Shown one piece after another: positions 1-64,000 of a DNA stretch of 64,000 nucleotides. This DNA comes from Erysipelotrichaceae bacterium (GTDB lineage Bacteria > Bacillota_I > Bacilli_A > Erysipelotrichales > Erysipelotrichaceae): NCBI GenBank assembly GCA_029101345.1, contig JAQXQU010000017.1, positions 1 to 64,000 on the forward strand, in the 5' to 3' direction. The translations under genes and the position numbers were made by a program. Within the stretch, counting starts at the first letter, position 1, and each line of letters starts with the position of its first letter. Below the pieces are notes generated by a model. That model saw nothing but the letters and a program-made list of their open reading frames with translations. It was not told the DNA's origin and did no database searches.

Positions 1-144
1 TTCAGAAAAGTGAAAAACTTTCACAAAATTATCACAAAAGACAGATAATATAACATTGTAAAAAGTTTTTTCATTTATTCCTTCTGTGAAATAGGCGCAA
101 GCCTATTTTCCTTTTATATGCTATAATAACAATGTTGTATTGAT

Positions 145-221
145 GTCCCCGTAGCTCAGCAGGATAGAGCGTTCGCCTCCTAAGCGAAAGGTCGTGCGTT
201 CGAATCGCGCCGGGGACGCCA
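145..221 (+). tRNA. tRNA-Arg (anticodon CCT), CCA encoded
   Basis: Full cloverleaf: GTCCCCG/CGGGGAC acceptor, GCTC/GAGC D-stem, anticodon loop CTCCTAA, TTCGAAT T-loop, GCCA 3' end. Confidence 0.96.
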
Positions 222-233
222 TTGTCTAATTAT

Positions 234-264
234 GGAAGATCAAATGAATGATCTTCCTTTTTTC
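234..264 (+). terminator. Rho-independent terminator after tRNA-Arg
   Basis: GGAAGATC-aaatgaat-GATCTTCC followed by TTTTTT. Confidence 0.8.
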
Positions 265-484
265 TTGATTGATGTACAGATATGGATTATGAGAACAGAT
301 TTCATATAAATATTACTCTTAAAAAGGGAATAGCAATAATGTTTTTCAAGATTGACATATGTAGTACTTGCAGGATCTGAATCTGATTGGAAAGCAAGAA
401 CACCAGGGAGGCAGCAGGTTTTTATATGAACTGCAATCTTGAAGAAGGATCATGCGATTATGATTGATTTGGCATATTTATATG

Positions 485-508
485 CTCATTAAAAATCCCG
501 TCAATAGA
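485..508 (-). terminator. Terminator overlapping the stop codon of the 501..782 gene
   Basis: Minus strand ATCCCGTC-tatt-GACGGGAT-TTTT; the TGA stop lies in the hairpin. Confidence 0.7.
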
Positions 509-782
509 CGGGATCGTGGTCTTCTTTAACCAGAACAAAATAATCAGTATGTAATCTGATTTCTGTTAGCTTAAACTTATTCATATAATAGATTCTTTCG
601 ACAAAGAAAGGAATAGGCTTAGTGAATCCATCAGTTCCTCTTGAAACTTCAATTGGTAAAACGGTTTCTTCCATGGCTTGTTTGATGCCTTTGCCATCTT
701 TGATAAAACTATGGCATCCGTTGTCATTGACTAATAGAGTGCCGAGGAAGATGTCTTTGTAATAAAAACCATATCTGTCCAT
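501..782 (-). CDS. Hypothetical protein (93 aa)
   Basis: ORF with a terminator at its 3' end; no family recognised. Confidence 0.6.
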   Translation of the reverse strand: MDRYGFYYKDIFLGTLLVNDNGCHSFIKDGKGIKQAMEETVLPIEVSRGTDGFTKPIPFFVERIYYMNKFKLTEIRLHTDYFVLVKEDHDPVY

Positions 783-934
783 TGTTTTTCCCTTTAGTCG
801 ATATTATCATATTTTCTGATAGAAAAGGCCGTGCTTATTGCAATTGATAATCAGGTTATCGTGGGCATAATAGGGGATAATAGTGGGGAAAAGAGTGCTA
901 AGATAACAAGCAATGAAGGAATAAGGATAATAGC

Positions 935-1036
935 ATGCAAGTGGATTTTGATCCAGAACTGGTCGAAATATTTCTAAGTGTCAAGGAAGACGTTGTCAGG
1001 CTGATGATAGCCAATAGCATAAAGGAGGAACAATGA
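935..1036 (+). CDS. Small hypothetical protein (33 aa), not in ORF track
   Basis: ATG at 935 translates to MQVDFDPELVEIFLSVKEDVVRLMIANSIKEEQ*; stop overlaps the ATG of the next gene (aATGAgg). Confidence 0.45.
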   Translation: MQVDFDPELVEIFLSVKEDVVRLMIANSIKEEQ

Positions 1037-1296
1037 GGTCAATTGAAGAAACAATCAGAAGCACTACTGAGGAGAATCAGGAAAAGATTGATTGGACCAA
1101 GGCTTGGAGCAAGAAGTATCCAATCCTGGCTTCTTATCAGAAAGAGGTTGATTGCAATAGATATGCCAAGCAGCTTAGGGTGATGCTTGATGAAATTGAA
1201 AATGAATATCATTACAGCAAACAGGATGCCATGCTTGTATTGAAGGATATTCTCGCTCACGAATATCTAAATCAGAAGGTGAAGAACAATGGATAA
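1033..1296 (+). CDS. Hypothetical protein (87 aa)
   Basis: ORF with upstream AAGGAGG; overlaps both neighbours. Confidence 0.65.
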   Translation: MRSIEETIRSTTEENQEKIDWTKAWSKKYPILASYQKEVDCNRYAKQLRVMLDEIENEYHYSKQDAMLVLKDILAHEYLNQKVKNNG

Positions 1297-1642
1297 CAGC
1301 AGAATCTATGCCATGCCATTTATTAAGGTCTATTCCTTGCTGGTAAACAAGGCGATAAGAAAAGGAAGACAAAAGAGTGATGTTGATGAAATCATCAGCT
1401 GGCTGACAGGCTATGCCATTAATGACATTGATGGGATTGCAAATAGTGATTTGACCTATGGTGATTTTTTCCAAAAGGCGCCAAGGATGAATCCTGAACG
1501 CTTTAAAATCAAAGGCACTATCTGTAAGATCAGGATTGAAGAGATTGCTGATCCTATGATGAAGGATATCAGAATTCTTGACAAGCTGATTGATGACTTG
1601 GCCAAGGGCAAAGACCCCCTAAAGGTCTTATCTGAGCATTAG
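1289..1642 (+). CDS. DUF2200-like protein
   Basis: RIYAMPFIKVYSLLVNKAIRKGR..DVDEIISWLTGY...IADPMMKDIRILDKLIDDLAKGK resembles DUF2200. Confidence 0.8.
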   Translation: MDNSRIYAMPFIKVYSLLVNKAIRKGRQKSDVDEIISWLTGYAINDIDGIANSDLTYGDFFQKAPRMNPERFKIKGTICKIRIEEIADPMMKDIRILDKLIDDLAKGKDPLKVLSEH

Positions 1643-1692
1643 TTCAGCTGTTTCTTTTCTTCTTTGCTAGAATGGGATTAGAGGTGAAAAAG

Positions 1693-2067
1693 ATGAAGAA
1701 AATCTGGCCAGCAATGATGTTATCACTATTGTTAAGTTCTTGTAGCAATACTCCTTCCTATCAGCATGTATCAATGTCAGAAGCCATTGACTTAATGAAT
1801 AGGGAAAGCTCCTATGTCATTCTTGATGTGAGAACTTATGATGAATATCAACAGGGCCATATCCCTGGTGCTATTGTTGTACCAAATGAAACTATTGGCA
1901 CTTCAGAAATACCTGAACTGCCTGATAAGCAACAGATGATTCTGGTTTATTGCCGCAGTGGCAATCGCTCAAGACAGGCGGCAGCCAAACTGGCTAAGTT
2001 AGGCTACAGCAATGTTATTGAATTTGGTGGCATTATTGATTGGCCACTTGAAATAGTCAAGGATTAG
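1693..2067 (+). CDS. Rhodanese-domain lipoprotein
   Basis: Lipobox LLSSC; rhodanese YVILDVRTYDEYQQGHIPGA and active-site loop CRSGNRS; start trimmed from 1672 to the ATG after GAGGTG. Confidence 0.9.
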   Translation: MKKIWPAMMLSLLLSSCSNTPSYQHVSMSEAIDLMNRESSYVILDVRTYDEYQQGHIPGAIVVPNETIGTSEIPELPDKQQMILVYCRSGNRSRQAAAKLAKLGYSNVIEFGGIIDWPLEIVKD

Positions 2068-2097
2068 ATCTTCTGCTTAGCAGAAGATTTTCTTTGA
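2068..2097 (+). terminator. Rho-independent terminator
   Basis: ATCTTCTGCttaGCAGAAGATTTTCTTT. Confidence 0.75.
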
Positions 2098-2153
2098 TTG
2101 AGTGTATATAACATAGGTGTTATTATGCTAATATGGATATTAAGGAGGTTTTT

Positions 2154-3035
2154 ATGAAAGCTTCAGAGATTATCAACCAAGCTTGTGAACATCAGGGTGT
2201 TTCCAAGGCTGAACTCGCAAACAGAGTAGGAATCTTTCCTTCTTCGCTATATCGCAAACTCGCTAATGAAAGCATGACTCTTAATGAATTGCAGAAGTAT
2301 CTCCAAGCAATTGGTGTTACTGCCCATGTTGAACTGGTATATGATGACGGCACTGCTTATAATTCAACAGAAAACCATGCTCAGCTTCTGAACCATTTGG
2401 AAATCATGAAAAAGGAAATGGACTTGAAGGAGAATGCTTTGCAACTGCAAAGAAAGGCCTTCAAGGATTTGAGAACTGATTTGAATAGTGCTGTTGGTTA
2501 TCTGGAATTAGGTCAGAAGAATGAGAAAAAGACCAGTGAATGTCTGGCTAAGCTCAAGAATGTCCATTCCAGCATGGGAAGGACAATTGCCTATGCTTTA
2601 GGTGAAGGATTTGGTGAAGAGGAAGAAATTGTCGATGATTCATCAATTGAAGCATTGGAAGGCAAAAGGGTGCTGGTGGTTGATGATAACAAGATCAATC
2701 AGGAAATCATCAGCGATCTTCTGGAAGAATATGGACTGATGGTTGAGACTTCAGATAATGGCGAAGAAGCCATTGATAAAGTTATCAAGAATGATCCGGG
2801 CTATTTCAACTTCATTATCATGGATATTGAAATGCCAGGCATTGATGGTTATGATACGACAACTCGCATTCGCAAGATGCCTAATAGAATCAGGGCCAAT
2901 GTGCCTATCATTGCCCTTTCAGCCAATGCCAATCCTGAAGATCGTCGCAAGGCTGCCCTTGTGGGTATGGATGCTTTCTTGGCAAAACCAGTCGATTCCC
3001 ATGTTCTTTTGAGCGGACTAGCTAAACTTCAGTAA
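2154..3035 (+). CDS. XRE-like HTH / degenerate DHp-like / response-regulator receiver protein
   Basis: N-terminal HTH (KAELANRVGIFPSSLYRKLANESMTLNELQKYLQAIG); middle AFKDLRTDLNSAVGYLEL resembles an H-box; C-terminal REC (VLVVDDNKINQ..IIMDIEMPGIDG..ALSANA..AKPV); start trimmed to the ATG after AAGGAGG. Confidence 0.85.
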   Translation: MKASEIINQACEHQGVSKAELANRVGIFPSSLYRKLANESMTLNELQKYLQAIGVTAHVELVYDDGTAYNSTENHAQLLNHLEIMKKEMDLKENALQLQRKAFKDLRTDLNSAVGYLELGQKNEKKTSECLAKLKNVHSSMGRTIAYALGEGFGEEEEIVDDSSIEALEGKRVLVVDDNKINQEIISDLLEEYGLMVETSDNGEEAIDKVIKNDPGYFNFIIMDIEMPGIDGYDTTTRIRKMPNRIRANVPIIALSANANPEDRRKAALVGMDAFLAKPVDSHVLLSGLAKLQ

Positions 3036-3067
3036 ACATTTCTCGACAATTAAAGGATGCAGAGACT

Positions 3068-5398
3068 ATGAAAAATACCAAAAAAGAAGATATGGACTTT
3101 TATATTATTGATAATGATTTCAAGCTCCTTTATTTTAACCAGAATGTTAAAGACCGCTATCCTGATGCAAGGGTCGGCAATTTCTGCTATCAAGCCACAA
3201 TGAATAGGGACAAGCCCTGCAATCATTGCCCTATAGCCCATCATGGTGACAATTTCGCCCCAACTTTCTATGATCCTTATTATGAAGGATTTATTGATAC
3301 GATGTTTGCGGATATTGGGGATGGCAAATATGCTGTTACCTGTCGTGCTTCCCAAATAGATGCCAGAAGTCTCTTCTATCGTTTGAAAAGCGATAAGGAA
3401 AGACGTCTTGCAGAGCCAGATGTTGATTATGAATCAGATAATGTAGGAATTATTGGTGGATATTGTGAAGAGGGCTTCCCTCTTTATTATGTCAATGACA
3501 AGATGGCAAAGATGTTAGGCTATGATGATGTTGCTGATCTGAAAAAAGGCATTGATGGCAAAGTCGCCAATTCCATCTATCCGGAAGATATGCCAAATGT
3601 CATCAAGGATCTAGGCGACCACTATTATCCGGGCATGCGATATGAAACATCATATCGTACTGTAAGAAAAGACGGCAGCATCTTCTGGACTATTGACCGT
3701 GGTGAAGTAATTGAAACCATTGATAAACGCCTGGCTATCATCAGCACTTGTCTTGATGTCACAAAGTATGTTGAAGAGGAAAAGGCCCGAGAACAGGAAT
3801 CAAGAGCCATTGATGCCAGGAACAGGATGCTCTCGGATATCATCAAAATCCTTTATGACTATAGCCTGACGGTTGATGTCAATACTGGATCATTTGATTT
3901 GATAATGGGAAGAAATCATCGGCAATTGCCTGAAATCATCAAGGGCTTTAACACTTATCAGGAAATAATGGAATACTTCATGGCCATGGTTGATGAAAGC
4001 CAGCTTTCCAGGGCAAGAGAGTTGCTGCTGCTGGAAAACTATGCTAACAGGAAGGATCTTGATGGTTTCGTTGGTTCAGAAGTCTTTATTGGCAATACGC
4101 CAGAAGGACAAAAATACCAGGAAATCAACGTTTTCCATGTAGTGGATGAAAAGGGAAACAGCTTTATCAAAATTCTCGGGCGTGATGTTACTGATGCTCA
4201 TGAAAAGGCTGATGCCAAAGCCCAGCTTGCCATTGCCAAAGCTTCAAGCAAAGCTAAATCAGACTTCCTGTTCAATATGTCCCACGATATCAGAACGCCA
4301 ATGAATGCCATCATCGGTTTTACTGACCTCTTATCAAAGCACCTGGATGATAAGGAATTGGCAGCTGATTATCTTGATAAGATTAAAACTTCAAGTGACT
4401 TCATGCTTTCCCTTATCAATAATGTGCTGGAAATGGCTAGAATTGAAAGTAGCAACTCAGAACTGAATGAAGAGCATGGCAACATCAATCATTTCCAGAA
4501 GACCATTAGTGCAATGTTCTACTCAATGCTCAAGGACAAGAATCTGAACTTTGTTATAGAAAACCATGTTAAACATCCAGATATCATCTGTGACAAAACC
4601 AAGTTCCGTCAGATCATTCTCAATATCCTCAGCAATTCAATCAAATATACAAAAGAAGGTGGAACCATTAGAATGGTCACTGATGAGATGGAATGTGAAA
4701 AAGAGGGACATGTCCGCATAAGAACAACTATCAGCGATAATGGCATTGGCATGTCAAAAGACTATTTGCCTCATATCTTTGATGAATTCTCTCGTGAGAA
4801 AACGACAACGGAAAGTGGTATTTCCGGTACTGGCTTAGGAATGTCAATTGTCAAAAGGCTTGTTGATCTGATTGGCGGCAGTATTGAGCTGGAATCAGAA
4901 GCTGGTATAGGTACAAGATGCACTTTGATTTTCACTCATAAAGCCGCACCAATGAATGAGGATGACCATGAAGATAGTGTCAAAAATACATCCTTTGACT
5001 ATGAATGCATCAAAGGCAAAAGAATATTGATTGCTGAAGACAATGATCTTAATGCAGAAATTGCCATGACTCTATTAGAAGAAAGTGGTTTGCTAGTTGA
5101 AAGGGCAAATGATGGTGCTGAATGCCTGAGAATGATCAAGGAAGCAGAAGAAGGCTATTATGACCTGATTCTTATGGATATTCAGATGCCAAATATGAAT
5201 GGCTATGAAGCAACAGGGGCTATTAGAAAGCTTGATAATCCTAAAAAAGCCAATATCAGGATTGTAGCCATGACGGCTAATGCATTTGAAGAAGACAAGC
5301 AGAATGCCTATAAGGCTGGTATGGATGGCCACATCGCCAAGCCAATCGGAATTGACAAATTCATTGGGCTGCTAGCAGAAAACCTAACTTGGAAATAG
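3068..5398 (+). CDS. Hybrid sensor histidine kinase (PAS-PAS-HisKA-HATPase-REC)
   Basis: H-box FNMSHDIRTPMNAIIGF, N-box ILSNSIKYT, G-box GTGLGMSIVKRLV, REC LILMDIQMPNMNG. Confidence 0.95.
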   Translation: MKNTKKEDMDFYIIDNDFKLLYFNQNVKDRYPDARVGNFCYQATMNRDKPCNHCPIAHHGDNFAPTFYDPYYEGFIDTMFADIGDGKYAVTCRASQIDARSLFYRLKSDKERRLAEPDVDYESDNVGIIGGYCEEGFPLYYVNDKMAKMLGYDDVADLKKGIDGKVANSIYPEDMPNVIKDLGDHYYPGMRYETSYRTVRKDGSIFWTIDRGEVIETIDKRLAIISTCLDVTKYVEEEKAREQESRAIDARNRMLSDIIKILYDYSLTVDVNTGSFDLIMGRNHRQLPEIIKGFNTYQEIMEYFMAMVDESQLSRARELLLLENYANRKDLDGFVGSEVFIGNTPEGQKYQEINVFHVVDEKGNSFIKILGRDVTDAHEKADAKAQLAIAKASSKAKSDFLFNMSHDIRTPMNAIIGFTDLLSKHLDDKELAADYLDKIKTSSDFMLSLINNVLEMARIESSNSELNEEHGNINHFQKTISAMFYSMLKDKNLNFVIENHVKHPDIICDKTKFRQIILNILSNSIKYTKEGGTIRMVTDEMECEKEGHVRIRTTISDNGIGMSKDYLPHIFDEFSREKTTTESGISGTGLGMSIVKRLVDLIGGSIELESEAGIGTRCTLIFTHKAAPMNEDDHEDSVKNTSFDYECIKGKRILIAEDNDLNAEIAMTLLEESGLLVERANDGAECLRMIKEAEEGYYDLILMDIQMPNMNGYEATGAIRKLDNPKKANIRIVAMTANAFEEDKQNAYKAGMDGHIAKPIGIDKFIGLLAENLTWK

Positions 5399-5400
5399 AA

Positions 5401-5426
5401 AATGCCTTCATTTGAAGGCATTTTTG
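5401..5426 (+). terminator. Rho-independent terminator
   Basis: AATGCCTTCatttGAAGGCATTTTT. Confidence 0.85.
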
Positions 5427-5480
5427 CTTTTAGGAAGTAAAAAGCCATATCGAAGATATGACTTTTAAGATAATGAAGTA

Positions 5481-6401
5481 TTAGTTAGCTCTTGTGACAA
5501 CAACTTGTGGGAATGGGATTTCGATGTTATTAGCAGTGAAGATTTCAAAGATATCACGATTCAATTCCCTCTTAGCCGCAAAGACATTTGCTTCTTCAAC
5601 CAAGACCTTGAATTTCAGTTCAACACCAGAAGCATTCAGTCCCTCAACGCCCATGAATTCAGGAACAGATAGATAAAGATCTGGATGCTTGTCCTTAAGC
5701 TTAGGCAGATTTTCCTTAAGAACCTTATCAACGAATGATAGGTCGGTATTGTAGTGGACTTCACAAGTAGTAATGGCTAATGAATGATTGACTGAACGGT
5801 TCTGAAGATTACGGATATCAGAGTTGTTGACAATTTTGAGGTTGCCACCGTCATCCTGGATGGTTGTTGTACGAACGCCGATTCTGACAACCTTGCCTCG
5901 GAAGTCATCAAGGACAATGATATCACCAATATCATACTGACCTTCAAAGATGATGAAGATACCAGTAATGACATCTTCGATCAGTGACTGGGCACCAAAA
6001 CCTAAGATTAAGCCGGCAATTCCCAGTGAAGCCAGAATTGCTGAAACATTGACACCAAGAATAGCCAGAGCCCAGACAGCACCAACGATGACAGTCAAAT
6101 AACGCAGGATGCTAAGCAGCAGCTGGGAAACAGTCAAGCCACGCTTATTTGTGCTGGCCAGCTTGTTGATAATGATTTTGAGAATGGATGTGATGACATA
6201 CATCACTGACAGCATCAGCAATAATACAATAAGCTTTGCCAGGATATTATTGTCAAAGACAACAAAAGGCATGGAATTGGACATTGTCTCTTTGACAGAG
6301 GTAATGAATGTTGCTGGCAGTGGCAGAATGCTAGGGTTTGACAATATCACAACCAGAATGATTGCTACTAGCAAGCCAAGATAATTGTTTTTCTTTTTCA
6401 T
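5481..6401 (-). CDS. MscS-family mechanosensitive ion channel
   Basis: TM helices plus LASLGIAGLILGFGAQSLIEDVITGIFIIFEGQYDIGDIIVLDDFRGKVVRIGVRTT. Confidence 0.93.
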   Translation of the reverse strand: MKKKNNYLGLLVAIILVVILSNPSILPLPATFITSVKETMSNSMPFVVFDNNILAKLIVLLLMLSVMYVITSILKIIINKLASTNKRGLTVSQLLLSILRYLTVIVGAVWALAILGVNVSAILASLGIAGLILGFGAQSLIEDVITGIFIIFEGQYDIGDIIVLDDFRGKVVRIGVRTTTIQDDGGNLKIVNNSDIRNLQNRSVNHSLAITTCEVHYNTDLSFVDKVLKENLPKLKDKHPDLYLSVPEFMGVEGLNASGVELKFKVLVEEANVFAAKRELNRDIFEIFTANNIEIPFPQVVVTRAN

Positions 6402-6419
6402 AACGTTTTTCTCCTTGTA

Positions 6420-7901
6420 TTAATTGCCGACAATTAAGCTGATTTCTTCACTATCATAATTTATGCCATCAATGACCAAGCTGTAAGTGACTTTTGGCCC
6501 ACTGGAAGCAGCAGAATCAAAGGCGATGTCATCAACGGTTCCTCGATAAGAGACTGTTGTTGCACTGGTTTGCAGATTATCAAGCGGATATGGTGTACCA
6601 TTGAGAATCATATAAGCGCTGATGCTGCTGTATTCTCCACTGAACTCAAAGGTGAAGTCACCATCAATGCTGATAGCTTCGTGGTCATTGTTTGGATATG
6701 GGTAAGCAAACGCATTAGCCGATAGGTAAGAGCCGTTGAATTCATTTTTGATTTCATAGGTGGCCGAAGCGGAACCGGAATAGCTCTTGCCATCGATCTT
6801 GTAGGAAATGCTGATTGTCACTTTGTATTTGCCGGTCTGATCATCATTGAATTCACCATAGACATCAAAGCCACCTTCATCAATATAGAATTCCTGAAGG
6901 TCGGTATTCTGACCATTGACCTTGACTGAAGTTATTTCGTAGTCGGTAGCTCCTGAGCCATTATCGTTTACTCCCCCAACAATCTGATAGATCATGATTG
7001 GTGGATCACCAGAATCAAAGACAGCGCCATCCTTAATCGTGAAGCTTGGGAAGACTACCTGTTTCTCTTCCTCTTTCTTTTCAATTGTCACAGAGAATGG
7101 CTTTCTGATGGTTTTTTCTTCATCCAGCAGCTGATAATTGAATTCAATGAAGCCTGAATAGCTGCCACTATCAAGATAATTGCTAATGGTCAGAGAAGCG
7201 TTATCACCCATGACATACCAGTTGTAGCCATTGCCATTAGTCAAGTAGGCTTTGGTTTTATAGTTAGTGGCGTCATTGATGGTTATGGTATTAAAGAAGG
7301 TGATTGTGTCACTATCCATGTTATAGCTAGCACTTGCGGCATTGATTTCAGGTTCAATTGGTTCAACGAAGACATTCAGTTCCTGGCTTAGACTATCGGT
7401 CTTTTCACCGAGAACATATGGAATAACAATGGTTATCGGATGGTTTCCGGCTCTTAGCTTCTTGTTGATATCCAAGATGATTGTTCCACCATTTACTGTT
7501 GTATCATAGGTTTCGCCATCAAGGGTGATACTGGCATTAGCCAATATTCCGTCATTGATGTCTATGACAAGGGAGATGGTTGAAGTATCATCCCGATAAT
7601 TGGCACTAGCAGAGGCGATAGCTGGCGGTACTAGCTCAACTGTTTCAATATTCTCTTCCTTATCATCACTTGGAATGGTAGGTGTATTGCTATTATCAAT
7701 TACTTCCTGACTATTATTGGAAGGAATCTCTGGTTCTTCTGCCTTTTCATAAAGCATTGGCATTACAACAGCAGCTGAAAGGAAAGTTGTCATTGTCAAC
7801 GCCTTGATTAACGATAGGGCACTGCCTTTTTTTAAATTATGTTTAATCAAAGGCTCATTTGCATCAGCAAATTCCTTGATATTATCATGAAATTCATCCA
7901 T
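6420..7901 (-). CDS. Membrane-anchored extracellular protein with about four tandem beta-sandwich-like repeats
   Basis: One N-terminal TM segment (ALTMTTFLSAAVVMPMLY), Pro/Glu/Asn/Thr linker, then repeating ~90-100 aa units; function unknown. Confidence 0.65.
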   Translation of the reverse strand: MDEFHDNIKEFADANEPLIKHNLKKGSALSLIKALTMTTFLSAAVVMPMLYEKAEEPEIPSNNSQEVIDNSNTPTIPSDDKEENIETVELVPPAIASASANYRDDTSTISLVIDINDGILANASITLDGETYDTTVNGGTIILDINKKLRAGNHPITIVIPYVLGEKTDSLSQELNVFVEPIEPEINAASASYNMDSDTITFFNTITINDATNYKTKAYLTNGNGYNWYVMGDNASLTISNYLDSGSYSGFIEFNYQLLDEEKTIRKPFSVTIEKKEEEKQVVFPSFTIKDGAVFDSGDPPIMIYQIVGGVNDNGSGATDYEITSVKVNGQNTDLQEFYIDEGGFDVYGEFNDDQTGKYKVTISISYKIDGKSYSGSASATYEIKNEFNGSYLSANAFAYPYPNNDHEAISIDGDFTFEFSGEYSSISAYMILNGTPYPLDNLQTSATTVSYRGTVDDIAFDSAASSGPKVTYSLVIDGINYDSEEISLIVGN

Positions 7902-7953
7902 GCATGAATTATACTATAAATGTACGGCAAATAGACTGTTCAAAAGGGCAAAA

Positions 7954-8577
7954 ATGAAAAACAATCAAGAAAATGACATCAAAACTCTCTTTGATGGTAA
8001 ATTCATCAAGGTTTATGACCTTGAATACGAAAAAGACAAGCATTATCTGAGTGCATCAAGAAGAAATCTGGATGATCTTGTCTGTTTGAAGGATGATGAA
8101 GAATTCAAGTCCATGAAACCGGATGCTGTAACCATCATTGCCATTATCAATGGAAAATTGCTGATGACAAAGGAATACCGCTATCCTTGTGGACAATATC
8201 TCCTTTCTCCGCCAGCAGGGCTTATGGACAAGGGTGATGAAAATGTCATTGAAACTGCCATCAGGGAACTAAAGGAGGAAACAGGGCTGAAGATATCAAG
8301 TTCTGATAAGGCCGAAATAATCAACCCTTGTCTCTTTTCAACACCGGGTATGAGTGATGAGTCCAATGCCCTGGTACTATTTGATATCAGAAGGGATGAT
8401 TTCAAGCCCAGCAACCAAAGCCTTGTTGGTGATGAGAGAATTGATGGCTATTATCTGCTTGATGAAAAGGATGTAACGGAAATGGTAGTCATGGGCCGTG
8501 ATCATGAGGACTACTTCTATTCAGCCTATGCTTTCTGCGTCATGTGCTATTATCTTCTCTATATGAAAAAGGCATGA
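7954..8577 (+). CDS. NUDIX hydrolase (ADP-ribose pyrophosphatase-like)
   Basis: Nudix box GDENVIETAIRELKEETGL; start trimmed to MKNNQEND. Confidence 0.92.
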   Translation: MKNNQENDIKTLFDGKFIKVYDLEYEKDKHYLSASRRNLDDLVCLKDDEEFKSMKPDAVTIIAIINGKLLMTKEYRYPCGQYLLSPPAGLMDKGDENVIETAIRELKEETGLKISSSDKAEIINPCLFSTPGMSDESNALVLFDIRRDDFKPSNQSLVGDERIDGYYLLDEKDVTEMVVMGRDHEDYFYSAYAFCVMCYYLLYMKKA

Positions 8578-8585
8578 TGACATGC

Positions 8586-9353
8586 CTAGATATTGAAATA
8601 ATAGATAGTTTTGGGATTATTGATACGCGGGATCCGCATGGTATTGGAGAGACCAGGACTTACATAAAGGCAATTGTCATAAGGGCCTTTGCTGTATTTT
8701 GGAAAAAAACCCTGGCCTGGGGCAAAAAGCCCTTGGTTAAAAAGACGGATCTGACCGCCATGGCCGTGGCCAGCTAGAATCAGATCAAAGCCCAGATTCC
8801 TTGCATATTGCTGATAGTATTCGGGATGGTGCATAAGCAGGACCTTATAACCATCCTTTTTTGCATATTCCTTTAGCCATTTTTCATCAAAGGAAGAACC
8901 CATGCCACCAATATGAATAAAGATATCATTCTTTTGGTAGCTGATGTCCTTATCGTTTAAGAGGATTATGCCGTTATCGTTAATGATTCTGAGATCATCT
9001 TTGGTCAAATAGGCTTCATGGTTGCCAAGAGAATAGATGACAGTTGATATTTTGGCTGCTTCCAAAAGAAACAGATGACCAAGATTCCTGTTCCCCTTTT
9101 TTAGGAAAAAGCGGGCAATGCTTCCAATAATTGATTCCTGATACTTTCTTTTGTCTTTCTGATAGAATATTGCTTCCTGGTCAGGGCTTTTCAGCTTCTT
9201 TCTTTCCAAAAGATCACCGGTAATAAGTATTAGATCAGGTACATCTTCTTTGAGAATTGCCAGAGCTTCCTGGGGATCATTTTCATGCAGATCAGAGATA
9301 TGGGCAAGCTTCAGGCCTTTTTCTCCTAAAATGAATTCTTCCTTTCTAATCAT
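8586..9353 (-). CDS. Metallophosphoesterase
   Basis: AHISDLHEND, LITGDL, LGNHEAYL, LMHHPEY, LAGHGHGGQIR; start trimmed to the ATG overlapping the end of the upstream gene. Confidence 0.93.
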   Translation of the reverse strand: MIRKEEFILGEKGLKLAHISDLHENDPQEALAILKEDVPDLILITGDLLERKKLKSPDQEAIFYQKDKRKYQESIIGSIARFFLKKGNRNLGHLFLLEAAKISTVIYSLGNHEAYLTKDDLRIINDNGIILLNDKDISYQKNDIFIHIGGMGSSFDEKWLKEYAKKDGYKVLLMHHPEYYQQYARNLGFDLILAGHGHGGQIRLFNQGLFAPGQGFFPKYSKGPYDNCLYVSPGLSNTMRIPRINNPKTIYYFNI

Positions 9354-10293
9354 TGACTTCAACATCCAATCCAAATTCCGAAGGGAGAAAACGTGGGCAG
9401 ACTGCATCAATTGTGCAAATGACAGAAGAAGCTAAGCGATTGCCAATAAGACAGGCTTCCTTCAGACTTTTGCCATAGGTAAGACCGACACTGACACCAG
9501 CAAAGAAGGCATCACCAGCACCGGTTGTGTCAACCACACTTACTTTCATGGCATCGATATAGCCATATTCACCATTATTGCTGGCATAAGCTGCGCCCTT
9601 ATCACCCATTGTGACGACCATCTTGCAAATACCGGATTGAACTAGCTTGTCCTTAAGAATCTCTGCCATTTCTTCAGGGCTTTTCCCTTCATAATCTTCA
9701 AAGAACAGCATGCCAGCTTCCTGGATATTACAGACAAGACAGCCAGCCTGCTTCAAAAGATCTCTTCTTTTCAGGGCAATGGACATATTGGAAATGGCCG
9801 CATAGACTTGCTTGCCATATTTTTTGGCATAGTGGAAAATGCGTTTGACGATTTCCTTGTCCATATCGATTTCAATGGCAATGGAATCACAATCCTTGAA
9901 GATTTCATCCCCATGTTCATCGATGATCTTGACAATGCCAGATAAGTCCGGCCTTTTGGAAATGGAGGCTACAACATCGCCCTGATTATCAAATATTGCT
10001 AACCAGGTTCCAAGACCATCCTCACTGATACCGATATAATCAGTATTGACCTTATGGTTTTTGAGCTTGGCAATGGCGTCCCTGCCTAGTCCAGAATCAT
10101 CAACTACTGAGACAAAGGTTGGCCTTAGTTCCAGATTGGCAATATCTTCAGCAATGTTTCTTGAAACACCGCCATGGACCTGTTCTACTCTGCCAACATT
10201 TCTGCCACCAGGTATATACTTGTCCAAAGGATAGCCTTTGACATCAATGAAAATAGCTCCTACAACAACAATGCCCATGTTTTTGACCTCCAA
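9346..10293 (-). CDS. PfkB-family carbohydrate/nucleoside kinase
   Basis: N-terminal GG motif region and C-terminal VVDTTGAGDAFFAGVSVGL. Confidence 0.93.
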   Translation of the reverse strand: MEVKNMGIVVVGAIFIDVKGYPLDKYIPGGRNVGRVEQVHGGVSRNIAEDIANLELRPTFVSVVDDSGLGRDAIAKLKNHKVNTDYIGISEDGLGTWLAIFDNQGDVVASISKRPDLSGIVKIIDEHGDEIFKDCDSIAIEIDMDKEIVKRIFHYAKKYGKQVYAAISNMSIALKRRDLLKQAGCLVCNIQEAGMLFFEDYEGKSPEEMAEILKDKLVQSGICKMVVTMGDKGAAYASNNGEYGYIDAMKVSVVDTTGAGDAFFAGVSVGLTYGKSLKEACLIGNRLASSVICTIDAVCPRFLPSEFGLDVEVND

Positions 10294-10361
10294 ATTGCCT
10301 TTTTATCACAATGGATTATTGAACCTTCAATTCTTTTTATATTATTATAAAGTAAATAATT

Positions 10362-11552
10362 ATGATTAACAGTAAAAAGAACAGCATTGGGATCCAATTG
10401 TTCCAGACGCCTAAAATCATTTATCAGGGCCATGAGTCAGACCTGATCCATAAGCTTGGCAAAAAGATCATCAGTCTTTTTGAAGTTTTTGTTATCAATG
10501 CCGGTGAAGCAGTTTCCAGTGATTATCTGATTGACAATATCTGGCCAGATAGTGAAGATGGACGCAATGTTTTGAAATACTCAATTTTCCGACTAAGAAA
10601 GGCCTTAAGTGATATTGAAGGTCTTGAGGGACTCGAACTGATCAAGACTGTTGAAGATGGCTATATCCTGAATCCGGCTTATGATTATGACATTGATGTC
10701 AAGAAGGCTGAGAATATCTATAAGAAGCTAGGTCGCAAGATGGATTATGATGGAAATGACTATAACTTGGGAAGAGAGCTTGTCAAGCTCTATAAGGGCC
10801 ATTTCTATGTAACCAATAATGCACCTTTGGTTTTGACATTGGATTCAGAAAGACATAGTTCTCATTTCTCCAATATTGTAGTATCCATGTCCAAATATCT
10901 TTTAGCTAATCATCTTTATACCGAGATGATGTCATTGAACTACAATGCCATCATGATTGAACCTTTCTATGAAGGCCTTCATTATTACTATATGAAGGGT
11001 CTGATTGAAGTCAAGGATTATCATCGGGCCTTGCAATACTATGATGAGATCAATGAGCGTTTCTATAATGAATTGGGTACCGGCTTATCCCAGCAATTCA
11101 AGGATCTCTACAATGTCATTGTCGAAGATGATCGGGAGAAGGAAAAGACAGAACTGTCTGCATTAAGAAATGACATTGAACAGAATATCAAACTGGCTGG
11201 TGGTTTCTATTGTACCTATGACATGTTCAAGCATCTCTATGAAATAACGACCAAGGAATGCAAAAGAGAAGATAAACGCTGTTTCCTCTTGATGTTCAGC
11301 ATTTCTGACAATATTGATTATTCAAAGCGAATGACTATCTCCAATAAGCTCAAGAAGATCATTGAAGAGTCCATTCGTACCAGCGATGTCTTTGCCAGAG
11401 TCAATAAGGATCAGTTTGTTTCCCTGCTTGTCTGCCGGGAAATGGATAATGTCTACATGATTGCTCAAAGAATATCAGCTAAGTTCTATAAGAAGTATTC
11501 CTCTGCCAAAGTAAGACTCAACTACTCGGCAATGGAAGTAACACCTGAATAA
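10362..11552 (+). CDS. SARP/BTAD-type transcriptional regulator with degenerate GGDEF-like C-terminus
   Basis: OmpR-type wHTH (SSDYLIDNIWPDSEDGRNVLKYSIFRLRKAL), BTAD-like helical region, C-terminal SDVFARVNKDQFVSLLV. Confidence 0.8.
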   Translation: MINSKKNSIGIQLFQTPKIIYQGHESDLIHKLGKKIISLFEVFVINAGEAVSSDYLIDNIWPDSEDGRNVLKYSIFRLRKALSDIEGLEGLELIKTVEDGYILNPAYDYDIDVKKAENIYKKLGRKMDYDGNDYNLGRELVKLYKGHFYVTNNAPLVLTLDSERHSSHFSNIVVSMSKYLLANHLYTEMMSLNYNAIMIEPFYEGLHYYYMKGLIEVKDYHRALQYYDEINERFYNELGTGLSQQFKDLYNVIVEDDREKEKTELSALRNDIEQNIKLAGGFYCTYDMFKHLYEITTKECKREDKRCFLLMFSISDNIDYSKRMTISNKLKKIIEESIRTSDVFARVNKDQFVSLLVCREMDNVYMIAQRISAKFYKKYSSAKVRLNYSAMEVTPE

Positions 11553-11557
11553 ATACT

Positions 11558-11584
11558 AACGCCTGGCTTTGCAGGCGTTTTCTT
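11558..11584 (+). terminator. Rho-independent terminator
   Basis: AACGCCTGgctttgCAGGCGTTTTC. Confidence 0.75.
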
Positions 11585-11595
11585 TGGAGGCAAGG

Positions 11596-12339
11596 ATGAT
11601 AGATAGGGATTTGCATATTCACACCACTTTCTGTGATGGGAAGAATTCGGCTGAGGAAATGGTTTTAGCTGCCATTGACAGGGGACTTAAGACTATTGGC
11701 TTTTCTTCCCATAGCTATCTGCCATTTGACAATGCCTGCATGAAAGAGGATGTTGTTGAAGATTATATCCAGGAAATAAGGCGCTTGAAGGTCAAGTATC
11801 AGGACCAGATTGAAATACTATTGGGAATTGAAAAGGACTATTATTCCAAACTTGATACCAGTGTCTTTGATTATGTCATTGGCTCTGTCCATTTCATCAG
11901 GATGGGTGATGATCATGTCTGTGTTGACTATGATCTTCCAAGGCTAAAGGAAATGGTTGAGAAGCATTTTGCTGGCGATTATCTGGCGTATGCAGAAAAA
12001 TACTATGAATTGGCAGGTGATCTTAAGGACATTGATATTGTTGGCCACTTTGATCTTGTGACCAAGTTCAATGAACAGGAAATGCTGATAGATACAAATG
12101 ATTGCCGATATATCAATGCCTATCAAAAGGCTGCTGCTAAGCTTATCAGCAGGGGTGTCATCTTTGAAATCAATACAGGAGCCATCAGCCGTGGCTATCG
12201 GACAAGCCCTTATCCTGCAAGGGAAATCATTGACTATATCAAGGAAAAGGGTGGAAGACTGATGCTTAATTCTGATGCTCATCAGAAGGAAAACATAGCT
12301 TATCTATTTGATAAATATGAAAAGCTCCTTAGCAGATAA
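11596..12339 (+). CDS. PHP-domain histidinol-phosphatase family protein
   Basis: DLHIHTTFCDGKNSAEEMV..IGFSSHS..LLGIEKDYY..VIGSVHF..DIVGHFDLV..NSDAH; start trimmed to the ATG after GGAGG. Confidence 0.88.
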   Translation: MIDRDLHIHTTFCDGKNSAEEMVLAAIDRGLKTIGFSSHSYLPFDNACMKEDVVEDYIQEIRRLKVKYQDQIEILLGIEKDYYSKLDTSVFDYVIGSVHFIRMGDDHVCVDYDLPRLKEMVEKHFAGDYLAYAEKYYELAGDLKDIDIVGHFDLVTKFNEQEMLIDTNDCRYINAYQKAAAKLISRGVIFEINTGAISRGYRTSPYPAREIIDYIKEKGGRLMLNSDAHQKENIAYLFDKYEKLLSR

Positions 12340-12358
12340 ATGCTAAAGAGCTTTTTTC
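12319..12358. terminator. Bidirectional terminator between convergent genes
   Basis: AAAAGCTCcTTAGCAgataaaTGCTAAaGAGCTTTTTT. Confidence 0.8.
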
Positions 12359-13587
12359 ATTTCCTTCTTTTGCTTATACATATCGAAATCAGCCAAGGTT
12401 ATCAGATATTTGATATCAATGTCACTATCACTCCAGGATTTGCCAGCTGCCATTTTGCATTCAAATGGCTTGTTTGAATTCAAGTATTTCAAGCGGTGAA
12501 GAACAAGGGAAATCAGATGATCAAGGTCGTTCTGGTTAATATTGACAGCTACGACAATGAATTCATCGCCACCATAGCGATAGGCATGAATGGAACGGTT
12601 GGTGATTGAACGAATGGCTTCGGCAGCTCTGATGATGCATTCGTCACCTTCATTATGGCCTAAGCAATCATTGATTTCCTTGAGATTGTTGATATCAAAA
12701 AAGAGAATGCCACAGCATCGAAGATTGACATATTCTGTTTCAATCATATTGTCCAGCTTGGAGCGATTATAAAGATAGGTCAGATTGTCCCTTTCGGAAA
12801 TCTTGATCAGTTCCTTCTTTTCCATGATGGTTTTGGTATTGTCAATCAAAAGGACAACCATGGTCCTTTGATGGGATCCGTTTTCGTGGACGAAGAATTG
12901 GGTATTGAAATAGCGGTAGTCACTATATCCTCTGTTGATGATGCGATAGGATACTTTAACATTTGTGCCAATTGGACAGGACGTGAAGTAGGCGGGATGG
13001 GTCTTGGCGATGAAGTTTGCCAAATCATCGGGATGAATCCTCTTCAATGTCTCTTCATAGACCTTTGACCAAGGAACATCATAGTTCTTGACAATGACCT
13101 CTTCATTTTCAACCACAATCTTGGCAATCAGATCAGTTTCCAGGTTGATGAAAACTGCTAAGGTGTAGGTGCCATTGATAGAATCGGAAAGGATTGTATT
13201 TTTTAGGGCCAAATCCTTTTTGGAGGAAGTAGTATCGATGATTTTGACAATCAGATAATCTTCATCCACAAAGGAAGAGATGATGATTTTCTTATAGGAG
13301 CCATTCTTGAGTTTGATGACTCCTTCGATTTTTGCCCCATCCTTAAGGCTTCTAAGAGCCTTGGGGTCAATCATTTCCTTGAATTTCAAAAAGTCATCAT
13401 CATCAATTATCTCTTCTGACATTGCCAAATGAATCTGAGGATTGTTTCCATAAGTGTTGAGAATGGAAATGATATCCTCTTTGGCATGAATAATTGATAA
13501 TGAAAGGTCATTTTTATCAATTGCAGCGACTACATCACAGCCTATGCAGATGTTTTTGATTAGATTCTGGGATTTCAAGTCAATCAT
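12343..13587 (-). CDS. PAS-like/GGDEF diguanylate cyclase
   Basis: GILFFDINNLKEINDCLGHNEGDECI...AYRYGGDEFIVVA. Confidence 0.92.
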   Translation of the reverse strand: MIDLKSQNLIKNICIGCDVVAAIDKNDLSLSIIHAKEDIISILNTYGNNPQIHLAMSEEIIDDDDFLKFKEMIDPKALRSLKDGAKIEGVIKLKNGSYKKIIISSFVDEDYLIVKIIDTTSSKKDLALKNTILSDSINGTYTLAVFINLETDLIAKIVVENEEVIVKNYDVPWSKVYEETLKRIHPDDLANFIAKTHPAYFTSCPIGTNVKVSYRIINRGYSDYRYFNTQFFVHENGSHQRTMVVLLIDNTKTIMEKKELIKISERDNLTYLYNRSKLDNMIETEYVNLRCCGILFFDINNLKEINDCLGHNEGDECIIRAAEAIRSITNRSIHAYRYGGDEFIVVAVNINQNDLDHLISLVLHRLKYLNSNKPFECKMAAGKSWSDSDIDIKYLITLADFDMYKQKKEMKKAL

Positions 13588-13636
13588 AAAGCACTTTTAT
13601 TATAGAGAATGAAAGTATATCAATCAAGAAGGATGC

Positions 13637-14035
13637 TTAAATCGCATCTTTGCCTAGAATTTTTCTGCCAAGCTTTGAGGCTGACCGTTCACAATAGAGG
13701 GAGTAGTAGGAAATCCGCTTTTTCTTGCGCAAATGTTTGAAATAGGGAAGCGTCGCCCAAAGAAGGGAAGGGATTCCGATTATTAGAAGATAGAAAGGAC
13801 CTAAGATGATTGATTGGATGGTATGGCCATATTCATGGACAAGAATTCTTTCATCATGGTGGCCATAGAAGATGAATAGCCCTAATGCCAGACTTGAATG
13901 ATGATGCCAGCGCTTGACATAAGCTCCATGATAAAAATAGCATTCATCATGGCTGATGAAAAGCCAAAGAATAAAACCCAGAATGTTTTGCAAAAGCCCC
14001 CAGCTTAGTTGCAATAGATAATAGAGTGCTAGCAA
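13637..14035 (-). CDS. Small membrane protein with HEYGH putative metal-binding motif
   Basis: TTG start; hydrophobic segments; GHHDERILVHEYGHTIQSIILGPFYLL. Confidence 0.65.
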   Translation of the reverse strand: MLALYYLLQLSWGLLQNILGFILWLFISHDECYFYHGAYVKRWHHHSSLALGLFIFYGHHDERILVHEYGHTIQSIILGPFYLLIIGIPSLLWATLPYFKHLRKKKRISYYSLYCERSASKLGRKILGKDAI

Positions 14036-14036
14036 G

Positions 14037-14528
14037 TCAATTCTCCTTTAGCCTTAGGACATAATAGCTGATAGAAAGCGGTTGGTCGAATTTGATGCCA
14101 AAATCCTTGAAAGTGACCATTTTTTCAAAGCCAAAACGGGCATGAATCCTTTCGCTTCGAGTATTGTTGGCGGTAATAATGGAGACAATATTCCAATATT
14201 GAAGTTTTTTGGCCTCATTGATTATGGCTTCCATCAGTTCCTGGCCATATCCTAAGCCTAAATGCTTGTAGTCAAGATAGATTGAAAGATCAGCTGTACA
14301 GTCATAGGCTTGTCTTTGATTGAAGTGGTCAAGATAGGCATAACCGACAATTGTTCCATTGATTTCCTTAATCAAGAAGGGATAGTTTTTGGCAATGGCA
14401 GTGATTCTTTTTCTGAAGTCATCTAAAGTGGGCACTTTGGTTTCAAAAGTAATGACAGTGTTTTTGATATAATAACTGTAGATATCAAGGATAATTGGAA
14501 TATCCGTTTCTGTTAGTTTTCTAATCAT
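14037..14528 (-). CDS. GNAT N-acetyltransferase (phosphinothricin acetyltransferase-like)
   Basis: MIRKLTETDIPIILDIYSYYIKNTVITFE..YAYLDHF..LGLGYGQELMEAIINEAK..RIHARFGFEKM; start trimmed from 14627. Confidence 0.9.
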   Translation of the reverse strand: MIRKLTETDIPIILDIYSYYIKNTVITFETKVPTLDDFRKRITAIAKNYPFLIKEINGTIVGYAYLDHFNQRQAYDCTADLSIYLDYKHLGLGYGQELMEAIINEAKKLQYWNIVSIITANNTRSERIHARFGFEKMVTFKDFGIKFDQPLSISYYVLRLKEN

Positions 14529-14546
14529 AGTTGTAGTGAGGTAAAA

Positions 14547-15125
14547 ATGATAAAGGAATTGGTAAAAAGCAGTCGCAGCTATCGCAATTTTGATAGCAGC
14601 TATGAAATGAAATTGGAAACATTGCACGAACTGGTCGATATTGCCCGTTTCTGTCCATCCAGCGTCAATCGTCAGCCCTTGAAATACTATTGCATCAGTG
14701 CTAAGGAAGAAGTTGGAAAGCTGATGCCGCTCTTAGGCTTTGCCAAGGCGCTTAAGAATCGCAAATTGCCGGATAAGGGCAAGGAACCAAATGGTTTCAT
14801 CATCATCTGCCATGATTTGACAATCGCCTCATCCAATGCCTCAATCGACAAGGATGTTGGCATTGTTGCCCAGAGCATTCTCTTGGGAGCTTGTGAAATG
14901 GGTTTGGGCGGCTGCTGCATTGGCTCCTTTGTACCTGATGCCGTCAGGGAAAAGCTGGAGCTTGACAAGCGCTATTTGCCAAAACTGGTCATTGCCTTAG
15001 GCAAGGTGGCGGAAACAGTAGTGCTGGAAGATGTGAAGGAAGATGGAGATATCAGCTATTATCGAGATGAAGATGATGTTCATCATGTCCCTAAGCGCAA
15101 GCTTATCGACTTATTGATCAGATAG
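14547..15125 (+). CDS. Nitroreductase family protein
   Basis: MIKELVKSSRSYRNFD..LVDIARFCPSSVNRQPLKY..ILLGACEMGLGGCCIGSF. Confidence 0.92.
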   Translation: MIKELVKSSRSYRNFDSSYEMKLETLHELVDIARFCPSSVNRQPLKYYCISAKEEVGKLMPLLGFAKALKNRKLPDKGKEPNGFIIICHDLTIASSNASIDKDVGIVAQSILLGACEMGLGGCCIGSFVPDAVREKLELDKRYLPKLVIALGKVAETVVLEDVKEDGDISYYRDEDDVHHVPKRKLIDLLIR

Positions 15126-16052
15126 CTTGTTCTTTTCGTTGGCCAGGTATTTCCTTAGCTGGTTGATATACTCCATGCCGATATCTGATAAGATGGAATG
15201 TCTTTTGGTAAGATAGCCGATTTCCATGATTGAGTTAGGATTTGATTCATCAGCCTGATAGGGAATGGCCAGGTAATCTGAACCATTGAGTTCTTCGCAG
15301 ATGATTCCTGAACAAAGGGTATAGGCATTCAGACCTACCATGAGGTTTAACATTGTTGCCCGGTCGTTGGTCTTGATTGTGCGCCGATATTCACTATCAC
15401 CCAAGATCTCTTCTGCAAGATACATGGAGTCAACGCTTCCCTGTTCAAAGGACAGGCAAGGATAATCAAGCAGTTCAAAGAAACTGATTGACTCCTTCTT
15501 TGCCAATGGATGATCCTTGTAGATATAGACATAGGCATTGCATTCAGTCAGATGATGGAAGACAACATCATAGCTGTCAAAGAGCTTGGACAAGTATTTG
15601 CGATTAAAGGATGACAGATAGAGGATGCCGATTTCACTACGGGAATTGCCGACATCTTCAATGACATGCATGGTTTTGGTTTCCCTGATAGCCAATTGGT
15701 ACTTGGCGGTATCATAATGCTTGACGGTTTCAACAAAGGCCTTGGTTGCAAAGGAATAGTGCTGGGTTGAAACTGAGAAGGTCTTGGTGAGGTCTTCTTT
15801 GGAAACATAACGGTCCTTGAGCAGCTGGTATTGCTGGTAGACCTGACGGGCATTGCTGAGAAAATCTGAGCCTTCTGGCGTCAAGGAAACACCCTTGGAA
15901 TTGCGGATGAAGATGGTTATTTCCAATTCATTTTCCAGTTCCTTGATGGAAGATGAGAGGGTAGGTTGGGAAATGAAAAGCTTTTCTGCCGCTTTATTCA
16001 TTGATCCAACATCAGCTATTGTCAGGGCGTAATTGATTTGCTGAAAAGTCAT
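15111..16052 (-). CDS. LysR-family transcriptional regulator
   Basis: MTFQQINYALTIADVGSMNKAAEKLFISQPTLSSSIKELENELEITIFIRNSKGVSLTPEG. Confidence 0.95.
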   Translation of the reverse strand: MTFQQINYALTIADVGSMNKAAEKLFISQPTLSSSIKELENELEITIFIRNSKGVSLTPEGSDFLSNARQVYQQYQLLKDRYVSKEDLTKTFSVSTQHYSFATKAFVETVKHYDTAKYQLAIRETKTMHVIEDVGNSRSEIGILYLSSFNRKYLSKLFDSYDVVFHHLTECNAYVYIYKDHPLAKKESISFFELLDYPCLSFEQGSVDSMYLAEEILGDSEYRRTIKTNDRATMLNLMVGLNAYTLCSGIICEELNGSDYLAIPYQADESNPNSIMEIGYLTKRHSILSDIGMEYINQLRKYLANEKNKLSDQ

Positions 16053-16180
16053 AGTATCTTTTGATATCCTTTCAAAACTCAATAGATAATATTTATAACT
16101 AAATCTTAGCACTCAATTAAGACTCAAAACCATCAATATCACACATTTCAATGCTATATTTTTATTAATTATTTAGTTAG

Positions 16181-16594
16181 GTGTTTATGAAACAAAAACT
16201 GCAGAGATTCTTTGCTGGAAGATATGGCATGGATCAGCTTAATAAATTTCTCTTCATCTTTGCCTTTGTCCTGATTGTCCTATCATCATTTATGAAAAAC
16301 AGCCCATTGCTTGGAATGCTGCTATATCTTCTGGGACTTGTGGCCTGGGGTTATGAGCTCTATCGCTTGATGTCCAAAGATTATTATCGGCGCAAGAGTG
16401 AAAATGAGCGCTATTTGAAGGCAAGCAATAAATATCGCCATCAGGTGATGGCCATCTATTATAATCTCAAGGACAGGAACAATAGCTATTTTGTCTGTCC
16501 GGAATGCGCGAAGATAGTAAGAGTACCTAAGGGAAGGGGTTCAATCATCATCCATTGTCCTAACTGCAACTGCAGTTTTGATAGGAAGAGCTGA
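16181..16594 (+). CDS. Membrane protein with C-terminal zinc ribbon
   Basis: Two TM segments; FVCPECAKIVRVPKGRGSIIIHCPNCNCSF. Confidence 0.8.
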   Translation: MFMKQKLQRFFAGRYGMDQLNKFLFIFAFVLIVLSSFMKNSPLLGMLLYLLGLVAWGYELYRLMSKDYYRRKSENERYLKASNKYRHQVMAIYYNLKDRNNSYFVCPECAKIVRVPKGRGSIIIHCPNCNCSFDRKS

Positions 16595-16596
16595 TT

Positions 16597-17412
16597 GTGT
16601 TTGGCTATATAAGCATTAACAAGCCTGAGCTCAAGTTCAGGGAATATGATGAATACCGAGGGTTCTATTGCGGATTATGCCACAGTCTTAAAAGACATGG
16701 ACAGTTTTCCAGACTGACCCTTAATTTTGATATGACCTTTCTGGCAATTCTTTTGACCGACCTTTATGAGGCGGAAACCAATAGCTATGAATTGCGCTGT
16801 CCAATTCATCCTTTGAAAAAGGAAAGGGTCTATGAAAACAAGTATCTTGATTATTGTGCAGATATGACCATCATTCTGGCGTATTTCAAGAATGAAGATG
16901 ATATCAAGGATGAAAGGATGGCCTCATCAAAACTGGGCAATCTTTATTTGGCCAAGCGTTTCAAGGAAATCAGTGGCAAATACGAAGCCAAAATACAAAG
17001 AATCAGGGAAGCCCTTGATGAAATCAGCAATCTTGAAGCTTCAGAAAGCAGGGAAATTGACTATTTGGCCAGTGCAAGTGGTAAAATGCTAGGTGAAGTC
17101 TTCAGATATGAAGATGATCACTGGGCAAAACAGCTCTACCAGATGGGTTTCTATCTAGGCAAATATGTCTATTTGCTTGATGCCTATGATGATCGGAACA
17201 AAGACAAAAAGAAAGGCTGCTTCAATATCATCAATGAGATGGAGCTTGACAAGGACAAGGTTCTGGAATTATTGGAAATGATGATGGCTGAAGCGGCAGA
17301 TAGATTTGAAGTACTGCCAATACTTGATTATGCAGGCATCTTGCGAAATGTCATCTATGCTGACATTGCAGCCAAAATGGATGAAATCGATAAAAGAATG
17401 GAGAAAAAGTGA
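16597..17412 (+). CDS. DUF5685-like protein
   Basis: [52 protein letters not shown]...GCFNIINEM. Confidence 0.8.
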
Positions 17413-18128
17413 GAGATCCCTATGAGATTTTAGGAATCAGCAGCACCGCTACTGATGATGAAATAAAAAAGGCCTATCGGACGCTGTCCAAGAAGTATCA
17501 CCCTGATGCCAATATCAATGCGCCAAACATCAATGAACTGACAGAGAAGTTCAAGGAAGTCCAGAATGCCTATGATACTATCATGGATATGCGCAAGAAA
17601 GGCTATACTGGTGATTATGCATCATATGCCAATCAATCAGCCTATAATGGCTATAACAACAGCCAGAACTATTCATATCGCGAATATGACAATTTCGCTG
17701 ATTTTTTCAATGACTTCTTTACTGGTGGTCAGCAATTCTATGGCCAAAGCCAAAACAGTGATGAATTATACTATTTCCAAGCTGTAAATCATATCAAACA
17801 GGGCTATTATCAGGATGCTTTGCGAACACTTGAGGCTATTAGGAATCGTGATGGACGCTGGTATTACTATAGTGCTATTTGCCATAGTGCCTTAGGCAAT
17901 AACATCAAGGCAATGGAAGAAATTGAAACAGCTCTGCAATATGAACCTGATAATGCCAATTATCGCCAAGCCTATGAGCGTATGCAAAGGGGCAGGAAGG
18001 CTTATCGCAATAAGACTTACAGCTCCAGCAATTATAATGGTGGCTGTGTCAATTGCTGTATCAGATTGGCAGTTCTGAATATGGTTTTGAACTGCTGCTG
18101 TGGAAGGGGCTACTTCTGTTGCCTCTAG
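17409..18128 (+). CDS. DnaJ-domain protein with TPR-like segment and Cys-rich C-terminus
   Basis: [33 protein letters not shown] (HPD present); C-terminal [30 protein letters not shown] start overlaps upstream stop. Confidence 0.9.
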
Positions 18129-18137
18129 GAGAGATGG

Positions 18138-18548
18138 ATGGTTAGGGAAATATGCAAGGATGAAAAGAAGCTCAAAAAGAAGAGCAATAAAGCCAATATT
18201 GGTGATGAACGCATTGTTTATGATCTGATCGATACTCTAAAAGCCCATCGTCATGAATGTTTGGGCATGGCGGCGAATATGATTGGTGAAAACAAGCAGA
18301 TTATTGCTGTCTATGTTGGTGCTTTGATCATCGCGATGATCAACCCCCGGATTATTGACAAATCGGAACCTTATGAGACCTATGAGGGCTGCTTAAGCCT
18401 TGAAGGACAAAGGAAGGCCATACGTTACAAGCGGATTGAAGTGGAATTCGAAGATAGCCATTTCAATAAGACCAGACATATATTTACCGGTCTGACTGCT
18501 CAGATTATCCAACATGAAATCAATCATTTGGAAGGAATGCTTATTTAG
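18138..18548 (+). CDS. def: Peptide deformylase (divergent GMAANMIG subfamily)
   Basis: Motifs GMAANMIG, YEGCLSLEG, IQHEINHLEGMLI. Confidence 0.88.
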   Translation: MVREICKDEKKLKKKSNKANIGDERIVYDLIDTLKAHRHECLGMAANMIGENKQIIAVYVGALIIAMINPRIIDKSEPYETYEGCLSLEGQRKAIRYKRIEVEFEDSHFNKTRHIFTGLTAQIIQHEINHLEGMLI

Positions 18549-18550
18549 GA

Positions 18551-19252
18551 ATGAGAAGAGCCATTCCTTTTTGCCGTCAGAAAGAATATGTTATCATTGA
18601 TGTTTTTGAGCCCTGCATGTCCTTTGTGCATGCAGTTTTTTTGCGTTTTGGTTATCAGACATCACTCATCAAAACCACAAAACCGGCAGACTTTGAAGAC
18701 CTGATTGTCGAAGCAATTCAAAACAATGGGGTTGCTGGTGAAATACTGCTAGTAGATATCTTTGAGGATGGCCTTGTCAAAAGAATAAAGGACAGGGTCG
18801 GTGATGATAAAAGCACCTGCATCAAAGAGTTCAATGCCTATGGGATTGGTGGCATCAGGTTCTATCGCTATCTGCTCTATGCCATTATCATTTCTGATCT
18901 TTTGACTCTTTATGAAATAAAGGACAGCAAATGCTGGCTTAAGGAATTTGCAGAATTCATCAGTACTGATAAGAATCTGACCTATGAAGATTTCAAAGGC
19001 TTTATGGCAATGATTGCCAGGGATTTAAAAATGCCGGCAAACAGCAAGCCTTTGATCAGTCATCTGGTTCTTGCTTATCTGAAGGATAAAGGTAAAATGT
19101 CTGAAATCTGTTGCCGTTATCTAAAGGAAAAGCTTCTTGATATAGAAAAGATGCTGAATGATGAAAAAGAATGTCATCCCTTAAGAACTGTTGTTGATGA
19201 CCGTAAAGCCATTGTGGACTACTATCTAAAAAGATGGGCAAACCCATCTTAA
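18551..19252 (+). CDS. Hypothetical protein (233 aa)
   Basis: Intact ORF directly after def; no family recognised. Confidence 0.7.
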   Translation: MRRAIPFCRQKEYVIIDVFEPCMSFVHAVFLRFGYQTSLIKTTKPADFEDLIVEAIQNNGVAGEILLVDIFEDGLVKRIKDRVGDDKSTCIKEFNAYGIGGIRFYRYLLYAIIISDLLTLYEIKDSKCWLKEFAEFISTDKNLTYEDFKGFMAMIARDLKMPANSKPLISHLVLAYLKDKGKMSEICCRYLKEKLLDIEKMLNDEKECHPLRTVVDDRKAIVDYYLKRWANPS

Positions 19253-20436
19253 ATGATCTTTAGGATATAGAATTTCAGATATTCGCTCTCAATAATCTCC
19301 CTTGAGCGTGGATGGTCCTTCGATTGATAGGTGATGGAGACAATTTCAAAACTGACATTTGCCGCCAGAGCTGCTTCGCTTAACATCTTTTTGAATAATT
19401 CATCTTCCAGATATCTTGAACATGAACAGCTGATAAGATATGAACCTTTATCCAAAAGCTTCATAGCTCTTTTATTGATGTCCTTATAGCCATTATAGGC
19501 TTTGTTTACATCCTTGCGAGCCTTGGCAAAGGCAGGTGGATCAAGGATGATGATATCGAATTCACCTTTTTGGCATCGATCAAGATATTCAAAGACATCA
19601 GCCACCACGAAGTCAATATCAAGCTTGTTAAGCCTTGCGTTTTCCTTGGCTTTATTGATGGCAACAGGTGAGAGATCAACGCAGACAACTTTGCTGGCAC
19701 CACCGAATTTGCCGTTGAGGCCAAAACCGCCAGTGTGGCAGAAACAATCAAGGATCCTTTGTCCTTTGGCCATTCCTCTAAGGAGCAGGCGATTGTCTTT
19801 CTGATCAAGGAAGTAACCGGTTTTTTGTCCATTTTCAACATCGACATTCAGATAAATGCCATTTTCATTGATGATGGTTTTGGTCTTGTTTCCTAGGTAA
19901 GGTTTCTTATAAAGGGGAAGCCCTTCCTTCTTTCGAATGTTGATGTCATTTCTTTCATAGATAGTGGTGATTTCCTGTTTATCATCATTGAGAATTTCCA
20001 GAATCATCTGATAGATGACATCCTTGGTCTTTTCCATTCCAAAACTTGAAATCTGGCTGACAAGAATATCATTGTAGCGATCAATGACTAGACCCGGCAG
20101 ACCATCGGCTTCACCAAAGACCAAGCGGCAGTTATTGAAGTTTTCTTTCATCATTTCCTTACGCTTACTGCAGGATTTTTCAAGAAGCTGATAAAAGAAT
20201 TCATTATCAATATTGATGTCATTGTCTTTTGCCAGGATTTTGACGGTAATATGGCTCAATAGTGAAACAAAGCCTGTACCTAGGTATTCATTGGCATTGG
20301 TGATGATGTTGACGACCTCTCCATTTTCAAGACCGTCGGGCAGTTTATGGATGTTGTTGGCATACATCCACATCTGGCCTTTTCTCAGATATTCGGCACC
20401 CTGGTCAGTGATTGTGATTTGCTTGGCATTTTTCAT
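19249..20436 (-). CDS. Class I rRNA (cytosine-C5) methyltransferase, RlmI-like
   Basis: N-terminal PUA-like region; RILDCFCHTGGFGLNG; DIIILDPPAFAK; LISCSCSRYL. Confidence 0.93.
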   Translation of the reverse strand: MKNAKQITITDQGAEYLRKGQMWMYANNIHKLPDGLENGEVVNIITNANEYLGTGFVSLLSHITVKILAKDNDINIDNEFFYQLLEKSCSKRKEMMKENFNNCRLVFGEADGLPGLVIDRYNDILVSQISSFGMEKTKDVIYQMILEILNDDKQEITTIYERNDINIRKKEGLPLYKKPYLGNKTKTIINENGIYLNVDVENGQKTGYFLDQKDNRLLLRGMAKGQRILDCFCHTGGFGLNGKFGGASKVVCVDLSPVAINKAKENARLNKLDIDFVVADVFEYLDRCQKGEFDIIILDPPAFAKARKDVNKAYNGYKDINKRAMKLLDKGSYLISCSCSRYLEDELFKKMLSEAALAANVSFEIVSITYQSKDHPRSREIIESEYLKFYILKII

Positions 20437-20478
20437 GCTTTGATTATATCAAAAGCATCTATGATAAAATAATATATT

Positions 20479-21333
20479 ATGAAACAAAAAGTTGGACTGG
20501 TAATGGAAGGCGGAGCTATGCGGGGACTCTTTACAGCTGGAGTTCTGGATGCCTTTATGAATCACGGCATAGAATTTGCTGGGGCAATAGGGGTCTCGGC
20601 TGGTGCTGTTTTTGGACAGAATGTCAAATCAAGGCAGGTAGGCAGAATCCTGCGCTACAATTTAAGATTTTGCCAGGATGAGCGTTATTGTTCTATCAAA
20701 TCGCTTTTGGAAACCGGTGATCTATATAATGTTGATTTCTGCTATCATCGCATTCCGGAAGAGCTTGATCCCTTTGATGCCAAGACCTTTGATGAGAATC
20801 CGATGGAGTTCTATGTTGTCACTACCAATTGTGAAACCGGAGAACCTTATTATAAGAATCTGACTAGGCTTTATGCCGACAATGTTGATTGGTTCCGGGC
20901 TTCAGCTTCAATGCCAATGGCCGCAAGACCGGTCAGAATAGGTGATTACCACTATCTTGATGGGGGAATCTCTGATTCCATACCTTTAAGGAAAATGGAA
21001 GAACTGGGCTATGAAAGAAATGTTGTCATTGAAACAAGGCCCGCAAATTATATCAAGAGAAACAACCCTTTGACTTTGGCTATCATGGCCTCTGTTCCCT
21101 ATCCCAAGATCAGAAAAGCCCTGGCTCTAAGGCCAAAGAAATATCAGGAACAGCAGGAATATGTTATCAAAGCAAATAATGAAGGCAGGGCATTAGTCAT
21201 CAGACCTGATGCTGATCTGCCGGTTTCCTATCTTAACAATAAGCCGAAAGATATCCAGAAGACCTATGATTTAGGTTATGAACAAGGACTTAAGCATTTG
21301 GAAGAAGTCAAAAGATTTATTGCAGGAGAATGA
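20479..21333 (+). CDS. Patatin-like phospholipase
   Basis: GLVMEGGAMRGLFTAGVLDAF; GVSAGA; YHYLDGGISDSIP. Confidence 0.94.
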   Translation: MKQKVGLVMEGGAMRGLFTAGVLDAFMNHGIEFAGAIGVSAGAVFGQNVKSRQVGRILRYNLRFCQDERYCSIKSLLETGDLYNVDFCYHRIPEELDPFDAKTFDENPMEFYVVTTNCETGEPYYKNLTRLYADNVDWFRASASMPMAARPVRIGDYHYLDGGISDSIPLRKMEELGYERNVVIETRPANYIKRNNPLTLAIMASVPYPKIRKALALRPKKYQEQQEYVIKANNEGRALVIRPDADLPVSYLNNKPKDIQKTYDLGYEQGLKHLEEVKRFIAGE

Positions 21334-22793
21334 TCATGGAATTTGTGTCTACAAGAAATCACAAACTGAAAACAACAGCTGCTAAGGCAATCATTGAGGG
21401 ACTCGCTCAGGATGGTGGCTTATATGTGCCAACATCATTGCCACTGCTTGCGATAAACGAATTAGTCGGCCTTGATTATCATGATCTGGCTTTGGCAATA
21501 CTGTCTAGCCTCTTTGATGATTTCAACAAGGAAGAGCTTTCTGTTGCCTTGGATAAGGCTTATGGATTATTCGATACCAGGGAAGTAGTGCCACTTAGTA
21601 CTATCGGTGATAGATATCTTCTGGAGCTTTATCATGGTCCAACCAGTGCTTTCAAGGATGTAGCCCTGACATTATTGCCGCATCTATTGAAGATGGCTTA
21701 TAAGCAAAGCGGTTGTGACAAGAAGATCTACATCCTCACTGCCACTTCTGGTGACACCGGCAAGGCTGCCCTTGAAGGTTTCAAGGATGTTGAAAACACA
21801 TATATTACGGTCTTTTATCCTCATGAAGGAGTATCGGAAATCCAATATCGCCAGATGGCAACAACTGCAGGAAACAATACTCAGGTCATTGCAGCAAGAG
21901 GCAACTTTGATGATTGCCAGCGACTAGTCAAAAAGGCCTATAATCATAAGACATTCAGAAAATATGATAAGGTACAGCTATCATCTGCCAATTCCATCAA
22001 TATCGGCCGCCTGTTCCCACAGATTGTCTATTACTTCTCATCCTATCTCCAACTTGTCAAAGATGGAAGAATCAAGATGGGCACTAAGGTCTCATTTGTG
22101 GTGCCAACTGGCAACTTCGGCAATATCCTAGCGGGCTATCTGGCCAAGAAGATGGGACTGCCTGTTCTTCATCTCATCTGTGCATCCAATGATAATGATG
22201 TCTTGACGGAATTCCTGGATACAGGTGTATATAATGCCTGCCGTCCTTTCTATCTGACTACTTCGCCATCCATGGATATTCTGATTTCAAGCAATCTTGA
22301 AAGGCTGCTGTATTTTGCCAGTGGCGATAGTGAAATGGTCAAAGGCCTGATGGATGACCTAAGCCAAAATGGCCGCTATCAGATAAGTGAAGAGCTGTTA
22401 AAGAAGATCCAGTCTGAATTCAGGGGCTATTGTATCAAGCAGGATGAAGTTGCAAGACTGATCAAGGAAGCCTTTGAAAATGATGGCCGTCTGATTGACC
22501 CTCATACTGCAGTTGCCTATGGGGCAGCCAAGAAATACGAAGAGGAAGTGCCAGTTATCATTCTTTCGACAGCGTCACCTTATAAGTTTGCCAATAATGT
22601 CTATGCTTGCATAAAGGAAAGAGCTGCTGATGAATATGAAGCTATGGAACTATTGGCTAAAACAAGCGGTATGCCGATTCCTAAGAACCTTTCGTCATTA
22701 AAGGAAATGCCGATTCGCCATCAGGAAGTCATTGATATTGAGGATGGCCTGAAAACCATTGAAAGAAAGCTGCAGGAACTAAGCCATGATTAG
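21330..22793 (+). CDS. thrC: Threonine synthase
   Basis: FVSTRNHKLKTTAAKAIIEGLAQDGGLYVP; LYHGPTSAFKDVAL; TATSGDTGKAAL. Confidence 0.97.
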   Translation: MIMEFVSTRNHKLKTTAAKAIIEGLAQDGGLYVPTSLPLLAINELVGLDYHDLALAILSSLFDDFNKEELSVALDKAYGLFDTREVVPLSTIGDRYLLELYHGPTSAFKDVALTLLPHLLKMAYKQSGCDKKIYILTATSGDTGKAALEGFKDVENTYITVFYPHEGVSEIQYRQMATTAGNNTQVIAARGNFDDCQRLVKKAYNHKTFRKYDKVQLSSANSINIGRLFPQIVYYFSSYLQLVKDGRIKMGTKVSFVVPTGNFGNILAGYLAKKMGLPVLHLICASNDNDVLTEFLDTGVYNACRPFYLTTSPSMDILISSNLERLLYFASGDSEMVKGLMDDLSQNGRYQISEELLKKIQSEFRGYCIKQDEVARLIKEAFENDGRLIDPHTAVAYGAAKKYEEEVPVIILSTASPYKFANNVYACIKERAADEYEAMELLAKTSGMPIPKNLSSLKEMPIRHQEVIDIEDGLKTIERKLQELSHD

Positions 22794-23655
22794 TTTCAAG
22801 GTTCCGGCAACGACCGCAAATTTAGGACCAGGCTTTGATACGATGGGTCTGGCTCTTGAACTTTTCAATGAATATCGAGTAGAAATCAGTGATGAACTCA
22901 TAATTGAAGGCTGTCCACAGGAATATGCCAATGAAAGCAATCTTTTCTATCAGGCTTATCGTCTTGGCTGCCAGCATATAGGCATTAATGACAAGATTCA
23001 TCTTGAAATGAAAGCCAATATCCCGATCAGCCGGGGGCTGGGATCAAGTTCAGCACTGATTATCGGTGGCTTATGTGCAGCGAGCTTCTTACATGATCAT
23101 AGGCTAAGTGATGAAGATATCATCAGATTGGCTTGTAGGATGGAGGGTCATCCGGACAATGCTGTTCCTGCCTTTCTTGGCGGCCTGACAGCCTGTGTCA
23201 TGAATGATGACTATCCTTTGATTATCCGAAAGAATCCGCATGATGATTATGTCTTTACGGTATTCATTCCTGATTTTGAAGTCAAAACAGCTGATGCCCG
23301 CAAGATTCTTCCAAAGGAAATCAGTCTGGCAGATGCAGTCTATTCATCATCAAGGGCAATCATGATGCTGGAAGCACTTGAAAATGGCAATGAGGAAATG
23401 CTAAGGGTCAGCGCAGATGACAAGCTGCATGAACCTTATCGCAGAAAACTGATCTTGGGCTTTGATGAATTAAAGCGGGAAGCAATCAGGAATGGCGCTA
23501 TTTCCTTTTTGATATCAGGTTCAGGTTCAACTTGTCTAGCCATTTCCAAGACTGATGAATTGCCTCAGAGAATGAAGAAATATCTTGATAATTTGAAGGT
23601 CAATTGGCAATGTTTTAATCTCAAGGCCTATAACAAGCAAGTTACAGCACTCTAA
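22786..23655 (+). CDS. thrB: Homoserine kinase
   Basis: VPATTANLGPGFDTMGLAL; PISRGLGSSSALIIGGL; GHPDNAVPAFLGG. Confidence 0.97.
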   Translation: MISFKVPATTANLGPGFDTMGLALELFNEYRVEISDELIIEGCPQEYANESNLFYQAYRLGCQHIGINDKIHLEMKANIPISRGLGSSSALIIGGLCAASFLHDHRLSDEDIIRLACRMEGHPDNAVPAFLGGLTACVMNDDYPLIIRKNPHDDYVFTVFIPDFEVKTADARKILPKEISLADAVYSSSRAIMMLEALENGNEEMLRVSADDKLHEPYRRKLILGFDELKREAIRNGAISFLISGSGSTCLAISKTDELPQRMKKYLDNLKVNWQCFNLKAYNKQVTAL

Positions 23656-23681
23656 ATGTACATTTGGAGTGCTTTTGCTTA
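23646..23681 (+). terminator. Rho-independent terminator after thrB
   Basis: AGCACTCtaaatgtacatttgGAGTGCTTTTGCTT. Confidence 0.75.
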
Positions 23682-23722
23682 TTGTCATATGCTAATATTA
23701 ATAATATAAAGGGGATTAGGCT

Positions 23723-24430
23723 TTGGAAGAGTACAAGATAATCGAAATCAAGGAGAGCATTTTTGAAGATAATAACAAAGATGCCGAATGCTTGCGGGAA
23801 GAATTGCTGAAAGATGGCACTTTTCTTATCAATCTGATGTCATCGCCAGGTGCAGGCAAGACAACTTTTCTTTTGTCAACCATTGAACTTCTGCAAGAGG
23901 AGTTCAGGATTGGCATTATGGAAGCAGATATTGACTCCGATGTTGATGCCAGGACAATCAGCGATAAGACAAATGCCAAGGTCATTCAGCTTCATACTGG
24001 TGGCATGTGCCATCTGGATGCCGATATGACAAGGCAAGGTCTGCATGAGCTTGATAGCAGGAATCTTGATCTGGTTGTTTTGGAAAATGTAGGCAATCTT
24101 GTCTGTCCAGCGGAGTTTGATACGGGAGCTAATCTTAAAGTGCTCATTCTATCGGTTCCAGAAGGTGATGACAAGCCCTATAAGTATCCTTTGGCCTTTG
24201 AAGTAGCAGATGTATTGATCATCAACAAGATTGACGTCAAGGAATACTTTGACTTTGATTTTGCTAGAGCAATAGCCGAAGCAAAAAGGCTAAACCCCAA
24301 TGTAAAAGTATTCCCGCTTAGTGGCAAAACCAAAGAGGGAATAAGGTCTTGGGCAGAATATCTTGCTCAATGCATAATGAAGTACAAGGAGAAACAAAGA
24401 GATTTATGCCAGGAATGTATCCGAAAGTAA
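23723..24430 (+). CDS. hypB: HypB-type nickel-insertion GTPase
   Basis: TTG start; MSSPGAGKTTFLLSTIELL; IMEADIDSDVDA; LHTGGMCHLDADM; ENVGNLVCPAEFDTG; NKIDV. Confidence 0.94.
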   Translation: MEEYKIIEIKESIFEDNNKDAECLREELLKDGTFLINLMSSPGAGKTTFLLSTIELLQEEFRIGIMEADIDSDVDARTISDKTNAKVIQLHTGGMCHLDADMTRQGLHELDSRNLDLVVLENVGNLVCPAEFDTGANLKVLILSVPEGDDKPYKYPLAFEVADVLIINKIDVKEYFDFDFARAIAEAKRLNPNVKVFPLSGKTKEGIRSWAEYLAQCIMKYKEKQRDLCQECIRK

Positions 24431-27282
24431 AACCTAGGATGATGGGAGACAAGAATCCTCGTAAGAAGATTATCGCCTTAGGTAAAAAGATCACCGATGT
24501 AGCTGTTCACAAATTGACAGGCATTACATCAAATGACCCAGAATACTGGGGTTTAGCAGAAATAATCACTGATGAAATGGCTGATGTCGCATTGGCGATG
24601 AAAATGAGAACCCCATACACTATCAATGAATTGATGTCCTTATGCCATAAGAAGGAAGAGGAGAAGGAATCATTCCAGAAGCTCCTGGATGAAATGTCAT
24701 ATATTGGCATTCTTGAATATGATTATGGCTATCATTATGACCATAATGGCAGAACTGCTCCTCAGTCTGAAAGAAGATATATTCTGCCAATGTTTGTTCC
24801 AGGCTCAGCTGAACTTTTCAATATGGAAGAGGATCCTGTAACTGGCATCAACAACCGAATTATTGATCATCCTGAAGTCTGTTCCTTCTTTGAAAGAATG
24901 ACTTTCATACCGCTTGATGGCATTACCCAGATGGTGCCACCTGGTGGTTCTGGCATTGGCATGCATGTCATCCCAGTTGAAAAAGCCATTGAAATGAACA
25001 ATGAAAGCATGGACATTGAACACCTTTCCTACTGGTTAAAGAAATATGAAGGACATATTGGCGTTGGCCAGTGCTCATGCCGTGCATCAAGAGCAGTCCT
25101 AGGTGAGGGTGTTGCGGATGACAAGGAATCATGGTGTATTGGTGTTGGTGATTTTGCCGACTATTGCCGTGAAACTGGCAAGGGCCATGACATTACTGTT
25201 GAAGAAGCTTTGGCAATCCTCAAGAGAGCTGAAGATAATGGCTTTGTTCACCAGATTACCAATATTGATGGTGAAAACAAGATCTTTGGCATTTGTAACT
25301 GCAATGTCAATATCTGTAATGCCCTAAGAACTTCCCAGCTTTTCAATACTCCTAATATGTCTGCTTCCGCTTATACTGCAGAAGTAACACCAGAGAACTG
25401 TGTGGCTTGTGGTGGCTGTGTTGAACACTGTCCAGCCGGAGCTGTCAAATTAGGTCAGAAACTCTGTACAAAGAATGGTCCAGTTGTTTATCCACGCCAT
25501 GAACTTCCTGACAATGTGAAGTGGGGCAAGGACAAATATGACGAGGATTATCGTGATAACAATCGTATCAACTGCTATACAACCGGTACTGCGCCATGTA
25601 AGACAGCTTGTCCTGCCCATGTCGCTGTTCAGGGCTATCTCAAGATGGCTAAGGAAGGCAGATATCGTGATGCCTTGGCTTTGATCAAGAAGGAAAATCC
25701 ATTCCCAGCTATCTGTGGCCGTGTTTGTAACAAGCGTTGTGAAGATGCATGCACTAGAGGAACAATTGACAAGGCTGTCTCAATTGATGCGGTCAAGAAG
25801 TTTGTTGCCGATCTTGATCTCAATTCTGAAACCAGATATGTCCCAGAAGTCGTTATGGCTGTATCTCCTGCAAGACTTCATCCAATTGACCACTGGTCAC
25901 AGAAGATTGCCATCATTGGTGCTGGTCCTGCCGGCATGTCCTGTGCATATTATCTTGCTACAATTGGCTATAAGCCAACAGTCTTTGAAAAGCATGAAAA
26001 GCCAGGTGGCATGATGGTATATGGCATTCCATCCTACAAGCTTGAAAAGGATGTTGTTGAAGCGGAAATCGATGTCTTAAGAGAATTGGGCGTTGAATTC
26101 AGATGCGGTGTTGAAGTTGGCAAGGATGTCACTCTTGATGATCTGCGCAAGGAAGGCTTTGAAGCATTCTACTTGGCTATTGGCTGTTCAGCTGGCCGTC
26201 GTCCAAATGTACCAAATGATGATGCAGAAGGAACATATACAGCTATTGAATATCTAGCTGAAGCAAATACCGGCAAGAAGCGCTTTGAAGGAAAGGTAGT
26301 TGTTGTCGGTGGTGGCAATGTCGCTGTCGATGCTGCTAGAGTATCCAAGAGAAGTGGCGCAAGCGAAGTGACAATGCTTTGTCTTGAAAATGAAGAGGAA
26401 ATGCCAGCCTCCAAGCAGGAACAGAGGGAATCCAAGGAAGATGGTGTCAAGATCATGAATTCCTGGGGTCCAAAGGAAGTGCTGGTTGAAGATGGCAAAG
26501 TCAAGGGCATTGTCTTCAAGAAGTGCCTGGCAGTCAAGAATGCTGAAGGAAGATTTGCACCAACTTATGATGAAAATGAGACTATCACTATTGAATGTGA
26601 TCGTGTCATCTTCGCTGTTGGCCAGGCTACAGTCTGGGGTGACCTTTTGAAAAATGAAAAGGTTGAATTCCAGGGACCAAGAATTGTCGCTGATCCTCTG
26701 ACATATCAGACTGGTCAGCCAGATATCTTTGTGGGTGGTGACTTATATACTGGTCCGAAGTTTGTCATTGATGCAATCGCAGCTGGCCATCAGGCTGCTG
26801 AATCACTCCATCGCTTTGTTCATCCAAATGCTTCCATGACTATTGGCCGCAATAGAAGACAATATATTGAACTTGATAAGAACAATATTGAAGTTGGTGG
26901 CTATGATACAGCTGATCGTCAGGAAAGCGCAGTCAATGAAGCGATTGACAAGATGGGCTTTGAAGATAACAGTCTGAACTTGACAGAAGAACAGGTCAAG
27001 ATTGAAACCAATCGTTGCTTAAGCTGTGGTGCTTCTGTTGTTGACCCTAACAAGTGCATCGGCTGTGGTGTTTGTACAACCAAGTGTGAATTTGATGCTA
27101 TCCATCTCTACCGTACTCATCCAGAACGTTCGCAGATGGTTGTAGCTGAAGACAAATTCAAATATATCATTCCTTATCAGCTCAAGAGAATGGGTCGCAT
27201 TCTGACAGGCTATAGGAGCAAGGAAGAAAAGGAACACGAGAAGAAATATCAGGAATTCTTGCAAAAGAATGGTACCAGATAA
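24406..27282 (+). CDS. Multi-cluster 4Fe-4S / GltD-like FAD/NAD(P)-dependent oxidoreductase
   Basis: CVACGGCVEHCP and CIGCGVCTTKC ferredoxin motifs; APCKTACPAHVAVQGYLKMA..ICGRVCNKRCEDACTRG; IAIIGAGPAGMSCAYYLA; VVVGGGNVAVDAAR; start trimmed from 24349 to MPGMYPKVKP. Confidence 0.92.
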   Translation: MPGMYPKVKPRMMGDKNPRKKIIALGKKITDVAVHKLTGITSNDPEYWGLAEIITDEMADVALAMKMRTPYTINELMSLCHKKEEEKESFQKLLDEMSYIGILEYDYGYHYDHNGRTAPQSERRYILPMFVPGSAELFNMEEDPVTGINNRIIDHPEVCSFFERMTFIPLDGITQMVPPGGSGIGMHVIPVEKAIEMNNESMDIEHLSYWLKKYEGHIGVGQCSCRASRAVLGEGVADDKESWCIGVGDFADYCRETGKGHDITVEEALAILKRAEDNGFVHQITNIDGENKIFGICNCNVNICNALRTSQLFNTPNMSASAYTAEVTPENCVACGGCVEHCPAGAVKLGQKLCTKNGPVVYPRHELPDNVKWGKDKYDEDYRDNNRINCYTTGTAPCKTACPAHVAVQGYLKMAKEGRYRDALALIKKENPFPAICGRVCNKRCEDACTRGTIDKAVSIDAVKKFVADLDLNSETRYVPEVVMAVSPARLHPIDHWSQKIAIIGAGPAGMSCAYYLATIGYKPTVFEKHEKPGGMMVYGIPSYKLEKDVVEAEIDVLRELGVEFRCGVEVGKDVTLDDLRKEGFEAFYLAIGCSAGRRPNVPNDDAEGTYTAIEYLAEANTGKKRFEGKVVVVGGGNVAVDAARVSKRSGASEVTMLCLENEEEMPASKQEQRESKEDGVKIMNSWGPKEVLVEDGKVKGIVFKKCLAVKNAEGRFAPTYDENETITIECDRVIFAVGQATVWGDLLKNEKVEFQGPRIVADPLTYQTGQPDIFVGGDLYTGPKFVIDAIAAGHQAAESLHRFVHPNASMTIGRNRRQYIELDKNNIEVGGYDTADRQESAVNEAIDKMGFEDNSLNLTEEQVKIETNRCLSCGASVVDPNKCIGCGVCTTKCEFDAIHLYRTHPERSQMVVAEDKFKYIIPYQLKRMGRILTGYRSKEEKEHEKKYQEFLQKNGTR

Positions 27283-27626
27283 TGCATGAGCTCGGAGTTG
27301 TCTTTTCGGTTATTGATAATGTCAAAAGAGTTGCCAAGGAGAATGAGGCTAATCATATCAATCGGGTGACTTTGCAGATTGGCGAAGTATCAACAGTCAT
27401 TCCCAAGTATCTTGAAGATGTCTGGAAATGGGCAATTACCAAGCATGAGATGCTGACCGATTGTGAGCTTGTCATCAAAAGAATACCGGCTGTATCCTAT
27501 TGCACCAATTGCTCTCAGGAATTTCGCACAGTTTCTAATGGCAAGATCTGTCCATATTGTGGAAGCGATCAGACCTATCTTAAGCAAGGCAATGAATTTA
27601 TCATCAAGGATATTCAAACATTCTGA
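27282..27626 (+). CDS. hypA: HypA-type nickel metallochaperone
   Basis: N-terminal MHELG (Ni-binding His2) and CTNC..CPYC zinc site; start overlaps upstream stop (TAATG). Confidence 0.93.
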   Translation: MHELGVVFSVIDNVKRVAKENEANHINRVTLQIGEVSTVIPKYLEDVWKWAITKHEMLTDCELVIKRIPAVSYCTNCSQEFRTVSNGKICPYCGSDQTYLKQGNEFIIKDIQTF

Positions 27627-27630
27627 TAAT

Positions 27631-27661
27631 AAGATCCAGGGTTGAACCCTGGATCTTTTTT
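27631..27661 (+). terminator. Rho-independent terminator after hypA
   Basis: AAGATCCAGGGttgaaCCCTGGATCTTTTTT. Confidence 0.92.
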
Positions 27662-27871
27662 AGTCTTCTGCTTGCGATATTTGTGAAATATATTAAAATT
27701 AAATAGTTCAAAGAAAACGCAGGCTAAAGGGAGTGGAACAATTGTCCATATCCCAATTTGGACTGCATTATTCTATTCTTCGATGTATTGCATCCAACTG
27801 GAGCGAAAGCAAGAGAAAAACAATAATTCGAAGAAAATGATCAAGGACTTTTTGATGGAAAGGAGAAGGTC

Positions 27872-28642
27872 ATGTTACTGACGGTGGATATTGGCAACAC
27901 CAGCATTGGTTTTGGTGTCTTTGATAAGGAAGAGCTCATTGATGATTTCGCTTTGTCTTCAGGCATCCAAAGGACTGCTGATGAATATGGCATGTTACTG
28001 ATTGACATGCTGGAGCGGTCTTCAATGCCAATCAGGATGATTGATGGTGCCATTATCTGCAGCGTCGTACCTAGTCTTACTTCACCTGTGGTTTCATCAA
28101 TTCGCAAGTACCTGAAGCTTGAACCTATGATTCTCTCTCCTGGTGCAAAGACCGGTGTTTCTGTCCGCTATGACAATCCCAAGGAAATCGGCACTGACCG
28201 CATAGCGTTGGCTGCTGGTGGTCTGAATATCTATGGCAGTGGTCTTCTGATCATTGACTTTGATACAGCAACAACCTATGAATATATCGATGAAAAAGGG
28301 ACATATCGCGGTGGATGCATTGCCCCAGGACTCAAGATTTCCATTGATGCCTTATCAGAGAATGCTTCCAAGCTGCCAGCAGTAGAACTAAAGCCCATGC
28401 AATCGGTGATTACATCCGATACTGTTTCTGCTATGCAAGCTGGCATCTACTTCAGCTTTATTGGCAGTGTAGAATATCTGATTGATCGCTTCAGGAAGGA
28501 AATAGGCAAGAGCATTAAGGTCATTGCGACTGGACGTCTTGGCAAAGCTATTGCCAAAAGCACAGAAAAGATTGATATCTATGATGAAAAGCTCATCTAT
28601 CGGGGTCTAAGGATCATTTATGAAAAGAATAAAGGCAAATAG
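27872..28642 (+). CDS. coaX: Type III pantothenate kinase
   Basis: MLLTVDIGNTSIGFGVF; GTDRIALAAGG; LIIDFDTATTYEYID; RGGCIAPGLKIS. Confidence 0.96.
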   Translation: MLLTVDIGNTSIGFGVFDKEELIDDFALSSGIQRTADEYGMLLIDMLERSSMPIRMIDGAIICSVVPSLTSPVVSSIRKYLKLEPMILSPGAKTGVSVRYDNPKEIGTDRIALAAGGLNIYGSGLLIIDFDTATTYEYIDEKGTYRGGCIAPGLKISIDALSENASKLPAVELKPMQSVITSDTVSAMQAGIYFSFIGSVEYLIDRFRKEIGKSIKVIATGRLGKAIAKSTEKIDIYDEKLIYRGLRIIYEKNKGK

Positions 28643-28675
28643 CTTCTTTGAACTTCTGAAAAAGGGGTTTGGAAA

Positions 28676-29227
28676 ATGAGAAACGAACGAACAAAAAGAC
28701 TGGTGACAATCTCACTCTTTGTAGCGATTGTTGTTGTCCTTCAGACAGTAGCTACCTTCATTAATTTCGGTGGCTTTCCAATCACGCTTACTTTAGTGCC
28801 TATTATTGTAGCAGGCGCACTATTTGGTCCTGGTGTTGGAGCTTTGTGCGGTACTGCCTTTGGTGTTGTGGTAGCGGTCATGGTTATTACTGGTGCTGAT
28901 CCATCGGGTGCAGGCATGCTGGCACTTCATCCATTCATCACCTTGACTGCCTGTGTTCTAAAAGGCACTTTAGCAGGTCTTGTCTCGGCACTGGCTTATC
29001 ATGGTTTGAAGAACAGAAATCAGACACTAGCCATCTTTGTAGCAGCTGCTCTTGCACCTATTACCAATACAACTACTTTGTTTCTGGTGATCATCATCTG
29101 GTTTGGCGGTACATTCGCTGCTCTGCTTGGTGCTTTGATGTCAGTCAATTTCATCATTGAACTTGTCATCGATATTCTCTTGGCACCTGGACTATTAAGA
29201 GTCATCAACTCTTATGGCAAAAGATAA
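28676..29227 (+). CDS. ECF transporter S component (putative pantothenate-specific)
   Basis: Multi-TM S-component-like sequence directly after coaX; substrate from gene context. Confidence 0.85.
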   Translation: MRNERTKRLVTISLFVAIVVVLQTVATFINFGGFPITLTLVPIIVAGALFGPGVGALCGTAFGVVVAVMVITGADPSGAGMLALHPFITLTACVLKGTLAGLVSALAYHGLKNRNQTLAIFVAAALAPITNTTTLFLVIIIWFGGTFAALLGALMSVNFIIELVIDILLAPGLLRVINSYGKR

Positions 29228-29241
29228 GAAAGCAAAATGAT

Positions 29242-29288
29242 AAAAAGGGCTGTCTCTAAGCTTATAAAGCAAAGGGACAGCCTTTTGT
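29242..29288. terminator. Probable bidirectional terminator
   Basis: AAAAAGGGCTGTC..GACAGCCTTTT. Confidence 0.75.
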
Positions 29289-29500
29289 CATTCATGGATG
29301 CAGATGCGGCTAGAGCTCTCATCAAAAGCATTTTTTGCCATTGTACAGAATCTGAAACCATATCTTTCATAAAAGCCGATGTGATCAGTCAAGAGATAGA
29401 CAGGGGTGATGCCATGCTCTTTCAAATCACTGACCACCATCTTCAAGAGCTTTCCGGCAATGCCTTTGCCTTGGATTTATAAATGCATATTCATTCATCA
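29288..29500 (-). pseudogene. GNAT acetyltransferase C-terminal remnant (truncated and frameshifted)
   Basis: Minus strand gives NEYAFINP in one frame, then QGKGIAGKLLKMVVSDLKEHGITPVYLLTDHIGFYERYGFRFCTMAKNAFDESSSRICIHE* in another; no N-terminal half. Confidence 0.8.
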
Positions 29501-29992
29501 TTCTTCGGTGATGATCATATCAAGCCTTTGATCGTTTTCATTCACAATTATCTTATCCATTTTCTGACAGGCAAAGCCAACACCAATCCTTCTTGCCCTG
29601 GGACAACTTTTCAGAAAACGGTCATAATAGCCACCACCATGGCCAAGACGATTGTTATTATCATCAAAGCCAACAAGCGGGACCAGTATGGCATCAATGG
29701 CCTCTGCACTGATAATGAGTCCATCTATTGGTTCTTTGATCTGATATTTGCCAGTTTTGAATTCATTGGCCTTGATAAATGCAAGTTCTCTTTCGATAAT
29801 TTTGGGAAAGGCAAAGCGTTCATCATAGAGGCTTGTGATATCTGGTTCATTGGCGAGAGGATAAAAGGCAGCTATGCAGTTATCATTTTCCAACAGCTTC
29901 TTCAGCTTTCTTGCAATCACTTCACTTCTTTTCTCCTTTTCGGTCAGATTTTGAAGCCTTTCCCTGATAACCCTTCTTTGTTCAGATTTCAT
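29498..29992 (-). CDS. 5-formyltetrahydrofolate cyclo-ligase
   Basis: LVPLVGFDDNNNRLGHGGGYYDRFL; conserved family C-terminus. Confidence 0.93.
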   Translation of the reverse strand: MKSEQRRVIRERLQNLTEKEKRSEVIARKLKKLLENDNCIAAFYPLANEPDITSLYDERFAFPKIIERELAFIKANEFKTGKYQIKEPIDGLIISAEAIDAILVPLVGFDDNNNRLGHGGGYYDRFLKSCPRARRIGVGFACQKMDKIIVNENDQRLDMIITEE

Positions 29993-30504
29993 CAGTCAAG
30001 ATAAAAGATCCTATCCTCAAGTCTTGGAGCAGCCTTGGGATATTCGCAATCAGGATAGCCCAAAGCCATATGGCCAATGCCCTCATAATCGCCTTCAAGT
30101 CCGATTTTTTCCATGATCTTCTTTCCAATCGGCATCTTCATTTCCTCATCAGCTCGATGGATCCAGCAAGCGCCTAAGCCCAGTTCATGAGCCTTTAGCA
30201 GCATATTGCCAATTACCAAGGCACCATCATGTCTAGCAGTTGGCCAATCTCTTTTGGCAATAACCAGCATGATGACAGGTGCATTATAGAAAGGATCAAA
30301 GTCCCTGTTCATGATACTGGCATTGGCTTTGGCGATTTCGTCTCTTAGTTCCTTGTTCTTGATGATGATGATCTTGGCCATTTGCCGATTCATGGCTGAA
30401 GGGGCATAAAGGCCTGCTTCAGTGATTTTCCTGATATCTTCATCACTTGGCATCCTGGAGGAATACTTCTTGATGCTTCTTCTTGTCAGCAGTAAATCAG
30501 TCAT
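29992..30504 (-). CDS. Nitroreductase family protein
   Basis: LLTRRSIKKYSSRMPSDEDIRKITEAGLYAPSAMNRQ; LGLGACWIHRADEE. Confidence 0.93.
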   Translation of the reverse strand: MTDLLLTRRSIKKYSSRMPSDEDIRKITEAGLYAPSAMNRQMAKIIIIKNKELRDEIAKANASIMNRDFDPFYNAPVIMLVIAKRDWPTARHDGALVIGNMLLKAHELGLGACWIHRADEEMKMPIGKKIMEKIGLEGDYEGIGHMALGYPDCEYPKAAPRLEDRIFYLD

Positions 30505-30578
30505 ATTTAATCTCCCTTTCTATCTTAAGAGTACAGCAATGGTATTTTATTTTCATGTCTTTTTAGTATCATATTGAT

Positions 30579-30926
30579 ATGAATGTCACAATAACCATTG
30601 AAAACATAGAAGAAAAGGAAATGGAAAAGTATCATCTATATGATATTGAAAAGAAAAATGTTCTTGAATATGAAGACGCTTATGAAGCATCTTGCAAGCT
30701 TTATATTCTAAGCGATGGTGTCATGATCGATCGTAAGGCTGCTAGCCACCATACCAGGTTATCCTTAAGGGCCAAGAGCTATTGCCAGGTTGAAAGTGCT
30801 CAGGGCACATTGATTTTAAATGTGAAACTGCTTGCAATTGATAGAAAGGATGATATTATATCTATTGCGTATAGTGTTGAATCGCAAGAATTTCTATTAT
30901 CAATTAAGTTTTGGGAGAGTATATGA
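30579..30926 (+). CDS. Hypothetical protein, possibly DUF1934/YwiB-like
   Basis: Size, beta-rich pattern and position just upstream of rpoE; weak sequence resemblance only. Confidence 0.55.
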   Translation: MNVTITIENIEEKEMEKYHLYDIEKKNVLEYEDAYEASCKLYILSDGVMIDRKAASHHTRLSLRAKSYCQVESAQGTLILNVKLLAIDRKDDIISIAYSVESQEFLLSIKFWESI

Positions 30927-31243
30927 GTACTAGATCGATGACTGATATTGCCTATGAATATGTTGGCAAACGCAAAACCAGTGTTCCTTTTGCAAAGATT
31001 TGGGCAGAGGTTGTCAAGACCACTGGCGTATCCAATGACCACATTGCCCAATTCTACTCAGACCTGACACTGGACCCACGATTTGTCTCTATGAAGGATA
31101 ACAAATGGGTTTTAAGGGAAAGGGTAAAATACGAAGATAGTCATATAGATTTATCAGAAATTGAGCTTCTTGATGATGAAGATGAATCAGAAACTGAAGG
31201 TTCAGGCCAGGAAGTGATGTCAACTGAAGAAAGCGACTATTAA
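30923..31243 (+). CDS. rpoE: RNA polymerase delta subunit
   Basis: HARE-HTH-like N-terminus (SMTDIAYEYVGKRKTSVPFAKIW..IAQFYSDLTLDPRFVSMKDNKWVLR) and acidic tail; start trimmed from 30911. Confidence 0.9.
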   Translation: MSTRSMTDIAYEYVGKRKTSVPFAKIWAEVVKTTGVSNDHIAQFYSDLTLDPRFVSMKDNKWVLRERVKYEDSHIDLSEIELLDDEDESETEGSGQEVMSTEESDY

Positions 31244-31244
31244 T

Positions 31245-31268
31245 GGCTCAGAAATGAGCCTTTTTCTT
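31245..31268 (+). terminator. Rho-independent terminator
   Basis: GGCTCagaaatGAGCCTTTTTCTTT. Confidence 0.8.
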
Positions 31269-31284
31269 TGGTATAATGTTTGGG

Positions 31285-31908
31285 ATGAAAAAATACATTA
31301 TCTATGATTTCAATGGCACGGTCCTTGATGATGTCAAGGTTTCATTAGCTGCCATCAATGTTCTATCTAGGAAATATCTTGCTAAGGAAATTGATCTAGC
31401 TGAATATCACAAGTGCTTTACTTTTCCAATCTCTTCTTATTATCAGAATGTAGGGTTTGACTTTTCCCTTAAGCCCTTTGAGGAAATTGGCCTTGAATGG
31501 GTAAAGGAATACAATAGCCGTCGCAGTGAATACGAACTTTTTCCAGGCGTTGTTGATCAGCTTGAAAGCAATCGCCAAAAAGGCAAGAAGAACATTCTGC
31601 TTTCGGCATCTGACCTTGATATGCTTAAGGAACAGCTAAGGGAACTTGGCATCTTTGAACTCTTTGATGAGGTTTTGGGCATTGATAATGTCTTTGCCAA
31701 ATCCAAGCTTCCTATTGCCCTGGGGTTTATCAAGGACAAGAATCCTGATGAATGCGTGATGATTGGCGATACTCTGCACGACCTTGAGGTTGCTAGAGGC
31801 ATGGGTGTTGATTGCATATTGGTAGCCAATGGCCATCAGAGCTATGAATCGTTGAAGAAGGAATATGATAGGGTTGTAAGAGACATCAGGGAGGTCGATT
31901 ATGATTAG
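31285..31908 (+). CDS. HAD-family hydrolase
   Basis: IIYDFNGTVLDD; LLSASDLDML; VMIGDTLHDLEVARGMGVDCILVANGH. Confidence 0.9.
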   Translation: MKKYIIYDFNGTVLDDVKVSLAAINVLSRKYLAKEIDLAEYHKCFTFPISSYYQNVGFDFSLKPFEEIGLEWVKEYNSRRSEYELFPGVVDQLESNRQKGKKNILLSASDLDMLKEQLRELGIFELFDEVLGIDNVFAKSKLPIALGFIKDKNPDECVMIGDTLHDLEVARGMGVDCILVANGHQSYESLKKEYDRVVRDIREVDYD

Positions 31909-32377
31909 AATTGGTCAATCAAAGGATATCCATCGCTTGACTGAAGGAAGAAAACTGATTATTGGTGGAGTGGAAATTCCTTTTGAAAAGGGGCTATTAG
32001 GGCATAGCGATGCCGATGTTCTTTTGCATGCCATCATTGAAGCTTTGATTGGTGCCATGGGCTTAAAGGATATTGGCACCCATTTCTCTGATAAGGATCC
32101 CAGGTACAAAGGGATTTCTTCCCTTGTCTTGCTTGATAAGACAAGAATGATGCTTGAAGAAAATGGCTATGAAGTTGTCAATGTTGACAGTCTTATCATT
32201 ATAGAAAAGCCGAAGATGGCACCACATCTTGACAAGATGAGAAGCAATATCGCCAAAGGCCTTGGGGTTGATGAAAGCTGTATCAATATCAAGGCAACCT
32301 GTGCTGAAGGCATGGGATTTATTGGCAGGGGTGAAGGAGCGATGGCAGAAGCAGTCTGCTTAATTAAGCACAAATAA
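31901..32377 (+). CDS. ispF: 2-C-methyl-D-erythritol 2,4-cyclodiphosphate synthase
   Basis: RIGQSKDIHRLTEGRKLIIGGVEIPFEKGLLGHSDADVLLHAIIEALIGA; TCAEGMGFIGRGEG. Confidence 0.97.
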   Translation: MIRIGQSKDIHRLTEGRKLIIGGVEIPFEKGLLGHSDADVLLHAIIEALIGAMGLKDIGTHFSDKDPRYKGISSLVLLDKTRMMLEENGYEVVNVDSLIIIEKPKMAPHLDKMRSNIAKGLGVDESCINIKATCAEGMGFIGRGEGAMAEAVCLIKHK

Positions 32378-32411
32378 GCAATAATTGCTATTAAAGGGTA
32401 TAATAATTGTT

Positions 32412-33236
32412 ATGAATATTATCAGTGTAAAAGATGCCGTCTTCTCCTATGATGGCACAAGAAACCATGTTGATGGCGTCAGCTTCGATATTGAAGCAGG
32501 TTCATATACAACAATTGTCGGCCATAATGGTTCAGGAAAATCAACTATGGCCAAGCTTATTGATGGCTTATTGGAACTGAAAAGCGGTGAAATATTTGTT
32601 GATGGCTTGAAGCTTGATCTTGAACATCTCTATGAAATCAGGTCAAGGATTGGCATTGTCTTCCAGAATCCCGACAACCAGTTCATTGGTTCAACAATCA
32701 GGGATGATATTGCCTTTGGGCTTGAAAACCATCAGGTCAAAAGTGAAGAGATGGATGCACTTATTGAGGAGTATTCAAGGAAAGTCGGCTTATTTGACCT
32801 GCTTGATAAGGAACCGCAGAATCTTTCTGGCGGCCAGAAACAAAGAGTAGCGATTGCTGGAGCCATGGCGATGCGTCCAAAGATCATCATCTTTGATGAA
32901 GCAACATCCATGCTTGATCCCAAAGGCAAAAGGGATGTCAAAAGGCTGATGGCTGAACTTAATGATGACAATCGCTTTACCATTCTTTCCATTACCCATG
33001 ATATTGAAGAAGTATTGCAGTCAGACTATTGCCTTGTCATGAATAAGGGCAAGGTCTATATGCATGATACCCCAGAAGAAATCTTCAAGCATGGTGCTGA
33101 ACTTAAAAAGATTGGCCTTGACATACCTTTTATTGCCCAAGTCAAGGAAGAATTCAGGAAACAGGGCATTAAGCTGAAGAAGAATGACTTGGAAGGAGTT
33201 GCAGAAGAACTATGGCAATTAAATTCAAATCATTAA
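32412..33236 (+). CDS. ecfA1: ECF transporter ATPase EcfA1
   Basis: [47 protein letters not shown]; start trimmed to MNIISVKDAV. Confidence 0.95.
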   Translation: MNIISVKDAVFSYDGTRNHVDGVSFDIEAGSYTTIVGHNGSGKSTMAKLIDGLLELKSGEIFVDGLKLDLEHLYEIRSRIGIVFQNPDNQFIGSTIRDDIAFGLENHQVKSEEMDALIEEYSRKVGLFDLLDKEPQNLSGGQKQRVAIAGAMAMRPKIIIFDEATSMLDPKGKRDVKRLMAELNDDNRFTILSITHDIEEVLQSDYCLVMNKGKVYMHDTPEEIFKHGAELKKIGLDIPFIAQVKEEFRKQGIKLKKNDLEGVAEELWQLNSNH

Positions 33237-34066
33237 GCTACGTCTATGACTATGGCATGCCTTATGCCCATAAGGCTGTTGACAGCATTGATCTTGCGAT
33301 CCGTGAAGGGGTCATTACTGCGGTTATAGGCGAAACAGGTTCAGGCAAATCGACAATGGTTGAGCATCTTAATGCGTTGCTACTGCCAACAGAGGGTGAA
33401 CTGGAAGTTCTGGACTATAACATCATTGCCAATGAAAAGACCAAAGGTCTGAAGAATCTGCGCAAGCAGGTTGGCCTTGTCTTCCAATTCTCTGAATATC
33501 AGCTCTTTGAGGAAACAGTCATCAAAGATGTAGCATTTGGACCAAAGAACTTTGGCATGTCAGAGGAAGAGGCTACAAAAAAAGCCATGATGGCACTTAA
33601 ACTTGTTGGTCTTGATGAATCCTATTATGAATTATCACCACTGGAATTATCAGGTGGTCAAAAAAGAAGAGTAGCTATTGCTGGCATTCTGGCATCAGAA
33701 CCAAAAGTCATTGTCCTTGATGAACCAACGGCTGGACTGGATCCAAGAGGTGCCAAGGACATGATCAACCTCTTTGTTGAACTGAATAAGAAGTTCAATA
33801 CCACTGTTATTATCGTTTCCCATGATAATGAGATGGTATATAACTATTGTGAAGATGTAGTTGTCATGAAGAAGGGCAAAGTCGGTTTCCATGGCAAGAC
33901 AGTTGATCTATTCTGGGATAATAAGATGCTTGAGGACTTCAATCTTCTAGAGCCCCAGATTGTCACCTTTAAAAAATATCTGATGGAAAAGGGCTTCGAG
34001 CTCAAGAAGGAAGATCGGACAATTGAAGCTATTGCCAAAAGGGTAGCCAAGGAGGTCAATGGATGA
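33212..34066 (+). CDS. ecfA2: ECF transporter ATPase EcfA2
   Basis: GETGSGKSTMVEHLNALL; ELSGGQKRRVAIAGILASEPKVIVLDEPTAGLDP. Confidence 0.95.
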   Translation: MAIKFKSLSYVYDYGMPYAHKAVDSIDLAIREGVITAVIGETGSGKSTMVEHLNALLLPTEGELEVLDYNIIANEKTKGLKNLRKQVGLVFQFSEYQLFEETVIKDVAFGPKNFGMSEEEATKKAMMALKLVGLDESYYELSPLELSGGQKRRVAIAGILASEPKVIVLDEPTAGLDPRGAKDMINLFVELNKKFNTTVIIVSHDNEMVYNYCEDVVVMKKGKVGFHGKTVDLFWDNKMLEDFNLLEPQIVTFKKYLMEKGFELKKEDRTIEAIAKRVAKEVNG

Positions 34067-34863
34067 AAACAGCAGTATTAGGCAAATACATGCCTCTTAA
34101 TTCGCCAATTCATAATCTTGACCCTCGAGCTAAGATTATTGCCATGTTTCTTCTGATTGTAGCGGTCTTTGTGCCACAGAACTATTTCGTGACTTTAGGT
34201 CTTTTTGCCATCATTCTTATCTGTGTGATAATTTCCCGGATTGGCTTCAAATATATTCTCCAGGCTTTCAAGCCTTTGATTTTCATGATGTTCTTCCTGC
34301 TTGTCATCAATATCTTGACTGTTAAAAACGGCACTTTGCTAGCTAGCATTGGTCCTCTGAGCATCTATACAGGGGCACTAAGTTCAACATTGGCTGTTGT
34401 TACAAGACTTGTCATGATGATCATGTTAACAACACTTTTGACAGCAACCACTAAGCCACTGGATTTGACTCTGGGCATTGAATATATCCTTGGACCTTTG
34501 AAGATAGTCAAATTTCCTGTCCATGAAGTGGCAATGATGATTTCCATTGCCCTGAGATTTATTCCAACAATCATTGAGGAAACCATGCGAATCATGAATT
34601 CACAGAAATCCCGTGGTGTTGACTTTGAAGAAGGCAAGCTTAAGGAAAAGATCTCTGCTATTCTATCATTGATTGTTCCGCTATTTGCGGCAGCTTTCCA
34701 GCGGGCATATGATTTAGCTGATGCCATGGAAGCCAGAGGCTATGTTCCAGGAGCTAATCGGACCAAATACCGAAAACTTGCTTATCGGTTTTCAGATTTT
34801 GTGGTCATCTTTTTCTCAATTGCCATTCTAGGCTTAAGCATAGCTTCGAGGTTTGTACTCTAA
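34063..34863 (+). CDS. ecfT: ECF transporter transmembrane component EcfT
   Basis: LDPRAKIIAMFLLIVAVF; AFQRAYDLADAMEARGY. Confidence 0.95.
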   Translation: MKTAVLGKYMPLNSPIHNLDPRAKIIAMFLLIVAVFVPQNYFVTLGLFAIILICVIISRIGFKYILQAFKPLIFMMFFLLVINILTVKNGTLLASIGPLSIYTGALSSTLAVVTRLVMMIMLTTLLTATTKPLDLTLGIEYILGPLKIVKFPVHEVAMMISIALRFIPTIIEETMRIMNSQKSRGVDFEEGKLKEKISAILSLIVPLFAAAFQRAYDLADAMEARGYVPGANRTKYRKLAYRFSDFVVIFFSIAILGLSIASRFVL

Positions 34864-35597
34864 TGCGCTATAAGGTCACTGTTGCCTATGATGGAAGAGC
34901 CTATGTCGGCTTTCAATCACAGATCAATGGCCTGGCAATCCAGGATGTCATTGAGAAAGGCTTGCGCAAGATCTTCAATCAGGATGACTTGCGGATTGTT
35001 ATGGCTTCAAGAACTGACAAGGGTGTTCACGCCAGGGATCAGGTCTTCCATTTTGATCATGAAAAGGTCATTGAACCTGCTAGGCTGAAGATGGCAATCA
35101 ATACCTTTATGCCTAATGATATCCATATTTTGAAAGTAGAACATGTTGATAGCAGTTTCCATGCCCGCTATTTAGTCAAAAACAAGACTTATGAATATCT
35201 GGTCAATCTAGGTGAATATGATGTCTTTCTAAATGGCTATGCCTATCAATGTTACTACAAATTGGATATTGAAAAGATGATAGAGGCAAGCAAGCTCTTT
35301 CTAGGTACCCATGACTTTACATCGTTTAATACTTCACCAAAAGACCTTTATCCCAATCAGGTCCGTACCATCTATGAATTTGAAATCAGAAAAGATGGTG
35401 ATCGCCTGACTTTCCATATCAAGGGCGATGGCTTTCTGAGGCATATGGTTAGAATTATTGTTGGCACTTTGATTGAACTGGGTCGGGGAAAGAAAAACAT
35501 CTCCGATGTTAAGGAGATGTTTGATCATCCAACCAAGTCCAAGCGCCGTTACAATATCGATGGTGCCGGACTCTATCTGATGAAGATTGAATACTAA
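34863..35597 (+). CDS. truA: tRNA pseudouridine(38-40) synthase TruA
   Basis: VAYDGRAYVGFQSQINGLAIQDVIEKGL; ASRTDKGVHARDQV; FLRHMVRIIVGTLIELGRGK. Confidence 0.97.
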   Translation: MRYKVTVAYDGRAYVGFQSQINGLAIQDVIEKGLRKIFNQDDLRIVMASRTDKGVHARDQVFHFDHEKVIEPARLKMAINTFMPNDIHILKVEHVDSSFHARYLVKNKTYEYLVNLGEYDVFLNGYAYQCYYKLDIEKMIEASKLFLGTHDFTSFNTSPKDLYPNQVRTIYEFEIRKDGDRLTFHIKGDGFLRHMVRIIVGTLIELGRGKKNISDVKEMFDHPTKSKRRYNIDGAGLYLMKIEY

Positions 35598-35614
35598 GGG
35601 CAATAGCCCTTTTC

Positions 35615-35968
35615 TTATTGTCTTTCCCCGCAGTAGTTGCAGTATTTGGAGTCAGCATCGATGGCTTTGCCACAATGCTTGCAATAGATCCTGTTATCAC
35701 TGAGGCCATTCTTGAAAGCTCTTGCGCTTTTCTCAATGCCAATTGAAGTGATATCGCTGATATCATCAGATAAATTCATCATGTCTTCCTTGGATTCATC
35801 CATCAGGATATTCATGGTGTCAACATTCTTCTTTAGCATACGGGCACGTGCTTTAGGCGAAAACATTGTAACGATACTGAAGATGATGCCACCAAAGACC
35901 AGAACGAAGATGGTTATGAAAACAAAGGGGAAGACGGCTTCCAAGATATCAAAGAAATCAAATCCCAT
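35615..35968 (-). CDS. Small membrane protein with C-terminal zinc ribbon
   Basis: N-terminal TM; IYCKHCGKAIDADSKYCNYCGERQ. Confidence 0.8.
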   Translation of the reverse strand: MGFDFFDILEAVFPFVFITIFVLVFGGIIFSIVTMFSPKARARMLKKNVDTMNILMDESKEDMMNLSDDISDITSIGIEKSARAFKNGLSDNRIYCKHCGKAIDADSKYCNYCGERQ

Positions 35969-36222
35969 GTCAATACCTCCTGTATTACTGATTCAATTAT
36001 ATGATGAATCAAGGCAATTAAAATGGTTTTGTGATAGGAATAGGGTGGTCTATTTCTCTTGTGACATGCTGATAAGCTTTTTATATGATAATGTCTGATG
36101 CCTCTTTGCAGCTGCTTCTAAGAGGATTTTTCCAAAATCCTGGGTTAGGTACTAAGTGATTGCAAGGAAGAGCAGTCAGTGCAAGCCAGCTTGGCTCCGA
36201 TAAGATTGAAGGAATGTAAAGT

Positions 36223-36265
36223 AAAAAAGTCCTATTTTATTGCATTTTGCAACAAATAGGACTAA
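36223..36265 (-). terminator. Terminator downstream of tRNA-Thr
   Basis: Minus strand AGTCCTATTTgttgcaaaatgcaataAAATAGGACTTTTTTA. Confidence 0.85.
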
Positions 36266-36276
36266 AAGAATACTAG

Positions 36277-36352
36277 TGGTGCCGACGAAGGGATTCGAAC
36301 CCCCGACCTACGCGTTACGAGTGCGTTGCACTACCGGCTGTGCTACGTCGGC
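36277..36352 (-). tRNA. tRNA-Thr (anticodon CGT), CCA encoded
   Basis: Minus strand GCCGACG..CTCGTAA anticodon loop..TTCGAAT..CGTCGGC-ACCA. Confidence 0.95.
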
Positions 36353-36371
36353 ATAATAAGCATTCAGCTTA

Positions 36372-37640
36372 TTATCTGATTCTCTTGAGGAAGGAGTAAC
36401 CCTTCATAAGAATATCATATAGCATTTTGATCGGTTTATTGACTGTATATTCAAATTGGCCAATCAATTCAACAACTTCACCACCATATTCCCTCTTATA
36501 TGAATATAAGCCATAGTGTTCGGATTTAGGATCGAAGTTGCCAGAGATGCCATAGAAATTATAATACTGATAGCCTTCCTCTTTCATCTTTCTGATCATT
36601 TCAGCAATGATAATGACAGAAGTAGAGAATTCCTGCAGATAGTCCTTGTCATTTCCAGCTAAGAGCTGAATGGCTTCAATGCCACAGGTCATAAGGCAGA
36701 TGGCTGAGAGGGGAACAATCTCTCCTCTTTCATCAAGGGATTTGTTAACAGTTGCCAGAAGCTTGTTTGATGAGTCAATAATGGAATTGTTGGTAGCGAT
36801 AGTGTTAAGAGCCTTCTTGGTATCTTTTCCTTCAAGAAGGGCATTTTCTTCCTGTTTATCCTTGATTGTCTCAAGGAGGTTTTCCTTGCATTTAAGGAAA
36901 TTGATTTCTGCTACAAATAGACGCATGAAACCACCATCATGCATAGCATTATACATCTTTTCATAATAGGCAAAGGAACGGTCGACAAAGCCTTTGCGAT
37001 CAGCAGTCTTTTCCATCAGTTCCTTGAAGATATGGATTTCTGACTTGTCCAGTTCCCTTACTTCAACTGCCAAGGCATCCTTCTTCTTGGCTCTTCTTTT
37101 GACTGTTGTGCCAAAACCTTTGAAGATCTCATCATAGCTCTTATCAAGTGGTGTTCTGAAAAGGAAGCGGGGCTGCAGGTTTTCGAAATTGAGATTGAAG
37201 CCATTCTTATGGCAGTAGCCTAAATCCAGAAGATCATTTACTACCTGGCTGTTATCAAAACCACCTTCAACTAGATTGCCACCAATGTCCCTTTGCTTAT
37301 AGGCGACATTTGGATCGATGATGAGTTCAAAGACATGCTTGTCTTTTAAACAGGCGATCAAATCACGATTGAAGTCTTTTAAGAGCTTTGAATTATTGTA
37401 GTCAAGCATAAAGCCTCGTGGGCAATAGGCTAGATATGAATTGATTACAGGCATCTTTTTTAATAGGAAAAGACCAAGAGCCAATATTTGGCCATTATCA
37501 TCTTCATAGCCTAAATAGAGGCTTTTCCAGCCGGTCATGACTTTTAGATCAGCCCAGTTTGATGTCTGATGGAAGCTTTGCATTTCAAAGTTCCTGGCTA
37601 ATCCATTGAAATCTTCCTTTTTAATTTCCTTTATTTGCAT
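36372..37640 (-). CDS. FemABX-family peptidoglycan aminoacyltransferase
   Basis: FEMQSFHQTSNWADLK; central coiled-coil arm; YYNFYGISGNFDPKSEHYGLYSYKREYGGEVVELIGQFEYTVNKP. Confidence 0.94.
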   Translation of the reverse strand: MQIKEIKKEDFNGLARNFEMQSFHQTSNWADLKVMTGWKSLYLGYEDDNGQILALGLFLLKKMPVINSYLAYCPRGFMLDYNNSKLLKDFNRDLIACLKDKHVFELIIDPNVAYKQRDIGGNLVEGGFDNSQVVNDLLDLGYCHKNGFNLNFENLQPRFLFRTPLDKSYDEIFKGFGTTVKRRAKKKDALAVEVRELDKSEIHIFKELMEKTADRKGFVDRSFAYYEKMYNAMHDGGFMRLFVAEINFLKCKENLLETIKDKQEENALLEGKDTKKALNTIATNNSIIDSSNKLLATVNKSLDERGEIVPLSAICLMTCGIEAIQLLAGNDKDYLQEFSTSVIIIAEMIRKMKEEGYQYYNFYGISGNFDPKSEHYGLYSYKREYGGEVVELIGQFEYTVNKPIKMLYDILMKGYSFLKRIR

Positions 37641-38905
37641 GTTTGTTTCTCCAATGAATGATAGTAGCGGATTCTTCTTCTGATTCTTAGAAGAAGGGAA
37701 ATAAAGAAATTGGTCAGAGGTCTGGTAATGAAGTCAAATTCCCCAATGAATTCATCGAAGTCTCCACCAAAGCGCATCTTGAAGAGGTAGATGCCATAGA
37801 TTGGACTTGTTTTGTCCACAACACCTTCAGAACCAAAGAAATCAACTTCTTTGAATCCTTCCCTGCTAGCATCCTTGAGGATGTGGTAATAGAGTTCATA
37901 ATTGGCATTTAAAAACATCAGATCATCGCGATTGCCACCATGGATGGTCCAGACCTTATCATTATGTTTGGCAGTAATGATTGCCGAAAGAACCAAATAG
38001 TCATCCTTGATGTTGCTGATCTGTTCAAGATCCTTGAGCAAACGATTCTTCTTGTTTTCAAGTTCCTTGAGCCGGTTTTCCTTCTTCTTGCCATCAGGAC
38101 GTGCACTAACAGCCTCTTCCTCCCTTGCTATTTCTTCTTTTTTCCTGTTATAGATATCCTTTAGCTTGTTGATATCAACAGCAGCAAGATAAATATCAGA
38201 CATGTCAAAGGCATGAAGAGTTTCATAGAAATCCCTGAAGAACTTTTCGTCTTCTACATACATCTTCTTGCGTATTGCCGTTTCCTTCATGACTTCATAG
38301 AAGGCAGTTATATCACTGCTATCACCTTTCTTGAGAATCAAGCCATTAGGATTGTTATCCTTGAGAATCTTCCTTGTTGTATTGTGAAAAGAGGAAAGAA
38401 GCTCTTCTTCACTCCTATTGACATTGACTCTGAAAGTGAAACGAGGATTGGCAGTATCGATAAAATTGGTGGTAAAGCCCTTGTGCTTGCCGCCAAGATC
38501 CTTTAGCTTGGCGATGACAGCAAGGTTTTCAGGATAGTCTTCAATGATATTGCCGTCTTTGTCCAACTTATGGATGATCAGATCTGGATCAAGCTTAAGA
38601 TAAAGGCCATGATGATTCTTGACATATTGCTTGAGGCCGCTAATGACGGCGGTTAAATCTGCATTGTCCTGGTAATTGGCAATTGGTCCTCTAGGACAAT
38701 AGAAAGTTGACCATTTCAGGACTTTCTTTTCAAGAAGAAGGGCAGTAGCACAGAGCTTATCTTCATTGAAGAAGCCAAGATGGTGAACAAGATAGCCTCT
38801 TTTTTTATTAACTTCACCCCAAGGGTAGCTTTGCATGAAGTGGGTTCGTTCCTGCTTCTTGGCAAATTCATCAAACTGTTGCTGTTGTAGTTCCTTGATT
38901 ATCAT
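37631..38905 (-). CDS. FemABX-family peptidoglycan aminoacyltransferase
   Basis: RTHFMQSYPWGEVNKKRGY; coiled-coil arm; VDFFGSEGVVDKTSPIYGIYLFKMRFGGDFDEFIGEFDF. Confidence 0.94.
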   Translation of the reverse strand: MIIKELQQQQFDEFAKKQERTHFMQSYPWGEVNKKRGYLVHHLGFFNEDKLCATALLLEKKVLKWSTFYCPRGPIANYQDNADLTAVISGLKQYVKNHHGLYLKLDPDLIIHKLDKDGNIIEDYPENLAVIAKLKDLGGKHKGFTTNFIDTANPRFTFRVNVNRSEEELLSSFHNTTRKILKDNNPNGLILKKGDSSDITAFYEVMKETAIRKKMYVEDEKFFRDFYETLHAFDMSDIYLAAVDINKLKDIYNRKKEEIAREEEAVSARPDGKKKENRLKELENKKNRLLKDLEQISNIKDDYLVLSAIITAKHNDKVWTIHGGNRDDLMFLNANYELYYHILKDASREGFKEVDFFGSEGVVDKTSPIYGIYLFKMRFGGDFDEFIGEFDFITRPLTNFFISLLLRIRRRIRYYHSLEKQTCK

Positions 38906-38907
38906 AC

Positions 38908-40044
38908 TTATCTAGTATAGCACTTTTTTAAAAGATGCATTTTGATGCATGCATGGTCATTATTCAGCTTTTGGCAATGGATTAAGAAAAGCAGCTCATC
39001 CTGCACCATCCGGATATCCTTTCCACTATAGCCATATTCCATCAGTTCATCACCGCTGATGTTCAGATTCTTCAATGTAACCATAAAAGGCAAGAGCTTG
39101 TGATAACGCTTGGCATAGTTGTGATTGTGATAATGGTTCAGAACTTCCAGCAGTTCCTTTTGATAATGGTCATTGGCTAAAAGGCGGATGAATTCGTAAT
39201 CATCATTGACATTAATTGAAAAAGCTTCCTTAAGGGTTTTGACTAATAGATCTTCGCTTTTGGAAAATTTGTATTCAACTAATGAAGTCTTGTCATCCTT
39301 TAATAGATATGCAAGCTTTTCGTAAGGACCTTGAAGATTGTCAATATCTTCATCAGGTTTTAATAGCGGGATAAAGCAATGGAAAACATCCAGATATTCA
39401 TTAATGGTCTGATAGGTATTATCATATCGAAGAATCTTGAAGAGCTCCTCCTTTTTTCTTTCCATGGAGATATAGGATAGCAGTTCCTTATTGGCAAAAA
39501 GAGCATCCTTTGTCTTTTCTTCGATGGCAAAGCCAAGCTGAACAGAAAAACGGATAGTCCTCAGGATTCTTAATGCATCTTCCTTATAGCGCTCATTGGG
39601 ATCACCAATTGCTCGAAGAATCCGGTTTTTCAGATCCTTTTGGCCATCAAAGAGGTCGATGATCTTGCTGCTTTTATCAAGACATAGGGCATTGATAGTC
39701 AGATCCCTTCTGGATAGATCCTCTTTTAGGTCATCAACAAATTCAATCCTATTGGGGTGACGGTGGTCAAGATAATCTGATTCCTTTCTAAAAGGAGTAA
39801 TCTCAATCACGATGCCATTGATGTTAACAGCAACGCAACCGTGTTTTCTGCCTATATCATAATGAGGATGGTCTTTGAAGATCTTCCTGATTTCATCGGG
39901 GTTGGCATTGGTTGTGATATCATAATCAGAGACTGGACGTTTTAAAAGAAGGTCACGAACTGCTCCTCCAACAAGATAAGCCTGCTTGTTGTGGCTATTT
40001 AGCAGTTCAAGGGCTAGGTATGCTTCAGGGGCAAACTCTTTCAT
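38908..40044 (-). CDS. cca: CCA tRNA nucleotidyltransferase / poly(A) polymerase family
   Basis: AYLVGGAVRDLLLKRPVSDYDITTNANPDEI; RRDLTINALCLD; EDALRILRTIRFSVQLGF; start trimmed from 40149. Confidence 0.94.
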   Translation of the reverse strand: MKEFAPEAYLALELLNSHNKQAYLVGGAVRDLLLKRPVSDYDITTNANPDEIRKIFKDHPHYDIGRKHGCVAVNINGIVIEITPFRKESDYLDHRHPNRIEFVDDLKEDLSRRDLTINALCLDKSSKIIDLFDGQKDLKNRILRAIGDPNERYKEDALRILRTIRFSVQLGFAIEEKTKDALFANKELLSYISMERKKEELFKILRYDNTYQTINEYLDVFHCFIPLLKPDEDIDNLQGPYEKLAYLLKDDKTSLVEYKFSKSEDLLVKTLKEAFSINVNDDYEFIRLLANDHYQKELLEVLNHYHNHNYAKRYHKLLPFMVTLKNLNISGDELMEYGYSGKDIRMVQDELLFLIHCQKLNNDHACIKMHLLKKCYTR

Positions 40045-40065
40045 ATTATGATTATAACAAAGAAA

Positions 40066-40085
40066 AAAGGTCTCAATGAGACCTT
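40066..40085 (-). terminator. Terminator downstream of csp
   Basis: Minus strand AAGGTCTCattGAGACCTTTTTTCTTT. Confidence 0.8.
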
Positions 40086-40093
40086 GCATGAGC

Positions 40094-40291
40094 TTAAAGC
40101 TTTTCGACTTTGACTGCCTGAGGACCTTTGTCACCGTTGTTGACTTCATATCTTACAGCCTGGCCGTCTTCCAAAGACTTATAGCCATCCTGAATGATTG
40201 AAGAGAAGTGGACAAATACTTCAACACCATCATCACCAGTGATAAAGCCATAGCCTTTAGTGGCATTGAACCACTTTACTTTTCCTGTCAT
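40094..40291 (-). CDS. Cold-shock domain protein
   Basis: [42 protein letters not shown]; start trimmed from 40330. Confidence 0.97.
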
Positions 40292-40383
40292 TGTTTCCTC
40301 CCTAATATTTACTATCAAATCATAAAACATATGAAGGAATTATGCAAATAAATCAAGTACAATCTAATTGAGGTAATACCATT

Positions 40384-41355
40384 ATGCAATATCCCGACTT
40401 TCTAAAGAAAAAAGATACGATTGGCATCTGCGCACCAAGTGCTGGCGTTGGAAAGAAGCTGGTTGAGTATGAGGAATCGTTAAGTGTTCTGAAAAATGCC
40501 GGCTATCAGATCAAGGAAACAGCCAGTGTCAGAATCAATGATGTCAGAAGCAATTCCGCAAGCATCAGAGCAAGGGAATTCCATGAACTATTGGCAGATG
40601 ATGAAGTGTCCTTCATTGGCTTTGCGGCCGGTGGTGACTATATGTATGAAATGCTGGGTGATGTTGACTTTGATATGATTAGAAAACATCCCAAATGGCT
40701 TATGGGGGCTTCTGACCCCACTAATCTTCTCTATCCTGTCACAACTTTGCTTGATATAGCGACCATCTATGGCTACAATGCCGGTGGCTATAGCTTGGAT
40801 GGTGGACGTAGCAATGATGACAATCTCAGAATCATTGCTGGCGATATCATCAAGCAGAAATCATATGGCTTCTATAAGACCTTTCTTGATGAGATTGATG
40901 GCAATGACATCAAGCATCCTGTCAATTGGAAAAGTGATAATGATTTCAAGGCGGAAGGAAGACTTATTGGTGGCTGCTTTGACGTCATATCTACACTGAT
41001 GGGGACACCATTTGATGGAGCCAAGGACTTTATTAGACGTTATCAGGATGATGGAATCATCTGGTATTTTGACAATTATGCAAGAAATTCCTTTGACTTT
41101 TATCTGACATTGCTACAGATGAAATACGCAGGCTATTTTGAACATTGCAGGGCAGTGCTGCTTGGAAGGCATGCCTTTGGAAATGAAGAAAACATGACAT
41201 ATTATGAGGCTATGAAAAGGGTACTTGGTGCGATACCTTTTGCCTATGATCTTGATATTGGCCATACCACTCCGTGCATGACTTTGATCAATGGCTCCTA
41301 TGCCACATTTGAAATAAGTGGCAATAAGGGTTCAATTGTCATGGAACTAAGATAA
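40384..41355 (+). CDS. S66 peptidase (LD-carboxypeptidase/MccF-like)
   Basis: DTIGICAPSAG; FIGFAAGGDYMYEMLGDVDFDMIRKHPKWLMGASDPTNLLYPV; IGGCFDVI; DIGHTTPCMTLINGS. Confidence 0.9.
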   Translation: MQYPDFLKKKDTIGICAPSAGVGKKLVEYEESLSVLKNAGYQIKETASVRINDVRSNSASIRAREFHELLADDEVSFIGFAAGGDYMYEMLGDVDFDMIRKHPKWLMGASDPTNLLYPVTTLLDIATIYGYNAGGYSLDGGRSNDDNLRIIAGDIIKQKSYGFYKTFLDEIDGNDIKHPVNWKSDNDFKAEGRLIGGCFDVISTLMGTPFDGAKDFIRRYQDDGIIWYFDNYARNSFDFYLTLLQMKYAGYFEHCRAVLLGRHAFGNEENMTYYEAMKRVLGAIPFAYDLDIGHTTPCMTLINGSYATFEISGNKGSIVMELR

Positions 41356-41382
41356 AAAGGCAGTCAATGCTGCCTTTTGAAT
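41354..41382 (+). terminator. Rho-independent terminator
   Basis: AAAAGGCAGtcaatgCTGCCTTTTGA. Confidence 0.75.
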
Positions 41383-41537
41383 CAATTGGGGATAGGGCTT
41401 TAAAAGGAAAATCTATAATTAAAAGCTATCCAAAGCAATAAAAGAGTGCCACCAGAATCAGGAACGCCAGTGAGCCTGCTATATTCATATGGCCTGAAAT
41501 AGGCCGTTTTTCAATAGTTTTATATAAGCCGAGGGTG

Positions 41538-42578
41538 CTATTTGGTTCTATTCTCCATCAGCTTGTTGAAATAATCATAGAAGCCAATGATTTCCTTGAC
41601 AGGTGTATTCCAGGATGTGACAAAACGGACAATGGTATGGTTATCATCATAAGCTCCCCAATCAAGGAAGACATAATCCTTGCGCAATTCTTCAATCAAA
41701 GAGTTCTCAAGGATTGGGAAGATCTGGTTAGTGGTGGAATTGCCATAAAGCTTGATGCCATGTTTCCTAAAGACATAAGCAAGGGCATTGGCCATGCGAT
41801 TGGCATGCTTTGCCAGTTTGTAATAAAGTCCATTATTGAAGAATGTGCAGAAGGAAACACCAACAATTCTTCCTTTTGCCAGCATTGAGCATCGCTGCTT
41901 GATATAAAAACGGAAGTTTTCCTTAAGACTGTCGTTGACAATAACCATAGCCTCACCAAGCAAAGCGCCATTCTTGGTGCCACCAATATAGAACATATCA
42001 GCCATCTCTGCGATGTCTTTTAGTGTAAGGTCATTGTTGTTGGCGGTAAGAGCACAACCAAGACGTGCACCATCAAGATAGAGCATCAAACCATATTCAT
42101 CACAGATTTCTCTGATGGCTTTCAATTCAGCTTTGGTATAGATAGTGCCAATTTCAGTCGAATCAGAGACAAAGACCATCGCTGGTTTGACCATATGTTC
42201 ATCGGTATGGGCATCACAGATTCTTCTGATATCCTCTGGTCTTAGCTTGCCATCATCATTGGGAGCTGTCAGAATCTTGTGACCTGTTGCTTCAACGGCA
42301 CCGGTTTCATGGGTGTTGATATGGCCGGTATCTGCTGAAATCACAGCTTCATAAGGCTTGAGAATTGCACTGATGGCAAGAACATTGCAAGGCGTTCCAC
42401 CAGTGATGAAATGGACATCAGCCTGAGGCTGGCCTATTTCCTCTCTGATCATTTCCTCGGCTTTGAGGCAATATTCATCAAGTCCATAGCCTGCTGATTG
42501 CTGGAAGTTGACTTTGATAAGTTCCTCCATTATTTGAAGGCATGCGCCTTCCGAGTAGTCATTTGCAAAACTGTACAT
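41538..42578 (-). CDS. Low-specificity L-threonine aldolase / beta-eliminating lyase family
   Basis: FITGGTPCNVLAISAIL; HINTHETGAVEATGHKIL; LYLDGARLGCAL; FYIGGTKNGALLGEAMV. Confidence 0.94.
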   Translation of the reverse strand: MYSFANDYSEGACLQIMEELIKVNFQQSAGYGLDEYCLKAEEMIREEIGQPQADVHFITGGTPCNVLAISAILKPYEAVISADTGHINTHETGAVEATGHKILTAPNDDGKLRPEDIRRICDAHTDEHMVKPAMVFVSDSTEIGTIYTKAELKAIREICDEYGLMLYLDGARLGCALTANNNDLTLKDIAEMADMFYIGGTKNGALLGEAMVIVNDSLKENFRFYIKQRCSMLAKGRIVGVSFCTFFNNGLYYKLAKHANRMANALAYVFRKHGIKLYGNSTTNQIFPILENSLIEELRKDYVFLDWGAYDDNHTIVRFVTSWNTPVKEIIGFYDYFNKLMENRTK

Positions 42579-42790
42579 GGTATCTGCTCCTTAAGCTTTT
42601 TATCTTACTAGATAAGTATAATTAGCATTACTAGCCATTGTCAAAGAAAGCCATCACCTTAAGAATTGATTAATCTTTTAATGCAAGATTGATTGTATCT
42701 GCGATAATAATCGGCTTTCCTGATTTTTAATCCGCTTTTTGGCCATGCATCACATCTTTATATAAAAAGTCTTTTTGCTATAATCAAGTT

Positions 42791-44038
42791 ATGAACAAAA
42801 AAAGACGAATTAGACCACTTAGGCTGGCGATGCTCATAGCCTTGGTGGTTGTATTTTTCATAAGCATCTTCTTCTCTATCAAACTGCTGATTTCCTTTGT
42901 TACAGATGGTGGAATCCAATCGGTCAACAGTGATGCTGGCAAGTATCGCTATGGAAAATGCGTGGTCTTTTATCCTAAGGGGGAATTGGGAAAGGAATAT
43001 GCCAAGACTTTATGTACTAGCAAGGATGAAAGGGTAATTGACTACGAGGATGAATCATTTGGGGATTTCCATCACATCATCTATGAGGATCTTGATTACT
43101 ATACAAGCAATGACTACAAGGAAGCAAAGCTAAGCGGCATCAAGAATGAAAGGGCGATTGTCTCTTCCTATCTGCGCTATTGCATGAAGAAGGACAATAT
43201 TGATATTGCCTATACCTCTGACTTCCTATTAAAGACCAGTCCAGAAAACATTGACCTTAGTGAAGTCAGCTATGAATTGCTTTCAAAAGATGAGATTGGC
43301 GCTTATTTCAAGCAATATGACTATCAGGCAAGGATCCCTTCTGTTTATCTGCAAGGGCATTTCAACGAGGATCTTGGAGTAGAAGCCAAAGAACTTGAAA
43401 GGATACGCTACATCAATCCTGAACGCCCAATGCTGGCTTTGACTTTTGATGATGGTCCAAATGTCAATAAGAGCAATGGCGCAAGCAGTTTGGAAATAGT
43501 CAATACGCTTAGCGCTTACGATGCCAATGCGACCTTCTTTGTCCTGGGAAGCCGATTAAGCCAGGAATGTGTTGATTTCATCGGCACATCAATAGCTAAT
43601 GGCAATGAGATTGGTTCACATACCTATTCCCATTCATATCTTACAAAGCAGAATGCTTCAGATATTGTGGATGAGATTACCTGGCCAAATAAGCGCATCA
43701 ATGAGTCATTTGACTATGATATGAAATACTATCGTCCACCATATGGAGCTATCAATAGTGATGTCAAGGCCAATCAGCCATATCCGGCAATTCTATGGAA
43801 TGTCGATTCTGAAGACTGGAAGTCAAGAAATGCCAATACTGTAAAAGAAAAAGTCATGGCAGAAGTTGACAACTATGATGTTGTGCTTTTCCATGACATC
43901 TATTCATCGACTGCCGAAGCAATCAGGGATCTCGTTCCAATGCTCATTGATGAAGGCTATCAGCTTGTGACCATATCGGAAATGCTTGAGGCTTTGGATA
44001 TTGATCCATCATCAATCAGTGCTTTCTATGGCAAATAG
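42791..44038 (+). CDS. Polysaccharide deacetylase
   Basis: N-terminal TM; LALTFDDGPN; GNEIGSHTYSHSYL; YYRPPYGAIN; VVLFHDIYSSTAEAI. Confidence 0.95.
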   Translation: MNKKRRIRPLRLAMLIALVVVFFISIFFSIKLLISFVTDGGIQSVNSDAGKYRYGKCVVFYPKGELGKEYAKTLCTSKDERVIDYEDESFGDFHHIIYEDLDYYTSNDYKEAKLSGIKNERAIVSSYLRYCMKKDNIDIAYTSDFLLKTSPENIDLSEVSYELLSKDEIGAYFKQYDYQARIPSVYLQGHFNEDLGVEAKELERIRYINPERPMLALTFDDGPNVNKSNGASSLEIVNTLSAYDANATFFVLGSRLSQECVDFIGTSIANGNEIGSHTYSHSYLTKQNASDIVDEITWPNKRINESFDYDMKYYRPPYGAINSDVKANQPYPAILWNVDSEDWKSRNANTVKEKVMAEVDNYDVVLFHDIYSSTAEAIRDLVPMLIDEGYQLVTISEMLEALDIDPSSISAFYGK

Positions 44039-44949
44039 GATTCAATGATTTCCTTTAGATAAGCAAGATACTTGTCAGCCATCTCCTGGGGGTGGCTGAT
44101 TTTTATTTTATTGCCATAGGTTGCCAATTTGCCCATAAGAGCCTCATTGAAGCTGGCTTTGATTGAAGCTCCATCCTTGGTAAAGACTATATTTGGGAAA
44201 TCATCTTCCAGGCGACGGTGAAGGATTTCATCATCGGCAAAGACCAATCTGATAGTGGTAGCCTTTTTGGAATAGAAGGAGTTGGTTGAAGCACTGATGT
44301 TACTGATGATTTCGCTTTTGGGAATGCATATTTCATCGTGGGCTTCGCCTATCTTCAATTCCAGAATATTTTCAAGGCGGAAGTGGTAGATGCGATTGCT
44401 TGATGGGTAATGGTAATAGAGGTAGTAGAAGTCGTTGGAACGATGAAGGTAGATTGGGAAGATTTCCTCCTTTTTCTTCTTACGGGTGATAATCAGGGAA
44501 AGATTCTGCCTGATGGCATAGAGCATATCCTCAAGATGGCCAAGGAAATTAAGATCACGATGCTTGATTGGATAGTCAATGGCTTTGAGAAACTTTTCAT
44601 CATCCTCGGAAAGAAGATGGTAGATTTTTCCACAAATGGCATTGAGCTGCTTATAATCAATATTCTTCAGACTTTCAAGGGAGTCGATGATTACCTTGGC
44701 TTCCGATAAGGAAAAAGGTGCTTCCTGCAGGAAATAGGTCTTATTTGCATATTCTATATCCAGACCGTATTCGCTTAGGGCTCTGATATCCTCATATAAA
44801 GTCTTGCGATTGACAGACTCAAAGCCAGCGTTTTGCAAAAGAGCAATGATTTCATTGATGGACAAGCGCTTATCAAAACTGCTTTTTCTGATGAAAATGC
44901 CAATAAGCGCCAGGATGCGCAAACGGTTGTTGTCTTTCTTTTCTTTCAT
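44026..44949 (-). CDS. WYL-domain transcriptional regulator
   Basis: N-terminal HTH (SINEIIALLQNAGFESVNRKTLYEDIRALSEYGLDIEY) and WYL-like middle (DFYYLYYHYPSSNRIYHFRLENIL). Confidence 0.9.
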   Translation of the reverse strand: MKEKKDNNRLRILALIGIFIRKSSFDKRLSINEIIALLQNAGFESVNRKTLYEDIRALSEYGLDIEYANKTYFLQEAPFSLSEAKVIIDSLESLKNIDYKQLNAICGKIYHLLSEDDEKFLKAIDYPIKHRDLNFLGHLEDMLYAIRQNLSLIITRKKKKEEIFPIYLHRSNDFYYLYYHYPSSNRIYHFRLENILELKIGEAHDEICIPKSEIISNISASTNSFYSKKATTIRLVFADDEILHRRLEDDFPNIVFTKDGASIKASFNEALMGKLATYGNKIKISHPQEMADKYLAYLKEIIESYLP

Positions 44950-45032
44950 GACATTATTATAACAAGTGGGTAAAAATTTGGACAGTTTATTCTTGATCTA
45001 GCAATAACATAGAGGTGTAAGAGGTGAAAGGT

Positions 45033-45542
45033 ATGAACAAAATGACAAGAAACAATCTCTGGGCAGCAGCTATTGCCTGGATTCTATTCCTCAATGGTTA
45101 TGGAATTCTTTCCATCATCTGCTTGGCAATTATGGATTATGCCCTGCTAAATCGGTCAGATGTCAGATTTATAAGGCTTCTTTCATGCTTTTTGATTTGC
45201 TTTGCAAGTCTGGCCATTGCACTTCATTTTTCTTCCATCAGCTATTATTTTCCAGCAATCAGCTATTTCCTAATTGCTATCAGCATGCATATTGCTTTTC
45301 TTTATGAATATCTTGATAAGGAAAAGGAAGAAGGCTTGTTCAAAGCCAGCATAATGGCGATGGCTGTTGGTGCTTTCTTCTTCATCATTGCCATCTTTTT
45401 GCCCGATAGCTGGTATGATATCTTCACTAAAACCAATCTTTACTTGCTGGTTGGCATTGTCTTTATGCCATATGCTCTTTCAATGGCCATCAAATGTTTT
45501 ATTGTTGAATGCAAACAGCAAAAGGCGATTGCCAGCATTTGA
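45033..45542 (+). CDS. Multi-TM membrane protein, unknown function
   Basis: Several hydrophobic helices; start trimmed to the ATG after GAGGTG. Confidence 0.7.
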   Translation: MNKMTRNNLWAAAIAWILFLNGYGILSIICLAIMDYALLNRSDVRFIRLLSCFLICFASLAIALHFSSISYYFPAISYFLIAISMHIAFLYEYLDKEKEEGLFKASIMAMAVGAFFFIIAIFLPDSWYDIFTKTNLYLLVGIVFMPYALSMAIKCFIVECKQQKAIASI

Positions 45543-45559
45543 AAAGGAGCATTTAGCTC

Positions 45560-46597
45560 CTAGAAATTCTCAATTTCTTCCTTCAGGGTTTCAAAGACGA
45601 GATCCTGAGGGATGGTTCTGATAATGACGCCTTTTTTAAAGAGGATGGCTGAATCTTTGCCACCAGCTACACCGATGTCAGCTCTGGCTGCTTCTTGTGG
45701 CCCATTGACCGGGCAGCCCATGATGGCAACGGTGATATCCTTGTTGACAGTTTCCAAATATGCTGTCATCTTCTCAACGATTGGCAGCATGTCATATTGG
45801 ATACGGCCACAGGTTGGGCAGCTGACAAGATTTGGCACGTCCATCTTAAGGCCACAAGCCCTTAATAGCTTCTTGGCAACTTTGATTTCTTCGACTGGAT
45901 CATCAGAGACGGAAATGCGAATGGTATCACCAATGCCATCCAGCAAAAGATTGCCTAACGCTAATGAAGATTTGATGGCACTATCCAGCAAGCCACCGGC
46001 CTCTGTTACCCCCAGATGCAATGGGTATGGGAAAGTTTCGGCTGCCAGACGATAGGCTTTGATGGTTTCAAGCGGATCTGAAGACTTGAAGGATAAGCAG
46101 ATATTGTGATAGTCCAACTCCTCAAGGATGCGGAGATGGTCCTTGGCCGAAGCAATCATTGCCTCTTCACTATGCTTGTATTTGCGGTTCAATGATCCAC
46201 CATTGATACCAATGCGGATTGGAATATTCCTTATGCGGCAGGCTTCAACAACTTCCTTGATTTTGTCTTCATTTTCAATATTGCCAGGATTAAGCCTGAT
46301 CTTATCGGTTCCATTTGCGATGGCTGCAAGGGCAAAATCGGGATTGAAATGAATGTCGGAGACAAGTGGAATGGAGATCCTTTTTTTGATATTCCCGATA
46401 GCCAAGGCATCTTCCATGCTGAGGATGGCAACTCTAACTGCTTCACATCCCGCCATTTCCAGCTGCTTGATCTGTTTGACAGTAGCTTCGACATCATGGG
46501 TTTTGGTATTGGTCATCGATTGGATGATGACGCGATTCTGACCACCGATTTGCAGATTTCCAATCTGCAAGGGTCTTGTTTGTGTACGTTTGATCAT
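45560..46597 (-). CDS. ispG: 4-hydroxy-3-methylbut-2-en-1-yl diphosphate synthase
   Basis: RTQTRPLQIGNLQIGGQNRVIIQSMTNTKTHDVEATVKQIKQLEMAGCEAVRVA; SCPTCGRIQYD; GCPVNGPQEAARADIGVAGG. Confidence 0.98.
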   Translation of the reverse strand: MIKRTQTRPLQIGNLQIGGQNRVIIQSMTNTKTHDVEATVKQIKQLEMAGCEAVRVAILSMEDALAIGNIKKRISIPLVSDIHFNPDFALAAIANGTDKIRLNPGNIENEDKIKEVVEACRIRNIPIRIGINGGSLNRKYKHSEEAMIASAKDHLRILEELDYHNICLSFKSSDPLETIKAYRLAAETFPYPLHLGVTEAGGLLDSAIKSSLALGNLLLDGIGDTIRISVSDDPVEEIKVAKKLLRACGLKMDVPNLVSCPTCGRIQYDMLPIVEKMTAYLETVNKDITVAIMGCPVNGPQEAARADIGVAGGKDSAILFKKGVIIRTIPQDLVFETLKEEIENF

Positions 46598-46687
46598 ATT
46601 TTAATTATAGCCTCTTGGGATAATCACTAATAAGGCTTTTTGCAGAATTGATAGAAAAAGCCAATGCTGGCGTTATAAAATGAATGT

Positions 46688-47998
46688 ATGAAATTGACAA
46701 TAAAGAAATATGGCATTAATGGCGAAGGCATCGCCTATGACCGAAAAATCCCTGTTTTTATCAAAGGGGCATTGAAGAATGAAGAAGTTGAAGCCAGACT
46801 GCTCAAATCCTTTGGATCTTATCGGACAGCAGCTTTAGGCAGAATCTATGAAGCATCCCCTGAGCGCAAGAATATCGACTGTCCTTATTTTGATAGATGT
46901 GGTGCATGCTCCCTGATGCATGCGACTTATCAGGAACAGCTGGCCATCAAGGCAGAAATACTGGAAGAATCACTGAGGAAATATGCAGATATTCATCTTC
47001 CTTTTGAAATCATTGAAAACGATGTTCCTGTGGGGTATCGCAATCTTTTGAAGATGCCGGTCGGCGATGAACATGGAAAGCTGGTCTGCGGCTTTTATCC
47101 CGAAGGATCCAATCGTTTTGCGACTGTTCCCCATTGTCTGATTCATGAGCCCTTATTGGAAAAGAAGAAGAATGAAGTCCTGAAGGTCTTGAACAGCCAC
47201 CATCTTCGGCCTTATGACCGTCATAGCAAAAAGGGAATCCGCTATCTGGTGATGCGGACAATAGGCGGTAATATTTCCCTATGTCTTGTGACTGGCGAAG
47301 GCAAGGTCTCAGAGAGTCTGATTCAGGACTTGAAGAAGATTGAAGGCATTACTTCCGCCTACCAGTCTGTCAATACCACAAGAGGCAAGGAAGTCTTTGG
47401 TCGACTCTTCTATCATCTGTATGGTGGAAAATATCTGACATTCAAATATGATGGCTTAAAGCTGGCATTAAGCACAAGGGCTTTCTATCAGCTTAATACC
47501 AAGCAGGCTGAAAAGCTCTATGCCTTGGTTGAAGAAAAGATGGGAGAAAACAACAATCTGGTTGTAGAAGCCTATGCTGGAATTGGTGTCATGTCAATGC
47601 TGGCTGCTCGAAGGAGCAAGAAGGTCATTGGTGTTGAGATTGTCCGGGAAGCTGTCTATGATGCAACAAGAAGTGCTAAGGTCAACAGGCTTGATAATGT
47701 GGAATTTGTCTGTGATGATAGCGGAAGCTATTTGAATGACAATTTGAAAAAAAGAACAATTGACCTGCTGATTGTTGATCCGCCTAGAAGCGGCCTGGAT
47801 GAAAAGATGATTGATGCCATTATGTCCAGCAACATCAAACGTATCATATATGTTTCCTGCTCACCTTCATCATTAAGCCAGAATCTCTCAGATCTGCAGG
47901 CAAAATATGAGGTTGAAAGCATTGATGCAGTGGATATCTTTACAAATACTGCTCATTTGGAAACTGTTGCAGTTCTAACAAGGAAATCATGCAGATGA
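46688..47998 (+). CDS. 23S rRNA (uracil-5-)-methyltransferase RlmD/RlmCD-like
   Basis: TRAM-like N-terminus; CPYFDRCGACSLMHATYQEQL; VEAYAGIGVMSMLAA; LLIVDPPRSGLD; YVSCSPSSLSQNL. Confidence 0.95.
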   Translation: MKLTIKKYGINGEGIAYDRKIPVFIKGALKNEEVEARLLKSFGSYRTAALGRIYEASPERKNIDCPYFDRCGACSLMHATYQEQLAIKAEILEESLRKYADIHLPFEIIENDVPVGYRNLLKMPVGDEHGKLVCGFYPEGSNRFATVPHCLIHEPLLEKKKNEVLKVLNSHHLRPYDRHSKKGIRYLVMRTIGGNISLCLVTGEGKVSESLIQDLKKIEGITSAYQSVNTTRGKEVFGRLFYHLYGGKYLTFKYDGLKLALSTRAFYQLNTKQAEKLYALVEEKMGENNNLVVEAYAGIGVMSMLAARRSKKVIGVEIVREAVYDATRSAKVNRLDNVEFVCDDSGSYLNDNLKKRTIDLLIVDPPRSGLDEKMIDAIMSSNIKRIIYVSCSPSSLSQNLSDLQAKYEVESIDAVDIFTNTAHLETVAVLTRKSCR

Positions 47999-48019
47999 TC
48001 AAGTAATATAGGAGTATTT

Positions 48020-49180
48020 GTGCAAATCAAAAGAATCAAGCTATTGCTGGTAACATTTCTATTCTGGTTTTCCCATGCGATCGGCGGTCCTTATCAGACT
48101 GTCTATTTGAAATCGCTTGGGGTAGCCATGTCATTTATTGGTTCTATAGTAGGTGCTACTGGATTAACCCAGATGATTTTAAGAATTCCTCTTGGCCTGA
48201 TGGCTGATCGTAAAGCTCGCCATAAGGTTTTCATCTGTTTAAGCACGATCCTTTGTGCTACTGGTTCAATCATGCGTTTTGCGCTTCCGTCTGGTCCTGC
48301 CTTCTATCTTTCAAATCTCATTGGTGGAACAGGTGCAGCCATGTGGATTTCCTATACTGTTCTTTTTGGCAAATACTATGAGCCATCTGATATGGGCAAG
48401 GCCATGTCGACAATCATGGTTGCTGACACGGCTGGCATATTGAGTGCATCAATAGCTGGTTCAATCATTTCACAGATCAAGGGTATCCCATATATCTATC
48501 TATGCGCTGCTGTTGCTTCGATATTGGGCTTTATCATCGCGTTGACAATTGAAGAAGAAAAAGATGAGAAACAAGCTGTTTTGCCGATTTCTTCACTACT
48601 ACAAGCACTAAAGGACAGGAGGCTTCTGATCTATGCAATCTTAGCAGCCATTATCATGGGTGTTCACACTTCGATCACTTCCTTTGTATCGCAAGTCAGT
48701 TCAGGCCTTGGCGCTTCCAATTTTGAAATAGGCATCTATTCAATGGCATATACTGGTTCGGCAATCTTTGGTTCACGGCTGGCTGGCACGGCATTTATCA
48801 AGAAGCTTGGTGAAAAGAAAACCCTGGGCTATGCCTTTGCCATCTATGGTCTTTATGCACTGTTGGTCCCAAGAGTCCCGATGTTGTCACTTCTATTTGT
48901 CTTGCAGATAATAGGTGGCTTATCGGAGTCTTGCCTCTATGCAGCCTTGATGGGTGGGGCCACCTTGAATGTTGATCCGCAAAAGAAATCAACTGCCATG
49001 GGTTTCTTCCAAGGAATCTATGGCATTGGCATGACCTTTGTCCCATCCTTAAATGGCATGTTGGTTGAAAGATATGGCTTGACTGGTGGGTTTGGTGGCA
49101 TGGCAGCTCTTTGCTTTGCTGGCTTATTGATTGCTGTATCAATCAATTATGCAAATCTGAATAGGCAGGAAGCCAATTAG
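48020..49180 (+). CDS. Major facilitator superfamily transporter
   Basis: GTG start; multi-TM; RIPLGLMADRKARHKVF MFS loop motif. Confidence 0.92.
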   Translation: MQIKRIKLLLVTFLFWFSHAIGGPYQTVYLKSLGVAMSFIGSIVGATGLTQMILRIPLGLMADRKARHKVFICLSTILCATGSIMRFALPSGPAFYLSNLIGGTGAAMWISYTVLFGKYYEPSDMGKAMSTIMVADTAGILSASIAGSIISQIKGIPYIYLCAAVASILGFIIALTIEEEKDEKQAVLPISSLLQALKDRRLLIYAILAAIIMGVHTSITSFVSQVSSGLGASNFEIGIYSMAYTGSAIFGSRLAGTAFIKKLGEKKTLGYAFAIYGLYALLVPRVPMLSLLFVLQIIGGLSESCLYAALMGGATLNVDPQKKSTAMGFFQGIYGIGMTFVPSLNGMLVERYGLTGGFGGMAALCFAGLLIAVSINYANLNRQEAN

Positions 49181-49213
49181 CTTGCATTCTGCTGATTAAT
49201 TATAATAAACATA

Positions 49214-52200
49214 ATGAGTACACCATTGTATATAAGAAGTGTCTACAGCTTGTTATCAAGCATGTGCACTGTGGACAAAATTGCATATCGAGCCAGCAAG
49301 GAAGGCTATAAAGCGGTGGCATTGACTGATCACCATACGCTTTCTGGTGCCATGGCTTTTAAGAAGGCCTGTGAAAAGTACCAAATCAAACCAATCTATG
49401 GCCTTGAACTGGCGTTCAAGGATAACGAGCGCCTTCATAATATTCTGCTTTATGCCAGAAACGACAAAGGCTTTATCAATCTGATGAAGCTATCAACATT
49501 TGTTTCTTCAGGCGATAAGACATTCGTTGATGCCACAATCCTTAATGAATACGGCAAGGATCTTTTTGTTGTGCTATTGGCCGATGATTGTCCGCTAACT
49601 TATGTCATTGACCAGAATGGTGATGAGGATGAATGCTTTTCCAGAATGGAAGTGTTGTTTGGGAAGGGCTATTTGGTAGCACTATGTGATCATGACCATG
49701 CCATCAATTTCAAAAGAGATTTGAAGATAAAGAAACTGCTGAAACAAAGAGGTATCCATACCCTGGCTATCAATCGCACTTTCTATTTTGATAAGGGTGA
49801 TGAAGAAGATTATCTGATACTTGAATGCATCAGGGACAAGAAGACTGTTGATGATCCTTCCAACAGCAAGAAGCCAGGCCGCTATTTCTATTCAAAGAGC
49901 GAATTTGAAGAGAATTATGATAATGATGATCTGCATAATACTGATGTCTTGGCAGAAGCCTGCGATGTGAAGATGGATTTTAAGACTGAACTGCCAGTCT
50001 ATGAAAACAAATTTCAGGCACCAAGTGGCGATTATCTGGTAAGCCTTTGCAAGGCCGGTCTGAAGGCCAGACTTAAGGGCAGAACATCTTTGGAATATGA
50101 AAAACGTCTTGATTATGAATTGAGTGTTATTTTGAAAATGCATTTTGAGGACTATTTCCTCATCGTTTATGACTTTATTCTCTTTGCCAAGAAAAACGGC
50201 ATCATGGTTGGTCCAGGCCGAGGTTCAGCTGCTGGCTCACTGGTATCCTATTGTTTGGGCATTACCGATATTGATCCGATCCGTTATGGCTTGCTATTTG
50301 AAAGATTTCTAAATCCGGAAAGAGTATCCATGCCGGATATAGATACGGATTTTCCTGATGATCGCCGTGGTGAGCTTTTTGCCTATCTTGCTAGACGCTA
50401 TGGCAAAGACCATGTTGCTCATATCATCACCTTTGGCACCCTTAAGGCTAAACAGGTTATCAGGGATGTGGGTTCAGCACTAGGCTATCGGACAGCAGAA
50501 ATTGACGCCATCTGCAAAACCATTCCTTTCGCCTATGAATCATCATTAGCCAAGGCCTATGAATCATCACCTTTGTTTAGACAGAGAATAGAATCTGATG
50601 AGCGTTACCGCCGTCTATATAAAATCGCTCGAAAACTTGAGGGTTTCCCACGTAACCCTTCAACCCATGCTGCAGGGGTAGTGTTATCAAGAAAGCCTTT
50701 CAATGAAGTAATTCCTCTGGTTCATCAGAATGATGATATGGAATCAACCCAATATTCAGCAGAATATCTGGAAGAACTGGGACTTATCAAAATTGATATC
50801 CTTGGACTTAAGAATCTTGGCATCATCAAGGAAATAGTTGATGACATCAACATTGTTACGCCTTTTGACATCAGGAATATTCCACTTGATGATAGCAAAA
50901 CCTTCGATCTTATCTGCAATGTCGATACTTTAGGCATTTTCCAGCTTGAATCTGCAGGCATGCGCAATACAACCAGAAGCTTCAAGCCGCGAAGTCTTGA
51001 ACAGATTGGCGCTTTGATTGCTCTATTTAGACCTGGGCCAATGAAAAACATCCCACTGTTCATTGAAAACAAGAATCATCCTGAACGCATCAGATATCTG
51101 CATAAGGATCTGGAGGATATTCTAAAGGAGACTTATGGCGTCATAGTCTATCAGGAACAGATCATGATGATTGCACGCAAGATGGCTTCCTTTAGTTATG
51201 GCAAGGCCGATATCTTGCGAAAGGCGATGTCCAAGAAAAAGGCTGATATTCTGGAAGGCCTGAAAAATGAATTCGTTGCCGGTTGTCTAGCTAATGGCTA
51301 TAGTCGGGAAGTGACTGAAAATGTTTATGATCTCATATTGGAATTTGCAAATTATGGTTTCAACAAGTCCCATTCCATTGCTTATGGAACCATTGCCTAT
51401 CAGTTGGCATATCTTAAGGCCAATTATCCAGCCTATTTCTATAAGGCCTTGTTAAATGGCACGACAGGATCAGAATCCAAGACATATGAATATCTTTCAG
51501 AAGCCAGAAAGAGAAGGATTCCGATGTCAATCATGTCATTGAACCATTCGGGTACCAAGTGGATTGTCTACAATCGGGAACTTTTAATGCCGCTCGTGCT
51601 TTGCCGTGATGTTGGCCAGGTCTTGGCTATTAAGATAATCAAGGAAAGGGAAGAAAGAGGACCATTCAGGGATTATGTTGAGGCAGTTGTTCGTCTGAGC
51701 GGTTGTGGAGTAGACAAGAAGGCTATTGAAAATCTCATCTGTGCAGGGGCTTTTGATGAATTCAAGCATTCCCGCTTCACTATGACTTCTGCTTTAGGCA
51801 ATGTCCTTAAATATGCCGATGCCCATAAAGGTGAAATATCATTGATTGATGATGAAGATGATGCACCGCTGATAAAAGAGCTAAAGGATGATAAAATAAT
51901 AAGAGCCCAAAGGGAAAAGGAAGTCCTTGGTTTCTATTTCTCATTCAATCCGATGGATGCCATTCGCCAGCAATACAATATTGCCACTCCAAGTCTTGAG
52001 AATCTTGGCCAGTTTAGAGGAAATGTCAAAGGTTTTGGATTAATAACAAGAGTCAAGGACCATAAGACAAAAAAAGGTGAAATGATGGCCTTTGTGGATG
52101 TCAGTGATGAGACAGGCTCCCTTTCGCTTTCCATAATGCCTAATCTCTTGCAAGCACATTTAGGAGAGATTGCCAAGGATCGCTATATCTATTTTGAGGG

Positions 52201-52252
52201 CAAGGTGGATCGTGATAACTCATGCTTGCCAAGAATGATAAAAGTATATTAG
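49214..52252 (+). CDS. dnaE: DNA polymerase III alpha subunit, DnaE type
   Basis: PHP-like N-terminus; GPGRGSAAGSLVSYCLGITDIDPIRYGLLFERFLNPERVSMPDIDTDFPDDRR; FNKSHSIAYG; C-terminal OB-like region. Confidence 0.97.
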   Translation: MSTPLYIRSVYSLLSSMCTVDKIAYRASKEGYKAVALTDHHTLSGAMAFKKACEKYQIKPIYGLELAFKDNERLHNILLYARNDKGFINLMKLSTFVSSGDKTFVDATILNEYGKDLFVVLLADDCPLTYVIDQNGDEDECFSRMEVLFGKGYLVALCDHDHAINFKRDLKIKKLLKQRGIHTLAINRTFYFDKGDEEDYLILECIRDKKTVDDPSNSKKPGRYFYSKSEFEENYDNDDLHNTDVLAEACDVKMDFKTELPVYENKFQAPSGDYLVSLCKAGLKARLKGRTSLEYEKRLDYELSVILKMHFEDYFLIVYDFILFAKKNGIMVGPGRGSAAGSLVSYCLGITDIDPIRYGLLFERFLNPERVSMPDIDTDFPDDRRGELFAYLARRYGKDHVAHIITFGTLKAKQVIRDVGSALGYRTAEIDAICKTIPFAYESSLAKAYESSPLFRQRIESDERYRRLYKIARKLEGFPRNPSTHAAGVVLSRKPFNEVIPLVHQNDDMESTQYSAEYLEELGLIKIDILGLKNLGIIKEIVDDINIVTPFDIRNIPLDDSKTFDLICNVDTLGIFQLESAGMRNTTRSFKPRSLEQIGALIALFRPGPMKNIPLFIENKNHPERIRYLHKDLEDILKETYGVIVYQEQIMMIARKMASFSYGKADILRKAMSKKKADILEGLKNEFVAGCLANGYSREVTENVYDLILEFANYGFNKSHSIAYGTIAYQLAYLKANYPAYFYKALLNGTTGSESKTYEYLSEARKRRIPMSIMSLNHSGTKWIVYNRELLMPLVLCRDVGQVLAIKIIKEREERGPFRDYVEAVVRLSGCGVDKKAIENLICAGAFDEFKHSRFTMTSALGNVLKYADAHKGEISLIDDEDDAPLIKELKDDKIIRAQREKEVLGFYFSFNPMDAIRQQYNIATPSLENLGQFRGNVKGFGLITRVKDHKTKKGEMMAFVDVSDETGSLSLSIMPNLLQAHLGEIAKDRYIYFEGKVDRDNSCLPRMIKVY

Positions 52253-52261
52253 GAGGAGCAG

Positions 52262-52924
52262 ATGATTAGAATACTGATAGTTGATGATGAAGTAAAAATC
52301 AGAGAAGTAGTTAAAGTCTATGCCAAGGCTTCAGGTTATGAATGTGATGAGGCATGCAATGGCGCTATGGCCATTGAAAAGGCTAAGAACAATGATTACG
52401 ACTGCATCATTCTTGATATCATGATGCCAGAACTTGATGGTTTTACTGCTTGCAAGCGCATTAAGGAAATCAAGGATGTACCTATTATCATGCTCAGTGC
52501 CAGACAGGAAGAAGATGACAAGCTCTTCTCTTTTGATCTCGGTGTCGATGATTATGTGACCAAGCCGTTCTCACCAAAGGAACTGATGGCCAGGATCAAG
52601 GTAGTCTGCGAAAGAAGAAAGAAGAATACCAATGAGCGTTATGTCTTTGATACTTTGGTTATTGATGTCTCAGCTCGTGATGTTTTCATTGATGGTGAGA
52701 AGGTCATGTTAACACCAAAGGAAATGGATCTTCTGATTTATCTTGTGGAAAACAGGAATATCGCTTTGGATCGTGAAAAGGTCTTATCTGCAGTCTGGGA
52801 TATTGACTATTATGGAGATGATCGGACAGTTGACACCCATATTAAAATGCTAAGAAGAAATCTTGGCAGATATCGTGATTGCATTGTTACAGTAAGGGGA
52901 ACTGGCTATAAATTTGAAATTTGA
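52262..52924 (+). CDS. OmpR-family response regulator
   Basis: VDDEVKIREVV; IILDIMMPELDGF; GVDDYVTKPFSPKEL; wHTH with RTVDTHIKMLRRNL. Confidence 0.96.
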   Translation: MIRILIVDDEVKIREVVKVYAKASGYECDEACNGAMAIEKAKNNDYDCIILDIMMPELDGFTACKRIKEIKDVPIIMLSARQEEDDKLFSFDLGVDDYVTKPFSPKELMARIKVVCERRKKNTNERYVFDTLVIDVSARDVFIDGEKVMLTPKEMDLLIYLVENRNIALDREKVLSAVWDIDYYGDDRTVDTHIKMLRRNLGRYRDCIVTVRGTGYKFEI

Positions 52925-54371
52925 CTTCAAGGGCATTAGATTCAATGTCTGGCTTTATTTCTTTGGCATGTCCGCAACCATCCTAGTAATGCTAGGACTT
53001 TTGCTGGTTCTGTTAATCAAGCCCTACTATCGATCAAATCGCATTGATGTCATTAACAATATGTCCATGACCATTGAATCGACAATTCTCAAGGATAATG
53101 TCAGTGCCAAGGACATTGAAAGCACATCAAAGCTTGCGATTGGCAATAATGTCTGTGCTTTGATCTTCAATGAGAATGGCAATATCGTCTATGAATCCGA
53201 TGCCATTGGCCAAATGTGTCTGCTTGATGATGAAGTAAGCTTTGGCGGCATTGAACTTGTTGTCCTGGATGACGCAAATCTTGTCATTGATGTCTTGAAA
53301 AAGAATACAACCATCTCGGAGACAGTACCAAGCAATCTGACTGATGTTGATATGCTGCTATATGGAAAAATGATCAGAACCAAGATGGCTAACTACTATC
53401 TGGTCATTAACACAGCTTTGGAACCGGCAGAGTCCTTTGTTGACTACTTCCTGGGACGTTTCTTTTTTCTATCATTTGGTGTAGCTTTATTTGCCTTTTT
53501 CATGGCCTTGATCTTTTCAATGCGCATAACTTCGCCAATCATCAAGATGAAGAAGGAAACCAACAAGCTGGCAACTGGTGCTTATGATGTTGATTTCAAT
53601 GTTGATTCCTTTACAGAGATCAACGAACTGGCATCATCATTGGATGTTGCGACCAAGCAGCTTTCCAAGGTTGATGAACTGCGAAAGGAACTGATTGCCA
53701 ATATGTCCCATGACATCAAGACACCACTTACAATGATCAAGGCCTATGCTGAAATGATCAGGGATATCACTGGTGATGATGCTGAAATGCGAAATGACAA
53801 TCTTGATGTCATTCTGAAGGAAACTGACTATCTTAATCGTCTAGTGACCGATATGGCCGAGCTTTCAAAGCTGCAATCGGGCAATATCGAATTGACAAAG
53901 TCCAACTTTGATTTGAAGAACAGTGTAGAGGAAGTCTCAGAACTTTTGGAAAACGCATTAAGAGACAAGAATCTTGACTTGAAATTGGATTTGATGGAAG
54001 CGGTCATTTATGCAGATGAAATCAAGATTTCCCAAGTCATCTACAATTATCTGTCCAATGCCATCAAGCATTCCTATGAAAATGGCATAATTGAGATTTC
54101 AATAAGGGCTGATGAAAACATGGCAAGACTTGAAGTCAAAGATCATGGCGAAGGAATCAAGGAAGAAGCACTGCCATATATTTGGGACCGTTATTATAAG
54201 ATAGACAAGGGTTTTAATCGCAGCCTCAATTCAACAGGTTTGGGGTTATCCATTGTCAAAGGCATTTTGGAAAGACATGATGCCAAATATGGTGTCATTT
54301 CCAAAGAAGGTGCAGGTTCAACTTTCTTCTTTGAATTATCAAGAGACTATGAGGACTATGATGATGAGTAA
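52914..54371 (+). CDS. Sensor histidine kinase (HAMP-HisKA-HATPase)
   Basis: TTG start; two TMs; ANMSHDIKTPLTMIKAYAEM; NYLSNAIKHS; STGLGLSIVKGILERH. Confidence 0.96.
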   Translation: MKFDFKGIRFNVWLYFFGMSATILVMLGLLLVLLIKPYYRSNRIDVINNMSMTIESTILKDNVSAKDIESTSKLAIGNNVCALIFNENGNIVYESDAIGQMCLLDDEVSFGGIELVVLDDANLVIDVLKKNTTISETVPSNLTDVDMLLYGKMIRTKMANYYLVINTALEPAESFVDYFLGRFFFLSFGVALFAFFMALIFSMRITSPIIKMKKETNKLATGAYDVDFNVDSFTEINELASSLDVATKQLSKVDELRKELIANMSHDIKTPLTMIKAYAEMIRDITGDDAEMRNDNLDVILKETDYLNRLVTDMAELSKLQSGNIELTKSNFDLKNSVEEVSELLENALRDKNLDLKLDLMEAVIYADEIKISQVIYNYLSNAIKHSYENGIIEISIRADENMARLEVKDHGEGIKEEALPYIWDRYYKIDKGFNRSLNSTGLGLSIVKGILERHDAKYGVISKEGAGSTFFFELSRDYEDYDDE

Positions 54372-55026
54372 GGACTATTTGAAATTTACTGACTACTTGA
54401 TTGATCAAGATGATGAATATCTAAAAGTCAATTCCGACACTGTCATTCTTGGTATGAGCATGGACTCCCTTAAAAACAAGACATTGCTTGATATTGGGAC
54501 CAATACAGGTGCTTTGTTGCTCTATGGTCTAAAAAAAGGTGCCAGCAAGCTGATTGGTGTTGATATTCAGGAAGGACCATTGCGGATTGCAAAAGGCAAT
54601 CTTGAGCGTTATCATGCCAATTTTGAGCTGATCAGGGATGATATCAAAAATATTGACAATATCAAAGCTGACGCCATTGTCTGCAATCCTCCATATTTTG
54701 AAATGAACAATGTGACCCCTGATGAGAAATTCAAAACCGCTATGTTTGAGGAGTCCTTGAGGCTGGATGATCTTTTCCATAGCTATCGGCGTCTTTTGAA
54801 GGATAACGGTGAAATATATATGATCTATCCTGCTGATCGTTATCATGAACTATATTACATGTGCTTGAAATACAAGTTAAAAATCATGAAAATGCGTTTT
54901 GTCCATGACACAAACAAGGAATATGCCTTGCGTGTTGTATTGAAGATGAAGATTGGCAAGATGACAAAAGTACGTATTTATCGGCCAATTATGATTGATA
55001 AAGGAGATTTCAAATGGGAAGCATAG
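54361..55026 (+). CDS. TrmN6-like tRNA (adenine-N6)-methyltransferase family
   Basis: LLDIGTNTGALLLYGLKKGASKLIGVDIQ; DAIVCNPPYFEMN; start trimmed from 54253, which overlaps the HK. Confidence 0.88.
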   Translation: MMSKDYLKFTDYLIDQDDEYLKVNSDTVILGMSMDSLKNKTLLDIGTNTGALLLYGLKKGASKLIGVDIQEGPLRIAKGNLERYHANFELIRDDIKNIDNIKADAIVCNPPYFEMNNVTPDEKFKTAMFEESLRLDDLFHSYRRLLKDNGEIYMIYPADRYHELYYMCLKYKLKIMKMRFVHDTNKEYALRVVLKMKIGKMTKVRIYRPIMIDKGDFKWEA

Positions 55027-55496
55027 AGGAAAAACTCACATTGTTGGCAAAGATTGCCAAGACTTTCGAAGATAAGGGCATCCACTATGCCATCGGCGCT
55101 TCCTGCATGCTATATCTTCGAGGAATTGTGGATGATTTCAATGATCTTGATATTATGACAACGGTAAAGGACAGCGAGAAGGCCGCTGCCATTCTCCTGG
55201 AGATGGGTGAAGAGATTCGGGTTATAAGCAATAATGGTTTTGCGTCAAGACATTTCCATCGTTTTGTTGTTGATAATATCAGAGTTGATCTTCTTGGTGA
55301 TTTCATTATTGTCAACAATGGTGTTCAATATGATGTTTCATACAAGAAGCTCAGCAGTGAATATGCTACTGTCAAAGGTACAAGGGTCATCATTGATGAA
55401 CTTCCTGCCTGGGCTATGATCTATGATCTCATGGGAAGATACGAGAAGGCCAGAATCATCAGGGAATACCTTGAAAAGAATTTTCAAAAAATGTAA
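55014..55496 (+). CDS. Nucleotidyltransferase-like protein
   Basis: GIHYAIGASCMLYLRGIVDDFNDLDIMTT resembles the NTase fold active-site region. Confidence 0.6.
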   Translation: MGSIEEKLTLLAKIAKTFEDKGIHYAIGASCMLYLRGIVDDFNDLDIMTTVKDSEKAAAILLEMGEEIRVISNNGFASRHFHRFVVDNIRVDLLGDFIIVNNGVQYDVSYKKLSSEYATVKGTRVIIDELPAWAMIYDLMGRYEKARIIREYLEKNFQKM

Positions 55497-55511
55497 AAAT
55501 GAAAAAGATAG

Positions 55512-55541
55512 TTGACTAGCAACTATTGTTGTGTTTATAAT
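55512..55541 (+). promoter_or_regulatory. Sigma-A-type promoter for the lysine riboswitch transcript
   Basis: TTGACT - 18 nt - TATAAT. Confidence 0.75.
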
Positions 55542-55552
55542 GAAACACGTAA

Positions 55553-55732
55553 AAATCATGTATAGAGGTTGCGGTGCAAATGAGTACTTTTCGGAGCCGA
55601 CGGGCAATGAAGAAAAGGAAAGGTAATCACCGCCGAACATCTGCTGTTGGTAAGTGGCAGGTGTGGGGTTAATGGAAATACTGTTAACACTCCTTCTTAT
55701 GAAGAGGCGCTATTACACTTGAGGATTGATTA
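55553..55732 (+). ncRNA. Lysine riboswitch (L-box)
   Basis: Conserved blocks AGAGGtTGC..gAGTA..GGAaAGGtaatCACCGCCGAA..CTGttGG..GTTAAC..GAGGCGCTAT, followed by a terminator and a polar amino-acid ABC transporter. Confidence 0.9.
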
Positions 55733-55735
55733 TTG

Positions 55736-55765
55736 ATCGCATGTGTATAGCACATGCGATTTTTT
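55736..55765 (+). terminator. Riboswitch expression-platform terminator
   Basis: ATCGCATGTGtatagCACATGCGATTTTTT. Confidence 0.9.
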
Positions 55766-55783
55766 ACTGATAGAAAGAGGATT

Positions 55784-56605
55784 ATGGAAATGAGAAGAAT
55801 TGTTGCTTGCCTACTTGTTCTGCTATTGCTGGTAGGATGCGGATCTAACACAACTGAACAAAAAGATGAATCAAATGTATTGCGTGTTGGCATGGAGTGC
55901 GACTATGCACCATTCAATTGGTCAACAGTAGAAGCTGGTGAATTCAGCCAGCCTTTGAATGAAGTTGACTACTGTGATGGCTATGATGTTGTCATGGCTA
56001 CAAGAATTGCTGATGAATTAGGCATGGAAGTCCAGATTGTCAAGTTAGAATGGGATGCACTGATTCCTGCCCTTACCAATGGAGAAATTGATCTGATTAT
56101 TGCCGGCATGACTGATACCCCATTAAGAAGAGAATCGGGCGTTGCTTTTACAACTCCATACTATGAATCACAGATGACAGTCATTGTCAAAGCCGATAGT
56201 GATCTAGTAAACATCACTGATATTCAGGAACTATCCGGACGCATTGTTGAAGGTCAGCTGGGTACAACTTATGATGAAGTCATTGACCAGATCAATGGTG
56301 TCATTCATGCTGATGCAAAAGAAGCTTATCCAGCTATGATTCCGGATTTGCAATACGGCATTGTTGATGCCATTACTGCCGAGCTTCCTGTTGCCATAGG
56401 CATCTGTTCGGCAAATCCTGATTTGGCTTATGTAACATTTGCTGAAGGAAAGGGCTTCGTGGTTGATACATCTGTATCAATTGGTGTTGATGCGCGTAAT
56501 GAAGAACTTCTGAACAAGGTTCAAGGTGTTCTGGATGGCATCTCTGAAGACGAAAGACTTCAAATCATGTTAGCAGCTACTGACCGTCAGCCAGCTAACG
56601 ACTAA
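55784..56605 (+). CDS. Amino-acid ABC transporter substrate-binding lipoprotein (probable lysine)
   Basis: Lipobox LLLVGC; LRVGMECDYAPFNW; GYDVVMATRIADELGMEVQIV; riboswitch upstream; start trimmed from 55754, which lies in the terminator hairpin. Confidence 0.93.
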   Translation: MEMRRIVACLLVLLLLVGCGSNTTEQKDESNVLRVGMECDYAPFNWSTVEAGEFSQPLNEVDYCDGYDVVMATRIADELGMEVQIVKLEWDALIPALTNGEIDLIIAGMTDTPLRRESGVAFTTPYYESQMTVIVKADSDLVNITDIQELSGRIVEGQLGTTYDEVIDQINGVIHADAKEAYPAMIPDLQYGIVDAITAELPVAIGICSANPDLAYVTFAEGKGFVVDTSVSIGVDARNEELLNKVQGVLDGISEDERLQIMLAATDRQPAND

Positions 56606-56670
56606 TCGCATTATAATAATTCAGATGAGCTCTACTTTGCTGTAGAGCTCACTTTTACAGGAGGATTAAC

Positions 56671-57447
56671 ATGTCGCTGATAAAATGCTGGGAAATATTC
56701 ATTAAGTTCCTGCCTAGCTTTCTGTTAGGTGTCAGGACAACATTGCTGGTGGCTTTGATTGGCACAATCTGCGGGTTGCTTTTAGGCTTGCTGGTTGGTG
56801 GACTGAAGGCAATGAAAACTGATGTCAATGCACCATTTGCAGTCAAGCTGATCAAGAAGGCCTATGATCTGCTAGCAACTGTCTATATTGAGGTCTTTCG
56901 CGGTACACCTATGATGGTTCAGGCTGTCTTTATCTACTATCTTGTCTATTCCAATATCTTCAAATGGGACAAGCTGGTAGCTGCCTTGTTCATTCTTTCC
57001 ATCAATACCGGTGCCTATATGTCTGAAATCATCCGTGGTGGCATCCAGTCGGTTGACAAGGGGCAGACGGAAGCTGCTAGGGCGTTGGGTTTGAGCAATT
57101 GGCAAACCATGATGAATGTCATTCTGCCTCAGGCTATCAAGAACTGCTTCCCGGCAATTGGCAACGAATTTGTCGTCAATATCAAGGATTCTTCAGTCTT
57201 GATGATCATTTCCATCACTGAGCTGATGTTCCAATCCAAATCGGTGGCAGGTACTACTTACCGCTTTACCGAAACCTATTTTGTAACGGCCTGCATCTAT
57301 CTGTTCATGACTACTATTACTTCAATTATTCTTCGCATGATCGAGAAGAAGATGAACAATGCCAATATATCCATTCCTCAATCCCAGACTGTTCCGGCAG
57401 TTATGAATCTCTCTACGCAAAAGGAGGTTGAACATGTCGCTGATTAG
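56671..57447 (+). CDS. Amino-acid ABC transporter permease
   Basis: [34 protein letters not shown]-type EAA region; [28 protein letters not shown]. Confidence 0.95.
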
Positions 57448-58168
57448 CATTAGAAATGTTTCCAAATCTTTTGACAAGCTTGAAGTGCTCAAGGGCATCT
57501 CCTTTGATGTTGAAGAAGGAGAGGTTGTCTGCCTGATTGGACCTTCTGGTTCTGGCAAATCAACACTGTTACGGTGCATTAATATGCTGGAAACCATCGA
57601 TGATGGTGAGATTGAAGTTATGGGCGAAAATATCCATCATCTTAGGGATATCAATCATTATCGGCAAAGAGTTGGCATGGTCTTCCAGCAATTCAACCTC
57701 TTCAATAATATGAACACCCTTGACAACTGCATGCTTGCCCAGCTCAAGGTTCTCAAGAGAAACAAGGAAGAAGCTAAGCGAATTGCCATTGAGAATCTCA
57801 ACAAGGTCGGATTGGGTGATTTCATCTATGCCTTGCCTTCAACTTTATCGGGTGGCCAGAAGCAGCGTGTCGCCATCGCCAGAGCACTTTGCATGGATCC
57901 CGAGATTCTGCTGTTTGATGAACCGACCAGTGCTTTAGATCCGGAAATGGTTGGCGAAGTATTGAATGTTATGAAACAATTGGCCAAGGCAGGACTTACA
58001 ATGATGGTAGTTACTCATGAAATGGGCTTTGCCAAAGATGTTGCCAGCAAGGTTGTCTTTATGGATGATGGGGTAGTTTGTGAAGAAGGAACACCTGAAG
58101 AGATCTTCAATCATCCAAAAAGCGATAGAACAAAGACCTTCCTCTCAAGAGTCATCAATAGGAACTAG
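57428..58168 (+). CDS. Amino-acid ABC transporter ATP-binding protein
   Basis: [53 protein letters not shown]. Confidence 0.97.
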
Positions 58169-58193
58169 ACCATCACTGATGGTCTTTTTCATG
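58167..58193 (+). terminator. Rho-independent terminator
   Basis: AGACCATCactGATGGTCTTTTTC. Confidence 0.85.
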
Positions 58194-58279
58194 CTGGGAT
58201 GATGGTAAATAAAAATGTCTTAATCAATGATAAAATAGCGTTGAAATGACAATCGCCCTATGATAATATATTTGTGTTG

Positions 58280-58350
58280 TAGTCCCTTCTTTGGGATTTC
58301 AACCGCACAGAAAAGGCTTAAAGCATTGCTGCCTTAATGGCGAGTCTATT
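58280..58350 (+). ncRNA. Ribosomal protein L21 leader (cis-regulatory RNA)
   Basis: AACCGCACAGAAAAGGCTTAAAGCATTGCTGCCTTAATGGCGAGTC just upstream of rplU. Confidence 0.75.
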
Positions 58351-58373
58351 TATTTTAAGAAGGAGGTGCAATC

Positions 58374-58682
58374 ATGTACGCTATTATCGAAACTGGCGGT
58401 AAGCAGTTAAAAGTTGAAGAAGGTCAGGAAATCTTCGTTGAAAAGCTTGATGTAAATGAAGGCGAAACTTACACTTTTGACAAAGTAGTTGCAGTTGAAA
58501 ATGGTGGACTGACATTAGGTACTCCTTACGTTGAGGGAGCAAAGGTTACTTGTAAAGTAGTCAAGCACGGCAAGGACAAGAAGATTATCATCTTCAAGTA
58601 CAAGGCTAAGAAAGGCTCAACTAGACGTAAGCAGGGTCATCGTCAGCCATATACTAAGCTGACTGTTGAAAAGATCGCTTAA
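58374..58682 (+). CDS. rplU: 50S ribosomal protein L21
   Basis: [48 protein letters not shown]. Confidence 0.98.
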
Positions 58683-58996
58683 TGATTAAAGCTTTCTACG
58701 GACTTGAGGGTAACAGATACCAATATCTAAGCGTCAAAGGACATGCTGATTATCAGCAACATGGCCGGGACTTGGTATGTGCCTCAGTCAGTTCAATCAT
58801 GTTCGGTTTCATGAATGCAATTGATGAAACCGGTGAAGATGTTGAAATCAGTGATTTGGGTAACCAGATCATCATATCTTCAAGAAGTGAGAGTGAAGTA
58901 ATTCAGAATTACTTCAGTCTTGTAATCACTCAGCTGAAGACAATTGAATCGTCCTTTGGCGAGTATCTTAAAGTAGAAAGGAAGAACAACATATGA
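58682..58996 (+). CDS. prp: Ribosomal-processing cysteine protease Prp (YsxB)
   Basis: [30 protein letters not shown]; located between L21 and L27. Confidence 0.95.
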
Positions 58997-59277
58997 AATA
59001 TGTATTAGATATTCAGTACTTCGCTTCTAAGAAGGGTGTTAGTTCGACTAAGAACGGTCGTGATTCTCATTCAAAGCGCTTAGGTGCAAAGTTGGCTGAT
59101 GGTCAGTTCGCAACTGCTGGATCTATCATTTACCGTCAGAGAGGAACAAAGATTCATCCTGGCACAAATGTTGGTAAGGGTGGAGATGATACTTTGTTCT
59201 GTCTTGTTGATGGTGTTGTCAAATATGAACATCTAGGCAAGGATCGCAAGAAAGTATCTGTATATCCTGTAGCTTAA
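58993..59277 (+). CDS. rpmA: 50S ribosomal protein L27 with cleavable N-terminal extension
   Basis: [38 protein letters not shown]. Confidence 0.98.
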
Positions 59278-59283
59278 TGAGCA

Positions 59284-59314
59284 CAAAAGCCCTTATTATG
59301 GGGCTTTTTCTTTT
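59284..59314 (+). terminator. Rho-independent terminator
   Basis: AAAAGCCCttattatGGGGCTTTTTCTTTT. Confidence 0.8.
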
Positions 59315-59329
59315 GAAAAGAGGTGCAAG

Positions 59330-60622
59330 ATGCAATTTATAGATAAAGTCAAAGTCAAATTGAAAGCCGGTAATGGCGGCAATGGCATTGTTGCTTGGCG
59401 TCGGCAAAAATATGTTCCATTAGGGGGACCTGATGGTGGTGATGGCGGCAAGGGTGGTTCTATCATTTTTGTGGCTGATTCCAATAAGACAACTCTGCTT
59501 GATTTGCGTTATACCAAGCTGATCAGAGCCGAAGATGGTGAGAATGGCAAGAACAACAAGATGTATGGACAATCAAGGGATGATGTCTATGTCAAGGTTC
59601 CAGTTGGTACTATCATCAAGGATGCCAAAACAGCCGATGTTTTAGCTGATTTGAATGAAAACGGTGCAGAAGCCACTATATGCAAGGGCGGCAAGGGCGG
59701 CAAGGGCAATCGTCATTTTGCCTCTGCTCGCAATTCTGCGCCTGAATATGCTAAATTGGGCGAAGCTGGTGAGGAAAAAGAGGTCATTGTCGAACTAAAG
59801 CTTTTGGCTGATGTTGGTTTGGTTGGCTTTCCATCTGTTGGCAAATCAACTCTCTTATCGGTTGTTTCCAATGCTCGGCCCGAGATTGCTGATTACCCAT
59901 TTACAACCCTGACCCCCCAGCTAGGTATGGTTAAAGTTGCTGATTCATCATTTGTCATGGCGGATTTGCCAGGGCTGATTGAAGGAGCTAGCGAAGGCAA
60001 GGGATTAGGCCATGAGTTTTTGAAACATATTGAAAGATGCCGTCTGATTCTTCATGTATTGGATATGGGAAGCAGTGAAGGCCGTGATCCGCTTTCAGAT
60101 TATGAAATAATCAACAATGAACTGAAATCATATCCCGGCAATCTTGACAAACGTCCTCAGATTGTTGTTGCAAACAAGATGGATCTTGAAGGTGCTAGTG
60201 ATAATCTTGAACGTTTCAAAAAGAAGTATTCAGATGTTGAAATCTTTGAAACCACAACCATTATCAATGAAGGATTGACCCCAGTTCTTTATCGCGTCAA
60301 GGAGCTTCTGAATGAACTTCCATATTTCCCTCTCTATGATACGGAAAAGGCGCGCGAGAAGGTTATCTATACTTATGAAAAGCCTGTTGAATTCACTGTT
60401 TATAATGAAGGCAACGGCATATTCCGAGTTGAAGGTGAAAGGATAGATCGGCTTTTTGCCCAGACTGATTTCAATAATGAAGATGCTGTTCTGCGTTTTG
60501 GACGCATGCTTTCAAAGATGAAAGTCGATGAAGCATTAAGGGAAAAGGGCTGCAAGAATGGCGATCATGTCTATATCAAGGATTATGGCTTTGATTTCAT
60601 GGATGATGAAGATGAGTTCTAG
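59330..60622 (+). CDS. obg: GTPase Obg/CgtA
   Basis: Gly-rich Obg fold; GFPSVGKSTLLSVVSNARPEIADYPFTTLTPQLG; DLPGLIEGASEGKGLGHEFLKHIERC. Confidence 0.98.
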   Translation: MQFIDKVKVKLKAGNGGNGIVAWRRQKYVPLGGPDGGDGGKGGSIIFVADSNKTTLLDLRYTKLIRAEDGENGKNNKMYGQSRDDVYVKVPVGTIIKDAKTADVLADLNENGAEATICKGGKGGKGNRHFASARNSAPEYAKLGEAGEEKEVIVELKLLADVGLVGFPSVGKSTLLSVVSNARPEIADYPFTTLTPQLGMVKVADSSFVMADLPGLIEGASEGKGLGHEFLKHIERCRLILHVLDMGSSEGRDPLSDYEIINNELKSYPGNLDKRPQIVVANKMDLEGASDNLERFKKKYSDVEIFETTTIINEGLTPVLYRVKELLNELPYFPLYDTEKAREKVIYTYEKPVEFTVYNEGNGIFRVEGERIDRLFAQTDFNNEDAVLRFGRMLSKMKVDEALREKGCKNGDHVYIKDYGFDFMDDEDEF

Positions 60623-60637
60623 GACTCATCTTTTTAA
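60611..60637 (+). terminator. Terminator overlapping the obg stop
   Basis: GATGAGTtctagGACTCATCTTTTTAAT. Confidence 0.75.
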
Positions 60638-60670
60638 TAAGTACCAGACATTTCATAGTATAATTGTCTT

Positions 60671-61225
60671 ATGATTGGATTTTTAAGAGGAACAGTTCAT
60701 GCCTTTGGCAGTGATTATTTATTGCTGGATGTCAATAATGTCGGTTATCGTATCAATTACTATCATCCAGATACTTTAGCCAAGGGCAAGGAAGTCACCA
60801 TTTATACCTATCAGAATGTCCGTGAGGATGAAATCAGCCTCTTTGGCTTTGTTTCGCTTGAAGAATATGATCTTTTTGTCAAACTCATTTCGGTCAAGGG
60901 CCTTGGTCCAAAGACAGCATCCAATATTTTGGCTGTCGCCAGTGTTGATAGCATTATTGAAGCAATCGAAAATGGCGATGTCAGCTTTATGAACAGAATG
61001 CCTGGTGTTGGCAAGAAGACAGCTTCCCAGATTATTCTCGATCTGAAAGGAAAACTGGTGGAAACAGGCAATAAGGTAGTAGATGAAAGTCTGAGTGAAG
61101 TCTCTGAAGCTCTAAAGGCTCTTGGTTATCGTAATAGTGAAATCAGTGCTGTCTTGAAGAAACTTGACAAGGATGGAAGTGTCAACGATAAGATCAGGAA
61201 GGCTCTGAGCTTGCTGGCAAAGTGA
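60671..61225 (+). CDS. ruvA: Holliday junction helicase subunit RuvA
   Basis: [41 protein letters not shown]. Confidence 0.96.
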
Positions 61226-61232
61226 GGTAGCA

Positions 61233-62237
61233 ATGAAGGAAGACAAAATTTTATCAGCAATAAAACTGGATGATGAAGAGGAACTGAGCCTAAGACCCCA
61301 GTATTTAAGGGAATATATTGGTCAAAAGGATCTGAAGGAAAATCTTAGCATATTCATCGAAGCGGCTAAGCAAAGGGATGAATCATTGGATCATGTTCTG
61401 CTCTATGGTCCTCCTGGCTTGGGAAAAACAACACTAGCCTATATTCTGGCTAATGAAATGGGTTCAAAAGTCAAGGTTACCAGTGGTCCAAGCATTGAAA
61501 GAAGTGGTGATTTAGCTGCTATTCTATCAACTCTTGAAGCGGGTGACATCCTCTTTATTGATGAAATCCACCGTTTGCCAAAAGCCATTGAAGAAGTGCT
61601 TTATCCGGCAATGGAAGACTTCTGCCTTGATATTGTCATTGGCAAGGAGGAAGGAGCCAGATCCATCCGTTTGGATCTGCCACCATTTACACTTGTTGGT
61701 GCTACAACCAGAGCAGGTTCCATCTCCTCACCATTAAGAGATCGTTTTGGCATAGTTTTCAAGCTTGAATATTATTCGGAAGAGGAATTGTCACAGATTG
61801 TGGCCAGAACATCAAAAGTCTATGGAGCAACAATTGATGATGAAGCAGTTGTGGAAATTGCCAGAAGATCAAGAGGAACACCGCGTATTGCCAATCGGCT
61901 CTTCAAAAGAGTCAGGGATTTTGCTCAGGTTAGAAACAATGGGGAAGTATCATTATCTATTGCCAAGCAGTCATTATCAAGGCTTAAGGTTGATGACAAG
62001 GGCTTGGATAGCACTGACCTCAACTATCTCAATGGTCTTATCAGAAGATTCAAGGGTGGGCCAGTAGGCATTGAGACATTAGCTAGTGCAATTGGAGAGG
62101 AAACCGTTACCCTAGAGGATGTCATTGAACCATATCTTATGCAGATCGGCTTTATCAATCGGACAGCTAGGGGCAGGATGGCAACAGCCAAGGCATATGA
62201 ACATTTGAAAATCAGCACAGAAACATCATTGTTTTAG
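61233..62237 (+). CDS. ruvB: Holliday junction helicase subunit RuvB
   Basis: [79 protein letters not shown]. Confidence 0.98.
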
Positions 62238-62334
62238 CAAATAGGCCTGTAATAATTCACTATTTGCCAATTGTGTTGATTATTATTTGCTTTTTATGAT
62301 AAACTAAATAAGCAATTAATCGGAGGAAGTAGAA

Positions 62335-62484
62335 ATGAGAGATGATATCATTTTCAAGTGCACTGAATGTGGCGAAGAAAACTACATCGGTACAAGAAAT
62401 AAGAAAAAGCATCCTGAAAAGATGGAAATCAAGAAGTATTGCCCTAGATGCAATAAGAAGACTGCTCATAAGGAGAAAAAATAA
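62335..62484 (+). CDS. rpmG: 50S ribosomal protein L33 (zinc-binding form), not in ORF track
   Basis: MRDDIIFKCTECGEENYIGTRNKKKHPEKMEIKKYCPRCNKKTAHKEKK*; upstream GGAGGAAGTAGAA. Confidence 0.95.
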   Translation: MRDDIIFKCTECGEENYIGTRNKKKHPEKMEIKKYCPRCNKKTAHKEKK

Positions 62485-62505
62485 GCGTATTACGCTTATT
62501 TTCTT
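62478..62505 (+). terminator. Rho-independent terminator after rpmG
   Basis: AAATAAGCGtattaCGCTTATTTTCTTT. Confidence 0.75.
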
Positions 62506-62508
62506 TAT

Positions 62509-63102
62509 ATGGAAATCAGAAGATATGTTATGGGTGAGGTGATGACCAACACCTATTTCCTAATAGAGGGAAAGGAAGCCATCATCATCGATCCTGCCTG
62601 CAAAGCTGAAAAAGCCATTTCCCTTCTTGAAGGTTATGAACTAAAAGGCATTCTATTGACTCATGGCCATTTCGATCATTTGAAAGCCGTTGATGGCTTA
62701 TATAGGAAGTATCAAGTTCCTGTTTTTCTTCACAAGGAAGATGAATTTCTGGCTAGGGATAAATATGCTGGTGCCATCTTTGGCATGAGTGCCTATATCA
62801 GTTGCCCTACTATGCCAATTAAGGAAGGCAAGATGTCTATTGGCAGTTTCGAATTTGAAACCATCTATACACCAGGTCATACTCCTGGCTCTGTTATCTA
62901 TGTCTTTGAAGATGATATCTTTACTGGTGATACATTGTTTCATCTTTCGGTTGGAAGAACAGATCTTGTTGGTGGCAACGAGCGCATACTTCGTGACTCC
63001 CTTAAAGCCTTCAGGGATTTTAAGAAAGACTATCGGATTCATCCCGGACATGAAGCAGAAACAACATTGGAGTTTGAACTTCAATACAATCCTTATCTAT
63101 AA
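62509..63102 (+). CDS. MBL-fold metallo-hydrolase (glyoxalase II-like)
   Basis: LTHGHFDHLKAVDGL; YTPGHTPGSVIYVFEDDIFTGDTLF; HPGHEAETTLEFE. Confidence 0.95.
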   Translation: MEIRRYVMGEVMTNTYFLIEGKEAIIIDPACKAEKAISLLEGYELKGILLTHGHFDHLKAVDGLYRKYQVPVFLHKEDEFLARDKYAGAIFGMSAYISCPTMPIKEGKMSIGSFEFETIYTPGHTPGSVIYVFEDDIFTGDTLFHLSVGRTDLVGGNERILRDSLKAFRDFKKDYRIHPGHEAETTLEFELQYNPYL

Positions 63103-63107
63103 GCATG

Positions 63108-63145
63108 CAGCTTTTGGCTTTTGGCCAAAAGCTTTTTTCTTTTAG
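63108..63145 (+). terminator. Rho-independent terminator
   Basis: AGCTTTTGGcttttggCCAAAAGCTTTTTTC. Confidence 0.8.
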
Positions 63146-63190
63146 GAATCACCATGGCTTATGGCAATAAATAGTCATAGGAGGTCGAGA

Positions 63191-64000
63191 ATGGAAAAGA
63201 GGCTGATATCTATTCTAAGACTGGCTATCAAGCATCAGGCCAGTGATATTCACCTGACCCTCAAGGGACATGAAATGATCATTGAAATGCGTATTAATGA
63301 CAAAATGGCAAAAATCAAGACACAGAAAGGGGATAATAGGCTGATTCGCTATCTGCAATATCTGGCTAATCTTGATGTTGGGAGAATTCTTGTTCCACAG
63401 ACCGGACAGTTTGAAATGGTTGTGGATGGTACAATGCTGTCTTTGCGTTTTGCACTAATCAATAACTACAATTTCAGCAATGGTGTACTGAGGATTCTCA
63501 ACAGCAGCCTTAAGATCAATCCCAAAAGGCTATCGGTCTATCAGTTCCAGAATGAAATGCTTGAGAAAATGATGAGGGAACCTTATGGCCTGATTCTTTT
63601 TTCCGGACCAACCGGTTCAGGCAAGACGACAACGATGTATTCATTGCTAAATGATGTTGCCAACAGCAAGATCTACACCATTGAAGATCCAATTGAGGTC
63701 TATAGTGAAAAATATGTGCAATTGCAGGTAAACGAAGCGATTGGGCTTGATTATGCCAGTGGAGTCCGGCAGATATTAAGGCATGATCCCGATATCATCA
63801 TGATTGGAGAAATCAGAGATGAAAAAGCTGCCAAAATGGCGGTTGTTGCGGCTAACACCGGGCATCTGGTCTTGAGCACCATTCATAGTTCAACTTCGGC
63901 ATCGGTTATTACCCGAATGAATGAGCTTGGTGTCAATGAGCAACACTTGCTGGAGATGTTGATATGTTCAATCAATCAGCGGATGATTCAGACCAAAACA
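63191..64000 (+). CDS. comGA: ComGA/GspE-like secretion ATPase, 3' end beyond the window
   Basis: ATG at 63191 opens a 270-codon frame to the window end: QASDIHLTLKG; GLILFSGPTGSGKTTTMYSLLNDV; IYTIEDPIEV; RQILRHDPDIIMIGEIRDEKAAKMAVVAANTGHLVLSTIHSS. Confidence 0.92.
   Translation, partial: MEKRLISILRLAIKHQASDIHLTLKGHEMIIEMRINDKMAKIKTQKGDNRLIRYLQYLANLDVGRILVPQTGQFEMVVDGTMLSLRFALINNYNFSNGVLRILNSSLKINPKRLSVYQFQNEMLEKMMREPYGLILFSGPTGSGKTTTMYSLLNDVANSKIYTIEDPIEVYSEKYVQLQVNEAIGLDYASGVRQILRHDPDIIMIGEIRDEKAAKMAVVAANTGHLVLSTIHSSTSASVITRMNELGVNEQHLLEMLICSINQRMIQTKT

Follow-up and report, generated by a model that had tools for sequence, protein, structure and literature searches.

A family of predicted XRE-type response regulators with a DHp-like module that lacks the phospho-histidine

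Introduction

Immediately upstream of a hybrid histidine kinase gene in an Erysipelotrichaceae bacterium lies an open reading frame whose product, P0001, raises the question of what a predicted DNA-binding protein might do with a DHp from which the phospho-acceptor histidine is missing. The window, by which we mean the whole stretch of DNA that was analysed, comprises 64,000 nucleotides (contig JAQXQU010000017.1 of assembly GCA_029101345.1, positions 1 to 64,000). A sequence-only reading had described P0001 as a kinase-derived protein in which an XRE-type HTH is followed by a dead DHp and a receiver, and had suggested that it heterodimerises with the adjacent kinase through the dead DHp and receives phosphate on its receiver. 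Here we present an analysis of its domains, relatives and gene neighbourhood.

The gene and its domains

The features of the locus, all on the + strand, are as follows.

2066..2090, +, terminator-like hairpin belonging to the upstream gene (terminator scan)
2142..2148, +, Shine-Dalgarno sequence AAGGAGG (from the sequence)
2154..3035, +, P0001, HTH-pseudoDHp-REC protein of 293 aa (ORF, Pfam; family of seven ungapped 293-aa proteins)
2154..2360, +, XRE/Cro-C1-type HTH unit, residues 1-69 (HTH_26 at residues 8-56, E 8.4e-5, above cut-off; colinear in alignment with stand-alone XRE proteins of ~75-80 aa)
2361..2447, +, helical linker, residues 70-98 (AF2 helix from residue 73; poorly conserved, 3/29 columns invariant)
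2448..2609, +, pseudo-DHp, residues 99-152, KDLRTDLNSAVGYLEL ... second helix to ALGE (DHp profiles, AF2 hairpin, Foldseek)
2463..2465, +, codon of K104, the phospho-His position (family alignment, DHp register)
2661..3032, +, receiver domain, residues 170-293, with D177, D178, D224, S256 and K278 (Response_reg at residues 173-287, E 4.1e-26; catalytic residues kept in 7/7)
2823..2825, +, codon of the phospho-acceptor D224 (invariant in the family of seven)
3068..5398, +, hybrid histidine kinase: PAS, HisKA with H406 (4283-4285), HATPase, REC (Pfam)
5400..5423, +, inverted repeat AAATGCCTTC/GAAGGCATTT followed by a T-rich stretch, the probable terminator of a two-gene unit (read directly from the sequence; absent from the terminator scan listing)

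Translation starts at the ATG at 2154, and the same methionine begins the alignment in all relatives. The gap between the stop codon and the ATG of the window kinase (3068) is 32 nt and, since the hairpin at 2066-2090 precedes the pair and the inverted repeat at 5400-5423 follows it, the two genes appear to form a single transcription unit.

With its Cro/C1-type HTH, seen both by Pfam and in the alignment with XRE proteins, P0001 has the hallmark of an XRE transcription factor; HTH_26 was also matched in the other three family members scanned. It likewise has what defines a response regulator, namely a receiver with acidic pair, phospho-Asp, S/T and Lys, together with an effector domain. HATPase_c was matched neither in P0001, which in this respect is no histidine kinase, nor in the other family members scanned with Pfam. 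Pfam and NCBIfam have no model that spans the entire HTH-pseudoDHp-REC architecture, and the full-length AF2 model of P0001 is poor outside the receiver.

Relatives and conservation

Full-length P0001, searched against 295 genomes of the order and 392 of the phylum, retrieved hybrid-kinase receivers only and no relative; the short open frames among these hits proved on inspection to be kinases or kinase fragments and, in one case, an OmpR-type regulator. The N-terminal 165 aa, used as a single-sequence query, had no match in the genome contigs or viral contigs searched, and tblastn against plasmids gave receiver-type matches only, all of <60% identity. A scan with the XRE alignment led to a protein of 293 aa in genome G651 (locus L104) which aligns with P0001 without a gap at 51% identity. 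Searches around G651 then yielded members in G724 and G808, followed by G909 and G855, and finally G1022. The layout that the sequence-only reading had proposed looking for elsewhere is thus found in six full-length relatives, all of 293 aa. By a family-level search of 273 genomes, the window's genus included, the long form of the regulator gene occurs in the window genome (G000) only.

The seven proteins align over 293 columns without a gap, with a full-length identity to P0001 of 51-53% (three measured). By domain the identity to P0001 is 51-55% in the HTH, 48-54% in the pseudo-DHp and 56-60% in the receiver, and 24-34% in the linker (residues 70-98). Across the family the residues at the phospho-His position are K, R, R, K, Q, R, R, never His, while the position of the H-box Pro is Asp once and Glu six times; the sequence-only reading of His to Lys and Pro to Asp therefore holds as regards the loss of His and the acidic replacement of Pro, but Lys as such is not conserved and Asp is peculiar to P0001. 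R107, T108, L110 and S112-Y116 are invariant and residue 105 is always acidic. In the receiver (D/E)177, D178, D224, S/T256 and K278 are kept in all seven members.

Spo0B and ChpT are HPt or DHp-type phosphotransferases with a conserved His. The seven-member alignment contains no invariant His anywhere, which sets the P0001 family apart from proteins of this type and makes an HPt-like role unlikely. In a tree the receivers of the family form one group among those of hybrid kinases, with moderate support (65/96), and lie apart from the OmpR-type regulator. This grouping fits an origin in which a hybrid kinase would have lost its ATPase domain and gained an XRE head.

A further XRE-REC fusion, at L086:5741-6736, was rejected as a family member, being different and apparently independent. 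It is 332 aa long and open at the contig end, has a different receiver, and no H-box was seen in it.

Is the middle region a DHp?

The Pfam HisKA model matches residues 105-136 of P0001 at an E-value of only 0.032, below its cut-off. When residues 1-169 were used as a phmmer query, the matches beyond the protein's own genome comprised stand-alone XRE proteins, aligned to residues 1-70, and true kinases, aligned at their H-box to residues 78-146 (E 3e-4, one genome). A DHp HMM built from 39 kinases in the retrieved loci, the neighbouring window kinase being left out, scored residues 58-168 at 19.8 bits, the highest value in 5000 shuffles being 11.7. Comparison by hhalign of the seven-member profile with that of the 39 kinase DHps gave 96.5%, an E-value of 9.4e-10 and a score of 52.0, while 200 column shuffles did not exceed 18.8 and the reversed alignment scored 10.8. 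Although hhalign places a four-residue gap at NMSH, an ungapped scan finds that a single register fits the H-box in 7/7 members, with residue 104 on the phospho-His and D109 on the Pro. In an AF2 model made from the single sequence, residues 70-165 fold into a hairpin of two helices (pLDDT 86.7). Among natural proteins, Foldseek matches this hairpin best to histidine kinases, at an E-value of about 1, which is not significant and is common for short helical queries; against viral models Foldseek gave nothing useful.

We therefore had to weigh whether the resemblance to an H-box is a chance feature of a generic coiled-coil hairpin in the middle of the protein, in which case P0001 would be an ordinary XRE-REC fusion. 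Pfam coiled-coil families do match family members at similarly weak E-values, and the Foldseek result on short helices would suit this explanation. Against it stand the wide separation of the hhalign score from its shuffled controls, the single register, conserved columns that are the H-box core, and the succession of DHp and receiver, which is the order of hybrid kinases; we regard it as highly improbable. On profile homology and H-box register, residues 99-152 are a predicted DHp/HisKA-like hairpin, in which K, R or Q takes the place of the phospho-acceptor His in every member.

The proposal that the H-box of P0001 lines up with that of kinase DHps is accordingly borne out beyond chance by the 39-kinase HMM, by hhalign and by the shuffle controls, and the profile search that had been suggested gives a clear match even though Pfam HisKA falls short. 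Neither of the findings named in advance as telling against it, a lack of DHp profile match or homologs without H-box alignment, was encountered: the match to the DHp profile is genuine, and every homolog can be aligned across the H-box. It was also correct that the HATPase is absent and that the next domain is a receiver like those of hybrid kinases, with its catalytic residues all kept. The sequence-only reading is thus supported as regards a kinase-derived DHp with neither phospho-His nor ATPase, the receiver after it, and linkage to hybrid kinases in 6/7 loci.

Gene neighbourhood

Four of the genomes (G808, G909, G855 and G1022) share one gene order: the pseudo-DHp regulator gene is followed by that of a ~625-aa lipoprotein bearing a 5_nucleotid_C domain, and this in turn by a hybrid kinase gene (dCache, HisKA, HATPase, REC). 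The G855 lipoprotein also matches SBP_bac_1 at E 5e-5, below the cut-off of that model. The order in G651 is kinase, regulator gene and, at the contig end, a lipoprotein of a second subtype; G724 has the regulator gene and a second-subtype lipoprotein, again at a contig end. In the window the regulator gene adjoins the PAS hybrid kinase, with no lipoprotein beside it. A hybrid kinase is thus part of the cluster at six of the seven loci, the contig of the seventh (G724) ending after the next gene; lipoprotein, kinase and regulator occur together at five (G808, G909, G855, G1022 and G651), and kinase and regulator only in the window. No HPt was seen in the cluster. The transmitter of the window kinase shares 41-43% identity with its counterparts in the partner kinases of four other loci and about 30% with the G651 one, and, judged by its sequence, the kinase at 3068-5398 is not of the conserved partner type.

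Lipoproteins of ~625 aa with the 5'-nucleotidase C-terminal domain were observed at L156:1289-3160, L157:7416-9611, L158:5914-7797, L146:5501-7402, L160:1032-2903 and L163:4457-6301, each beside a hybrid kinase, and two of the six have recognisable solute-binding matches. Such lipoproteins are possibly sensors of a nucleotide-like ligand.

Both lipoprotein subtypes are also encoded in the window genome, on other contigs, and behind each lies a hybrid kinase of the type that is the conserved partner. The lipoprotein on contig C98 is 72-74% identical to the first subtype, and that on C81 is 73-76% identical to the second and matches SBP_bac_8 above cut-off. With GC contents of 0.398 (C98) and 0.383 (C81) these contigs resemble the window (0.409), which gives no indication of binning contamination, though assembly contamination is 4.4%. 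Contig C98 breaks off within a dCache hybrid kinase, and C137 opens within the final part of a kinase that is likewise of this type (L160, L162); a contig break may have divided a single gene between the two.

Among 36 genomes of the window's genus the lipoprotein family was found in the window genome only. In the sample of 81 genomes from the G651 genus, the lipoproteins at least 80% identical to the G1022 query were those of G909 and G855, both holders of the regulator gene, while relatives at 36-53% identity mostly lay in genomes without it. This co-occurrence supports, without proving, a functional link between regulator and lipoprotein, the samples being small and the genomes related.

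Proposed function

We consider it probable, if far from settled, that P0001 belongs to a family of response regulators, small but conserved, that are phosphorylated by one or more hybrid kinases and in which the dead DHp acts as a homodimerization and receiver-docking module. The phosphotransfer route, the homodimer, the docking, the DNA target and the ligand are what we infer in this scheme. The DHp histidine of a hybrid kinase (H406 in that of the window) would be autophosphorylated, and P0001 would receive the phosphate on D224, either straight from the kinase or by way of an HPt encoded at another locus. With no acceptor residue, the pseudo-DHp would be unable to pass phosphate on. It may instead form the DHp-type four-helix bundle of a homodimer, holding two HTH units and offering the receiver-docking face of a DHp. 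Phosphorylation of the receiver would then alter its packing on the bundle, and with it the HTH geometry and DNA binding. In four of the relatives the input may come from the solute-binding/5'-nucleotidase-C lipoprotein acting through the dCache hybrid kinase.

The heterodimer of the sequence-only reading, in which the pseudo-DHp would pair with the DHp of the partner kinase and tune its activity, DNA binding being secondary, draws on the kinase origin of the module and on its position beside hybrid kinases. The neighbouring kinase, however, varies between loci to the extent given above while the pseudo-DHp stays conserved, and XRE-type DNA-binding proteins usually act as dimers with themselves. 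For a DNA-binding protein that is itself dimeric, a DHp homodimer is the simpler arrangement; the heterodimer is not favoured, and we think it unlikely.

The residues [DE]xxT form the phosphatase motif of HisKA kinases. As residue 105 is acidic and T108 is present in 7/7 members, the module could have kept this motif without the His, and would then speed the removal of phosphate from the receiver of P0001 itself or from that of the kinase. This explanation, which we hold to be improbable, is weakened by DivL, a comparable His-less DHp protein that lacks phosphatase activity and stabilises its phosphorylated partner (PMC4211667).

More tentatively, and returning to the homodimeric regulator, the dead bundle might dock its own phosphorylated receiver as DivL docks DivK~P, thereby setting the spacing of the XRE heads; the HTH-pseudoDHp-REC proteins may be a class serving solute-sensing hybrid kinases which otherwise have no adjacent regulator. 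For many of the hybrid histidine kinases encountered in these gut Bacillota no adjacent partner regulator is apparent, and the family supplies a candidate output protein. Because the same layout recurs in six relatives, beside genes for sensor kinases or nutrient sensing, P0001 is probably an output protein for such sensors, and of a type not described before. In these seven proteins selection appears to keep the H-box and remove the His; the docking and dimer roles of a DHp would here be naturally separated from phosphotransfer.

Comparison with known systems

The best published parallel to the pseudo-DHp appears to be DivL of Caulobacter, whose DHp has Tyr in place of the phospho-His, with the H-box surroundings kept as in P0001, and in which binding of the receiver partner depends on two residues of the same helix, R553 and Y562 (PMC4211667). 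By their spacing from the His site these residues would correspond to R107 and Y116, both invariant in the family, a correspondence of numbering in an ungapped helix and not of sequence alignment. DivL binds a receiver without phosphotransfer (PMC4211667), a likeness which for P0001 rests on the proposed docking. Unlike P0001, DivL retains its ATPase and PAS domains, has neither an HTH nor a fused receiver, and is not DNA-binding.

The hybrid histidine kinases of the same bacteria (HisKA-HATPase-REC) share with P0001 the types and order of DHp and receiver, and their receivers group together; P0001, however, has neither the ATPase nor the His, and has an N-terminal XRE HTH. Classical response regulators of the OmpR, NarL and AraC/YesN types also combine a receiver with an HTH and lie next to a kinase, whereas in P0001 the HTH is N-terminal and of XRE type, and a dead DHp separates it from the receiver. 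The clusters that contain all three genes resemble the CuaDSR solute-binding three-component system (PMC10384115) in encoding together a solute-binding lipoprotein, a membrane sensor kinase and a DNA-binding regulator. This likeness is one of gene content; the clusters differ in that the kinase is a hybrid with its own receiver, the lipoprotein has a 5'-nucleotidase-C domain and the regulator is of XRE-pseudoDHp-REC type.

P0001 is a protein of a known kind, the response regulator, in a new architecture. No description of the HTH-pseudoDHp-REC architecture was found in the literature searched, though absence there does not prove novelty. In one published survey of two-component proteins, sequences that lacked the conserved His or Asp were left out (PMC4558063), and dead-DHp domains would tend to be missed in surveys filtered in this way.

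Stand-alone XRE genes beside kinases

Stand-alone XRE proteins, 25-34% identical to the P0001 HTH, are encoded directly before a kinase in three genomes of the window's family and in one of its genus. In G126, G292 and G214 the start of the kinase touches the stop of the XRE gene, and domain scans identify the kinases of G126 and G292 as full hybrid kinases. The presence of an XRE gene before a kinase in several genomes makes XRE plus hybrid kinase a recurring pair in the family of the window; the fused P0001 ties the XRE head and the hybrid-kinase parts together in one protein. Loci with a stand-alone XRE gene before a hybrid kinase are L085 (G126), L087 (G292) and L079/L029 (G010). At L088/L028 (G214) the kinase frame after the XRE gene enters an Mfd helicase-like stretch and then a receiver, representing either an assembly chimera or a broken gene.
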